Source: an uncultured Candidatus Saccharibacteria bacterium (GTDB lineage Bacteria; Patescibacteriota; Saccharimonadia; Saccharimonadales; Saccharimonadaceae). From it: 36,433 nucleotides of DNA. The number at the start of each line of letters is the position of its first letter. Positions within the stretch are counted from its first letter, which is position 1. Location of the stretch: positions 1 through 36,433 of the forward strand of contig CANBER010000009.1 of assembly GCA_947367795.1 (NCBI GenBank), given 5' to 3'. The notes under the pieces are model-generated. The model did not search any database. It was given only the letters and a program-made list of their open reading frames with translations, and had not been told where the DNA came from. A program made the position numbers and the translations under genes. This document shows positions 1 through 36,433 of the stretch, piece by piece.

Positions 1-93
1 AATTCCACCGCCGACGAAGACCAGTTGTAGTTATTAGAACCGAAAAGCCTCAAAGAGCTAGTGTCCAGAGCAACATGTCCACTACGGACGAAG
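1..93 (-). repeat. DGR template/variable-repeat-like fragment, cut by window edge
   Basis: Read on the minus strand from 93 down to 1, this stretch aligns without gaps to 35274-35366 of the DGR template: by my hand count 63 of 93 positions match. Both begin with the same 15 nt (CTTCGTCCGTAGTGG). In the template frame it reads VRSGHVALDT, then SSLRLFGSNNYNWSSSAVEF. Five template Asn codons are H, A, D, T and L here, as adenine-directed mutagenesis would give; but about 21 of 30 differences fall at non-A template positions, so this is not a simple product of that template. An in-frame TAA lies just upstream (minus strand), and the other two frames are also closed, so it does not look translated. 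It may be a variable-repeat remnant, a second template, or the start of a target lost at the window edge. Confidence 0.75.
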
Positions 94-141
94 AATGATT
101 ATTTAGACTTTCTCGACTTAAATCATAGAGCTTGATGTTAT

Positions 142-276
142 GTGTCTAGTTCCTCTCTTCTGAGATCATGGACCTCCGAGTCCCAGGCTAGCGCGGGTCA
201 AAATCACGGCCCGAGCATAGCGAGGGATTCGATTTTGAGAGCGCCACCCCGATCGAAGAAGAGAGGAACTAGACAC
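142..276. repeat. Long structured inverted repeat
   Basis: A perfect 20-bp inverted repeat (142-161 with 257-276) encloses about 95 nt. Inside it, further arms pair in register: GATC 164-167 with 251-254, GCGC 191-194 with 241-244, and TCAAAATC 198-205 with GATTTTGA 231-238. The whole can fold as one long interrupted hairpin. No T-run follows on either strand, so a simple terminator for parB is unlikely. It lies between the parB stop and the template-like fragment; the remainder of 1-313 holds no gene I can support. Confidence 0.8.
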
Positions 277-313
277 GAGGGCATCAAGGTCTAATGATGG
301 GATATATCCAACC

Positions 314-1165
314 CTACAATTTTTCCAACAATCCCCTCAACTCCTCATCCGTCTTCGCACTCAAAGTCACACTTCGCCCCCGCACCCGCACCTCTGCATT
401 GTATTTCTTACAAAGCCTAGCCTCTTCTTTGACAAAAGAATTCTCTTTTACTGCCTTAGTAGAACTCTTCGGCTTATGATCTGCAATATAGCGCTCCACC
501 CGCCGAGCTGACCAACCTTCTTCAATCATTTTCGGCAAAATCTCGTGCACCATCTCCGGATCCGCCGAAATCAACGGACGCATTGGCCCCTCCATCAAAT
601 TATGCTCTTGCATCGCCCTTTTGGCTTCTTCCGGCAACTTCAACAACCGCATCGTATTCACCACACTGCCAGCGCTTTTTCCTACTCGCTTACCAATTTC
701 TTCATTGTTCAAGTTAAACTGATTTTTCAGCTTAGCATATGCCGTCGCAAGTTCAATCGGATTCAAATCTTCCCGCTGCGCATTCTCGATAATCGCCAGC
801 TCCAATCGATTCTGGTCATTCAACGTCCTCACAATCGCCGGAATCGTCGTCTTTTCTGCGAGCTGCGAAGCCCGCCAACGCCGCTCACCTGCCACAATCG
901 TATAATTTTTGCCGGTTTTTACCACTACAATCGGCTGCAACACCCCATGTTCTTTAATCGAATCCGCCAACTCCATCAAGCTTTCTTTGCTGAAATTCTT
1001 CCTCGGCTGCCCCTCATCGCGCACTACATCTTCTAGCTTCAGCTCAACTAATTCGCTAACCCTCTTATCCTCATTGCTGGTCGGATCAAATTCTTCTTCC
1101 ACCAAATTCGTCGGGATCAAGCTCTCAAATCCTCGACCAAGTCCCATTGCCTTTTTGCCCATCAC
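314..1165 (-). CDS. parB: ParB chromosome-partitioning protein
   Basis: Centromere-binding CTPase/clamp of the ParABS system, acting on the nucleoid. The N-terminus carries the GLGRGFESLIP motif that contacts ParA; the ParB/Spo0J domain follows with box I (GERRWRA) and box II (ENAQREDLNPIE), then a helix-turn-helix region (NNEEIGKRVGKSAGSVVNTMRLL) and a short basic C-terminal dimer domain. At 283 residues it is normal for the family. The start is taken as GTG at 1165, overlapping the parA TGA by 4 nt; the ATG directly after it (1162) is an equally good start. AAAGGA lies just upstream. Translational coupling with parA is implied. I see no obvious parS palindrome in the window by eye. Confidence 0.95.
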   Translation of the reverse strand: MMGKKAMGLGRGFESLIPTNLVEEEFDPTSNEDKRVSELVELKLEDVVRDEGQPRKNFSKESLMELADSIKEHGVLQPIVVVKTGKNYTIVAGERRWRASQLAEKTTIPAIVRTLNDQNRLELAIIENAQREDLNPIELATAYAKLKNQFNLNNEEIGKRVGKSAGSVVNTMRLLKLPEEAKRAMQEHNLMEGPMRPLISADPEMVHEILPKMIEEGWSARRVERYIADHKPKSSTKAVKENSFVKEEARLCKKYNAEVRVRGRSVTLSAKTDEELRGLLEKL

Positions 1166-1929
1166 TCACTCGTCCTTTCCTCAACCTCTCGCGCAAAATC
1201 CTTATACGCCTTTGCCCCTTTACTAAACTTATCATACGCCCCCACTGGCACTCCATGACTTGGCGCTTCTGCCACCCGCACATTCCGCGGGATCGTCGCC
1301 CGAAACACTTTATCCTTAAAATATTTCTTCACTTCAGCCAACACCTCGGCGCTTAAACTTGTCCGCCTATCATACATCGTAGCCAGCACCCCCAAAAGCC
1401 TCAAGTTCGGATTCATCGCCTTCTTCACCGTCGCCATACTCTCAAGCAACTGCGCTACCCCTTCCAATGCATAAAACTCCGTCTGTACTGGCAAAATCAA
1501 ATAATCCGCTGCAATCATCCCATTCACCGTCAAAAGCGACAAACTCGGCGGAGAATCAATAATCACGTAATCGTATTCGTCCGCCACACCGTTAATCACA
1601 TTCTTCAGTAGCGAAAATTTTCCTTTCATGCCTGCCATCTCCACTTCAGCATTCGCAAGCTGCGGCGTCGTCGGTGCAATTTCAAAATTCTTAAACGCCG
1701 TCGGCTGTATCACTTCCTCAAATTTCGCCGCCCCGAGCATCACTTCTGTCATACTTGCCGTCAAAGTCGACTTATCCACGCCTAGCCCACTTGAAGCATT
1801 CCCCTGCGGATCCAAGTCCACCAGCAATACTCGATGCTTATCTTTGGCCAAAAAATACGACAAATTCACCGACGTCGTCGTCTTGCCTACGCCGCCCTTC
1901 TGATTCGTAATACAAATCACCTTCGCCAT
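1162..1929 (-). CDS. parA: ParA chromosome-partitioning ATPase
   Basis: Deviant Walker-A P-loop ATPase (Soj/ParA) driving chromosome segregation with ParB. Visible motifs: KGGVGKTTTSVNLS at the N-terminus, DLDPQGNASSGLG (Walker A'), VIIDSPPSLSLLT (Walker B) and LPVQTEFYALEGV. Length about 255 residues, usual for the family. I prefer the start MAKVICITNQ at 1929; the frame is open four codons further, to 1941, but a TATAAT box (1940-1945, minus strand) would then overlap the start. With the 1929 start the mRNA would be nearly leaderless. It overlaps parB by 4 nt, forming a parAB operon transcribed away from the glycosyltransferase. Confidence 0.95.
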   Translation of the reverse strand: MAKVICITNQKGGVGKTTTSVNLSYFLAKDKHRVLLVDLDPQGNASSGLGVDKSTLTASMTEVMLGAAKFEEVIQPTAFKNFEIAPTTPQLANAEVEMAGMKGKFSLLKNVINGVADEYDYVIIDSPPSLSLLTVNGMIAADYLILPVQTEFYALEGVAQLLESMATVKKAMNPNLRLLGVLATMYDRRTSLSAEVLAEVKKYFKDKVFRATIPRNVRVAEAPSHGVPVGAYDKFSKGAKAYKDFAREVEERTSE

Positions 1930-1939
1930 AACTATTACC

Positions 1940-1964
1940 ATTATAGCACGTTTTTCGCAGCCTA
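1940..1964 (-). promoter_or_regulatory. parAB promoter (extended -10, near-leaderless)
   Basis: Minus strand: GTGCTATAATGG with TATAAT at 1940-1945 and a TTGGCT-like -35 about 18 nt upstream. The -10 ends 11 nt before the ATG at 1929. Confidence 0.6.
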
Positions 1965-1978
1965 GCCAAAATCCCCGC

Positions 1979-3613
1979 TCACTTTTCTATTTTCGTCAAA
2001 TAGAACACATCCGCCGTATTCACACGTTGCACCAGCTCTGCCTTTTCTAGGCCAGTCGCCTCCTCCACCGTCGTCAAAACCTCTTCCTGGTCATATCGAT
2101 CCCCTACCCAAAGATACAAACCATCAGACAAATTTTTCCCCGCCAAGATCTCCTTCACTTTCGTATCCGTCACCTGCACATCCAAAGCTAAATATGACTG
2201 CTCCGCTACAGCAAACGGCAAAATATTATCCAAAAATCGATTATTTTCCGTCGTCAAAAAATACAAAATCGGCACCTCCGGACGCCCGCTCACCGCCTCC
2301 ATCACTGGCCTCCTATCTACATAGAGCAGTTCAATCTTCATTACCCCACTCATGAGTTGCACCGGAAGCAAAATCAGTATCACCATTACCCCTACCCCCA
2401 CCACTGCATCTGCATTTTTCAAATTCACCTCCTCCGAAACCGGCTTCCACATCCCCACGATTACCATCATCCCTATCAAACCACATACTGGCATAATATA
2501 TCTCAGCTCAATAAACGGCGAAACTGCCGCCACTATCAAGAAATACCCCACCGTCGGCCAAACTACCAAGTTCCACTTCTCAAGCTTGCCAAATTGTTCA
2601 TTTTTCCGCCATCGATATGCCAACATCGCCACCGCTATCACTACTATCAACCCTAACGCTCGATGAAATTCATAATAATCCAGCACTAAAATATAGCGCC
2701 AGATCTGCCCGCCAAGCTTTGGCCAATCCATCAAGTTCTGGAGCACGCCTTGACCTCGATACCCGAAAAGCATATGATTAACCAAATGCGGCCAGACCAG
2801 CAGCGTCGCCACTCCAGCAATCCCCAAAGTCACCGTATACTTCGCCAACTCTTTCCCGCGCCTCTCTCGCACATATTTTACTGCCATCACCACATATAGC
2901 GGCGCCAAAAAGAACACATAATAATATTGCGTCAGCACCCCTAGAAACGCCACCACGCCAATCGCGCCGAGCAGCCACCGCTTTTGCCCTTCTTGATACA
3001 TTTTTAGATGCAGCCACAACGTCAAAGTTACCATCATCGTCAGCATCATATACATCCGGATATATACCACCGCACTAATCGCCGCCGCCGTCAATGCCAG
3101 CGCTCCCACCAATATCATTATCTTCACATCCTGCCGCCATTTTTTCTCCGACGACAGCGCTTGTTTTTGCTTTTTACTCCGCACCAATTCCGCCACCACC
3201 AAATACATCAGCACCGTATTCATCGCCGCAAAAATTATATTCAGAATTATCCCTGGCCACTTCGAAAATCTCCCCGGCACCATTTCCATCGCCCCTCTTA
3301 AGAACGCATAAAAGAGCGGCGGGTGCACGTCGTTTTTCTGATTTTCATATACCGGCACGAAATTCCATCTATCCTTATCCTGCACCGCCAAATAATCTTC
3401 ATAATACTCCGCATCATGCCAATGATTATAAAAATCCCCCTCATCCTGAATGTTGATACGATGATATTGTGCTAACCCAAGCGAATAAGCTTCATCCATA
3501 TGAATATAACTTTTATTCACCCCAGCTAGCGCATAAACTACCGTCTGGATTATGATCACCATTATAAGCCAAAACCCCACCGACTTTTTCAGCTTCTGCC
3601 ACCACTTCCCCAT
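1979..3613 (-). CDS. GT-C family membrane glycosyltransferase
   Basis: Polytopic membrane protein resembling ArnT/PMT-type (GT39/GT83-like) glycosyltransferases that move a sugar from a lipid-phosphate donor outside the membrane. After the first membrane helix comes the acidic catalytic-type motif HMDEAYSLG, and further on NDVHPPLFY, typical of this fold. Roughly 10-12 hydrophobic segments follow, then a soluble extracytoplasmic tail of about 110 residues. The start MGKWWQ at 3613 leaves 4 nt after the ATPase stop; an upstream ATG at 3631 would overlap the ATPase end. Acceptor and sugar are unknown; protein O-mannosylation or envelope glycolipid modification are possibilities. It is co-directional with, and probably co-transcribed from, the ATPase gene. 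Confidence 0.8.
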   Translation of the reverse strand: MGKWWQKLKKSVGFWLIMVIIIQTVVYALAGVNKSYIHMDEAYSLGLAQYHRINIQDEGDFYNHWHDAEYYEDYLAVQDKDRWNFVPVYENQKNDVHPPLFYAFLRGAMEMVPGRFSKWPGIILNIIFAAMNTVLMYLVVAELVRSKKQKQALSSEKKWRQDVKIMILVGALALTAAAISAVVYIRMYMMLTMMVTLTLWLHLKMYQEGQKRWLLGAIGVVAFLGVLTQYYYVFFLAPLYVVMAVKYVRERRGKELAKYTVTLGIAGVATLLVWPHLVNHMLFGYRGQGVLQNLMDWPKLGGQIWRYILVLDYYEFHRALGLIVVIAVAMLAYRWRKNEQFGKLEKWNLVVWPTVGYFLIVAAVSPFIELRYIMPVCGLIGMMVIVGMWKPVSEEVNLKNADAVVGVGVMVILILLPVQLMSGVMKIELLYVDRRPVMEAVSGRPEVPILYFLTTENNRFLDNILPFAVAEQSYLALDVQVTDTKVKEILAGKNLSDGLYLWVGDRYDQEEVLTTVEEATGLEKAELVQRVNTADVFYLTKIEK

Positions 3614-3617
3614 TTTC

Positions 3618-6038
3618 CTAAAACTCACCATACACCCCAGTCACCGGCCGCATTTTTGTTTTCACGAAATAATTCACTATCCATTTCACTCCAGAGAGCA
3701 TCGGCCGCGCCAGCAGCCCAAACCCTATGAGCAACCAAATCGCATTCATACTCAAATCCGCCCTAATCGCGAACAACGGCTTCAAGAATATCACACTCAA
3801 TACTAACCCTATCGCCGACAGCCACCAAATCACTCGCTTAAGCGCAGTCATCGGCTGACTAATATCATACAGTACCAACATCCCTACTACCGCCAGCAAA
3901 ATCGTCGCCACTGTCGCAATCTCTTTCGTATCCACTCCCATCCAGCCCCCCACCGCCACCATCACCACCACCAAAATCACATCCGTCACCCCACCCGGCA
4001 ACGCCCGCACAATAATATTGTTGATAAACTTCCCTTTAATCAAATCTGTATTCGGAATTTGAGAAAGCAAAAACGCCGGCATCCCAATCGTAAACATACT
4101 AATTAGCGACACTTGCGAGGGCGCCACCGGGTATGTCATTCCAAAGACAATAATCAACATCGCCGCCAGAAACGAAAAAATATTTTTCACTAAGAACAGG
4201 CTCCCTGACCGCTCCAAATTATTCACTACCCTTCGCCCTTCTCTCACGATTTCTGGCATCTTCGCAAAATCCGAGTCCAACAGTACCACTTGCGCCGCCT
4301 GCACCGCCGCTTCACTTCCAGACGCCATCGCAATCGAACAATCCGCATCTTTAAGCGCCAACACATCATTCACACCATCCCCCGTCATCGCTACTGTCCT
4401 CCCTTGTTCCTTCAACGCCTGTACTAGCTTACGCTTTTGTTCCGGCGTCACCCGCCCAAAAATCGTATACTCCTCCACCGCTGCACGTAGTGCCTTCTTC
4501 CCCTTCAATTTCGTGCAATCCACATATTTTTCCGCCTTCCTAATTCCCGCAATTTCCGCCACCCTTGCTACAGTCACCGGATTATCGCCTGATATTACCT
4601 TAATGTCAACTCCTTGCTCATAAAAATACCGAAACGTTTCCGCCGCACTTTCCCGCACCGCGTTCGCCATCAACACCAACCCATATGGCTTCACTCTCGC
4701 TGTCAATTTCTTCCCGTCGAGTTTCCCATGATATTTACCAAATACCAATACTCGATAACCTTTCTCACTATATTCTTCAATCTTACTTTCATATTTCTCG
4801 TAGTCATCCCCGAGCACAAACTCCGGCGCCCCCAACACAATTATCTCCCGCTCAAACTCTACCCCGCTATACTTATATCGCGAAGAAAACCCCACCACTT
4901 TTACTACTTTACCAGTTTCCTCAGCCTTGCCCCGGTCCTTTAGCTTCGTCGTCCCTGCAAATTCTTCCTCTAATCCTTCCTTCAACGCCACCATTGTAGC
5001 ATTATCCGCCATCTGTGCCTGCACGAACTTCCCCAAAACTCCTCGAATGTCTTGTTGTTCGCTATGTTTCTCATCAAGCCCCACAACCTCCACTAGTCTC
5101 ATCTTTTCTTCCGTAATTGTCCCCGTTTTATCCACACACAGCGTATCCACCCGTGCCAAAGTTTCAATCGATTTCATATCATGAAGCAGCACCTTACCCT
5201 GCGCCAGTTTCATCGCACTAATCACCAAAGTCACACTCGCCAGCAAAAACAACCCTTCCGGGATCATCCCAATCACTGCCGCCACCATCGCCTGCACACT
5301 CGCCTGCAATCCCTGCGCCTCACCGAAATATTGTTGACAAAACAAAATAATCCCAATTGGAATAATCGCCACCCCCGCCAGCTTCACAATTTTGTTTAGT
5401 GACCGAATAATCTCCGATTGTTCACCAGTCTTCATCGCCCGCGCCTCAAGCGTCAATTTCGAAGCATATGATTCTTTCCCCACTTTCACCAATCTCGCAT
5501 AACACTCCCCCGACACCACAAAACTCCCCGACATCAGTTCCCCATCCACCCGCTTCTTAATCTCATCCGGCTCACCAGTCAGCAGCGATTCATTCACCAT
5601 CACTTCCCCCTGAACTATCCGTGCATCCGCCGGCACCTGGTTCCCCGCCCGCAGAATCACCACATCATCCTTCACTAGCTCATGCACCGGAATTTCCTGT
5701 TCATTTCCGTCCCGCAGTGTCAATACTCGCGGCATATTCATCACTTTCAAATTATCCAAAACCTGTTTCGCCCTGAGTTCCTGCACTATCCCAATCAATG
5801 TATTTGCCAAGATAATCGGCAAAAATGTCAAATCCCGATACGATTTCACCAAAATCAGCAACACCGCAATTATCGTAAATATCAAATTAAAATACGTAAA
5901 GACGTTTGACACGATAATCTGCTTCACCGTCTTCGACGACGCTTCGACTTCGCGGTTATCCAGCCCCGCTTGTCGCCGATTTTCCACCTGCACGCGCGAC
6001 AGCCCGAGCTCGCTATTTTTTACTTTCTGATTCACCAT
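3618..6038 (-). CDS. P-type cation-transporting ATPase (ExP7/CaxP-like)
   Basis: Ion pump of 806 residues in the inner membrane. Motifs: actuator loop LLTGEPDEI (T154-P157; the usual TGES has Pro for Ser), phosphorylation site CVDKTGTITE (D303), and hinge MTGDGVNDVLALKDADCSIAM (D554). The membrane helix before the phosphorylation domain contains MIPEGLFLLASV, like the PEGL motif of Ca2+/Mn2+ pumps. The run MKSIETLARVDTLCVDKTGT resembles the pneumococcal ExP7/CaxP group, so calcium or another divalent cation is a reasonable but unproven substrate. No heavy-metal CPx motif or N-terminal metal-binding domain is seen. The start ATG at 6038 lies 8 nt after a TATACT box (6047-6052), suggesting a leaderless mRNA shared with the glycosyltransferase gene. 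Confidence 0.9.
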   Translation of the reverse strand: MVNQKVKNSELGLSRVQVENRRQAGLDNREVEASSKTVKQIIVSNVFTYFNLIFTIIAVLLILVKSYRDLTFLPIILANTLIGIVQELRAKQVLDNLKVMNMPRVLTLRDGNEQEIPVHELVKDDVVILRAGNQVPADARIVQGEVMVNESLLTGEPDEIKKRVDGELMSGSFVVSGECYARLVKVGKESYASKLTLEARAMKTGEQSEIIRSLNKIVKLAGVAIIPIGIILFCQQYFGEAQGLQASVQAMVAAVIGMIPEGLFLLASVTLVISAMKLAQGKVLLHDMKSIETLARVDTLCVDKTGTITEEKMRLVEVVGLDEKHSEQQDIRGVLGKFVQAQMADNATMVALKEGLEEEFAGTTKLKDRGKAEETGKVVKVVGFSSRYKYSGVEFEREIIVLGAPEFVLGDDYEKYESKIEEYSEKGYRVLVFGKYHGKLDGKKLTARVKPYGLVLMANAVRESAAETFRYFYEQGVDIKVISGDNPVTVARVAEIAGIRKAEKYVDCTKLKGKKALRAAVEEYTIFGRVTPEQKRKLVQALKEQGRTVAMTGDGVNDVLALKDADCSIAMASGSEAAVQAAQVVLLDSDFAKMPEIVREGRRVVNNLERSGSLFLVKNIFSFLAAMLIIVFGMTYPVAPSQVSLISMFTIGMPAFLLSQIPNTDLIKGKFINNIIVRALPGGVTDVILVVVMVAVGGWMGVDTKEIATVATILLAVVGMLVLYDISQPMTALKRVIWWLSAIGLVLSVIFLKPLFAIRADLSMNAIWLLIGFGLLARPMLSGVKWIVNYFVKTKMRPVTGVYGEF

Positions 6039-6046
6039 CTTTCTTC

Positions 6047-6057
6047 AGTATATCACA
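6047..6057 (-). promoter_or_regulatory. Promoter -10 of the P-type ATPase gene
   Basis: Minus strand GTGTGATATACTG; -10 TATACT at 6047-6052 with the extended TGTGA context also seen before ftsZ. No strong -35 was identified. The ORF-free gap 6039-6171 holds only this site. Confidence 0.55.
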
Positions 6058-6171
6058 CCCTCTTCGCACCACACCACTCAATCAGTTTTTTTGTCACCCA
6101 GCCGTCACTTTGCCTCAAAAATCGCCCCGACGCTCAACACATCAGGACGATCTCATCCCCCCAAACACAAA

Positions 6172-6483
6172 TTAACCAATCTTCACGATTTCGATCATCG
6201 AGTATTTCTGTCGATGGCCAATTTCTTTGTGTACACGTTTCTTTGACTTGTAACGAATCACGCGCAACTTCTCGCCTGCGACTTTTTCTTCTACTACTTT
6301 CGCCGAAACTTTCACCCCAGCAACCTCCGGCATACCAACTCTTACGTCGTCGCCATCAATCACGAGCAAAGCACCAGTTTCGAGCTCTTTCGTTCCTGCC
6401 GGGAGGAGGTCCACCCGTAGGGTCTCTTTCTCTTCGACCAGATATTGCTTCCCGCCGATGAGTACAACTGCTTTCTTCATCAT
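6172..6483 (-). CDS. rplU: 50S ribosomal protein bL21
   Basis: Binds 23S rRNA in the large subunit. The 103-residue sequence starts MMKKAVVLIGGKQYLVEE and ends with HRQKYSMIEIVKIG, matching the bL21 signature GHRQ.YT.I.I..I; length is normal. AAGGA precedes the start by about 5 nt; either of the two adjacent ATGs could be used. In most bacteria rplU is directly followed by rpmA (bL27), but here the P-type ATPase follows, so the usual pair is split. Two tandem promoters lie upstream, with a possible hairpin between them. Confidence 0.95.
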   Translation of the reverse strand: MMKKAVVLIGGKQYLVEEKETLRVDLLPAGTKELETGALLVIDGDDVRVGMPEVAGVKVSAKVVEEKVAGEKLRVIRYKSKKRVHKEIGHRQKYSMIEIVKIG

Positions 6484-6511
6484 TATTCCTTAATAATTAA
6501 TATCTTTCGCC

Positions 6512-6540
6512 ATTTTAGCACACTTCTCGCCAAAAGACAA
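6512..6540 (-). promoter_or_regulatory. rplU proximal promoter
   Basis: Minus strand TTGTCT (6535-6540), 17-nt spacer, TAAAAT (6512-6517) with extended TGTGC. A hairpin GGGTAT/ATACCC (6541-6563) lies just upstream, between this and the distal promoter, and is followed by TTGTCTTTT, so it might attenuate the distal transcript. Confidence 0.7.
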
Positions 6541-6573
6541 GGGTATCTCCTCTCGAAATACCCCTATCCTTCC

Positions 6574-6602
6574 ATTATAGCACACTTTAGTGCAAAAGTC
6601 AA
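6574..6602 (-). promoter_or_regulatory. rplU distal promoter
   Basis: Minus strand TTGACT (6597-6602), 17-nt spacer ending TGTGC, TATAAT (6574-6579). Near consensus, and one of four copies in the window that share this TTGACTTTT...TGTGC arrangement. Confidence 0.8.
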
Positions 6603-6611
6603 TAGTTTTCC

Positions 6612-7544
6612 CTACTTTTTACCTTTAGCGCGCTTGGTAGCTTTCTTCACCGCCTTATGTGTCTTCCACCAATACACTCCGCCAGCTACGATCGCCAACA
6701 CCACGACCACTGCTAGCATGATCTCCGCCGGACCCGTACTCGGTAATTCTTTCGGTACTTCCTCAGGCTCAGTCGGTGTTACTGGATTCGTCGGAGCTTC
6801 GGGTTCCGGCTCATCTGGATCTGGTTCTACCGGATCCACCGGTTCTTCTGGCTTGGGCTCTTCCGGTTCCGGTTTATCCGGCTCGACCGCTTTGGTCTGA
6901 ATTGTATATACCACCTGACCTGAATACTTATCACAACCTAAAATTACACCGTTCAGTGCGTTTAACCCCAGAAATGTGCCCTGATTCGAAAACAAATTCG
7001 TCGAAAGCACTGATCCATTCACACCCCACTGATTGTAAATCTTAGCCGATCCTATCACATAGTGTAACGTTATCGCTTCCTTCGCTGTCACATAAGCTTC
7101 ATCCCAAACTGCTGAAGGCACTGCGTTACTCGACGTGATTTTACCAGTCACTGCAGCACGTTCATGCTTCTTCAATGATGCAGGAAAAGAACTCGACAGT
7201 CTCACATCTCTTGCCACTCCTGCCAAGTTATGATCCTCGTCATTATAAGTTTCGGACGCATCGTTATGATAATAGATATACACTTCATACTGTTTACCTG
7301 GTTCGAGAATCAGTTCGCTAGCATATGGTCGACCAGAGCTCTTCTCTTCGATTCTTACAAAGTCCCTTTCGTCGCCAACCGCAGCATTATCTGTGATCGA
7401 ATTAAATGTCGCATGATCCGCTGGGTGCTTGTTGGTGTAAGTTTCCCTCACGGGACCCCAAGCCGAAGCACTATTCCCCAAAGCCAACGGCAAGCCAGTC
7501 ATAGTCAAAACCGCTACGACCAAATAACTTTTTATTTTTCTCAT
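6612..7544 (-). CDS. LPXTG-type cell-wall-anchored surface protein
   Basis: Exported 310-residue protein. N-terminal signal peptide: basic MRKIK, hydrophobic core, likely cleavage after NSASA (about residue 28). The central part, about residues 30-215, has a beta-rich look (LEPGKQYEVYIYYHND, VVYTIQTKAV) as in adhesive surface domains; I do not recognise the family. A Pro/Glu/Asp linker (about 215-260) then leads to LPSTG (267-271), a hydrophobic helix and a Lys/Arg-rich tail, a complete sortase signal. GGAG lies about 8 nt before the ATG, 23 nt after the stop of the 844-residue gene, so the two are probably co-transcribed. No sortase gene is in the window. A role at the host contact surface is inference. 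Confidence 0.85.
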   Translation of the reverse strand: MRKIKSYLVVAVLTMTGLPLALGNSASAWGPVRETYTNKHPADHATFNSITDNAAVGDERDFVRIEEKSSGRPYASELILEPGKQYEVYIYYHNDASETYNDEDHNLAGVARDVRLSSSFPASLKKHERAAVTGKITSSNAVPSAVWDEAYVTAKEAITLHYVIGSAKIYNQWGVNGSVLSTNLFSNQGTFLGLNALNGVILGCDKYSGQVVYTIQTKAVEPDKPEPEEPKPEEPVDPVEPDPDEPEPEAPTNPVTPTEPEEVPKELPSTGPAEIMLAVVVVLAIVAGGVYWWKTHKAVKKATKRAKGKK

Positions 7545-7567
7545 ATTTTCTCCGCTTTCACTTTATT

Positions 7568-10102
7568 CTACAAACTGTTAATGTAATCTAATAGCTCATC
7601 ATCCGACATACTGCCAAATTCTTCGCTCTCGTTAGCTGCTTCTTGTGCTTCCTGCGCCTCCGCCTGTTCATCGGCCCCCGCCGTCTCATCCGGTATACCC
7701 TGCTCAGCTACATTTTCCTCATTATTTTCTTCAATGTTCGGCTCTTCCGTCACATCATATGTACCTGTCATATCACCCTCAATTTCATCAGTCGGAATTT
7801 GATTTTCCTCATTTTCATTTCCTGGAGTCACAATCTCTCCTGGAGTAGTATTTTCATCAATATTAGGCGTTTGCGTGTTCGGATTAGTCTGCCCTCCATC
7901 ATCCACAACCTTCTTTTCGTTTTCCGGGTCCTTCTCCTTAGGCGTTTCTTCCGGCTTTTCCGGTTCTTCCGGCTCTTCCGGCTCTTCGGGGTCTTCCGGC
8001 TCTTCTGGATCATCTGGCTCCTCTGGGTCTTCCGGTTCCTCTGGATCCTCCGGCTCTTCAGGATCCTCCGGCTCTTCGGGGTCTTCCGGATCTTCTGGAT
8101 CATCTGGCTCCTCTGGGTCTTCCGGTTCCTCTGGATCCTCCGGTTCTTCAGGATCCTCCGGCGTCGTCTTTTTCACAACTTCCTGTGGCTGTACAAACGG
8201 CGTTGTCTCCTCCCCAGCCTCATTCACCACCGTCACTTTAACTTCACCAGTCTCTGGTACCACATTTACTTGGTAGCCACATCCTAAGTTTGTATCATGC
8301 TGACTCAAGCTGCCATCTGCAAAATGAAAAGTCACCATCAACTGTTTTGCACCATCACGCTGCTTAACATCCATCGCTGGCCGAATATTACGATAATCGT
8401 CCATCCTACCATTACGATCGATCATTTGAATATATGAAGTTCCCTCCCGCCCATACTCTAAATAGAAATCGAATTCCGTCTGACTATCTTCTAGCGCCTC
8501 AATCACCGCACCCAGCAAAGCCTCTTGCAAAGCCGCTCCGTCCTCGCCACACAATGTCTCATATAAATTCAGACTCGCTCGAATTTTGTTCTCATCATTT
8601 ACAATACTCTCATCTACCCCACAAGCCTGCAAGATCTGCGGACTTGTCGCCAGCTTCGTCGCCAAGTACAACGGGTCTTTTGCCAAGGCCAACTTCATAT
8701 CATCAATTACGACCCGCTTCCGCTCATCCTCATCCTGGATATCATATAGAGCTTCCCGACTGTAGCCATAATTCCCCTTACTCTTCTTGAAATTCTTTGC
8801 CTCCGGAGAATTCGGATCCACATCCGGATTTACCGGCAAAACCGCCTCCGCCAAATTCACGCGCAGACCATTATCACCTATATAGCTGCCCTCCATCGCC
8901 ATAAAGTTTATGTCTTCGTAATACTTCTGGCCTCTCGCTCTCAGTTCCTCAAAGCTTCCCAGCTCTATTCCATCACTAGTATCTTCTTCAACTTCACTTT
9001 GATTAATCTGATCCATCAAACCCTGCTCTGCTTCCGTCAAGCTAATTTGGTCACCCACTTCTCCTGCATCATATTCGACCCTCGGGTTCCTGCCTTTTAT
9101 CTTCTCTACATTAGCTGCATCCGCCACCTGCGCCATAATACCGGACAACGACAGAACCGCGGCCATCCCCGCCAGAGCTCGCACCATCGCCCGCCGGAAA
9201 CCTTTCCGACCGCGCAGTTTATCCTTCACGCGCGCAAGCAGCCCTTTACGCTCCTCGCTCTCTACAGCCTGTTCAGTTTTTTCCTCCTCCGACATCATGC
9301 TACCCGGAGTTCGTTCCTCGGCATACGCCGCAATTTTTTCCCAATACCCCTTTTCTGGTTTGAGTTCATTCTCTAAACTTTCTGTCCTTGGCGTCTCCCC
9401 CACTTCGCTAGCCATCCCCCCCATCGGCATATTCTCATCCAATCCCCCACCCACCGGCGAAAATTCCTCCGGCGTCTCCTGACCGCTCACCTCGGCCACC
9501 AGATCAACTTTCTCCTGCATTGACTGCAAGTCCTGCTGTGCCTCCGCCATGCGTCGTTCGTGTGCCGCCTGCGATTCTGGATCACCATACCTTACATTTC
9601 CCATCGCCGCGATCTCTTGTTTCAATTTATCTATATCTCGCTGCATCGCCGCAAAATATTCTTCTGGCGTACGGCCCGCCAACAAAATCTCTGCCCGAGC
9701 TTTACGCTGTTCTTGTTCCTCCAAACGCGCTTGCTCAATTGCTGCACGTCTCTCTTCCGCTCCAGGTATTCTCGGATCCTCACCTGCCAGGAATCTTTCC
9801 TTCAAATTTTCAATCGTTTCCTCAGAAAAAGCCGGATTTCCATTCCGATCCACTTCGCTGCGCAAACGCTGCTCATACTCAACCACATTTCGCCACTCAC
9901 GCTTTTCCGGCTGCTTTGTGTGTGCCTCTTTGTAACGCTCCATCATAGCTTCAATCTGATGTTCGTTCAAATCTTGTTCGCGCAGCTGACGTTCATATTC
10001 TTCCAGCGAATTCGCCGCTTCAATCGTTTTCGCTCCTGTTTCTTGTAGCTGTTCAGGTGTTAATTCACTCTCACCTTTACCGCCAACTTTTTCTCCTGCC
10101 AT
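7568..10102 (-). CDS. Large acidic single-pass protein with PEDPEEPE repeats
   Basis: 844 residues, family not recognised. Residues 1-300 are charged, probably coiled-coil or helical (many E/Q/R), and contain no signal peptide. One hydrophobic stretch at about 302-326 (AMVRALAGMAAVLSLSGIMA) follows a basic run (KDKLRGRKGFRR), suggesting N-in, C-out topology. A folded region follows (about 340-640), then a long Pro/Glu/Asp repeat (about 645-735) and an acidic tail ending DELLDYINSL. The gene starts 3 nt after the DUF5663 stop and precedes the LPSTG gene. The repeat is built on a 90-bp tandem duplication (7981-8160). It could be a stalk or adhesin-like envelope protein; this is inference from architecture alone. 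Confidence 0.8.
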   Translation of the reverse strand: MAGEKVGGKGESELTPEQLQETGAKTIEAANSLEEYERQLREQDLNEHQIEAMMERYKEAHTKQPEKREWRNVVEYEQRLRSEVDRNGNPAFSEETIENLKERFLAGEDPRIPGAEERRAAIEQARLEEQEQRKARAEILLAGRTPEEYFAAMQRDIDKLKQEIAAMGNVRYGDPESQAAHERRMAEAQQDLQSMQEKVDLVAEVSGQETPEEFSPVGGGLDENMPMGGMASEVGETPRTESLENELKPEKGYWEKIAAYAEERTPGSMMSEEEKTEQAVESEERKGLLARVKDKLRGRKGFRRAMVRALAGMAAVLSLSGIMAQVADAANVEKIKGRNPRVEYDAGEVGDQISLTEAEQGLMDQINQSEVEEDTSDGIELGSFEELRARGQKYYEDINFMAMEGSYIGDNGLRVNLAEAVLPVNPDVDPNSPEAKNFKKSKGNYGYSREALYDIQDEDERKRVVIDDMKLALAKDPLYLATKLATSPQILQACGVDESIVNDENKIRASLNLYETLCGEDGAALQEALLGAVIEALEDSQTEFDFYLEYGREGTSYIQMIDRNGRMDDYRNIRPAMDVKQRDGAKQLMVTFHFADGSLSQHDTNLGCGYQVNVVPETGEVKVTVVNEAGEETTPFVQPQEVVKKTTPEDPEEPEDPEEPEDPEEPDDPEDPEDPEEPEDPEEPEDPEEPEDPEEPDDPEEPEDPEEPEEPEEPEKPEETPKEKDPENEKKVVDDGGQTNPNTQTPNIDENTTPGEIVTPGNENEENQIPTDEIEGDMTGTYDVTEEPNIEENNEENVAEQGIPDETAGADEQAEAQEAQEAANESEEFGSMSDDELLDYINSL
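7981..8160 (-). repeat. Two 90-bp tandem repeats inside the 844-residue gene
   Basis: Units 7981-8070 and 8071-8160 differ at only two positions (8000/8090 and 8054/8144), so the duplication is recent or homogenised. Each unit encodes 30 residues of PED/PEEPE-type repeat, keeping the frame. Shorter 15-18-bp sub-repeats are visible inside. Confidence 0.9.
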
Positions 10103-10105
10103 TAT

Positions 10106-10414
10106 CTAAGCCTCCACTTCCATGTAGGCTTTACGGAATTCAGTCATCGCCTGTGCTGCCGCTCGCGAGAAATCCACTCCCGCCTCATCGAAGAACCTCT
10201 CCAAATCATCATCCGACACACCTGCATCCAGCATCTGCTCGAGCTCCACCAGCTGCTCGTCCGACAGCATCCTCAGCATCGCCTGTTCTATCTGCTCCTG
10301 CAGTTTCTCACTCAAACTCCCAGCCAGCTGCGTCCGCTGCTCGACCGTCATCTCCCCACCCTTATCCGTAATCATTCTTTCTACAAATTCTGACAAAACT
10401 TTTTCTTTTGGCAT
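10106..10414 (-). CDS. DUF5663-like small protein (copy 1)
   Basis: 102 residues, all-helical and acidic: LSEFVERMITDKGG, SLSEKLQEQIEQAML, LSDEQLVELEQMLDAGVSDDDLERFFDEAGVDF. The pattern (a helix ending LR.L..LS.EQL.E, then L.AG and a W/F..E..P/V motif) is shared with the protein at 32368-32667 and with the DUF5663 proteins common in Patescibacteria; the function is unknown. A consensus TTGACA (10467-10472) with a TAATTT box 17 nt on precedes it, so the gene may be expressed separately from the 665-residue gene upstream. It lies 3 nt before the 844-residue gene. Confidence 0.7.
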   Translation of the reverse strand: MPKEKVLSEFVERMITDKGGEMTVEQRTQLAGSLSEKLQEQIEQAMLRMLSDEQLVELEQMLDAGVSDDDLERFFDEAGVDFSRAAAQAMTEFRKAYMEVEA

Positions 10415-10443
10415 ATGTTTACCTTTCTACATGACTTTCTTAT

Positions 10444-10472
10444 AAATTACCATAAGCATTTTAAAATGTCAA
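10444..10472 (-). promoter_or_regulatory. Promoter upstream of DUF5663 copy 1
   Basis: Minus strand TTGACA (10467-10472), 17-nt spacer, TAATTT (10444-10449). It sits within 3 nt of the stop codon of the 665-residue gene. Confidence 0.55.
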
Positions 10473-10474
10473 TC

Positions 10475-12472
10475 CTAAGCGCTCTCCCCCTCCATCGTTC
10501 CCGTTCCTTGAGAGATTATTCTCCGCATTTCTCTCATGCCCGAGCGAATCCATCCTAACGTTTCTTTATCATTGGCAATTTCCAGCGGAGCATAATCTAC
10601 TAGTTCTCGATACGACTCAGGATTAAAGTCGATGTCAGGTACCCTAGTTACCGTAGCATAATCCTCAAGCATCATCTGCGCGTGTTTCGCCTGCCGCGCA
10701 GTGTCAATCACCTTCTGCTCCAAATTAGTCTTTAAAGCCTGCAACACTTCATAACCTTCAGCGTTATATGGTCCCTCGAAGATATTTTGCGATCGCAAAT
10801 GCTCCAAAGCAAATGCCGTCCGTCCTCGTTCATCATTTCCATTCAAGAAAGCCTCACGCGCCGCCTGATCTTCTCGTTCTTGCTCCAACTCCGCTTCTTG
10901 AGTCCTAAGTTCTAGCAACATTTCCTCTGCCTCGTCCAAAGCTTGAGCAAACTTTTCTTGCTTATCCTCATCCTCCGTCGCCTCATATCGCTTCAAAATC
11001 TCTTTCTGATAGGCCTCGACTCTCTTAATTCTCTTCCTTGTGTCCAAAAGCTCCTGACTTACATCGCGCCGCTCCACTTTCGTTTCGCTCTCCGCTACTC
11101 CACCAGATTCCTTCTTTTTGTCATCATCCCATACCCCCGCATCCGCCGACCGCTTCTGCGGCAAATCTGGAGCCTCCACTCCTAAACTCCAAACCGGCAC
11201 ATCAAGTTGTTGCAGCTCACCCTGCCCTTCAGCTCCTTGCTCTTCATCCTCAAGTGTTACCCCCCTCGCTGCCAACATCTCATCCAACTTTACTGAATCC
11301 ACTGGTGTATTTTTGCGTGCCTCCAGTTCTGCATCTTTACGCTGTGCCGCCTCCAACCCCCTCACCACGAAATCAGAAACTAAGCCTACCCCTTCTCCCT
11401 GCATATCATCCTGGCCTCCCACTTCCGGGTCCACCTTCTGTGCCTTTTTCTCAAACGCGCCCATCACTTTATCAATCAACTTCTTGAATCCAAAACGTTC
11501 CCTGATTTTCCCCCAAATACTCTGTTCTTTGTCTGCTCGCTCCGCTGCCCCAATCGGACTCTTCACCTTTTCCGGCTTCTCCGCCTTCGGCTTTCTATTC
11601 CTGCGCTCGTCCGACCAGTCAATCACCCATTTTTCCTGCAACAGCTCCGGATGCTCCTGCTCAAACTTCTCATCCGCCTCCTTCTGTCGATCCATATTCA
11701 CACTCGGTCGCGCATAATTCTTCAGCCGTGCCTCATAATCATCCGGCGTCTCTCCCTTCCGCCTCGGATAGTCGTTCATCAGAATCCAAGATCTAATATT
11801 TCCTGATTTCTGCGGCTCACTCGCCATCTTCCAAGCAATTTCTTCATCCTCCCCCAACTTCACATCCTCCATCTCCGCCCGCAAATAACCATTACGATTG
11901 TACATCGAATCCAAAATCGACCGCGTCTCTTGCACCGCATTGCGCATCAAGTCATCCGCCCTCGTCCTCAGCACCGGTACTCCAGTTCTCTGTGACCTCT
12001 CCGCATCCAAAATCTCCTGCGCCCCAATCCGACTCAGCGCCGCCTTGGTCGCCATCTCAATTCTTGCCTGCTTCGCCTCTTCCGACAACGGCGTTTCTAG
12101 ATCATGAAATATCTCATCAAAAAACTTTTGCCCCGCCTCATTTAGCTCCGTCAAATCTGGCATTTCGCCCACATTTTCATGTCCGTCCGCGTTTGCCATC
12201 TCAACATAAGTCCCCCAAATGCCTTCCGGAGTCTCATTCTCCATCCATTCTCGCCAATCCTGCAACCCCTCAGATCCCGGTTGCGGTTGCGGTTCCGATT
12301 CCGGCTCTCCGGTCTCCCCACCTTCCTGGCTATCAGCGGGCTTCGCCCAATCTTGTTCTGTCACGGTTGCCCAATCTTGCCAACCTGGATAAAGTCCACT
12401 GAAATCAGCATAAAAATCCCCGCTATTGTTATTTTGATTTTCCCCACCTTTCGGTGCTCCATTCGGTGTCAT
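10475..12472 (-). CDS. Unknown 665-residue charged protein
   Basis: No recognised family, signal peptide or membrane segment. The first 70 residues are Asn/Gly/Pro/Glu-rich and look disordered (PESEPQPQPGSEGLQDWREW). A middle segment is Lys/Glu-rich (IWGKIRERFGFKKLIDKVMGAFEKKAQKV). A probable coiled coil spans roughly residues 460-560 (RKRIKRVEAYQKEILKRYEATEDEDKQEKFAQALDEAEE is representative of its composition, quoted only in part here as RKRIKRVEAYQKEILKRYEA). It starts the cluster that continues with DUF5663 and the 844-residue protein; AGAGG lies about 12 nt before the ATG. A scaffold-like cytoplasmic role is only a guess from composition. Confidence 0.75.
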   Translation of the reverse strand: MTPNGAPKGGENQNNNSGDFYADFSGLYPGWQDWATVTEQDWAKPADSQEGGETGEPESEPQPQPGSEGLQDWREWMENETPEGIWGTYVEMANADGHENVGEMPDLTELNEAGQKFFDEIFHDLETPLSEEAKQARIEMATKAALSRIGAQEILDAERSQRTGVPVLRTRADDLMRNAVQETRSILDSMYNRNGYLRAEMEDVKLGEDEEIAWKMASEPQKSGNIRSWILMNDYPRRKGETPDDYEARLKNYARPSVNMDRQKEADEKFEQEHPELLQEKWVIDWSDERRNRKPKAEKPEKVKSPIGAAERADKEQSIWGKIRERFGFKKLIDKVMGAFEKKAQKVDPEVGGQDDMQGEGVGLVSDFVVRGLEAAQRKDAELEARKNTPVDSVKLDEMLAARGVTLEDEEQGAEGQGELQQLDVPVWSLGVEAPDLPQKRSADAGVWDDDKKKESGGVAESETKVERRDVSQELLDTRKRIKRVEAYQKEILKRYEATEDEDKQEKFAQALDEAEEMLLELRTQEAELEQEREDQAAREAFLNGNDERGRTAFALEHLRSQNIFEGPYNAEGYEVLQALKTNLEQKVIDTARQAKHAQMMLEDYATVTRVPDIDFNPESYRELVDYAPLEIANDKETLGWIRSGMREMRRIISQGTGTMEGESA

Positions 12473-12589
12473 ATTTATTTATACCTCTCTATACTACTTA
12501 TAGTTTATCACACTATTTTCAAAACACAACCATAATCCACCGATTTTCACTTTTCCACCCGAGCACCAATCACGGAACCCTACCACAGC

Positions 12590-12617
12590 GAAAAACCGAA
12601 CGTTAGTTCGGTTTTTC
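12590..12617. terminator. Intrinsic terminator (bidirectional form)
   Basis: Perfect 12-bp stem 12590-12601 / 12606-12617 with a 4-nt loop, A-rich on one side and T-rich on the other. It lies downstream of the 91-residue gene (minus) and would separate it from the 665-residue gene. Confidence 0.85.
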
Positions 12618-12728
12618 TTGCTCTATCTTATACTTCCTCTTTTCTCCTGAATTTTATTTCGTAAGATTCCTCTTTTGCTTATCTTTATTTTCTTCTTATG
12701 TTTTCTATCGTATATTACTCATCTCCAT

Positions 12729-13004
12729 TTAGGCTGACATATTGAGAACACCGATAATACTCTGACCGATTCGCATCTGTTTAGCTCGTTTCAAAGCTTC
12801 CGCGACCTTCTTGGGGTCAGTATTTGGATTCGAGACTAATTCCCTCTCTTCCTTATCGGATCTCCCTTGCACCTGGTAATCATACCAATCTTGATTTTTA
12901 TCTCCTTTGTGTGTGATTTCCGCTTCTCCGAGATCAATGATCTCCTCTGGAATTACATAGGTACTATCACTATCTCCTTTGTTAAATTTAATATTTTCGC
13001 TCAT
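12729..13004 (-). CDS. Unknown 91-residue protein
   Basis: Small soluble acidic protein, family not recognised. The first half (KFNKGDSDSTYVIPEEIIDL) is polar; the C-terminal half contains a helical run (DPKKVAEALKRAKQMRIGQS). AAGGA precedes the ATG by about 10 nt. It has a good promoter (13142-13170) with a leader of about 130 nt and a strong terminator behind it, which supports a real monocistronic gene. Confidence 0.65.
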   Translation of the reverse strand: MSENIKFNKGDSDSTYVIPEEIIDLGEAEITHKGDKNQDWYDYQVQGRSDKEERELVSNPNTDPKKVAEALKRAKQMRIGQSIIGVLNMSA

Positions 13005-13141
13005 GGCTTTTTATCCTTTTTGTTTATGTTATTTTTGTAGTTTGTCGTATCTGCTACGGCCTACACTCAAAGCCTTCGCGATTTGCTTTTAGTTAGACTT
13101 GATGTTTATTTATGCTTTTTGTTTCTTATCTAACTGTCCTT

Positions 13142-13170
13142 ATCTTAGCACACATCATTCAAAAAGTCAA
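13142..13170 (-). promoter_or_regulatory. Promoter of the 91-residue gene
   Basis: Minus strand TTGACT (13165-13170), 17-nt spacer ending TGTGC, TAAGAT (13142-13147). The gene-free interval 13005-13413 holds this promoter, a leader of about 130 nt with no motif I recognise, and the terminator of the next gene. Confidence 0.75.
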
Positions 13171-13281
13171 TACCTTTTATGCTTTTTTCTTGCAAAAACT
13201 GCAACATTCCTATATTCCACCCCTGTTATAACTCCATGATTTCTTATCCGATTTCAATTACTTTTATGCTTATATTCACAC

Positions 13282-13312
13282 AAAAATGTCCCCCTAGCCA
13301 AACTAGGGGGAC
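13282..13312 (-). terminator. Intrinsic terminator of the 13414-14796 gene
   Basis: Minus strand: perfect 10-bp GC-rich stem (13303-13312 with 13288-13297), 5-nt loop, then ATTTTT. A short palindrome TGTCTAGACA lies just upstream (13312-13321). Confidence 0.9.
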
Positions 13313-13413
13313 TGTCTAGACAGTCAAATTCGAAGCTTCCCCCCTTTCGTCGATACTATTCAATACATCGCCAGATCAAATCTTAAGAATTCACACCGAT
13401 CATCAACCCAGAA

Positions 13414-14796
13414 TCACAACTCCTGAAAAACGCCCATCCGTCTGGTTACCTTCAGCGGCACAAAAGTCTTGAATTTCTTCAGCACTTTTGCAAAGGAAGC
13501 CATATACTCAGGCCGATAAGCACAAGTGCTAACCATGCATTCCTCCTTCAAATCCATCAGCACCACCTGATATCTCTCAAAAGTCACCTGCAACCGCTCA
13601 ATCGGTCTTGCCGGGTCCGTCCACGGATGTCTTTCGAACACCTTTTTCCGATCCTTGTCGTACGCCTGCACCGGCACCTTTGCCATCAGCAGAATCTTCG
13701 CAAAATCCTGAATCTCCTCATAGTATGCCTTCCTTGCAGCATCGGCCTTCGCCCTCAAGGTATTGATCTCAGCCTGATGCACCATCTTCTCTGCCTCAGC
13801 TTTCGTCTTATACTCTTCGACCAGCTTAGATGCCACAGCCATTTCCTGAGCAACATCTGCTACCACGCCCGGATAATAAGGCGTAGCCTTTCCCGTCAAG
13901 TCGACAAAGCATCCCGGCAGATCATGCGTACTGTGAAATTTTGGGTAATTCCTGTCATCATACCATGTAGGACGCACCCACATATAGTATTCTCTCAATT
14001 TCGGATCATACAGTGGCCGCGTCAACTCTTCCAGTTTCAACCAACCATCTGCCGCATTGTTCTTAGCGACCATCTCATACCGTTCCAAATCCCGAACCAT
14101 CTGATGACGCTGCGTATAAGCCATTCCGCGCTTCGCGAAAAACTCCTCCAGCTCACCATCCTCATAGTCCCGAGTTGTATCATTCTCCACCGGACAGAAC
14201 CCCACCGGCATAACATACATGCATACATCGTCCGCCGTATTATCAAAAATCCAAACGGCATCCTTCACATCACAATCCACAATCCAGCTCACGTCGTCCT
14301 GAGCTCCAAGATCACACGCATGCAGACTAAACGGTGTCCCGAGCGCATTCCGCTCCAAAAACAACTTTAGCTTCTCCCGATGCGCATACGGATCATCCTC
14401 ATAGTTCTCATACACCATACAATAGACTGCATCCCTTGGCTCACAAACCTCAACCTTCACCCAACGGGTCTCATCTAACACGTGGCGTTCTTTGACCCAC
14501 CAGATCCGTGCATCATCATGATGCACGATCGGCAAATCCGCATCCACCAGCATCTCTCCGTCAAAATCTGACCTCATCGGATTATCATACTCGGACCTAG
14601 TATCATACGCCCGTTTGTCCAGGCAACACACTATCGGCACCGCCGCTACTTCGACTTCAAAATGGTCGATAGTCTCTCTACACTCAAACGAGGTCAGAGC
14701 CGACATTTGTATCCTGGTCCTCAGCCTCTGCGGAAGAGCCAACGTCCCCTCATGCGTGTAGATCTCCAGCTGCTTTTCCATGGTTAAATTCGCCAT
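13414..14796 (-). CDS. Unknown 460-residue orphan protein
   Basis: No family recognised. The start MANLTMEKQL at 14796 is preceded by a strong GAAGGAGGG; the frame is open 5 codons further but without a site. The composition is unusual for the window: rich in Trp, Tyr, Cys and His, with motifs such as DARIWWVKERHVL and YYMWVRPTWYDDRNYPKF. Residues about 315-365 form a probable coiled coil (EEYKTKAEAEKMVHQAEINT). There is no signal peptide or membrane segment, so it is probably cytoplasmic. It has its own near-consensus promoter and a strong terminator, hence a monocistronic, possibly highly expressed gene. It shares this arrangement with the orphan at 18743-19855; together they flank ileS. 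Confidence 0.75.
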   Translation of the reverse strand: MANLTMEKQLEIYTHEGTLALPQRLRTRIQMSALTSFECRETIDHFEVEVAAVPIVCCLDKRAYDTRSEYDNPMRSDFDGEMLVDADLPIVHHDDARIWWVKERHVLDETRWVKVEVCEPRDAVYCMVYENYEDDPYAHREKLKLFLERNALGTPFSLHACDLGAQDDVSWIVDCDVKDAVWIFDNTADDVCMYVMPVGFCPVENDTTRDYEDGELEEFFAKRGMAYTQRHQMVRDLERYEMVAKNNAADGWLKLEELTRPLYDPKLREYYMWVRPTWYDDRNYPKFHSTHDLPGCFVDLTGKATPYYPGVVADVAQEMAVASKLVEEYKTKAEAEKMVHQAEINTLRAKADAARKAYYEEIQDFAKILLMAKVPVQAYDKDRKKVFERHPWTDPARPIERLQVTFERYQVVLMDLKEECMVSTCAYRPEYMASFAKVLKKFKTFVPLKVTRRMGVFQEL

Positions 14797-14921
14797 TATT
14801 CCCTCCTTCACTGATGCTCATAGTTTAAGGGGTCTTCCCCACACCAGTGTTCCTAATGACTACAGTTTCTTCGTATTCAACTATCCTTGTCAAAGTACGA
14901 AGCAAACCTGCCTATACTTCC

Positions 14922-14950
14922 ATTATAGCACACCTTGCTCAAAAAGTCAA
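14922..14950 (-). promoter_or_regulatory. Promoter of the 13414-14796 gene
   Basis: Minus strand TTGACT (14945-14950), 17-nt spacer ending TGTGC, TATAAT (14922-14927). A leader of about 120 nt follows before the Shine-Dalgarno; it holds a TTCGTA/TACGAA inverted pair, but no recognised riboswitch. Confidence 0.8.
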
Positions 14951-14972
14951 TGGTCATACCCTAAATTCCCGC

Positions 14973-17900
14973 CTAATTCAGCTTTTCCAGGCTGATCGTC
15001 AAGTTTTTTCCGCCCACTTTCACAATTTCATCGTATGCGTAATTCCCCTCCTGACCCAATTCTTCCGCCAGCACCTCTGTTTTTAGCATTGCTTGCCACT
15101 TTTCCGGCACTGCGACGTTCACGCTCAACCGGATCCGATCATCCACGTTCAGACCCGCCTTTTTCCGCGCTGATTGTACCGTACGAATCAATTCTCTCGT
15201 CCAGCCCTCCTCAGCCAATTCTTCAGTAATTTCCTTATCAATCCAGCTCTCTTCCCCCTGTTCTACTGCTTTCACGTTCACTTCATCTTTGATAATCTCA
15301 ATCCCCCACTCCGGCAACTCCTCTCCAGCATACACCAACTTTCTCAGCGGTTGCCGCACCTTCACTTGAGTCTCACTCTCCGATTTCCGCATCCGAAGTG
15401 CCAGACCTTCATTAATCACCTCGCGCACCCGCGCCATTTGCGCCAAAATTTCCTCGTCAATCTCTCCCGGCTCCGTCCAATCCGTCAAATGTACACTATT
15501 CTCTGGATTCCAGTCCCCAGTCAAATTCTGCCACAGTTCCTCAGCCAGAAATGGCGTAAACGGTGCTAGCACCTGCGCTAATTTCGTTAACACTTTCCAC
15601 AAAGTCCAATACGCTTCTGCCTTATCATCGCTATCCCCACTCTTCCAGAAACGCCGCCTCGACCGCCTAACAAACCAGTTACTTAGATCGTCCACAAACG
15701 GCAACACGGAAGCCAGCGCCTTCGGAATATTGTATTCTTCCATCCCCTCAGTCACGTCCCGCTTTAATTCGTGCAACCTCGCAATAATCCACCGATCCAA
15801 CGGGTTCTTCAGTTCACCCTGCCAGTGTCCATCCGGTGTTTCATAGTTATCCACCTCCGCATAAGTCACGAAAAAGTCATACGTATTCCAGATCATCGCG
15901 AGCTTCCGGTTTACGTCGCTCACATCCTTATCCGTCAACGCGAAGTCTTCACCACTTAGCACCGGGCTACTCAGCAACAAAAACCGCAACGCATCCGCCG
16001 AGTATTGATCCATCAAGACATTCGGATCGGTATAATTCCCCAAGCTCTTACTCATTTTCCGCCCATCATTCCCCGCCAGTGTCCCCGTCGTAATCACATT
16101 TTTGAACGCATTCTTTTCTGTTCGCGCCTGTGCCGCCTCGCCGAAGCCCCCGACCTCCGCCAGCGCCGTGTTCACCGTATGTACATAATAAAACCACGCC
16201 CGTACCTGCCCGACATACTCCACGATGAAGTCCGCCGGATAATTTCGCTCGAACTTTTCCTTATTCTCAAACGGATAATGCAGCTGCGCAAACGGCATCG
16301 AGCCACTTTCAAACCAACAATCCAGCACCTTTTCAATCCTCGTGAAATGATACTCATCCCACTCTTTCTCTTCTTCGTCTTCTTTTGTCAAGGCAAAATA
16401 CGGCTTAATCTCTCCATCTTCCGACACCCAGGCATCAAACTTGATTTGATCCACCCACGGCAGATGATAATCCTCCAGATAAACTCCCTCGTCATCCTTA
16501 TCGCACTTCGTAAACTCCGCCAACTCCGCATAACTTCCAAACACCTTGACCGGATGCACACTCTCGACCGTATCATCAAACACCGGCTCCCCCTTCCATA
16601 CCGGCATCGCCGTCGCCCAGAATCTATCACGCGAAAGGTTCCAATCCGGTGCCTGCTCGATATTCTTCTCGAATCGTCCGTGTTTCAGATACTCTGGGAA
16701 CCAATTCACATTCTCATTCTGCGCCAACATCAGCGGCTTCTGCCCCTGCACATCGAAGAACCAACTCGGAAACGCCCGATACATAATCCGCTGCTTTGAC
16801 CGCGGGTTAAACGGATACTCGTGCTTAATATATTCAATCTTCCAGACCACCCCCTTCTCTTCAAGACATTTCGCGATAAACTTATTCCCCGCCCAAATCT
16901 CAATCCCCCGCTCATCCGTATCTCTCACCCCAATACTATGTAACCATTCAGTAGTTTTAGCATCATAATAGCCGTATTCGTCCAGCACATCCACGAAATC
17001 TACCTCGTGTTCCTGAGCCAGCTTATAGTCATCCTCTCCGTATGCCGGCGCAATATGCACAATCCCCGTACCATCACTATCCGACACAAAATCCCCACCC
17101 AAGACTGTATATGTATCTTTTTTCTTCGCAAAGTCGGAATTCACTTCTGACTTTGCGGACAAACTGGCTTTTGGAGGTTGGACACCTTTTCCGTCGAAAA
17201 GTGGTCCACTTCCACACAATGGCTCATATGTCAAGCCTATGAGCTCGCCCCCCTTAATCCCCTCCCTTATTACCTCATAGTCAACATCCTTCAACACCGC
17301 CTCTAGCCGGCTCTTCGCCAAGATCAGAATCTCACGGGCATACTCCGTCATTAAGTCCCAATCACTATCTTGACCTTCCTTGAGGCCTTCTACTATCTCA
17401 TCCGGTTCCACTTTCTTACCACTCTTTGGTGAAACTAAAACCTCTTCTTCTTTGCTAATTTTCACCGCACAGTACTCCATCTCTGGATTCACCGCTAGTG
17501 CCATATTCGCCGGCAACGTCCACGGTGTCGTCGTCCACGCCAACAAATAAACCCGAGGTACGAATCTATCGACTTTTATACTTTTAGATTCACTCGCGAG
17601 AGTCTGACTCAAGTTCTTGTCTGAACTCTTCGCGACCAACGGGGAGCGAGCGAAGCAAGTCTCGCCCGTAACGACGGGCCGAGACGCAGCAGGTTCAGAA
17701 AGAATATGAGCCAGGCTCTCGCTCGTAAGTTTAAACTTCACATAAACCGACGGATCAGTCACCTCTTGATACGCATCATTGTCCATCGTCACTTCCGACT
17801 TCGACACTGGCGTTGCAAACTTCGTATCATACATCAAGACCTTCCGCCCCTCATAAATCTTCCCCGCCTCGTACAGCGTCTTAAACGCCCACCACACTGA

Positions 17901-18374
17901 CTCCATGAAGTCCTTATCCATCGTCCGGTATGCCCCCTTAAAATCCACCCAACGCCCAATCCGATCAATCGTCCCCTCCCACGTCTCCGAGTTCGCCACC
18001 ATGCTTTCCTTCGCTTTCAGGATGTAATCTTCTAATGACCATTTTGTACCGATTTCGCGCCGATCAGTAATTCCCAGTTGCTTCTCCACAAAATTCTCCG
18101 CCGGCAAACCATGACAATCCCACCCCCAGCGCCGCTCCACTCGCTTCCCCCGCATCGTCCAAAACCGCGGCACTGCATCCTTCACGATACTACTAAGCAA
18201 AGTCCCATGATGCGGCATCCCCGTGATAAACGGAGGCCCATCATAAAACACATACGATTCATCGACCGGTCTCTGTTCCACCGATTTCTCAAAAGTCCGA
18301 TTCTTCTTCCACCACTCCACCAACGCTTTTTCATATTCTGCCGCTTTGCGTCGCTGACCTGCTTTGTATTTCAT
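14973..18374 (-). CDS. ileS: Isoleucyl-tRNA synthetase (type 2-like) with two palindromic inserts
   Basis: Charges tRNA-Ile in the cytoplasm. Class I motifs: HHGT (55-58, the HIGH box) and KMSKS (about 773-777), with TTPWTLPAN and VEYVGQVRAWFYYVHT as expected for IleS. At 1133 residues it is longer than I would expect. The excess appears at two places in the editing-domain region where the DNA is strongly palindromic: about residues 215-263 (before VYLLAWTTTPW) and about 390-416 (before DTYTVLGGDFV). Both stay in frame. GGCGGGAG lies 6 nt before the ATG and is part of a probable T-box structure (18375-18577). The gene is monocistronic, ending at 14973. Confidence 0.95.
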   Translation of the reverse strand: MKYKAGQRRKAAEYEKALVEWWKKNRTFEKSVEQRPVDESYVFYDGPPFITGMPHHGTLLSSIVKDAVPRFWTMRGKRVERRWGWDCHGLPAENFVEKQLGITDRREIGTKWSLEDYILKAKESMVANSETWEGTIDRIGRWVDFKGAYRTMDKDFMESVWWAFKTLYEAGKIYEGRKVLMYDTKFATPVSKSEVTMDNDAYQEVTDPSVYVKFKLTSESLAHILSEPAASRPVVTGETCFARSPLVAKSSDKNLSQTLASESKSIKVDRFVPRVYLLAWTTTPWTLPANMALAVNPEMEYCAVKISKEEEVLVSPKSGKKVEPDEIVEGLKEGQDSDWDLMTEYAREILILAKSRLEAVLKDVDYEVIREGIKGGELIGLTYEPLCGSGPLFDGKGVQPPKASLSAKSEVNSDFAKKKDTYTVLGGDFVSDSDGTGIVHIAPAYGEDDYKLAQEHEVDFVDVLDEYGYYDAKTTEWLHSIGVRDTDERGIEIWAGNKFIAKCLEEKGVVWKIEYIKHEYPFNPRSKQRIMYRAFPSWFFDVQGQKPLMLAQNENVNWFPEYLKHGRFEKNIEQAPDWNLSRDRFWATAMPVWKGEPVFDDTVESVHPVKVFGSYAELAEFTKCDKDDEGVYLEDYHLPWVDQIKFDAWVSEDGEIKPYFALTKEDEEEKEWDEYHFTRIEKVLDCWFESGSMPFAQLHYPFENKEKFERNYPADFIVEYVGQVRAWFYYVHTVNTALAEVGGFGEAAQARTEKNAFKNVITTGTLAGNDGRKMSKSLGNYTDPNVLMDQYSADALRFLLLSSPVLSGEDFALTDKDVSDVNRKLAMIWNTYDFFVTYAEVDNYETPDGHWQGELKNPLDRWIIARLHELKRDVTEGMEEYNIPKALASVLPFVDDLSNWFVRRSRRRFWKSGDSDDKAEAYWTLWKVLTKLAQVLAPFTPFLAEELWQNLTGDWNPENSVHLTDWTEPGEIDEEILAQMARVREVINEGLALRMRKSESETQVKVRQPLRKLVYAGEELPEWGIEIIKDEVNVKAVEQGEESWIDKEITEELAEEGWTRELIRTVQSARKKAGLNVDDRIRLSVNVAVPEKWQAMLKTEVLAEELGQEGNYAYDEIVKVGGKNLTISLEKLN
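17127..17207. repeat. Palindromic element in ileS, second site
   Basis: Two hairpins in the coding sequence: 17127-17139 with 17145-17157 (13 bp with one G-T pair, 5-nt loop) and 17180-17191 with 17196-17207 (12 positions, two mismatched, 4-nt loop). They cover residues about 390-416 (PPKASLSAKSEVNSDFAK), a region that looks extra compared with typical IleS. Confidence 0.65.
17587..17732. repeat. Cloverleaf-like palindromic element inserted in ileS
   Basis: Outer arms 17587-17626 and 17693-17731 pair at about 30 of 40 positions. Inside are two further hairpins: 17628-17633 with 17650-17655 (6 bp), and 17659-17685 (11 bp with one bulged base, 4-nt loop). The element is read in frame as about 48 residues (SLAHILSEPAASRPVVTGET begins it) between conserved IleS segments. 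Confidence 0.75.
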
Positions 18375-18577
18375 AAAAACTCCCGCCGTTCCCCGGCAAT
18401 TAAATCCATCCTTGCCGTTAGAACCCTGGCGGGCGGTACCATCTAACTTCTCGTCTCAGCTGCACCCATTACAGCCTCAACCAGCTCTCTCTTTCCCTTT
18501 ACGCAGGCATACGCACGATTCTACTAAGACTAATCCGTTCTTTCGTGAGCTCGCGGTCGATCTCCGCTCAAACGCTT
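18375..18577 (-). promoter_or_regulatory. Translational T-box leader of ileS (ultrashort stem I type)
   Basis: Minus-strand leader of about 200 nt. A short stem-loop near the 5' end (18547-18569) exposes AGATCGA, containing the Ile codon ATC (18559-18561) as specifier. Further on the T-box core TGGTACCGCC lies between GTTAGA (18442-18447) and TCTAAC (18417-18422), which pair perfectly to form the antisequestrator. The CCGCCCGCC just after the core (18428-18436) can instead pair with the Shine-Dalgarno GGCGGGA (18381-18387). Uncharged tRNA-Ile binding would thus free the ribosome site. There is no T-run terminator, so control is probably translational, as in actinobacterial ileS T-boxes. Confidence 0.8.
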
Positions 18578-18583
18578 TACCTC

Positions 18584-18612
18584 ATTATAGCACATTTTCC
18601 TCAAAATCTCCA
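18584..18612 (-). promoter_or_regulatory. ileS promoter
   Basis: Minus strand TGTGCTATAATG, TATAAT at 18584-18589; the -35 (TGGAGA) is weak, so the extended -10 probably compensates. Back to back with the plus-strand promoter at 18641. Confidence 0.65.
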
Positions 18613-18640
18613 AATTTCCTTTCTCCATACTCCCCACCTA

Positions 18641-18669
18641 TTGACTTTTAAACCTAAGTGTGCTATAAT
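18641..18669 (+). promoter_or_regulatory. Promoter of the 18743-19855 gene
   Basis: TTGACT (18641-18646), 17-nt spacer ending TGTGC, TATAAT (18664-18669). The leader starts with a small hairpin AGGCAC/GTGCCT (about 18678-18692). Confidence 0.8.
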
Positions 18670-18742
18670 GAAAATAGAGGCACCGTGTGCCTAAGTTTTG
18701 TGTGGCTTAAAACATACATGTAACTTAAAAAGGAGGAAAATT

Positions 18743-19855
18743 ATGTCACAAACTATTACTACACCCGCCGAATTCAGGATTTACTTTCACGAGCTCGTCA
18801 AACCGACGCATCCCACCTACCGTCTCTATCCGCGCCTCAATTGGCGCACCAAAAACACGTCTTCCGCTTGGAAACGTCACGGATCAGAGCATTTTCAGAC
18901 CTGGGCCAAATCACGACTCTGGAAAGAAATCCGTTTCATGCTCTTCTACCGCATCAAAGGTCCCTCAAAATTTAAGATTCGCACCTGTTACCATTTGCGC
19001 TATGTTCCGTATCTCTACGATTTACATACTGGAGATGGCTACGAGCTTGGGCCAAACAGCGCGTTTTATTTCATCGGACAAATTTCCGCTACCCGTAAGA
19101 TACCCCGTGCTAGGCGCGGAGAGAAAGATCGCCTCAGTATCGTCATCATGAACTTCAGCGTCCCTCAAGCTCAAAAAATGTATTTCGAGCTTCCCGAGAT
19201 CTTAGATCAATCCGTCACCAGCCATGACCGACAATGTCCAGTTTTCTATCCTGGTCATGTCAACACGACTATTCATATGATCTATGATCCTAATCTCGGC
19301 GTCGATCGACAGCTCAATATTGTCACGCGAATCACTGAAACTTCTGAACGTTTCGTCCGACCCTTCACTCCGCCTTATCTCCGTCACAACAACTTTATCA
19401 CGTGTCAGGATAAGCGCTACGAACTCGGCTACGAAATCCCCCAGCTCAATGCTTCCGAGCTTCACGAAGGTGCTACACTGCAACTGTCAGTTGTAGAGCA
19501 TTATTACCAGAAGGCTACCGGTCAGCTCGTCGCCGATCAATCCAACATCTGTTTTCAGATCATCCTGCACGTCGACCGGCTCAATCCGCACAATCCTTCC
19601 GGTTCCAGCTATCAGCTCATCGGCCACATCGTACAGGCAATCCTGCCTCCATTCAAGACCGATGCCAGTCCTGATTTTCTGCCTCTCGAGCCAACCGAGA
19701 GCCTTGAAGCGCTCTTCGCCAGTCAAAATTACCTACAAATCGAAACCGACGAGGATTGGGGGCAGATCACTTATCTGCTCGGCAGAAACACACCGCAATT
19801 TGGCAGTTATCCTTATCGTATCCGGCCCATTGCTTCTAGTCGGGTCGAAAGATAG
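18743..19855 (+). CDS. Unknown 370-residue orphan protein
   Basis: No family recognised. The start MSQTITTPAEF at 18743 is set by AAAGGAGG 8 nt upstream; the frame is open 15 codons further without a site. It is rich in aromatic residues, His and Arg (RLYPRLNWRTKNTSSAWKRH; HLRYVPYLYDLHTGDGYELG) and looks beta-rich, with no signal peptide or membrane segment. A promoter of the same design as that of the 13414-14796 gene precedes it, and an intrinsic terminator follows, so it is an independent unit. The two orphans share promoter design and flank ileS, but their sequences do not look homologous by eye. Confidence 0.75.
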   Translation: MSQTITTPAEFRIYFHELVKPTHPTYRLYPRLNWRTKNTSSAWKRHGSEHFQTWAKSRLWKEIRFMLFYRIKGPSKFKIRTCYHLRYVPYLYDLHTGDGYELGPNSAFYFIGQISATRKIPRARRGEKDRLSIVIMNFSVPQAQKMYFELPEILDQSVTSHDRQCPVFYPGHVNTTIHMIYDPNLGVDRQLNIVTRITETSERFVRPFTPPYLRHNNFITCQDKRYELGYEIPQLNASELHEGATLQLSVVEHYYQKATGQLVADQSNICFQIILHVDRLNPHNPSGSSYQLIGHIVQAILPPFKTDASPDFLPLEPTESLEALFASQNYLQIETDEDWGQITYLLGRNTPQFGSYPYRIRPIASSRVER

Positions 19856-19897
19856 TCTTAGCTTCAGTCCATTATACGGTCACTCGACGCTCCTCCA

Positions 19898-19920
19898 GGC
19901 CCCTCACGGGGCCGTTTTTA
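19898..19920 (+). terminator. Intrinsic terminator after the 18743-19855 gene
   Basis: GGCCCC (19898-19903), TCAC loop, GGGGCC (19908-19913), then GTTTTTATTT. It overlaps the 3' end of the convergent thioredoxin-like gene. Confidence 0.9.
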
Positions 19921-20178
19921 TTTCACCCAGTAACTTACTTCATCAAAAGTCGGCAGCATCTCCCCTCGCCACTCTGCCAGCACTGCGCCATCCTCACCGA
20001 GCGCCAACATCGTCGGATATTTCACCACATCATAACTCCGACAAAATCCCACGCCATCTCGCGTATCCGGATTGATTGTCTCTACGTCTTTCCCTGTCCG
20101 ACGCTCAAATTCTCTCATCCATTCCTCTAAGGCTCGTCCATAATCACTCTCGCGCCGCCACACACATACTACGCGCAT
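19918..20178 (-). CDS. Thioredoxin-fold protein lacking a CXXC motif
   Basis: 86 residues. An N-terminal strand (MRVVCVWRRES), a helix (ALEEWMREFERRTG), the strand-turn ETINPDTRDG, then YDVVKYPTMLAL resembling the V..YPT cis-proline loop of thioredoxins, and a last strand-turn-strand GEDGAVLAEWRG. There is no CXXC, only isolated Cys residues (C5, and C in VGFCRSY), so classical disulfide exchange is unlikely. AAGGAGGG precedes the ATG, and the gene overlaps the 3' end of nrdR by 10 nt, so it is translated with the nrdR-ftsZ operon. The role is unknown. Confidence 0.65.
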   Translation of the reverse strand: MRVVCVWRRESDYGRALEEWMREFERRTGKDVETINPDTRDGVGFCRSYDVVKYPTMLALGEDGAVLAEWRGEMLPTFDEVSYWVK

Positions 20179-20624
20179 TTTCTTTCCCTCCTTGCTCTCA
20201 AAATCCCTTCAAAATCATCCAGAGTCGTAAACTCTAGAAATACACTTGCAAATCTCACATATGCTACCTCATTGCACTCTGCAAGTACATCCAATACGGC
20301 ATTACCTACGTCAGTTGATCGCACTTCCTCCTTGCCCTCATTTCTCAGCAACTTCTCCACCGCATTCACCACTTCTTCCACGGCAAGCTCCGAACCCATA
20401 AATTTGCCCACACTCCGTTTCACCGACGTTACCAACTTATCCCGGTCAAACACCTCTCGATTTCCACTCCGTTTTTTTACGTACAACTGAGGCAACTCGA
20501 TTCTCTCATAAGTTGTAAACCTATGTCCATCAGCACTCACTCTACGCCTACGAATTGTCGTGCCATCATCTGTCTCCCGACTCTCGAGGACTTTACTATC
20601 ACCAATTCTCGGAGTCGTCACCAT
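20169..20624 (-). CDS. nrdR: NrdR-like ATP-cone regulator without zinc-ribbon cysteines
   Basis: NrdR normally represses ribonucleotide reductase genes using a zinc ribbon for DNA and an ATP-cone for nucleotides. Here the order is kept: KVLESRETDDGTTIRRRRVS, then HRFTTYERIE, then ATP-cone (VKKRSGNREVFDRDKLVTSV through VRFASVFLEF). But the four zinc Cys are missing: the N-terminus is MVTTPRIGD instead of M.CP.C, and the second pair is replaced in RRRRVSADGHRF. Length 151 is normal. It starts 5 nt after the ftsZ stop with GGAG upstream. It may bind DNA without zinc or have changed role; family assignment is firm, retained function is not. Confidence 0.85.
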   Translation of the reverse strand: MVTTPRIGDSKVLESRETDDGTTIRRRRVSADGHRFTTYERIELPQLYVKKRSGNREVFDRDKLVTSVKRSVGKFMGSELAVEEVVNAVEKLLRNEGKEEVRSTDVGNAVLDVLAECNEVAYVRFASVFLEFTTLDDFEGILRARRERKCA

Positions 20625-20629
20625 CTAAT

Positions 20630-21931
20630 CTACTCCTTACCCCGATTTCTCAATCGCTCCCTCAAGCTCGGTGGTACGTCCAAGTCGTCCTCATTTTCTG
20701 TTCGAATCGAATTCCACATATCATTACGTTGTTCACCCGTAAACTCATTCGTTCCGCTAGTCTGACCCATATTGTTCATGGATGGCTGTTCCTGCATTGT
20801 ATTTCCCATGCTCCCGCCACTAGTCACACCCGCATCCGACATCCCTGAACCATACCCCCCACCATAGCTACCGTAACCATACCCGCTATCATAGTTACTC
20901 TGCGGCATCACATCCGCCACTGTCGGAGTACTCATGCTGGCGGCCCGCTCATCTAGCACTCGCTCAGCATCCAACTTCCGATAATATTCCGAATCAAACC
21001 CAGTCGCCACCACCGTAATCACGATTTCATCTTCCAGCTCCGGCCGAATACTCGCCCCAAAGATAATATTCGCATCCGGCGCTACTGCCGCCGTAATCAC
21101 CTCAGCCGCTTCCTGCACTTCACTCATCGCCATATCGTACCCACCAGCCACGCTAAACAACACACCTCTCGCACCATCGATTTTTACCTCGATCAGCGGA
21201 GACTCAATCGCCTGCTGCGCCGCCATCACTGCACGATTATCACCGCTGGCACGCCCGATCCCCATCAAAGCCGAGCCTGCGTTTTTCATCACGGCCTTCA
21301 CATCCGCAAAGTCCAAATTAATCAACGAATGCTCTGTAATCAGCTCAGAGATCCCCTGCACCCCCTGACGTAGCACATCGTCCGCAATCTTGAACGTCTC
21401 AGTCAGCGGCGTCCTCGGGTCAATCGTCTGTAACAATCGATCATTCGGAATCGTGATCAGCGCATCCACATTTCTGGATAAATTATCAATCGCTACATCC
21501 GCATTCTCTCGACGTTTCGCGCCTTCAAAAGTAAACGGCTTCGTCACCACACCCACCGTCAAAATATCACGATTTTTCGCTTCCTCTGCCACAATCGGAC
21601 CAGCGCCCGATCCTGTACCACCTCCAGCACCCAAAGTGATAAACACCATATCGGCCCCCTCCATCGCCTTACCGATCGCCTCACGAGCACTATCCGCCGC
21701 CTCACGACCCTTTTCTGGATCGCCACCAGCACCTAATCCTCGCCCAATATGCACCTTGGACTCTGCCTTTGAATGATGGAGCGCCTGCGCATCTGTATTC
21801 ACTGCTACAAAATCCACACCCGACAGACCGACTTCTCTCATTCGATCAATCGCTGAGCCGCCTGCGCCACCTACACCGACAACCTTAATGCTTGCTGAAC
21901 TTTCTACCTCTGTTGGCTTAATCTCGGGCAT
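20630..21931 (-). CDS. ftsZ: Cell division protein FtsZ
   Basis: Tubulin-like GTPase forming the Z ring. GTP-binding motif GGGTGSG at residues 103-109, T7-loop region INLDFADVKAVM, and nucleotide-contact VVGVGGAGGSAIDRM at the N-terminus. After the folded core comes a Gly/Tyr/Ser/Met-rich linker (about 345-405) and a C-terminal peptide DLDVPPSLRERLRNRGKE, similar to the tail that binds FtsA or other partners. 433 residues. It follows ftsA on the same strand with 63 nt between; its own TGTGATATACT promoter lies there, and GAGGT precedes the ATG. Confidence 0.97.
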   Translation of the reverse strand: MPEIKPTEVESSASIKVVGVGGAGGSAIDRMREVGLSGVDFVAVNTDAQALHHSKAESKVHIGRGLGAGGDPEKGREAADSAREAIGKAMEGADMVFITLGAGGGTGSGAGPIVAEEAKNRDILTVGVVTKPFTFEGAKRRENADVAIDNLSRNVDALITIPNDRLLQTIDPRTPLTETFKIADDVLRQGVQGISELITEHSLINLDFADVKAVMKNAGSALMGIGRASGDNRAVMAAQQAIESPLIEVKIDGARGVLFSVAGGYDMAMSEVQEAAEVITAAVAPDANIIFGASIRPELEDEIVITVVATGFDSEYYRKLDAERVLDERAASMSTPTVADVMPQSNYDSGYGYGSYGGGYGSGMSDAGVTSGGSMGNTMQEQPSMNNMGQTSGTNEFTGEQRNDMWNSIRTENEDDLDVPPSLRERLRNRGKE

Positions 21932-21968
21932 AGCTTTCGTACCTCACTTTTCCTCTCTTTATTCTCTC

Positions 21969-21979
21969 AGTATATCACA
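21969..21979 (-). promoter_or_regulatory. ftsZ promoter -10
   Basis: Minus strand TGTGATATACTG, TATACT at 21969-21974, about 38 nt before the ftsZ ATG; same extended form as at the P-type ATPase gene. It lies in the ftsA-ftsZ gap. Confidence 0.6.
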
Positions 21980-21994
21980 CATCTTTCAGTTTTA

Positions 21995-23218
21995 TTAAAA
22001 TTTACTGAAAAACTTCTTCAAAACTCCAATTTCCTTATTCTTCTTTGGTTTTTTCAGGGCTTTTTTCTTCGTCTGATTTTGGTCATTTTCCGCCGAGATC
22101 AGCATCAGTCCCACCGCCGCCGCAAACTCCGGCCTTTGAATCGCTTCCGTCACCCCCGAAAGTCCCGTCGGCACCCCCACCTTCACCGACATTTCCAGCG
22201 CCTCTCGCACAAATTTATCCAAATCACGCATCCTCGCACCACCTCCAGTGAGTACGATCCCCTCCGGTAACCTCTGCTCATAGTGTGCTTTTTTCAATTC
22301 CTTGCGCACCAATTCCAAAATCTCCCCCAGTCGCGCTTCCACCACTTCATCAATCTGATTACGGTCAAAGTGCAGTTCCTTCCCCCTCCAACGAATCACC
22401 ACCGGACTCTCTACTGCCCCAAAATTTCCGTTCGCAAACCGCCGCTTAATTTCCTCAGCTACTTCCGTATCAATCGCCAGCATCACCGCCAGATCATTAG
22501 TGATATTATTCGATCCTACCGGTACCACACCCAAATATCTCAAATCATTCTCTTCAAAAATCGCCACACCTGTCGTCGCTGCACCGATGTCTACCACTGC
22601 CACGCCGTTTTCTTTCTGTCGCTCATTCAACACCGCCCGCGCCGCCGCTACTACACTCGGCACAATCCTCTCCGGCGTTACGTTCGCCCCCTCTGCCGCC
22701 CGCCGCAAATTCTCATAAGTCGGCATCATCGTCGAAACGATATTCGCCTTCATCTCCAGAATCGCACCAGTCATCCCTAGTGGATCCTTAATTCCGCCCT
22801 GCCCGTCCAAAATATACTGTAGCGGCACCACCTCAAGCACCTGCTGATTCGCCGGCACCCACCCTCTGAGCGCGCCATCCTCGACGCGTGCAATATCATC
22901 ACTCGTAATCGTATGATCCGCCGCCCCAACCGCAATCATCCCTTTCGACTGAGTTGAGATAATCTGTGCTCCATTAATCGACAAAGTCGCCGCATTCACC
23001 TCGTAGCCGCTCATCCGCTCCACTTCCCCCAGCATCCGATCAATCGCCTGCGCCGGCCCCGACAAATTCGCCACCACCCCTCGACGCATCCCCGAATTTG
23101 GCGCTTCTCCATATCCAATCACATTCAAGTTTCCCCCATTCGCAATCGATGCCACCACTGCACGCACATTCGCTGTGCCTACATCCACCCCCACTGCATA
23201 TCGCGAGATTTCATCCAT
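21995..23218 (-). CDS. ftsA: Cell division protein FtsA
   Basis: Actin-like membrane anchor for FtsZ. Phosphate-1 motif VGVDVGTANVRAVV, an SHS2 (1C) domain in the usual position (GMRRGVVANLSGPAQAIDRM and on), phosphate-2 VAVVDIGAATTGVAIFE, adenosine motif IVLTGGGARMRDL, and a C-terminal amphipathic tail (IGVLKKFFSKF) suited to membrane binding. About 407 residues. I choose MDEISRYAVG at 23218; the frame continues 6 codons upstream, but TATAAT at 23225-23230 would lie inside it. A near-leaderless mRNA is implied. ftsA-ftsZ-nrdR-thioredoxin-like form one direction. Confidence 0.95.
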   Translation of the reverse strand: MDEISRYAVGVDVGTANVRAVVASIANGGNLNVIGYGEAPNSGMRRGVVANLSGPAQAIDRMLGEVERMSGYEVNAATLSINGAQIISTQSKGMIAVGAADHTITSDDIARVEDGALRGWVPANQQVLEVVPLQYILDGQGGIKDPLGMTGAILEMKANIVSTMMPTYENLRRAAEGANVTPERIVPSVVAAARAVLNERQKENGVAVVDIGAATTGVAIFEENDLRYLGVVPVGSNNITNDLAVMLAIDTEVAEEIKRRFANGNFGAVESPVVIRWRGKELHFDRNQIDEVVEARLGEILELVRKELKKAHYEQRLPEGIVLTGGGARMRDLDKFVREALEMSVKVGVPTGLSGVTEAIQRPEFAAAVGLMLISAENDQNQTKKKALKKPKKNKEIGVLKKFFSKF

Positions 23219-23224
23219 AAGCTC

Positions 23225-23233
23225 ATTATAACG
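23225..23233 (-). promoter_or_regulatory. ftsA promoter -10
   Basis: Minus strand TATAAT at 23225-23230, 6 nt before the ATG at 23218. Confidence 0.55.
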
Positions 23234-23257
23234 CAAAATTCCATTTTTACAACTAAG

Positions 23258-23319
23258 AAAAGCCCGGACCTTAATCCGAGCTTTTTCACCATCAAAAAGG
23301 TGGCCTCCCCCACGGCCAC
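23258..23319 (-). terminator. Tandem intrinsic terminators
   Basis: Two hairpins downstream of the 228-residue gene: 23300-23305 with 23314-23319 followed (minus strand) by CTTTTT, then 23258-23268 with 23275-23285 (10 bp, one mismatch) with T-runs on both strands. They isolate the exported-protein gene from ftsA. Confidence 0.85.
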
Positions 23320-23332
23320 TACCTCCGTTTTT

Positions 23333-24019
23333 CTAAAACTTCGAAATCCCCTCTGTCAACATTGTTTTTATCAATTGTACCGCTTCAAGCTCCATTTTCT
23401 GTTCCTCTGCATCCATACTATACACCGCCTGCGGACCAGAATACATATACACATAATCACCAATTTGGATCTTCTCCGTTGAGTATTTATGCTCCTCATC
23501 ACTCACGTGATACCGTCTCACGCATCCCAAACCCGGCAAGTTCTTTTCTATATCTGCAAACTCTGGTGCATATTGAATACCTCTCTTTGCACCGCTCACG
23601 CAAACATAACCCCGTGCATTATACGTATACGATACACCACCGAGATCTTCCGGAATTTTAATCTTAATTCCCCATTCCCCAATATAAATGTAGCCTGTTT
23701 TCGCCACCGCAGCTTCAACCACTGGCTTTCCAACCTTACCTTCATTCTCTTCAGGCTCAGCCGTCTCAGACTCCCCCACCATCATACCCAAACTCTCCTC
23801 AAAGCTCGCGATGCGATCGTCTTTTATCTTCACTTCCTCCTTCAACTGCCGATTTTCGCTAGTTGCCTGACCTTTCATGACCATACCATAAATACCAAAT
23901 CCCACCCCCATCAACATTAAAACACCCAGCACAATGCTCGCTGTCATCCAAGCTTTCGCCTGCCGCGACATCTTCCCCTTTCGCATTAGCATCTCATTCT
24001 TCTGTTCTACTTCTTCCAT
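23333..24019 (-). CDS. Single-pass exported protein, family unknown
   Basis: 228 residues. A short basic cytoplasmic N-terminus (RKGKMSRQAKAWM), one membrane helix at about 24-48, a coiled-coil stretch (SENRQLKEEVKIKDDRIASF), an acidic linker, then an extracytoplasmic domain of about 120 residues (GYIYIGEWGIKIKIPEDLGG start) ending in a helix. Proteins of this layout recur in Saccharibacteria as hypothetical surface proteins; the function is unknown. AAGGA lies 8 nt before the ATG. Its promoter contains a G10 tract between -35 and -10 that also forms the 3' end of map, which could make expression phase variable. Confidence 0.75.
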   Translation of the reverse strand: MEEVEQKNEMLMRKGKMSRQAKAWMTASIVLGVLMLMGVGFGIYGMVMKGQATSENRQLKEEVKIKDDRIASFEESLGMMVGESETAEPEENEGKVGKPVVEAAVAKTGYIYIGEWGIKIKIPEDLGGVSYTYNARGYVCVSGAKRGIQYAPEFADIEKNLPGLGCVRRYHVSDEEHKYSTEKIQIGDYVYMYSGPQAVYSMDAEEQKMELEAVQLIKTMLTEGISKF

Positions 24020-24046
24020 TACCCATCCTTATTTAATTTTAACCCC

Positions 24047-24077
24047 AGTATATCACCCCCCCCCCAGCACTTGTCTA
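24047..24077 (-). promoter_or_regulatory. Promoter with G10 spacer tract
   Basis: Minus strand TAGACA (24072-24077), a 19-nt spacer containing ten consecutive G (24056-24065), TATACT (24047-24052). The spacer is 2 nt above the 17-nt optimum seen elsewhere in the window. It overlaps the last codons of map. Confidence 0.6.
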
Positions 24078-24856
24078 GCTTCCGTCAAGACATCGCACCC
24101 ATCTTCCGTCACCAAAATCGTGTGTTCACAGTGACAGCCAATGCTACCATCCTTCATCTTGACCGTCCAACCGCTCTCACGATCCACATAGTTCGCCGGC
24201 TTCCCCAGACACGACATCGGCTCAATACAAATCGTATCTCCCGCTTTGAGCGGCCATCCATGCCCTTTTGAACCATAATTCGGAATATCCGGCCGCGAAT
24301 GCATCTCCCTACCAATTCCATGCCCCACATAATTCTCAATTACACCGAGTTTGCCCTGTCGTAATACCTTCTCCACCGCATAACCAATATCCCCCGTTTT
24401 CGTCCCAGCCTTGACTACGTTAATCCCCGCCCACAGCGCTTTCTCCGTCGTTGCAATCATCTGTTTCACCGCTGGCGATCCTTTGCCTCCCACCAGCATC
24501 GTAAACGCTGAGTCAGTATAATATCCATCATACAGAATATCCAAATCAAAACTCACTTTATCCCCCCCTTCCAGTGGTTCATCCGTCGGCGCACCGTGCA
24601 CCAGCTCATCATTTACCGAAATACAAATCGCCCCCGGAAAATTCTCCTCCAAATAATCGTAAGCAACTTTCGCACCCCGTTTTTCGATCTCCGACCTCAC
24701 CCAAGCGTCAATTTCCTTCCCAGTCATTCCTGGCTGTACGTACGCTTTCAAATCTCGCATCAATCCCCCCAAAATCTTCCCCCCAGCTCGCATCGCGGTG
24801 ATCTTATGCTCTAATTCTACTGGGTCTTCTGTCTTATGTATAAATTTTTTATTCAT
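24053..24856 (-). CDS. map: Methionine aminopeptidase, type I
   Basis: Removes the N-terminal Met after deformylation, acting with Def and Fmt encoded further along. Metal-ligand segments: SFDLDILYDGYYTDSAFT (two Asp), GHGIGREMHSRPDIPNYG (His), TICIEPM (Glu) and CEHTILVTEDGCDVLT (Glu). 267 residues, as usual. The C-terminus is three Gly codons made of a G10 run directly before TGA, so slippage would add a short tail without harming the core. The start overlaps the adk stop by 8 nt, so the two are coupled. Confidence 0.95.
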   Translation of the reverse strand: MNKKFIHKTEDPVELEHKITAMRAGGKILGGLMRDLKAYVQPGMTGKEIDAWVRSEIEKRGAKVAYDYLEENFPGAICISVNDELVHGAPTDEPLEGGDKVSFDLDILYDGYYTDSAFTMLVGGKGSPAVKQMIATTEKALWAGINVVKAGTKTGDIGYAVEKVLRQGKLGVIENYVGHGIGREMHSRPDIPNYGSKGHGWPLKAGDTICIEPMSCLGKPANYVDRESGWTVKMKDGSIGCHCEHTILVTEDGCDVLTEARQVLGGG

Positions 24857-25391
24857 TTTCTACCTCTGTTATTGCCTGTCTTATCGCTGCTGCCACTTCC
24901 TCAACTGTCCCTACACCATCCACATCTACAATCCGAATCCCTTTCTTCTGCAAAATCTCACAAACTGTATAAATATTTTGTTCAACTATCCGAAATCGTT
25001 CTTCAATCGTCGCCCGGCTCGTATCGTCCGCCCTCCCCCGCGCCGCCAGCCTCTGAAAAAGCTCATCCTTCGGTACAATAATTCTCACCACCACCTGAAT
25101 CTTATCCGCAATCGCCTTCACCACCCACTCAGCCTGTTCCACGGTCCGTGGATACCCATCCAAAACAATCTCTTTTTTCTCAAACAGCGCCTCCTGAATC
25201 GCTTCTGACATCAAAGGAATCGTGATCGTATCCGGGACCAACTCCCCCTTTCTCTGGATCTCATGAATTTCCTCTGACGGAGTATCCCGCAACACTTGAC
25301 CTGCTGACAGCCACAATCCCCCCATATTTTCCGCCAAAATTTTCCCTTGCGTACTTTTTCCGCTCCCCGCCAAACCCATCAATATAATCAT
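24849..25391 (-). CDS. adk: Adenylate kinase
   Basis: Nucleoside-monophosphate kinase (ATP + AMP to 2 ADP). P-loop GLAGSGKST at residues 6-14 (the family more often has GPPGSGKGT), DGYPRT, and the lid-flanking RGRADDT. 180 residues implies the short-lid form with no zinc-binding insertion. A TATAAT box (25398-25403) ends 7 nt before the ATG, so the transcript is probably leaderless and continues into map. In many bacteria secY-adk-map are linked; here secY is absent, but the adk-map pair remains. Confidence 0.9.
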   Translation of the reverse strand: MIILMGLAGSGKSTQGKILAENMGGLWLSAGQVLRDTPSEEIHEIQRKGELVPDTITIPLMSEAIQEALFEKKEIVLDGYPRTVEQAEWVVKAIADKIQVVVRIIVPKDELFQRLAARGRADDTSRATIEERFRIVEQNIYTVCEILQKKGIRIVDVDGVGTVEEVAAAIRQAITEVENE

Positions 25392-25416
25392 GTTTATATT
25401 ATATCACTAAAGGGGG

Positions 25417-25445
25417 TTGTGCAATAGAGAAAAATTTGCTATAAT
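25417..25445 (+). promoter_or_regulatory. rpsU promoter
   Basis: TTGTGC (25417-25422), 17-nt spacer, TATAAT (25440-25445), 9 nt before the rpsU ATG. Divergent from the adk -10 (25398-25403). Confidence 0.7.
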
Positions 25446-25454
25446 GTCCCCAGT

Positions 25455-25673
25455 ATGGCAATCAAAGTAACAAGAAAAGATCAGAGCGAGGCCAACGAAA
25501 ACCTCATCCGTCGCTTCAACCGCAAGGTTTTACAGAGTGGCATCATGCCATTGAAGAAGTCTCAGATGCGTTTTTCTAAACCGATTTCCAAGCGCGAGCG
25601 CCGCAGTAAGGCAATCATCCGCGAAATCCGCCGCGCCGAAAAAGCCGAGCGTATGCGTCTCGGACTTAAATAA
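25455..25673 (+). CDS. rpsU: 30S ribosomal protein bS21
   Basis: Small basic subunit protein of 72 residues with the bS21 pattern: a central ENLIRRFNRKVLQSGI helix followed by MRFSKPISKRERRSKA and an Arg/Lys-rich C-terminal helix. It is monocistronic, between its own promoter and two strong terminators. No Shine-Dalgarno is seen, and the -10 lies 9 nt before ATG, so the mRNA is near-leaderless. Confidence 0.9.
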   Translation: MAIKVTRKDQSEANENLIRRFNRKVLQSGIMPLKKSQMRFSKPISKRERRSKAIIREIRRAEKAERMRLGLK

Positions 25674-25712
25674 ATATAGTACCAGTTTATCTGGTACTAT
25701 ATTTATTTTGCT
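25672..25712 (+). terminator. rpsU intrinsic terminator
   Basis: Perfect 14-bp stem 25672-25685 / 25691-25704 with a 5-nt loop, then TTATTTTG; its left arm overlaps the rpsU stop. Confidence 0.9.
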
Positions 25713-25744
25713 CTATTAGTTGGCTTTTGCGGCACAAGCCGAAT

Positions 25745-25777
25745 ATACCACCGCTTCACGCGGTGGTATTTCGTTTT
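25745..25777 (+). terminator. Second terminator between rpsU and recJ
   Basis: 10-bp stem 25745-25754 / 25760-25769 with a 5-nt loop, then TTCGTTTT on the plus strand, ending at the convergent recJ stop. Confidence 0.75.
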
Positions 25778-27428
25778 AACACACCGCCAGCTTCAAAATC
25801 CGCCCCTCCACACTTCTCAACCCTCGAAAATCATTTTCCGCCAACGTAATCCATACATTTACCGTCTCACCACCTTTGAGCCTCAAATCCTGTTCTGGGG
25901 CATAAAATCGCATCAATTTCAAACTCTTCCCTTGTTTATCCCACACCGTCAGCCTCAAATGTCGTTCTTCTTTACCCAATTTCGCCGCCTCTATTACTCT
26001 CACTTCTGGCAACAAAAACACCGGCTCCATATTGCCCGGCCCATACGGCTCCAATTTTTCTAACTCCTTCAATAATTCTAGCGACAGTTCTTCAAACTCC
26101 TCCACCGCCAAATCTTCCATCACATCAAAATATTTTTCTTGATCCTGCAAGTCTAAACCTTCATAGTACGCATTTATCGCCCCAGTAAACCTCTCGATCT
26201 GATCTTTCGCCACTTTCACCCCGCAAGCTTCTGCGTGCCCTCCCCCACCTATAATATATTTATCACATACGGTTAATGCCTCAGCCAAATTAAATCCCCC
26301 AAAACTCCTCCCTGAACCCTTAAACGCCTCATCCACTTCCGCAAGAGCAAACGCCGGACGGTGATATTCCTCAACCAGTCTCCCCGCCACAATCCCGAGC
26401 ACTCCTTCATGCCAATCTCCCGTCGCCACAATCACTTTATCTTCCCCGACCCCTCGTTCCCGAATTTCTTCCATCGCCGCCAGCTGTTGACTCTTGCGCT
26501 GCAAATTTAACTCCTCTAACACCTGCGCCAGCCTCGCTGCCACCGTTTTTTTCTCTGCCAGCAGCAGCTCCAACGCCCGTTCTGCCGTCTCCATCCGCCC
26601 TGCCGCATTCAGCCTTGGCCCCAACTGGAATCCAATCGCTTCGCCATTCATCTTTTTCACCCCCGCCGTATGCATCAATTCTCTCAACCCCTGTCGCCTC
26701 GTCTTTCCCAACACCAACATACCATAATAACACAGCCTCCGATTCTCTCCAACCAGCCGCATGCTATCACACACCGTCCCAATCAATACCAGATCCAGCA
26801 GCCACTTTTCCTGCCCTTCCGGGATCATCCCCGCCTTCACCATCCCTTGCGCCAACTTAAACGCCACTCCTACCCCCGCTAATTCTCTCAACTCTTCCTG
26901 CACCTCCACGTCTTTACGTTTCGGATTTACAATTGCCGCGGCCGCCGGTTTCGCCATATCATGGCTGGGCGCAGCACTCGCCGAATCTGACGCTCCCCAC
27001 CCACATTCGTGATGGTCTGTTACGATCGTCTCCACCCCTATTTCCAGCAATTTATCAATAATCTCCTGGTTCCTGCTTCCGCAGTCCACCGTTACCACCA
27101 GCTTCACACCTAATTCCCGAGCTCGCACCACCACCTTTTCACTCATCCCGTATCCGTCCAAAAATCGATTTGGCAACATAATCTCCACCACTTCAATCCC
27201 CGCAAGTTTCAGCGCCTCCCGCATCACCACACTCGATGTCACCCCATCCACATCATAATCCCCATAAATCAGCACCTTCTCATGTCCGTCGCGCGCCCGT
27301 TTCAACCGTTCGATCGCCACCCCCATATCCGGCATCAAATCCGGATCAATACACTCCTCATATTTCGGATGCAAAAACTGGGCGTCGATACTTCTCACCC
27401 TCAGTAGCTGTTCAAAAATTTTACTCAC
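25776..27428 (-). CDS. recJ: Single-stranded-DNA exonuclease RecJ
   Basis: 5'-3' ssDNA exonuclease of recombination and mismatch repair. DHH-family motifs: LIYGDYDVDGVTSS (I), VTVDCGS (II), IVTDHHECG (III), then the DHHA1 motif GGGGHAEACG and an OB-like C-terminal domain. 550 residues, normal. Between TDHHECG and AIVNPKR there is an Ala/Ser-rich stretch (SDSASAAPSHDMAKPAAA) longer than I would expect. The start is GTG at 27428, overlapping the upstream winged-helix gene stop by 4 nt. Confidence 0.93.
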   Translation of the reverse strand: MSKIFEQLLRVRSIDAQFLHPKYEECIDPDLMPDMGVAIERLKRARDGHEKVLIYGDYDVDGVTSSVVMREALKLAGIEVVEIMLPNRFLDGYGMSEKVVVRARELGVKLVVTVDCGSRNQEIIDKLLEIGVETIVTDHHECGWGASDSASAAPSHDMAKPAAAAIVNPKRKDVEVQEELRELAGVGVAFKLAQGMVKAGMIPEGQEKWLLDLVLIGTVCDSMRLVGENRRLCYYGMLVLGKTRRQGLRELMHTAGVKKMNGEAIGFQLGPRLNAAGRMETAERALELLLAEKKTVAARLAQVLEELNLQRKSQQLAAMEEIRERGVGEDKVIVATGDWHEGVLGIVAGRLVEEYHRPAFALAEVDEAFKGSGRSFGGFNLAEALTVCDKYIIGGGGHAEACGVKVAKDQIERFTGAINAYYEGLDLQDQEKYFDVMEDLAVEEFEELSLELLKELEKLEPYGPGNMEPVFLLPEVRVIEAAKLGKEERHLRLTVWDKQGKSLKLMRFYAPEQDLRLKGGETVNVWITLAENDFRGLRSVEGRILKLAVC

Positions 27429-27724
27429 CGGAGCGTCTTATCTGCACGATTAGTTTTTGACATCTGTTGCGATTTGATCACCATACTCTGCAACTCCTTC
27501 AACAAAGGAAACTGCTTATTCATCTGATAAATCTTCGTGTTCCCCTTCTGTGCCACCAACAAAAACCCACCGCGTTCCAATCGCTGGAGCTCGCGCTGAA
27601 TATTTCCTGGGTCCTCCTTGATTAACTTTGACAACGCGCGCACGTGCGTCTTAAAATCTGGATATTTCGCAAAAACCACCACAATCTTCCGCCTCACCCG
27701 CGATGTAATGAAAATATCTAGCAT
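27425..27724 (-). CDS. Small winged-helix DNA-binding protein
   Basis: 99 residues, resembling ArsR/MarR-like winged helices: VRRKIVVVFAKYPDFKTHVR (helix 1-2), LIKEDPGNIQRELQRLERGG (recognition helix) and FLLVAQKGNTKIYQMNKQFP (wing). No metal-binding Cys set is visible. A TATACT box (27746-27751) and AGAGGT precede it. It overlaps recJ by 4 nt, so it is co-translated; it might autoregulate the operon, but that is inference. Confidence 0.75.
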   Translation of the reverse strand: MLDIFITSRVRRKIVVVFAKYPDFKTHVRALSKLIKEDPGNIQRELQRLERGGFLLVAQKGNTKIYQMNKQFPLLKELQSMVIKSQQMSKTNRADKTLR

Positions 27725-27745
27725 TCTACCTCTCTCCTTCTCCTC

Positions 27746-27754
27746 AGTATATCA
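27746..27754 (-). promoter_or_regulatory. Promoter -10 of the winged-helix/recJ operon
   Basis: Minus strand TTGATATACTG, TATACT at 27746-27751, 22 nt before the ATG. Confidence 0.5.
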
Positions 27755-27849
27755 AAACGTTGTAGTTTTTACAAGCAGCTGCCCGACCCCCCAAAAAAAT
27801 AGACAACGAACCCAGCCCGTCGCGAACCGTCTAGTCGCCCCCTCCAAAC

Positions 27850-28938
27850 CTACTCTATTTCGCTAAATTCTCGCGTTTTCAAGCGTCCTACATAAATTCG
27901 GCCCAACCACCCTACTGGCAGTGCAAACGTGCCCAAAAGCTCCTCTACGTGCCCCCTAAAGCCCTGTTTGAAGCGATAAACTCCATTCCCCTCCACCGGT
28001 CGCGTCCCATAGAAATTATACACTTTGCAGCCACTTTTAATCGCCTCCTGCATCATTTTCCATTGAATCAGATGCGCCCCACCATATCTCTGCAATGCCC
28101 TCACCGAGCCGCTATAAAGATAAATCATTTCCCTTCCGTCACTCAAAAACATCGACGCCGCCAGTGGCACATACTCCAACCCTTTTTCCACCTCTATTCC
28201 ATCCGCTTTCAACTTCTCCGCCGGTATTTCCGCTACCACAAACTGCACTTTCTCCCCGAAAAACTTCTTCATCGAACGGTAATATTCCACCTCCGGCTCA
28301 TGAAACCCATGCCGCTCCCCCGATTCTGCCGTAATTTTCTTCAAAATTGTCAACTCATCCAAGCCCAATTCTCGTACTCTAACACCATCTCGCTCTGCCC
28401 GACGAATCTCCCATTTATGCCCATTCCGAAAATCTTTAAACAACTCCTCTGGCGTTTTTCCTTCAATTTCTAAATAATATTCCCATTTTGGCTGTTCATA
28501 CTCCCCCAAGTATTTATACCCCAACTCTACAAGTTTTGCTTTCACATCTAAATAGTTTTTTCCAGAAATCACTTGGTTTTTCCCATCTCGCGGCTGACTT
28601 GTGACATTTGGTGCTATTTCTATTACAATTCCACCTTTTTCTCTACAAAATGTTAATGTTTTTTTTGTCAAAAATTCCAGAACCTCGCCCCAATTCTTCC
28701 CATCATAATCCATCAACCACCCCCCTGGCACTCGAAAAAGCTTCTTTCCCAACCGCCAATTCCTCCCCGAAATCAAACCTTTCGCTACAATCTCACCCCT
28801 ATCATCTTTCACCCCCACTAAATACGTTTCTCGACCCATCGCCTTATATCGCCGATACATCTCCACACTCTGCAAGAAATTCTCCCCCATCAAATGCCGT
28901 TTCTCAAATTCCGCCTCTGTCAACTCCACAAACTTCAT
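27850..28938 (-). CDS. FemX/FemAB-like peptidoglycan bridge aminoacyltransferase
   Basis: Uses aminoacyl-tRNA to add residues to the lipid II stem peptide, at the inner face of the membrane. FemAB-type features: N-terminal GNAT half with FLQSVEMYRRYKAMG, FRVPGGWLMDYD and VIEIAPNV; second half with ELFKDFRNGHKWEIRRAERD (close to the family K.R..I..A...GV motif), MFLSDGREMIYLYSGSVRAL, and KVYNFYGT preceding the GVYRFKQGF motif. About 362 residues, normal. The start is MKFVELTE at 28938; TATAAT (28945-28950) lies 6 nt before it. The exact amino acid transferred is unknown. Confidence 0.85.
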   Translation of the reverse strand: MKFVELTEAEFEKRHLMGENFLQSVEMYRRYKAMGRETYLVGVKDDRGEIVAKGLISGRNWRLGKKLFRVPGGWLMDYDGKNWGEVLEFLTKKTLTFCREKGGIVIEIAPNVTSQPRDGKNQVISGKNYLDVKAKLVELGYKYLGEYEQPKWEYYLEIEGKTPEELFKDFRNGHKWEIRRAERDGVRVRELGLDELTILKKITAESGERHGFHEPEVEYYRSMKKFFGEKVQFVVAEIPAEKLKADGIEVEKGLEYVPLAASMFLSDGREMIYLYSGSVRALQRYGGAHLIQWKMMQEAIKSGCKVYNFYGTRPVEGNGVYRFKQGFRGHVEELLGTFALPVGWLGRIYVGRLKTREFSEIE

Positions 28939-28944
28939 ACCTCT

Positions 28945-28966
28945 ATTATACACCATATGTTATAAT
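28945..28966. promoter_or_regulatory. Face-to-face divergent -10 boxes (FemX-like and priA)
   Basis: Minus-strand TATAAT at 28945-28950 (FemX-like, ATG at 28938) and plus-strand TATAAT at 28961-28966 (priA, ATG at 28973) are only 10 nt apart, so each -35 region falls within the other gene and the two promoters cannot be occupied together. Confidence 0.65.
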
Positions 28967-28972
28967 GTCCCT

Positions 28973-30922
28973 ATGTTTTTCGAGGTAATACCTACTGAAG
29001 TCTACCGTACTGGCGGCGGTGCGCTCACCTATTCTTCTGAGCTTAAGCTCCGACCCGGCCATCTCGTCCTTGTTCCTCTCGGTCGCCGCAATATCACCGG
29101 AATAGTCCTCAAAGCCGTCCCCAAAGTCGATTTCCCCACCAAACCCATCGCTCGCCTCCTTCACCCCTGCCCCATTCCCCGTCACCTCTTAAAATCCATC
29201 CTCTGGCTCTCTGATTATTACCTCTCACCTCTACCAGCCACCGCCAATCTCGCCATCCCCAGCGGCTTGACCGCCCGTGGCGCGCTCCAGAACGTCTCAG
29301 AGCCCACTCCACCTCAAACTCGCAAACTCCCCCTCATCCCCCTTAATTCTGCCCAAAAAACCGCTCTCAAGAGCCTCCAGGAGGCTCAGAGTGGCACGCG
29401 TTTGCTCAGAGGCGTCACTGGTAGCGGTAAGACCAATATCTACCTTAGTTTGGCCTCTCAGACCCTCACAGAGGGCAAATCCACGATTCTCCTCGTCCCC
29501 GAAATCGCTCTCACCAGCCAATTAGTCCAAATTTTCACCCAAACCTTCGGCGATTGCATCACTCTAATTCATTCCAATCAGACCCTCGTCGAACGCCGTC
29601 GCGCCTGGCTCCGCCTCCTCGAATCTCGCACTCCTGGGATCATCATTGGTCCTCGTTCCGCCCTCTTTTCGCCCTTGTCGAACCTCGGCCTCATTATCAT
29701 CGACGAATCTCACGAAAGCGCCTATTATCAAGAAAATTCTCCCCGTTATTCCGCCCTCCGTCTCGCCAGTTTCATCGCTCATACCCTCAAAATCCCTTGT
29801 ATCCAGGGCACTGCCACTCCCAATATCATCGATTATCATCTCGCCAAAACCCACCATTCTCTCGTCGAACTCTCCCAAAAAGCCAAAACCACCGCCATCA
29901 CCCCAGATTTCACTATCGTCGATCTCAAAGATCGCAGCAGTTTTGTCAAAAACCGCTACTTTTCCGACCCATTATTGACAAGTATCACAAAAAATCTTCA
30001 AGATCACCATCAAACTCTCATTTTTCATAATCGTCGTGGTTCTTCCCCTCTTACTATCTGTGAAGAATGCGGTTGGCAAGCACTCTGTCCTGAATGCTAT
30101 CTCCCTATGATCCTCCATGCCGATGGCTATCTCCTCAGCTGCCACGTGTGTGGTCATGAAGCCAAAGTCCCCACCACCTGCCCTCAGTGTCAGCACGCCG
30201 GCATCATTCATAAGGGTTTCGGCACCAAGCTCCTCGAAACCGAGCTCTCTCGTCTCTTCCCTGAAGCCAAAATCGCTCGCTTTGACGGAGATAATACCAA
30301 AAAAACCGCTCTCTCCGGACTATACGAAGATGTCAAATCTGGCAAAATCGACCTCCTCATCGGCACCCAAACTCTTGCGCGCGGGCTGGATTTACCCCAT
30401 CTAGCTACCGTCGGCATTGTCCAAGCCGATTCTGGGCTATCGCTACCCGATTTCGCAGCCGAAGAGCGGGCCTATGACCTGCTCACGCAGGTCATAGGCC
30501 GAGTTGGGCGCGGTCACCTTGACCGCGCCCAGGTCATCGTCCAGACCTATCAGCCCGACCATCCCGCCATCCGCACCGCTCTCTCCGCCGACTATACTGC
30601 CTTCGCCAGCTACCTCCTCCGCAAACGCCGCGGCCAACAACTCCCACCTTTCACCTACCTTGCTCGCCTCGCTATCACTTATAAGACCGAAAAAACCACT
30701 CTCTCCAAAATCCGCGCCGCCTACCAAACCCTCACCAAATTCGCGTCTACTTCCACCTCGCCCCTCATCATTTCCCCTCCAATGCCCGCCTTCCACGAAC
30801 GCACCAACCGCGGTTTTACCTGGGAAATCATTCTCAAATCCTCCTCCCGCGACCTCCTGCGCCAAGCACTCACTCCTTTCACCCAATTTCATATCGAGCT
30901 TGACCCGCCTTCACTCCTCTAA
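28973..30922 (+). CDS. priA: Primosomal replication restart helicase PriA
   Basis: 3'-5' superfamily-2 helicase that reloads the replisome at stalled forks. N-terminal fork-binding domain, Walker A GVTGSGKT (147-154), Walker B DESH (244-247), and eight zinc-binding Cys in four CxxC pairs (363/366, 372/375, 390/393, 403/406). Motif VI reads QVIGRVGRG where QVAGRAGRG is usual. 649 residues; PriA is often over 700, so the form is compact. The DNA of motif VI forms two perfect hairpins (30469-30530), and another lies at 29371-29387. A TATAAT ends 6 nt before the ATG. def and fmt follow on the same strand. Confidence 0.95.
   Translation: MFFEVIPTEVYRTGGGALTYSSELKLRPGHLVLVPLGRRNITGIVLKAVPKVDFPTKPIARLLHPCPIPRHLLKSILWLSDYYLSPLPATANLAIPSGLTARGALQNVSEPTPPQTRKLPLIPLNSAQKTALKSLQEAQSGTRLLRGVTGSGKTNIYLSLASQTLTEGKSTILLVPEIALTSQLVQIFTQTFGDCITLIHSNQTLVERRRAWLRLLESRTPGIIIGPRSALFSPLSNLGLIIIDESHESAYYQENSPRYSALRLASFIAHTLKIPCIQGTATPNIIDYHLAKTHHSLVELSQKAKTTAITPDFTIVDLKDRSSFVKNRYFSDPLLTSITKNLQDHHQTLIFHNRRGSSPLTICEECGWQALCPECYLPMILHADGYLLSCHVCGHEAKVPTTCPQCQHAGIIHKGFGTKLLETELSRLFPEAKIARFDGDNTKKTALSGLYEDVKSGKIDLLIGTQTLARGLDLPHLATVGIVQADSGLSLPDFAAEERAYDLLTQVIGRVGRGHLDRAQVIVQTYQPDHPAIRTALSADYTAFASYLLRKRRGQQLPPFTYLARLAITYKTEKTTLSKIRAAYQTLTKFASTSTSPLIISPPMPAFHERTNRGFTWEIILKSSSRDLLRQALTPFTQFHIELDPPSLL
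29371..29387. repeat. Perfect palindrome in priA
   Basis: GAGCCTCC / GGAGGCTC separated by one A, within codons for KSLQEAQ. Confidence 0.7.
30469..30530. repeat. Two perfect hairpins in the priA motif VI coding sequence
   Basis: Stem 1: 30469-30482 with 30487-30500, 14 bp perfect, TCAC loop. Stem 2: 30506-30516 with 30520-30530, 11 bp perfect, 3-nt loop. They encode RAYDLLTQVIGRVGRGHLDR. Confidence 0.9.
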
Positions 30923-30937
30923 TTCCTCATAGTATGC

Positions 30938-30943
30938 TATAAT
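30938..30943 (+). promoter_or_regulatory. def -10 box
   Basis: TATGCTATAATG, TATAAT at 30938-30943, 11 nt before the def ATG and 15 nt after the priA stop. Confidence 0.55.
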
Positions 30944-30954
30944 GTCCTTAAGTT

Positions 30955-31530
30955 ATGCGCGAAATTATTACTACCCCCGACCCTCGTCTCCGCGAGCGTT
31001 CGACTAAAGTCAGCCAAATCACCGACGAGATCCACGAGATCATTGCCGACATGGTCCGGCTTTCTCTGGAATGGGAAAAAGCTCACCCCTTTGAACTATC
31101 GGCCGCCATGGCCGCCCCCCAAATGGGTGTCAATAAGCGCATCATTATCGTACGTGACGATTTTGATGACAAAAAGCACAATTCCTTTACCGCCCTCATC
31201 AATCCCGAAATCATCCGCACCGAAGGTCGCCCCGTCACCGAGCACGAAGGCTGCCTCTCTGTCCCCGAAATCTATGGTCTCGTCACCCGTCCCCGCAAAG
31301 TCAAAGTCAAAGCCCAGCTCGAGGATGGTCGTGAAATCCGCATCAAAGCCGACGATTATCTCGCTCGCACCCTCATGCACGAAATCGACCACTTAAACGG
31401 CATTCTCTTCATCGACCACATCAAGGACGACCCTACCGCTTTCTACCGTATGGACGAAAACGGCAATCTCCAACCCGTCGATTACACTTCCGAAATCCAA
31501 AACAACCCCAATCTTTTCCCCGAGGAATAG
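30955..31530 (+). CDS. def: Peptide deformylase
   Basis: Removes the formyl group from nascent N-terminal Met, a metalloenzyme. Motif I appears as SAAMAAPQMG (consensus GxGLAAxQ, first Gly changed), motif II EGCLS (metal Cys), motif III HEIDH (two His and catalytic Glu). 191 residues. It has its own -10 box and is followed 4 nt later by fmt, which makes the formyl group that Def removes; map completes the pathway elsewhere in the window. Confidence 0.95.
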   Translation: MREIITTPDPRLRERSTKVSQITDEIHEIIADMVRLSLEWEKAHPFELSAAMAAPQMGVNKRIIIVRDDFDDKKHNSFTALINPEIIRTEGRPVTEHEGCLSVPEIYGLVTRPRKVKVKAQLEDGREIRIKADDYLARTLMHEIDHLNGILFIDHIKDDPTAFYRMDENGNLQPVDYTSEIQNNPNLFPEE

Positions 31531-31534
31531 CCTG

Positions 31535-32371
31535 ATGCCCTCAAACCCTCGCCCACAAATTATCTTCTTTGGCAATGGCCCACTCGCCGACGCCGCACTT
31601 GAAGTTCTTTCCAAGCGCACCGATGTTATCTTTCATGCCCGCACCGCTTCTGATCTTACTACCGTCCGTGAACTCAAGCTTACCCATCCCACAGCTTTTG
31701 GCATTCTCGCCTCTTTCGGCGTCCTTATCAAACCTGACCTCCTCGATCTCTTCGCGTCCACCGGCGGCATCATTAATCTTCATCCCTCACTCTTACCGGG
31801 GTACCGCGGCCCTTCCCCGATCGAAAGCGCCATCCTCGCCGGAGATAATACCTTTGGCTACTCGATTATGCAACTCTCCTCTGCCATGGATGCCGGCCCC
31901 CTCTATCACCAAGCTACCGTCCCAGATCTACCCCTCGACAAATCCGCCATCTACCAGGGCCTTGCTACCGCCGGCGCCACTTGGCTTATTCGTCACCTCG
32001 ACCACCTCGGCACCCCTACCCCCCAAATCGGCGCCCCAACTTACACCACAAAGCTCAATAAATCCCTCTCTCTGCTGCAACCGGCTTCCTACACCGCCGA
32101 TGAAATCTACCGCCAAATCATCGCCTACCAAGGCTTTCCCAAGCCCAAATACGAGTTTTTTGGCAAAACTTGCATCATCCTCGAAGCGCATGTTCTACGC
32201 ATCACTGATATCCTCTGCGAAGCCGCCGGTCTCGACGGCTCACCCGACAATTCTCCCCTCATGCTCAGCTGCGCGGACCGCAATTTCGTCGTCATCACCC
32301 GCCTCCAGCCCGAAGGCAAGAAACCCATGGACGCCGTCTCATTTATCAATGGCTACGGCAAAAAGCACTAA
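31535..32371 (+). CDS. fmt: Methionyl-tRNA formyltransferase
   Basis: Transfers formyl from 10-formyl-THF to initiator Met-tRNA. N-terminal Rossmann-like domain with IIFFGNGPLADAALEVL, then the catalytic segment NLHPSLLPGYRGPSPIESAI and MDAGPLYHQ, containing the Asn/His/Asp triad of the formyltransferase family. 278 residues is shorter than the usual 310 or so, mainly in the C-terminal tRNA-binding domain, which is still present. GAGGAATA from the def end supplies the ribosome site. Its stop overlaps the convergent DUF5663 gene stop by 3 nt. Confidence 0.92.
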   Translation: MPSNPRPQIIFFGNGPLADAALEVLSKRTDVIFHARTASDLTTVRELKLTHPTAFGILASFGVLIKPDLLDLFASTGGIINLHPSLLPGYRGPSPIESAILAGDNTFGYSIMQLSSAMDAGPLYHQATVPDLPLDKSAIYQGLATAGATWLIRHLDHLGTPTPQIGAPTYTTKLNKSLSLLQPASYTADEIYRQIIAYQGFPKPKYEFFGKTCIILEAHVLRITDILCEAAGLDGSPDNSPLMLSCADRNFVVITRLQPEGKKPMDAVSFINGYGKKH

Positions 32372-32667
32372 CCCGCGAGAATATCTTGTCGCTCATTAGC
32401 TAGCTCTTGTTTAAAATCACTAAAAATCTGCGTCACAATCTCCCGAAACTCCGGCACTCTCTCCCCCAGCCACTCCGCCGCCACTTGTGGATCATCAATC
32501 TGGCCAAACTCGCTTAATTGTTCAGGGCTCAATTTCTCACTCATCACTTGCCCCACTCTGACTTCCAACTCTTCCTGTGCGTAGCTCATAAATGCTGCTT
32601 TCTCTGCCTTGGGCATTTCCGCAAGGCCCACCTCCGTCATAAAATCTTCATCCACTCGAATCATCAT
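32368..32667 (-). CDS. DUF5663-like small protein (copy 2)
   Basis: 99 residues: FMTEVGLAEMPKAEKAAFMS, then EELEVRVGQVMSEKLSPEQL, DDPQVAAEWLGERVPEFREI, and a C-terminal helix. This is the typical DUF5663 layout of Patescibacteria (helix-rich, LR.G..LSEQLS.EQL.EF, W...VP.Y..IV). AAGGAG sits 5 nt before the ATG, with TATAAT at 32682-32687. It converges on fmt with no terminator between. Function unknown. A more diverged relative is at 10106-10414. Confidence 0.8.
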   Translation of the reverse strand: MMIRVDEDFMTEVGLAEMPKAEKAAFMSYAQEELEVRVGQVMSEKLSPEQLSEFGQIDDPQVAAEWLGERVPEFREIVTQIFSDFKQELANERQDILAG

Positions 32668-32768
32668 TTCTCCTTTTCTCTATTATACCATAAGCTTCAT
32701 TTTTGTTTTATTTTCCATCATAATTGTACTATAATAAAAGCAGAAGCATAATATCAATCACTTAGGAA

Positions 32769-33788
32769 ATGACAAAACCACCGTCTCTCAAGTCCTCAGA
32801 AATTGATCAATTCGAAAACCTGGATTTACATCAGCTCGAATCCAAACTCAAACAAATCGTCACCGGACCACCATCGCCCGAAAGCAAACGCTCCGCACGC
32901 ATCGTGCGCCAAGCCCTCCGCAGTCGTCAACGTCGTATCAAAGCCAAAGTTATGGAATTCGAGCAATCCAACAATCACCACCTCCTCCTTTTTGATTCTA
33001 CCGAAAACTTTTCCAAAATCGCCGGACACTCTGTCCTTTTTTATACTCTCACTATCGCCGACCGCATCCATCGCCGTTTCAGCATCAAAAACGACACTGA
33101 CGATTATTCCCGTTCCGAAGAAGGTATTGTCTCTATCCGCTCCCTCAGTCAGCTCGAAGCCCAACTCGCCAGCATCAACATCTTCCCCGACCGCGAGCTC
33201 AGCACCACCGAGCTTCATTTTTATAAACTTTCCAAATTCTACAGCGACGAACAACTTTCCAAGCTTCATGACCGCTCCAGGCAAGATATCGAACGCATCA
33301 CCTCAATCATTATCCCCAAATCTCCTATTCCTGCTCTCTACACCATCATTCTCGAGCTCAATCGCCTAATTTATTTTAATTGTAAGCGTATTTCCGATGG
33401 GCTCGCTCGCGAAACCCTAGTACATCAAATGATCTTTGACGCTAATGATATTTTGTCTAGTTATCTCAACTACGCCAACGCTCGTCCCCATACCAGCTCT
33501 ATTCGTCACCAGCTCCAAAATCACACCACCCTCGGCCAAACTCCTAGCTCCAGCACACCTCACCCTTCCACTCAAGCTCAAAATCTCTTCAATATTCTCT
33601 ATCATGCCCGCAATCTCCGCAATTACCTCGCCAATATGGAGAATCTCCGCCTCATCCATCATCGAGAGCTCTGTGATATGCTCGAAAAAATCGTCGAAAT
33701 CGAACACATCACCACCCGGGAATATAATAAACGCGCCCGCGAAGCCCGCATTCAAAAAATCTCCCAAGAGACCACCGGACATGAATGA
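32769..33788 (+). CDS. DGR accessory protein, possibly Avd-like C-terminal domain
   Basis: 339 residues, family not firmly recognised. The position directly upstream of, and overlapping, the RT (8 nt) is that of the accessory variability determinant (Avd) in other DGRs. The C-terminal part (about 195-330) is helical: PALYTIILELNRLIYFNCKR, a further helix, a Ser/Thr/Pro linker, then NILYHARNLRNYLANMENLR and LCDMLEKIVEIEHITTREYN; this could form the four-helix bundle of Avd, which binds template RNA and RT. The N-terminal 195 residues are extra compared with Avd of about 125 residues and are basic near the start (KRSARIVRQALRSRQRRIKA), suggesting nucleic-acid contact. TATAAT at 32730-32735; TTAGGA just before the ATG. 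Confidence 0.7.
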   Translation: MTKPPSLKSSEIDQFENLDLHQLESKLKQIVTGPPSPESKRSARIVRQALRSRQRRIKAKVMEFEQSNNHHLLLFDSTENFSKIAGHSVLFYTLTIADRIHRRFSIKNDTDDYSRSEEGIVSIRSLSQLEAQLASINIFPDRELSTTELHFYKLSKFYSDEQLSKLHDRSRQDIERITSIIIPKSPIPALYTIILELNRLIYFNCKRISDGLARETLVHQMIFDANDILSSYLNYANARPHTSSIRHQLQNHTTLGQTPSSSTPHPSTQAQNLFNILYHARNLRNYLANMENLRLIHHRELCDMLEKIVEIEHITTREYNKRAREARIQKISQETTGHE

Positions 33789-34932
33789 TTCTCGTTTCGC
33801 CAAATATCTCCTCACCGAACTCTGGACCGCCTATGACGCCGCTCGCAAAGGCAAACGTCACACCATTGACGAACACCGTTTCGAGCTCAATGATATTGAA
33901 GATATTATCAATTTACGCGACAGCATCATGCGTCGTTTCTATAAGCCGAGTCGGGGTGTCGCCTTCATCGTCCGCGACCCCGTCACCCGAGAAATCGTCG
34001 CCGCCCCCTTCCGCGATCGCGTAGTTCATCATTTTCTATTTAATATTTCCGCCGACTGGTGGGACCGTCGCTTCATTCCTGACTCCTATTCCTGCCGCAA
34101 AGGCAAAGGCACACTCTATGGCCAAAAGCGCCTCGCCAAGCATATCCGTCAAGTTACCAATAATTACACCATACCCGCCTACGCTGTCAAGCTTGACATC
34201 CAAGGGTATTTCATGAGCTTAAATCACGATAAACTCTACCAACGTATCCTCTGGGGGCTCGAGCAGCAATTTTATCATAGTGGGCACACCGATCTAAAAA
34301 ACCACATCCGCTGTCACCCCGAAGACAAAACCAAACTCTATTCTACCCTCCGTTATCTTTGGAAAGAAGTAATTTATGACCGCCCCATGCAAGATATCGC
34401 CATCCGTGGTAAACGCTCCGATTGGAAATATCTTCCTCGCACCAAAAGCCTTTTCGCTCAACCTCCCGATCGAGGCATCGTCATCGGTAACCTCACTAGT
34501 CAACTTCTATCTAATATTTTCCTTGATCAACTCGATCGCTTCATTCGTTTCGATCTCGGATATGTTCACTATGGACGCTACGTTGATGACTTTTTCATCA
34601 TCGTCCCCATGCCTCAGCGTGATCAATTACTTCGAGATATTGAAGTCATTCGCAAATATCTCCTCTTTGAGCTCGGGCTCACACTTCACCCTAAGAAACA
34701 ATACAAACAACCTGTTTCCTGTGGCGTTCCCTTTATCGGTACCGTGGTGTACCCGCATTTTATTTTACCCGGCAAGCGAGTTCGCAAAAACTGTTATCAA
34801 GCTGCTTACAAGCTTGCCACTCAGGGCGAAGGCGATCTTGACGGTTTCATCGCGCGCATGGGTTACATGAAACATATTAATAGTTACAAATTCCTCCAGC
34901 AACTTTTCGACAGTTTCGGCTGGGATTTCTAA
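33781..34932 (+). CDS. DGR-type reverse transcriptase
   Basis: 383 residues. RT motifs: REIVAAPFRDRVVHHFLF (motif 1, about 71-87), YAVKLDIQGYFMSLN with catalytic Asp139 (motif A), GIVIGNLTSQ (235-241 for IGNLTSQ; the DGR signature replacing the group II intron/retron form), YVDD at 267-270 (motif C) and LHPKKQYKQPVSCGVPFIGT (motif D/E). There is no maturase, endonuclease or retron VTG element. It copies template RNA into error-prone cDNA at adenines that then replaces a variable repeat in the target gene. The start ATG at 33781 overlaps the accessory gene. The gene ends 38 nt before the template promoter. Confidence 0.93.
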   Translation: MNDSRFAKYLLTELWTAYDAARKGKRHTIDEHRFELNDIEDIINLRDSIMRRFYKPSRGVAFIVRDPVTREIVAAPFRDRVVHHFLFNISADWWDRRFIPDSYSCRKGKGTLYGQKRLAKHIRQVTNNYTIPAYAVKLDIQGYFMSLNHDKLYQRILWGLEQQFYHSGHTDLKNHIRCHPEDKTKLYSTLRYLWKEVIYDRPMQDIAIRGKRSDWKYLPRTKSLFAQPPDRGIVIGNLTSQLLSNIFLDQLDRFIRFDLGYVHYGRYVDDFFIIVPMPQRDQLLRDIEVIRKYLLFELGLTLHPKKQYKQPVSCGVPFIGTVVYPHFILPGKRVRKNCYQAAYKLATQGEGDLDGFIARMGYMKHINSYKFLQQLFDSFGWDF

Positions 34933-34960
34933 AACCATAAGTTTTTCACCCACAACTACC

Positions 34961-34975
34961 TTTCTGTGCTATAAT
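34961..34975 (+). promoter_or_regulatory. Promoter of the DGR template RNA
   Basis: Extended -10 TGTGCTATAAT, TATAAT at 34970-34975; no good -35 is visible. It allows the template RNA to be made independently of the RT mRNA. Confidence 0.65.
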
Positions 34976-35273
34976 ATATATGTGGATACTTTGTCCATGG
35001 GACCGAAGAGTAGTAAATGAGGTCATGCTCCAGCTACTTAAAGTTCTCTTCATTTAAAGATCGTGAAGTTACCCTCAACAAATTCTCCAGGAGGAATTGA
35101 CGAGGCTATTACTGACTCTAGCCAAGGCTCGAGCTCGCTTCAAGTGAACTTCCCAACCTAACGACCTGTTCTGTATCCCAGTTCCGGTTTCCGGTCGTCC
35201 CCTCCGGGTGGGCATAGCATTTACAGTATCAGAAGCACGTTCGCTTAGGCTATCTAAGTGCACTTCGGACTTC

Positions 35274-35472
35274 CTTCGTCCGTAGTGGGAACGTCAATCT
35301 GAACAACGGTTCTCTGAGGAACTTCGGCATCAATGGTTACGGTTGGTCTTCGTCATCCGTGGCGTTCACCTCTGTTACTTCTGCTACCGCGTACAACCTC
35401 AACTTCAATGCGTCTGGCGTCAACCCGTCGAACGGCCCGAACAATCGTTGGAACGGTTTCCCCATCCGCTGC
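35274..35472 (+). repeat. DGR template repeat (TR)
   Basis: In the frame of 35281 it reads as the end of a Fib_succ_major/FGE-lectin-like domain: VRSGNVNLNNGSLRNFGING, then YGWSSSSVAF, TSVTSATAYNLNFNASGVNP and SNGPNNRWNGFPIRC. It holds 14 Asn codons (10 AAC, 4 AAT), clustered where lectin-fold DGR targets vary, while the framework residues (W-S-S-S, R-W-N-G-F-P-I-R-C) use few adenines. Translation is blocked upstream by an in-frame TAG near 35213, so the copy is a template, not a gene. The 5' limit is set by identity with the fragment at 1-93; the 3' limit is approximate. Confidence 0.88.
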
Positions 35473-35517
35473 CTATTTTGCCGCGGTTCGGTGCCGATCT
35501 TTTATTTATTCAAACCC

Positions 35518-35546
35518 AAACTCTGCTTCCACGGAAGCAGAGTTTT
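35518..35546 (+). terminator. Terminator of the DGR template RNA
   Basis: Stem CTCTGCTTCC (35521-35530) with GGAAGCAGAG (35533-35542), extendable by three A-T pairs, then TTTT. Confidence 0.85.
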
Positions 35547-35556
35547 ATGTAGTGCA

Positions 35557-35745
35557 TTGTCTCAAAAAGGATTAAATGATAGAATAAACACATTCAAACA
35601 ACAAAAATCAATCCAGCAATTATGCATGAAACATAACCATCAAAACGGCACTTTTATTGCCTCTGGTCGAAAAATTTGGGCACACGAGTTACTAATTATG
35701 ATTACAAAGCGCGGTCAAATCATTGACATTTCTGTTCTAATTTGA
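35557..35745 (+). CDS. Questionable small ORF after the template
   Basis: The frame is open from a TTG at 35557 (63 codons including stop) or from ATG at 35626 (39 residues: MKHNHQNGTFIASGRKIWAH then ELLIMITKRGQIIDISVLI). There is no ribosome site for either start. It converges on the CdiA_C-like gene, 10 nt apart. It could be a gene remnant or a partner of that toxin; the evidence is weak. Confidence 0.2.
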   Translation: MSQKGLNDRINTFKQQKSIQQLCMKHNHQNGTFIASGRKIWAHELLIMITKRGQIIDISVLI

Positions 35746-35755
35746 TAAAAGGATG

Positions 35756-36052
35756 TTATCGAAGTCCTGCACGGCGCCGAAGGTCAGAAATCAAGTTTTC
35801 CGACTGAGCCAACGCAGCACAGGTCAATCTCTTCAAAGCTATATACGATCCACGAATTGGACTCTTCATCTCCCATTCCACTCCATCCATTTCCAAATCC
35901 GGCATCTTCCGACCGGGCGTATTTGACGGAGGAATCAGTTCAACGTCCTTACCCATTTCTAAAAGTCTATTCACTGTTTGCATCTCATGCGAAAACAATC
36001 GCACACCGTTATCCGTCAAACATCCCAGCTTAGCTTTCTTCATCCTCCGCAC
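35756..36052 (-). CDS. Stand-alone CdiA_C-like nuclease toxin domain protein
   Basis: 98 residues. The core ELIPPSNTPGRKMPDLEMDG followed by VEWEMKSP matches the pattern PPS...G.K.PDF...G..WE.KSP of the CdiA C-terminal tRNA-nuclease domain (PD-(D/E)xK-like; Asp and Glu-x-Lys visible as PDLEMDG and EWEMK). There is no secretion domain, so this is the catalytic domain alone. The start is GTG at 36052 or the ATG three codons on, preceded by GGAGG. Such single-domain proteins occur in Gram-positive and CPR genomes; whether it is a toxin, a mobile-element nuclease or a domesticated enzyme cannot be told. Confidence 0.65.
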   Translation of the reverse strand: MRRMKKAKLGCLTDNGVRLFSHEMQTVNRLLEMGKDVELIPPSNTPGRKMPDLEMDGVEWEMKSPIRGSYIALKRLTCAALAQSENLISDLRRRAGLR

Positions 36053-36114
36053 TGTATCACGAAGGAAACAAAATTATCAACCATATCCATGTTATAGTAT
36101 TTTGGTCACCGAGC

Positions 36115-36158
36115 CGGCGGGCGGGCTACGCCCGCCGTGACTTTTCTCGAAAAGTCAC
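36115..36158. repeat. Back-to-back perfect hairpins
   Basis: Stem 36115-36123 with 36129-36137 (9 bp GC, 5-nt loop), immediately followed by 36137-36145 with 36150-36158 (9 bp, CTCG loop). Neither is followed by a T-run. The rest of 36053-36433 has no supported gene; it is pyrimidine-rich and ends with a 10-bp inverted pair (36370-36379 with 36421-36430). Confidence 0.85.
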
Positions 36159-36433
36159 GATCAAAAATCGGAACCATCCCTTCCCGAAGCACATTCATCC
36201 TCATTCCCCCTTTTGTCGGCAGCTTCCCGAGCGGTCCGCTTTTTTATTCCTTCGTTCTTATTTCCATTTTGCTTTTTTATCCTTTCACCCCAAGCCGCTC
36301 TGGAAACTGCCTATTCCCCCTTTTCTTCCCCTCGCCTTTTTTATTTTTGGGGGAGATCATTCTCCTCTTTCTACTTTGTTTTCCGATCATTCCAAAGATC
36401 AGCACACTCACCGCGGAATCACAAAGTAGACCG

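Follow-up and report, generated by a model that had tools for sequence, protein, structure and literature searches.

The leader of ileS in the window, the whole 36,433-nucleotide stretch analysed here, is confirmed by sequence comparison as a T-box riboswitch with an ultrashort, codon-in-loop Stem I. The host is a gut Saccharibacterium with an 860-kb genome. The riboswitch lies directly 5′ of ileS, at 18577-18375 on the minus strand; the element itself spans 162 nt (18577-18416), the output region then extends to 18375, and ileS begins 41 nt downstream of the element, with its ATG at 18374. This T-box probably controls ileS translation by burying the Shine-Dalgarno (SD) sequence, and the ultrashort ileS T-box is common in Saccharibacteria. 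A sequence-only reading had proposed such a translational switch here, and all the pieces that it described are present at that place and on that strand (Table 1).

Table 1. Coordinates of ileS and of the features of its leader in the window
Feature	Positions	Strand	Basis
Promoter: TGGAGA, 17-nt spacer, TATAAT preceded by TG (extended -10)	18584-18612	-	10/12 consensus matches, sequence only
Stem I: possible base helix AGC/GCU, GA/GA flanks, 4-bp hairpin	18551-18576	-	Sequence and alignment
Specifier codon AUC (Ile)	18559-18561	-	Same loop position in 27/27 core-bearing ileS leaders
Stem II: CACGA (18547-18543) with UCGUG (18518-18514)	18514-18547	-	Sequence and R2 alignment
Stem IIA: CG (18513-18512) with CG (18503-18502)	18502-18513	-	R2 alignment and covariation-analysis helix
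Purine-string motif: GAGAG, Stem III, AA	18448-18489	-	Sequence; motif definition PMC7583486
Antisequestrator: helices A1 and A2 around the bulge	18417-18447	-	Sequence and covariation
Sequestrator hairpin: CCCGCC (18433-18428) with GGCGGG (18387-18382), inner helices between	18382-18433	-	Free fold, window and four same-type relatives
Candidate Shine-Dalgarno GGGAG, five bases 5′ of ATG	18380-18384	-	Sequence; overlaps GGCGGG
ileS, isoleucine--tRNA ligase, 1133 aa	14973-18374	-	TIGR00392, 734 bits, cut-off 621

Since the extended -10 promoter ends at 18584, the predicted transcription start falls at about 18577, where the element begins. The isoleucine codon ATC, claimed for a short 5′ hairpin loop, lies in the 7-nt loop AGATCGA of the Stem I hairpin. 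The 4-bp stem of this hairpin (GCGG/CCGC, 18567-18553) can form in all 26 aligned sequences, with double changes at three of its four pairs. The base helix of Stem I is paired in only 64-69% of alignment cells, and the GA/GA flanks appear to be K-turn-like. Stem II covaries along its whole length (93% of cells paired, double changes at 5/5 pairs) and contains the S-turn strand AGUAGAA at 18525-18519. Of the IIA/B pseudoknot, the Stem IIA half is seen. The string RRRxG-Stem III-AA is a T-box discriminator feature (PMC7583486); within it, Stem III is longer and more irregular in the window than in relatives. The proposed core between GTTAGA and TCTAAC is the bulge TGGTACC (18441-18435), flanked by the two strands of helix A1 (18447-18442 and 18422-18417). 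Helix A2 (GCCC/GGGT) has a G-U wobble at its base, a position known as the sensor of the tRNA 3′-aminoacyl group (PMC7583486). A1 is paired in 100% and A2 in 98% of cells, and both partners have changed at 8 of their 10 pairs.

The same genome encodes a tRNA-Ile with the anticodon GAT, the discriminator A73 and an encoded CCA. The specifier AUC is complementary to its GAU anticodon, and the bulge UGGU to its ACCA end; isoleucine, the specifier amino acid, is also that of the downstream gene on the same strand. Three other leaders have the bulge UGGC or UGGA instead of UGGU (L096, L092 and L095, in genomes G052, G048 and G051). A rule that ties the fourth base of the bulge to the tRNA discriminator was rejected, as it fails in G052, where UGGC and A73 are mismatched; tRNA-Ile was not found in G048 and G051.

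Two covariance models were used in the searches. Model R1 includes the window, and the independent test was therefore model R2, built from 18 leaders that all belong to other families of the order. R2 matched the window at exactly 18577-18416 with 67.4 bits and an E-value of 8.8e-16 (E-values from both models are rough), and this was its only match at E≤10 in the 36-kb window. In the R2 alignment all modelled pairs of the window are standard ones, and its specifier, bulge, S-turn and wobble are preserved. The Rfam model RF00230 scored the window element at 27.6 bits (E 6e-4 in 1.2 kb), under a gathering threshold of 93 that is a curation cut-off and no biological feature; in the 860-kb genome, the ileS leader was its sole match. 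Because the Rfam score is so far under the cut-off, routine annotation misses this T-box, and the threshold was not reached in any searched relative of the order. RF00230 matches of 14-20 bits at L103, L104 and L105 were set aside as chance: the T-box core is absent, and L103 and L105 lie inside long open frames.

Comparison of the ileS leaders of Saccharibacteria bore out the conservation of core and specifier. The outcome named as refuting the sequence-only reading, a lack of both a T-box model match and conservation in relatives, was not obtained. Leaders were fetched from 54 relatives, and 26 of them, plus the window, carry the core with AUC in a 7-nt loop. In the alignment of 26 sequences, 87% of cells pair and 28 of 34 pairs have changed on both sides; the covariation score of 0.574 is above every control (0.238 for shuffles, at most 0.142 for slid partners). 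MAFFT shifted the genus by one column in Stem II; alignment A1 therefore understates this stem, which is seen well in alignment A2, where the genus is omitted. The z-score of the leader fold is weak (-1.7), and covariation was used as evidence in its place. Searches of T-box-free leaders of the genus with R2 gave no match, except one 14-bit fragment at an end, and R1 had no match in nine ileS loci (L368-L374, L376 and L377) of Verrucomicrobiota, Kiritimatiellales, Spirochaetales and similar groups.

The weak z-score and the low Rfam score would be expected of a chance resemblance in an AT-poor leader, but the conservation and covariation tests have already refuted this explanation, and its probability is negligible: the genus-free model R2 gives an E-value of 9e-16, covariation is strong, the genome holds the matching tRNA-Ile, and the element has the same position 5′ of ileS in many families. 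It is also very improbable that the T-box is a decayed one, which still folds after losing the ability to switch. The irregular Stem III of the window and the readiness with which the lineage loses the element would agree with decay, but every pair modelled by R2 is intact and the specifier, bulge, S-turn and wobble are retained.

As a T-box, the leader would act on ileS through its 3′ hairpin. GGGAG is the only SD candidate of the window ileS, and its Gs sit in GGCGGG, which is perfectly complementary to CCCGCC, a part of A2 and its loop. A CACCTCC-like 16S rRNA end occurs in the genome as ACCTCC, on contig 19. By sequence and folding, the hairpin that buries the SD competes with the antisequestrator: the free fold of the window is the sequestrator, at -27.9 kcal/mol versus -21.4 kcal/mol for the forced antisequestrator, energies that omit the tRNA, pseudoknots and the ribosome. 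The pairing of an anti-SD strand with GGCGGGA, as first proposed, stands for six base pairs within a longer hairpin, with the final A unpaired. It recurs in relatives, as the sequestrator is the free fold in all five SD-type leaders (window, G014, G024, G821 and G823). GGGAG is common to these five, where it is created by an extra G, and the stretch with a separate ribosome-binding site (RBS) is missing from them. Sister species carry GGGAUUUU, with an AAGGAG-type RBS further on in three of four. The homologous hairpin of G757, G323, G824 and G386 includes a compensatory change (CCCA/UGGG in two) and has AUUUU after it, then, in G323, G824 and G386, the separate RBS; from its sequence, this hairpin is a terminator.

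In the window, the hairpin is followed by AGUUUUU and immediately by the ATG, with no second RBS, and a scan reports a terminator-like site there. Some transcription termination is therefore possible, and residual termination is the main rival to translational control. In its full form, the rival reading takes the hairpin of the same T-box (CCCGCC...GGCGGG-AG-UUUUU) as mainly a transcription terminator that releases the RNA at the start codon, with SD burial secondary or both contributing. We consider this unlikely: the homologous hairpins of the four sister species are terminators and the window retains five U, but the U-run begins two bases past the stem, it is interrupted in G024 (L298; GUUGUU), and the only SD lies within the stem. 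With the SD in this position, the hairpin would block initiation with or without a transcription stop. Translational control is favoured because the SD type has GGGAG and no separate RBS, and its U-run is broken in G024.

Under translational control by SD burial, Stem I would offer AUC to the GAU anticodon of tRNA-Ile, with Stem II and the S-turn as a brace. The ACCA end of an uncharged tRNA-Ile would pair with the bulge UGGU and stabilise helices A1 and A2; the antisequestrator thus formed would occupy CCCGCC and expose GGGAG, and ileS would be translated. When tRNA-Ile is charged or absent, CCCGCC would pair with GGCGGG, the SD would be buried and ileS translation would drop.

In IleS trees, the 12 species of the clade closest to the window are a mixture of SD-type, terminator-type and leaderless, T-box-free ileS genes. 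Branches with good support require the SD label to have changed at least three times, and part of these changes may be losses in favour of a leaderless start; between SD and terminator, the change may have gone either way. A TATAAT-like box lies 3-12 bases 5′ of the ileS ATG in 17 of 25 T-box-free leaders of the genus and in no T-box leader. It is present a few bases before the ATG in the close T-box-free relatives L354, L332, L301 and L401, where, as judged from the sequence, a leaderless ileS start replaces the T-box. IleS lengths in close relatives range from about 960 to 1280 aa, and the matches of most relatives skip residues ~220-345 of the window protein. Beside the leader, a divergent 370-aa open frame at 18743-19855 on the plus strand has a strong promoter (TTGACT-17-TATAAT); an NCBIfam search with it gave no match.

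Most relatives examined have the same elbow-less sensor followed by a transcription terminator. At 48 of 95 distinct loci with an NNAUCNN loop, the terminator takes its 5′ strand from Stem III or its flank, 5′ of the antiterminator, an arrangement that the window does not have. These nested terminators, among them L083 (G037), L085 (G039), L094 (G050) and L087 (G041), have species-specific pairing of up to 16 bp. At 38 dereplicated loci, pairing with the locus's own strand averages -12.9 kcal/mol, versus -7.5 kcal/mol for mismatched species, and ranks in the first three at 25 loci. A nested Stem III terminator in the window was rejected, its own pairing being only 25th of 38, and none is seen in window-type leaders. 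In the sorting of the 95 loci, the class OTHER is largely an artefact of short A1-3′ hairpins, which are invisible to the duplex test. In the nested form, Stem III and the terminator would compete for one strand; known T-boxes need Stem III to bind the 3′ end of the tRNA (PMC7583486).

Transcriptional T-boxes generally need a long Stem I (PMC7583486), and the Saccharibacteria leaders with nested terminators have a Stem I of only 4 bp. We lean towards the view that the elbow-independent sensor works with terminators as well as with SD hairpins despite the long-Stem-I rule, that the output has been switched repeatedly among close relatives between terminator, SD hairpin and leaderless start, and that many lineages have a terminator with Stem III as its 5′ strand, which would make Stem III, and not the antiterminator, the helix that is exchanged.

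The presence of a T-box in this genome had been expected to be notable; the T-box is real, but it is no curiosity of one genome. R1 matched 261 of the 392 genomes searched in the order and 38 of the 174 searched in the genus; in a draw of 379 genomes across the phylum it matched 146. Many of the surveyed genomes are incomplete MAGs. Those relatives that have names are Candidatus Saccharibacteria, and animal guts are the source of many of them. RF00230 matched 124 of the 379 phylum genomes at E≤1e-4; 13 exceeded the cut-off, and so some Patescibacteria T-boxes are within the reach of Rfam. Beyond the order, the sampled matches lie 5′ of ileS, valS (L265, L279, L281, L297), glyS (L266) and two kinds of aspS, nondiscriminating (L267, L270, L284, L285) and bacterial (L275). 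Where readable, the apical-loop codons outside the order fit their genes: GUC before valS (L279, L281, L297), and GAC (L267, L284, L285) or AAC (L270) before nondiscriminating aspS.

In seven leaders, at least one gene lies between the T-box and ileS (L094 in G050, L087 in G041, L348, L352, L328, L330 and L340), so there the switch probably controls an operon. One leader (L314:1203-1457) matches the model without the UGGUACC bulge and is perhaps a decaying T-box.

Translational ultrashort ileS T-boxes are known in Actinobacteria (PMC1262725), and structures of the Mycobacterium and Nocardia ultrashort T-boxes have been described (PMC7583486, PMC10651847). The window element resembles these, as they are described, in its gene, in the AUC specifier in a short apical loop, in the absence of a long distal Stem I, in the Stem II with an S-turn and, by sequence and folding, in a hairpin that buries the SD and excludes the antisequestrator. 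It differs in its host, a Saccharibacterium, and in its SD hairpin, which has the CCCGCC of A2 and its loop as 5′ strand and is homologous to the terminators of close relatives. With the terminator-type ileS T-boxes of other Saccharibacteria it shares the ultrashort sensor and the gene, whereas those leaders end in a U-tract and usually have a separate RBS. The transcriptional T-boxes of Firmicutes (RF00230) likewise have a specifier, Stem II, a UGGN bulge and A1/A2 helices and control aminoacyl-tRNA synthetase genes; in contrast to the window element, their Stem I is long and binds the tRNA elbow, and their terminator has a separate RBS downstream. Among the open-access papers searched, which cover part of the literature and so give no proof of novelty, none connects T-box riboswitches to Saccharibacteria, Patescibacteria or CPR.

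Little work has been done on gene regulation in Saccharibacteria and other Patescibacteria, and the window offers a concrete and testable amino-acid switch before an essential gene. The lineage is a natural series in which one sensor occurs with a terminator, with an SD hairpin, or replaced by a start-codon promoter; with this series, it can be tested on matched sequences whether the length of Stem I dictates how control is exerted. The Saccharibacteria group thus records how such RNA switches get rewired.

Follow-up and report, generated by a model that had tools for sequence, protein, structure and literature searches.

A DGR core with a separate template RNA unit and a possible archive of start-less cassettes in an uncultured Candidatus Saccharibacteria genome

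The stretch of DNA analysed here, referred to as the window, is 36,433 nucleotides long and constitutes contig C9 of an 860,540-bp genome (94.6% complete, 0.14% contaminated) of an uncultured Candidatus Saccharibacteria bacterium. Positions 32769-35546 hold a DGR core composed of an Avd-like accessory gene, a DGR-type reverse transcriptase (RT) gene and a separately promoted and terminated template RNA; this assignment is solid, the promoter being a prediction. The features of the window to which we refer below are the following:

32769..33788, plus strand: accessory protein gene, an ORF of 339 aa with an Avd-like C-terminal helical bundle at residues about 184-325
33781..34932, plus strand, ATG at 33781: DGR-type reverse transcriptase gene, an ORF of 383 aa with IGNLTSQ and YVDD (RVT_1)
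34967..34975, plus strand: predicted extended -10 promoter of the template RNA, TGCTATAAT, recognised from the sequence and similarly spaced in related units
34985..35078, plus strand: conserved structured leader of the template RNA, defined by leader alignment, fold and model match
35059-35070, plus strand: leader motif GATCGTGAAGTT, within the conserved leader
35272..35475, plus strand: template repeat (TR) with 39 adenines, delimited by the limits of its match to the variable repeat (VR) copies and by adenine bias
35460..35471, plus strand: GC-rich 3' block CCCCATCCGCTG common to the TR and the VRs, inferred from the alignment of VR 3' ends to be an IMH-like site
35519..35546, plus strand: terminator-like hairpin and T-run closing the template RNA, recognised from the sequence
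1..98, minus strand: partial VR cassette, start-less and truncated where the contig ends, its 77 terminal bases identical to the start of contig C3

An initial annotation of this DNA had described an accessory ORF overlapping the RT ORF by 8 nt, and an RT carrying IGNLTSQ and YVDD. The ORF list and the sequence agree with this overlap and with the coordinates given for it, and both motifs were found in the RT translation. An SQ motif of the form (I/V/L)GxxxSQ, accompanied by YxDD, is a published hallmark of DGR RTs (PMC3521204), and by this motif criterion the predicted protein belongs to the DGR type. The family check which the annotation had proposed was run by profile and PDB matching and pointed in the same direction: the best solved-structure match of the RT was the BPP-1 DGR RT (PDB 8ub7, E 1.7e-23), followed by Drt2 (E 5e-5), and PHROG 1423 (reverse transcriptase) was matched at E 5.6e-70. 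A retron or group II intron identity was rejected, as the group II model scored 67 bits against a cut-off of 300, the retron St85 model scored 30 bits against a cut-off of 235, and the best PDB match was a DGR RT. A search of the genome with this RT as query returned no further RT matches; RTs 74-80% identical to it occur on other contigs from uncultured Candidatus Saccharibacteria.

Sequence-family searches gave no match for the accessory protein. Its gene is kept upstream of the RT gene in related Saccharibacteria, at 21-71% identity, and its fold was predicted with a pLDDT of 85. The C-terminal part of the predicted structure matched Avd (4dwl) with a Z of 13.6 and an rmsd of 1.7 over 109 residues, and the fold reached the same Z of 13.6 against Avd in the DGR RNP (8ub8). 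All fold matches were restricted to residues 184-339, with none for the N-terminal domain. Because unrelated helical bundles score a Z of about 12 against this fold, the Avd-like assignment rests on fold and gene position and not on fold alone; on that combined basis the upstream overlapping gene is predicted to encode an Avd-like DGR accessory protein.

The annotation had further proposed that a template RNA of roughly 565 nt, rich in Asn codons, starts from an extended -10 located 38 nt past the RT stop and ends at a perfect terminator. Each of these elements was recovered: the extended -10 lies at that distance, the perfect hairpin AACTCTGCTTC-CACG-GAAGCAGAGTT with its T-run ends at about 35546, and the template is Asn-rich and open in the frame starting at 35275. 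The length of about 565 nt follows from the positions of the promoter (34967-34975) and of the hairpin and T-run. A template RNA with its own promoter and terminator is thus supported from the sequence; its transcription is inferred. Across 18 related template-RNA units found in five genomes, most have a promoter in the corresponding place, about 80 nt ahead of the leader motif. The fold of these 18 leaders comprises 14 pairs, and in 9 of them pairing is retained through two-sided changes; a search of the window against Rfam gave no match. It has been stated previously that template RNA and RT mRNA are not necessarily a single molecule (PMC3521204).

Comparison of the TR with the genome yielded 66 BLAST matches, the best of them outside the TR itself having an E of 7e-75, a signal well above anything attributable to chance, and a more sensitive search gave, after merging, 73 VR intervals on 32 contigs. 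In the 23 well-preserved full-length VRs, 447 of 897 adenine cells (49.8%) were changed relative to the TR, as compared to 131 of 1449 for C (9.0%), 59 of 1081 for G (5.5%) and 105 of 1265 for T (8.3%). The corresponding Fisher p of 2e-171 is nominal, since the VR copies are related and not independent, and the ratio of adenine to non-adenine change therefore carries more weight than the p value. The TR/VR pairs differ mainly at TR adenines, and in this they fulfil the DGR criterion. Contamination was rejected as a source of the cassettes, which sit on large contigs of a genome in which it amounts to 0.14%. A separate observation concerns TR positions 71-95 (window about 35343-35367), where non-adenine sites differ in 30-78% of the well-preserved VRs; this concentration of non-A changes probably means that the TR was altered there or that a second source existed.

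These copies bear on several expectations raised by the annotation. The genome-wide search for mismatch-bearing template copies which it had suggested retrieved dozens, with the mismatches concentrated at adenines. Its claim that no target lies nearby holds for full target genes, none of which occurs within 33 kb, but not for the partial VR cassette at positions 1-98 of the window. Action in trans, which it had deduced, is supported by the genome-wide targets and by the 9-12 template-RNA units per genome found in relatives, mostly off the RT contig. It had also anticipated VRs at the 3' ends of ORFs; VRs do exist genome-wide, but they are mostly start-less intergenic cassettes.

Only 5 of the 73 VRs overlapped called ORFs of at least 100 aa, compared to 87% for random placements (the coding fraction of the genome is 86%). 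Among the 65 cassettes with an assembled VR start, any in-frame ATG, GTG or TTG was present upstream in 17, an in-frame upstream ATG in 6 and a start with an SD-like site in 2; tracing back from the VR, an in-frame stop was met after a median of 15 codons. An N-terminal domain is absent from nearly all of the cassettes. The TR frame was free of stops in 22 of 25 strongly diverged copies; coding in any other frame was ruled out by stops in 22 to 25 of the 25 copies in each of the five remaining frames. Non-A substitutions in the same copies were distributed over codon positions 1, 2 and 3 as 0.35, 0.27 and 0.52. As the frame is kept and third positions show an excess, the cassette sequence has been under past selection as protein, although part of this conservation could stem from replacement of cassette sequence by that of the TR or of a full-length copy, and not from use of the cassettes. 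A different genetic code was also considered and rejected, the long genes of the window being intact under table 11. The codons YNIASPPLS stand ahead of the VR in 34 of 67 cassettes, a common 3' piece follows it in 24 of 58, and many copies display a TATAAT just upstream. The best reading of these features is that each cassette holds a coding 3' end, about 200 bp long, from a single family of secreted FISUMP-type proteins.

One full-length gene of the cassette type was found in this genome, on the minus strand of contig C19, where it runs off the contig start; the contig ends before the VR, which is consequently outside the assembly. In the sister genome G024, one 620-aa ORF terminates in a VR, and the codons preceding that VR read YNIAREPLY, matching the cassette piece YNIASPPLS. 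Because the upstream and 3' pieces match the full-length gene, the cassette flanks belong to the target gene and not to the TR RNA. One ortholog of the C19 gene was found per relative, and other species of the genus possess conventional full-length targets, about 500-700 aa in length, whose VR is C-terminal. A VR at the 3' end of a coding target is thus seen in the G024 ortholog and in those other species, while the assembled VRs of the present genome are start-less. Contig C15 ends in the same 77 bases as C19, here with a different flank and as a start-less piece of the constant region. A 612-aa VR-holding ORF in G064 was rejected as a target, since it consists of a cassette whose frame continues into the gene that follows. 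The AlphaFold model of the target had a pLDDT of 45 and was not relied on.

Four further complete FISUMP-like proteins are encoded in the genome (C2, C6, C27 and C37), each with a different C-terminal sequence, so that designating the C19 gene as a single expression site rests on the similarity of its constant region to the cassettes. One full-length copy and about 65 truncated, start-less copies satisfy the criterion for a silent-cassette system. That the full-length gene is expressed, that it is the only expression site, and that its product has a role or is exposed at the surface, are inferences.

In G024, the full-length gene has a VR that does not differ at any position from a start-less cassette on another contig (C27/C19); the alignment of the two spans 221 columns and contains a single gap, located immediately beyond the VR. 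Through this pair, tracts common to silent copies and the full-length gene are established. In the genome under study only cassette-to-cassette shared tracts are visible: 104 identical bp carrying 15 derived differences in the C21 and C19 cassettes, 77 identical bp carrying 12 in C19 and C10, and 77 identical bp carrying 29 in C3 and C9. The overlaps of contig ends measure 77 bases, with one exception of 34, which is the trace of a k = 77 assembly graph; the 77-bp tracts at contig ends are therefore lower bounds. Contig ends fell within VRs 20 times, against 1.1 expected, and in six genomes (G000, G013, G064, G065, G066 and G024) the contig breaks off at the 3' part of the same target gene, the end in G024 lying 29 bp after the target-gene stop. 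Since any repeat family breaks assemblies, such breaks show repetition and junctions, and do not by themselves show recombination in the living cell. Shared tracts and junctions show copying, not its rate or direction. RecA is encoded in the genome. All of the genomes are draft MAGs, the sequence of contig C38 is given as N, and any direction of conversion is without reads or transcripts behind it. A long G-rich run terminates contig C11 and another adjoins the start of C12, which is probably an assembly artefact.

Related genomes contain comparable collections. VR-profile matches, a count that includes TR units and any full-length genes, numbered 80 in the present genome, 133 in G024, 88 in G013, and 77, 84 and 88 in G064-G066, respectively; G030, which belongs to the same genus, had 31 such matches and no RT match at E 1e-10. 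A search of the relatives for the leader core motif disclosed stand-alone TR units across many contigs. With the leader model, 12 units were detected in G065, 10 in G064, 9 in G024 (one of them weak), 3 in G014, and one each in G013, G066 and the genome under study; units used in building the model match it by construction, and at E 0.01 it found no unit in 25 other genomes of the genus. No TR was seen within about 1 kb after the RT in G064 and G065. Two units of G024 (C14 about 1306-1700 and C11 about 257-600) consist of a leader joined to a VR-type body and a VR-type 3' end, which suggests that TRs are also overwritten at times.

The reading that we favour, to which we assign a probability of about 0.7, is a two-tier diversification in which a DGR acting in trans, an archive of silent cassettes and one full-length gene are linked by gene conversion. 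It sets out from what was observed, namely the parts of the system, the adenine bias, the intergenic and start-less placement of the cassettes, the conservation of their frame, the shared tracts, the identity of VR and cassette in G024, and the conserved RNA. The RT and the accessory protein would use the separately transcribed and terminated template RNA, with its structured leader, to produce adenine-mutated cDNA; cDNA priming and mutagenic retrohoming activity are, like the transcription of this RNA, inferred. The mutated cDNA would then replace VR sequence in trans, genome-wide, direct homing into the cassettes being again an inference. Most VRs would be the about 70 start-less intergenic cassettes, serving as a silent archive, and RecA-type homologous recombination may copy cassettes, or segments of them, among themselves and into the single full-length gene (C19), in a direction that is likewise inferred. 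The DGR identity is solid; the archive mechanism remains an inference.

One possible alternative, which we regard as unlikely, is that an ordinary multi-target DGR has left debris behind, the cassettes being roleless by-products that arose as mis-integrated cDNA or duplicated 3' ends. Such by-products might well be devoid of start codons and lie between genes, as the cassettes do, and the cassettes of G024 and G066 are often sharp-edged near the VR limits, like stray VR-length insertions. The most diverged copies, however, keep the frame and the third-position bias; mosaic tracts run among the cassettes, one of which has the same sequence as a full-length gene's VR, and about 70 to 130 copies per genome have been retained in several species with small genomes. 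Debris with occasional recombination cannot be excluded.

We consider it improbable that each cassette is an independent small gene whose translation begins at a non-canonical start or results from read-through of the gene upstream. The piece upstream of the VR is missing from nearly half of the cassettes and, where present, codes for the full-length gene's constant region; the median position of in-frame stops is 15 codons upstream, the flanks vary between copies, and a cassette encodes merely part of a FISUMP-type domain. These points outweigh, in our view, the conserved frame, the upstream TATAAT that could serve as a -10 in many copies, and the position of some cassettes in frame directly past the stop of a neighbouring gene. 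Least probable is a retrotransposon-like, SINE-like repeat, whose template RNA would be reverse transcribed and inserted anew so that the copies are mutated insertions: the abrupt edges that many copies show close to the TR limits, the location of cassettes beside tRNAs and terminators and the dispersal of the template RNA units themselves in relatives would fit, and such insertion could still be the origin of the cassettes, but the flanks that they share (YNIASPPLS, the stop codon and the 3' end) correspond to the target gene and not to the TR RNA, and coding constraint is unexpected for copies of this kind. None of the three, debris, mini-genes or retrotransposition, explains flanks, frame and tracts together.

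Two-tier diversification may not be confined to this genome. In this clade of Saccharibacteria the DGR appears to have been rebuilt as a repertoire, with one RT, one to a dozen trans template RNAs, 70 to 130 cassettes and a single expression site that draws on the archive through gene conversion, which would make random mutation and display distinct steps; we hold this wider proposal to be probable, with less assurance than the reading for the genome itself.

The system resembles DGRs of the BPP-1 type and of CPR/Patescibacteria in its SQ-motif RT with YVDD, its Avd-like partner, the adenine-specific change between TR and VR, the FISUMP-like target family and the GC-rich 3' end of the VR. In a large survey, 92.6% of DGR VRs were found inside ORFs, and DGRs with many VRs were reported (PMC6642488). 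The present system differs from DGRs in that its template RNA forms a gene apart, equipped with a promoter (as predicted), a leader and a terminator, and present in 9-12 units in three relatives, and in that most of its VRs are start-less intergenic cassettes.

In Neisseria pilS/pilE and Anaplasma msp2/p44, 5'-truncated, start-less and dispersed copies recombine into one expression locus. To our knowledge, no retroelement takes part in either of these, and diversity stems solely from existing copies. The cassettes described here are similarly start-less, 5'-truncated and dispersed, and differ in that a retroelement is involved. Borrelia vls offers a further likeness: there, one full-length gene is accompanied by numerous silent copies that each hold part of a single coding segment, with segmental identity between them (PMC11499132). 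The vls cassettes form a contiguous plasmid array without an RT or template-driven mutation, whereas those of the present genome are dispersed over chromosome contigs and carry the DGR adenine signature. No report of start-less VR cassettes or of a DGR cassette archive was found in a literature search that did not extend to most subscription papers. DGRs and silent-cassette conversion are each already known, and they seem to be combined here within a single genome.

If the two are indeed joined, a genome of less than 1 Mb could store many variants and test them singly in one secreted protein, with the archive refilled by targeted mutation, like a small repertoire. This would explain how Saccharibacteria might keep changing a secreted protein, and it would also mean that gene-based DGR surveys miss most VRs in such genomes. 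The natural occurrence of template-RNA units apart from the RT would render the use of templates in trans directly testable.

The cassettes adjoin tRNAs, terminators and gene ends, and are arranged singly, in tandem or convergently. Facing pairs, separated by a few to about 80 bases, are located, for example, at C22:559-966, C4:27050-27342 and C26:8536-9012, and long hairpins could arise in transcripts that cross such a pair. A palindromic intergenic repeat, GTGTCTAGTTCCTCTCTTC...CGGGTCAAAATC..., occupies window positions 110-310 and is also found on C5, C7, C20, C22, C26 and C28; several of its copies lie 33-103 bp from a VR cassette, where they may mark insertion sites or aid recombination.
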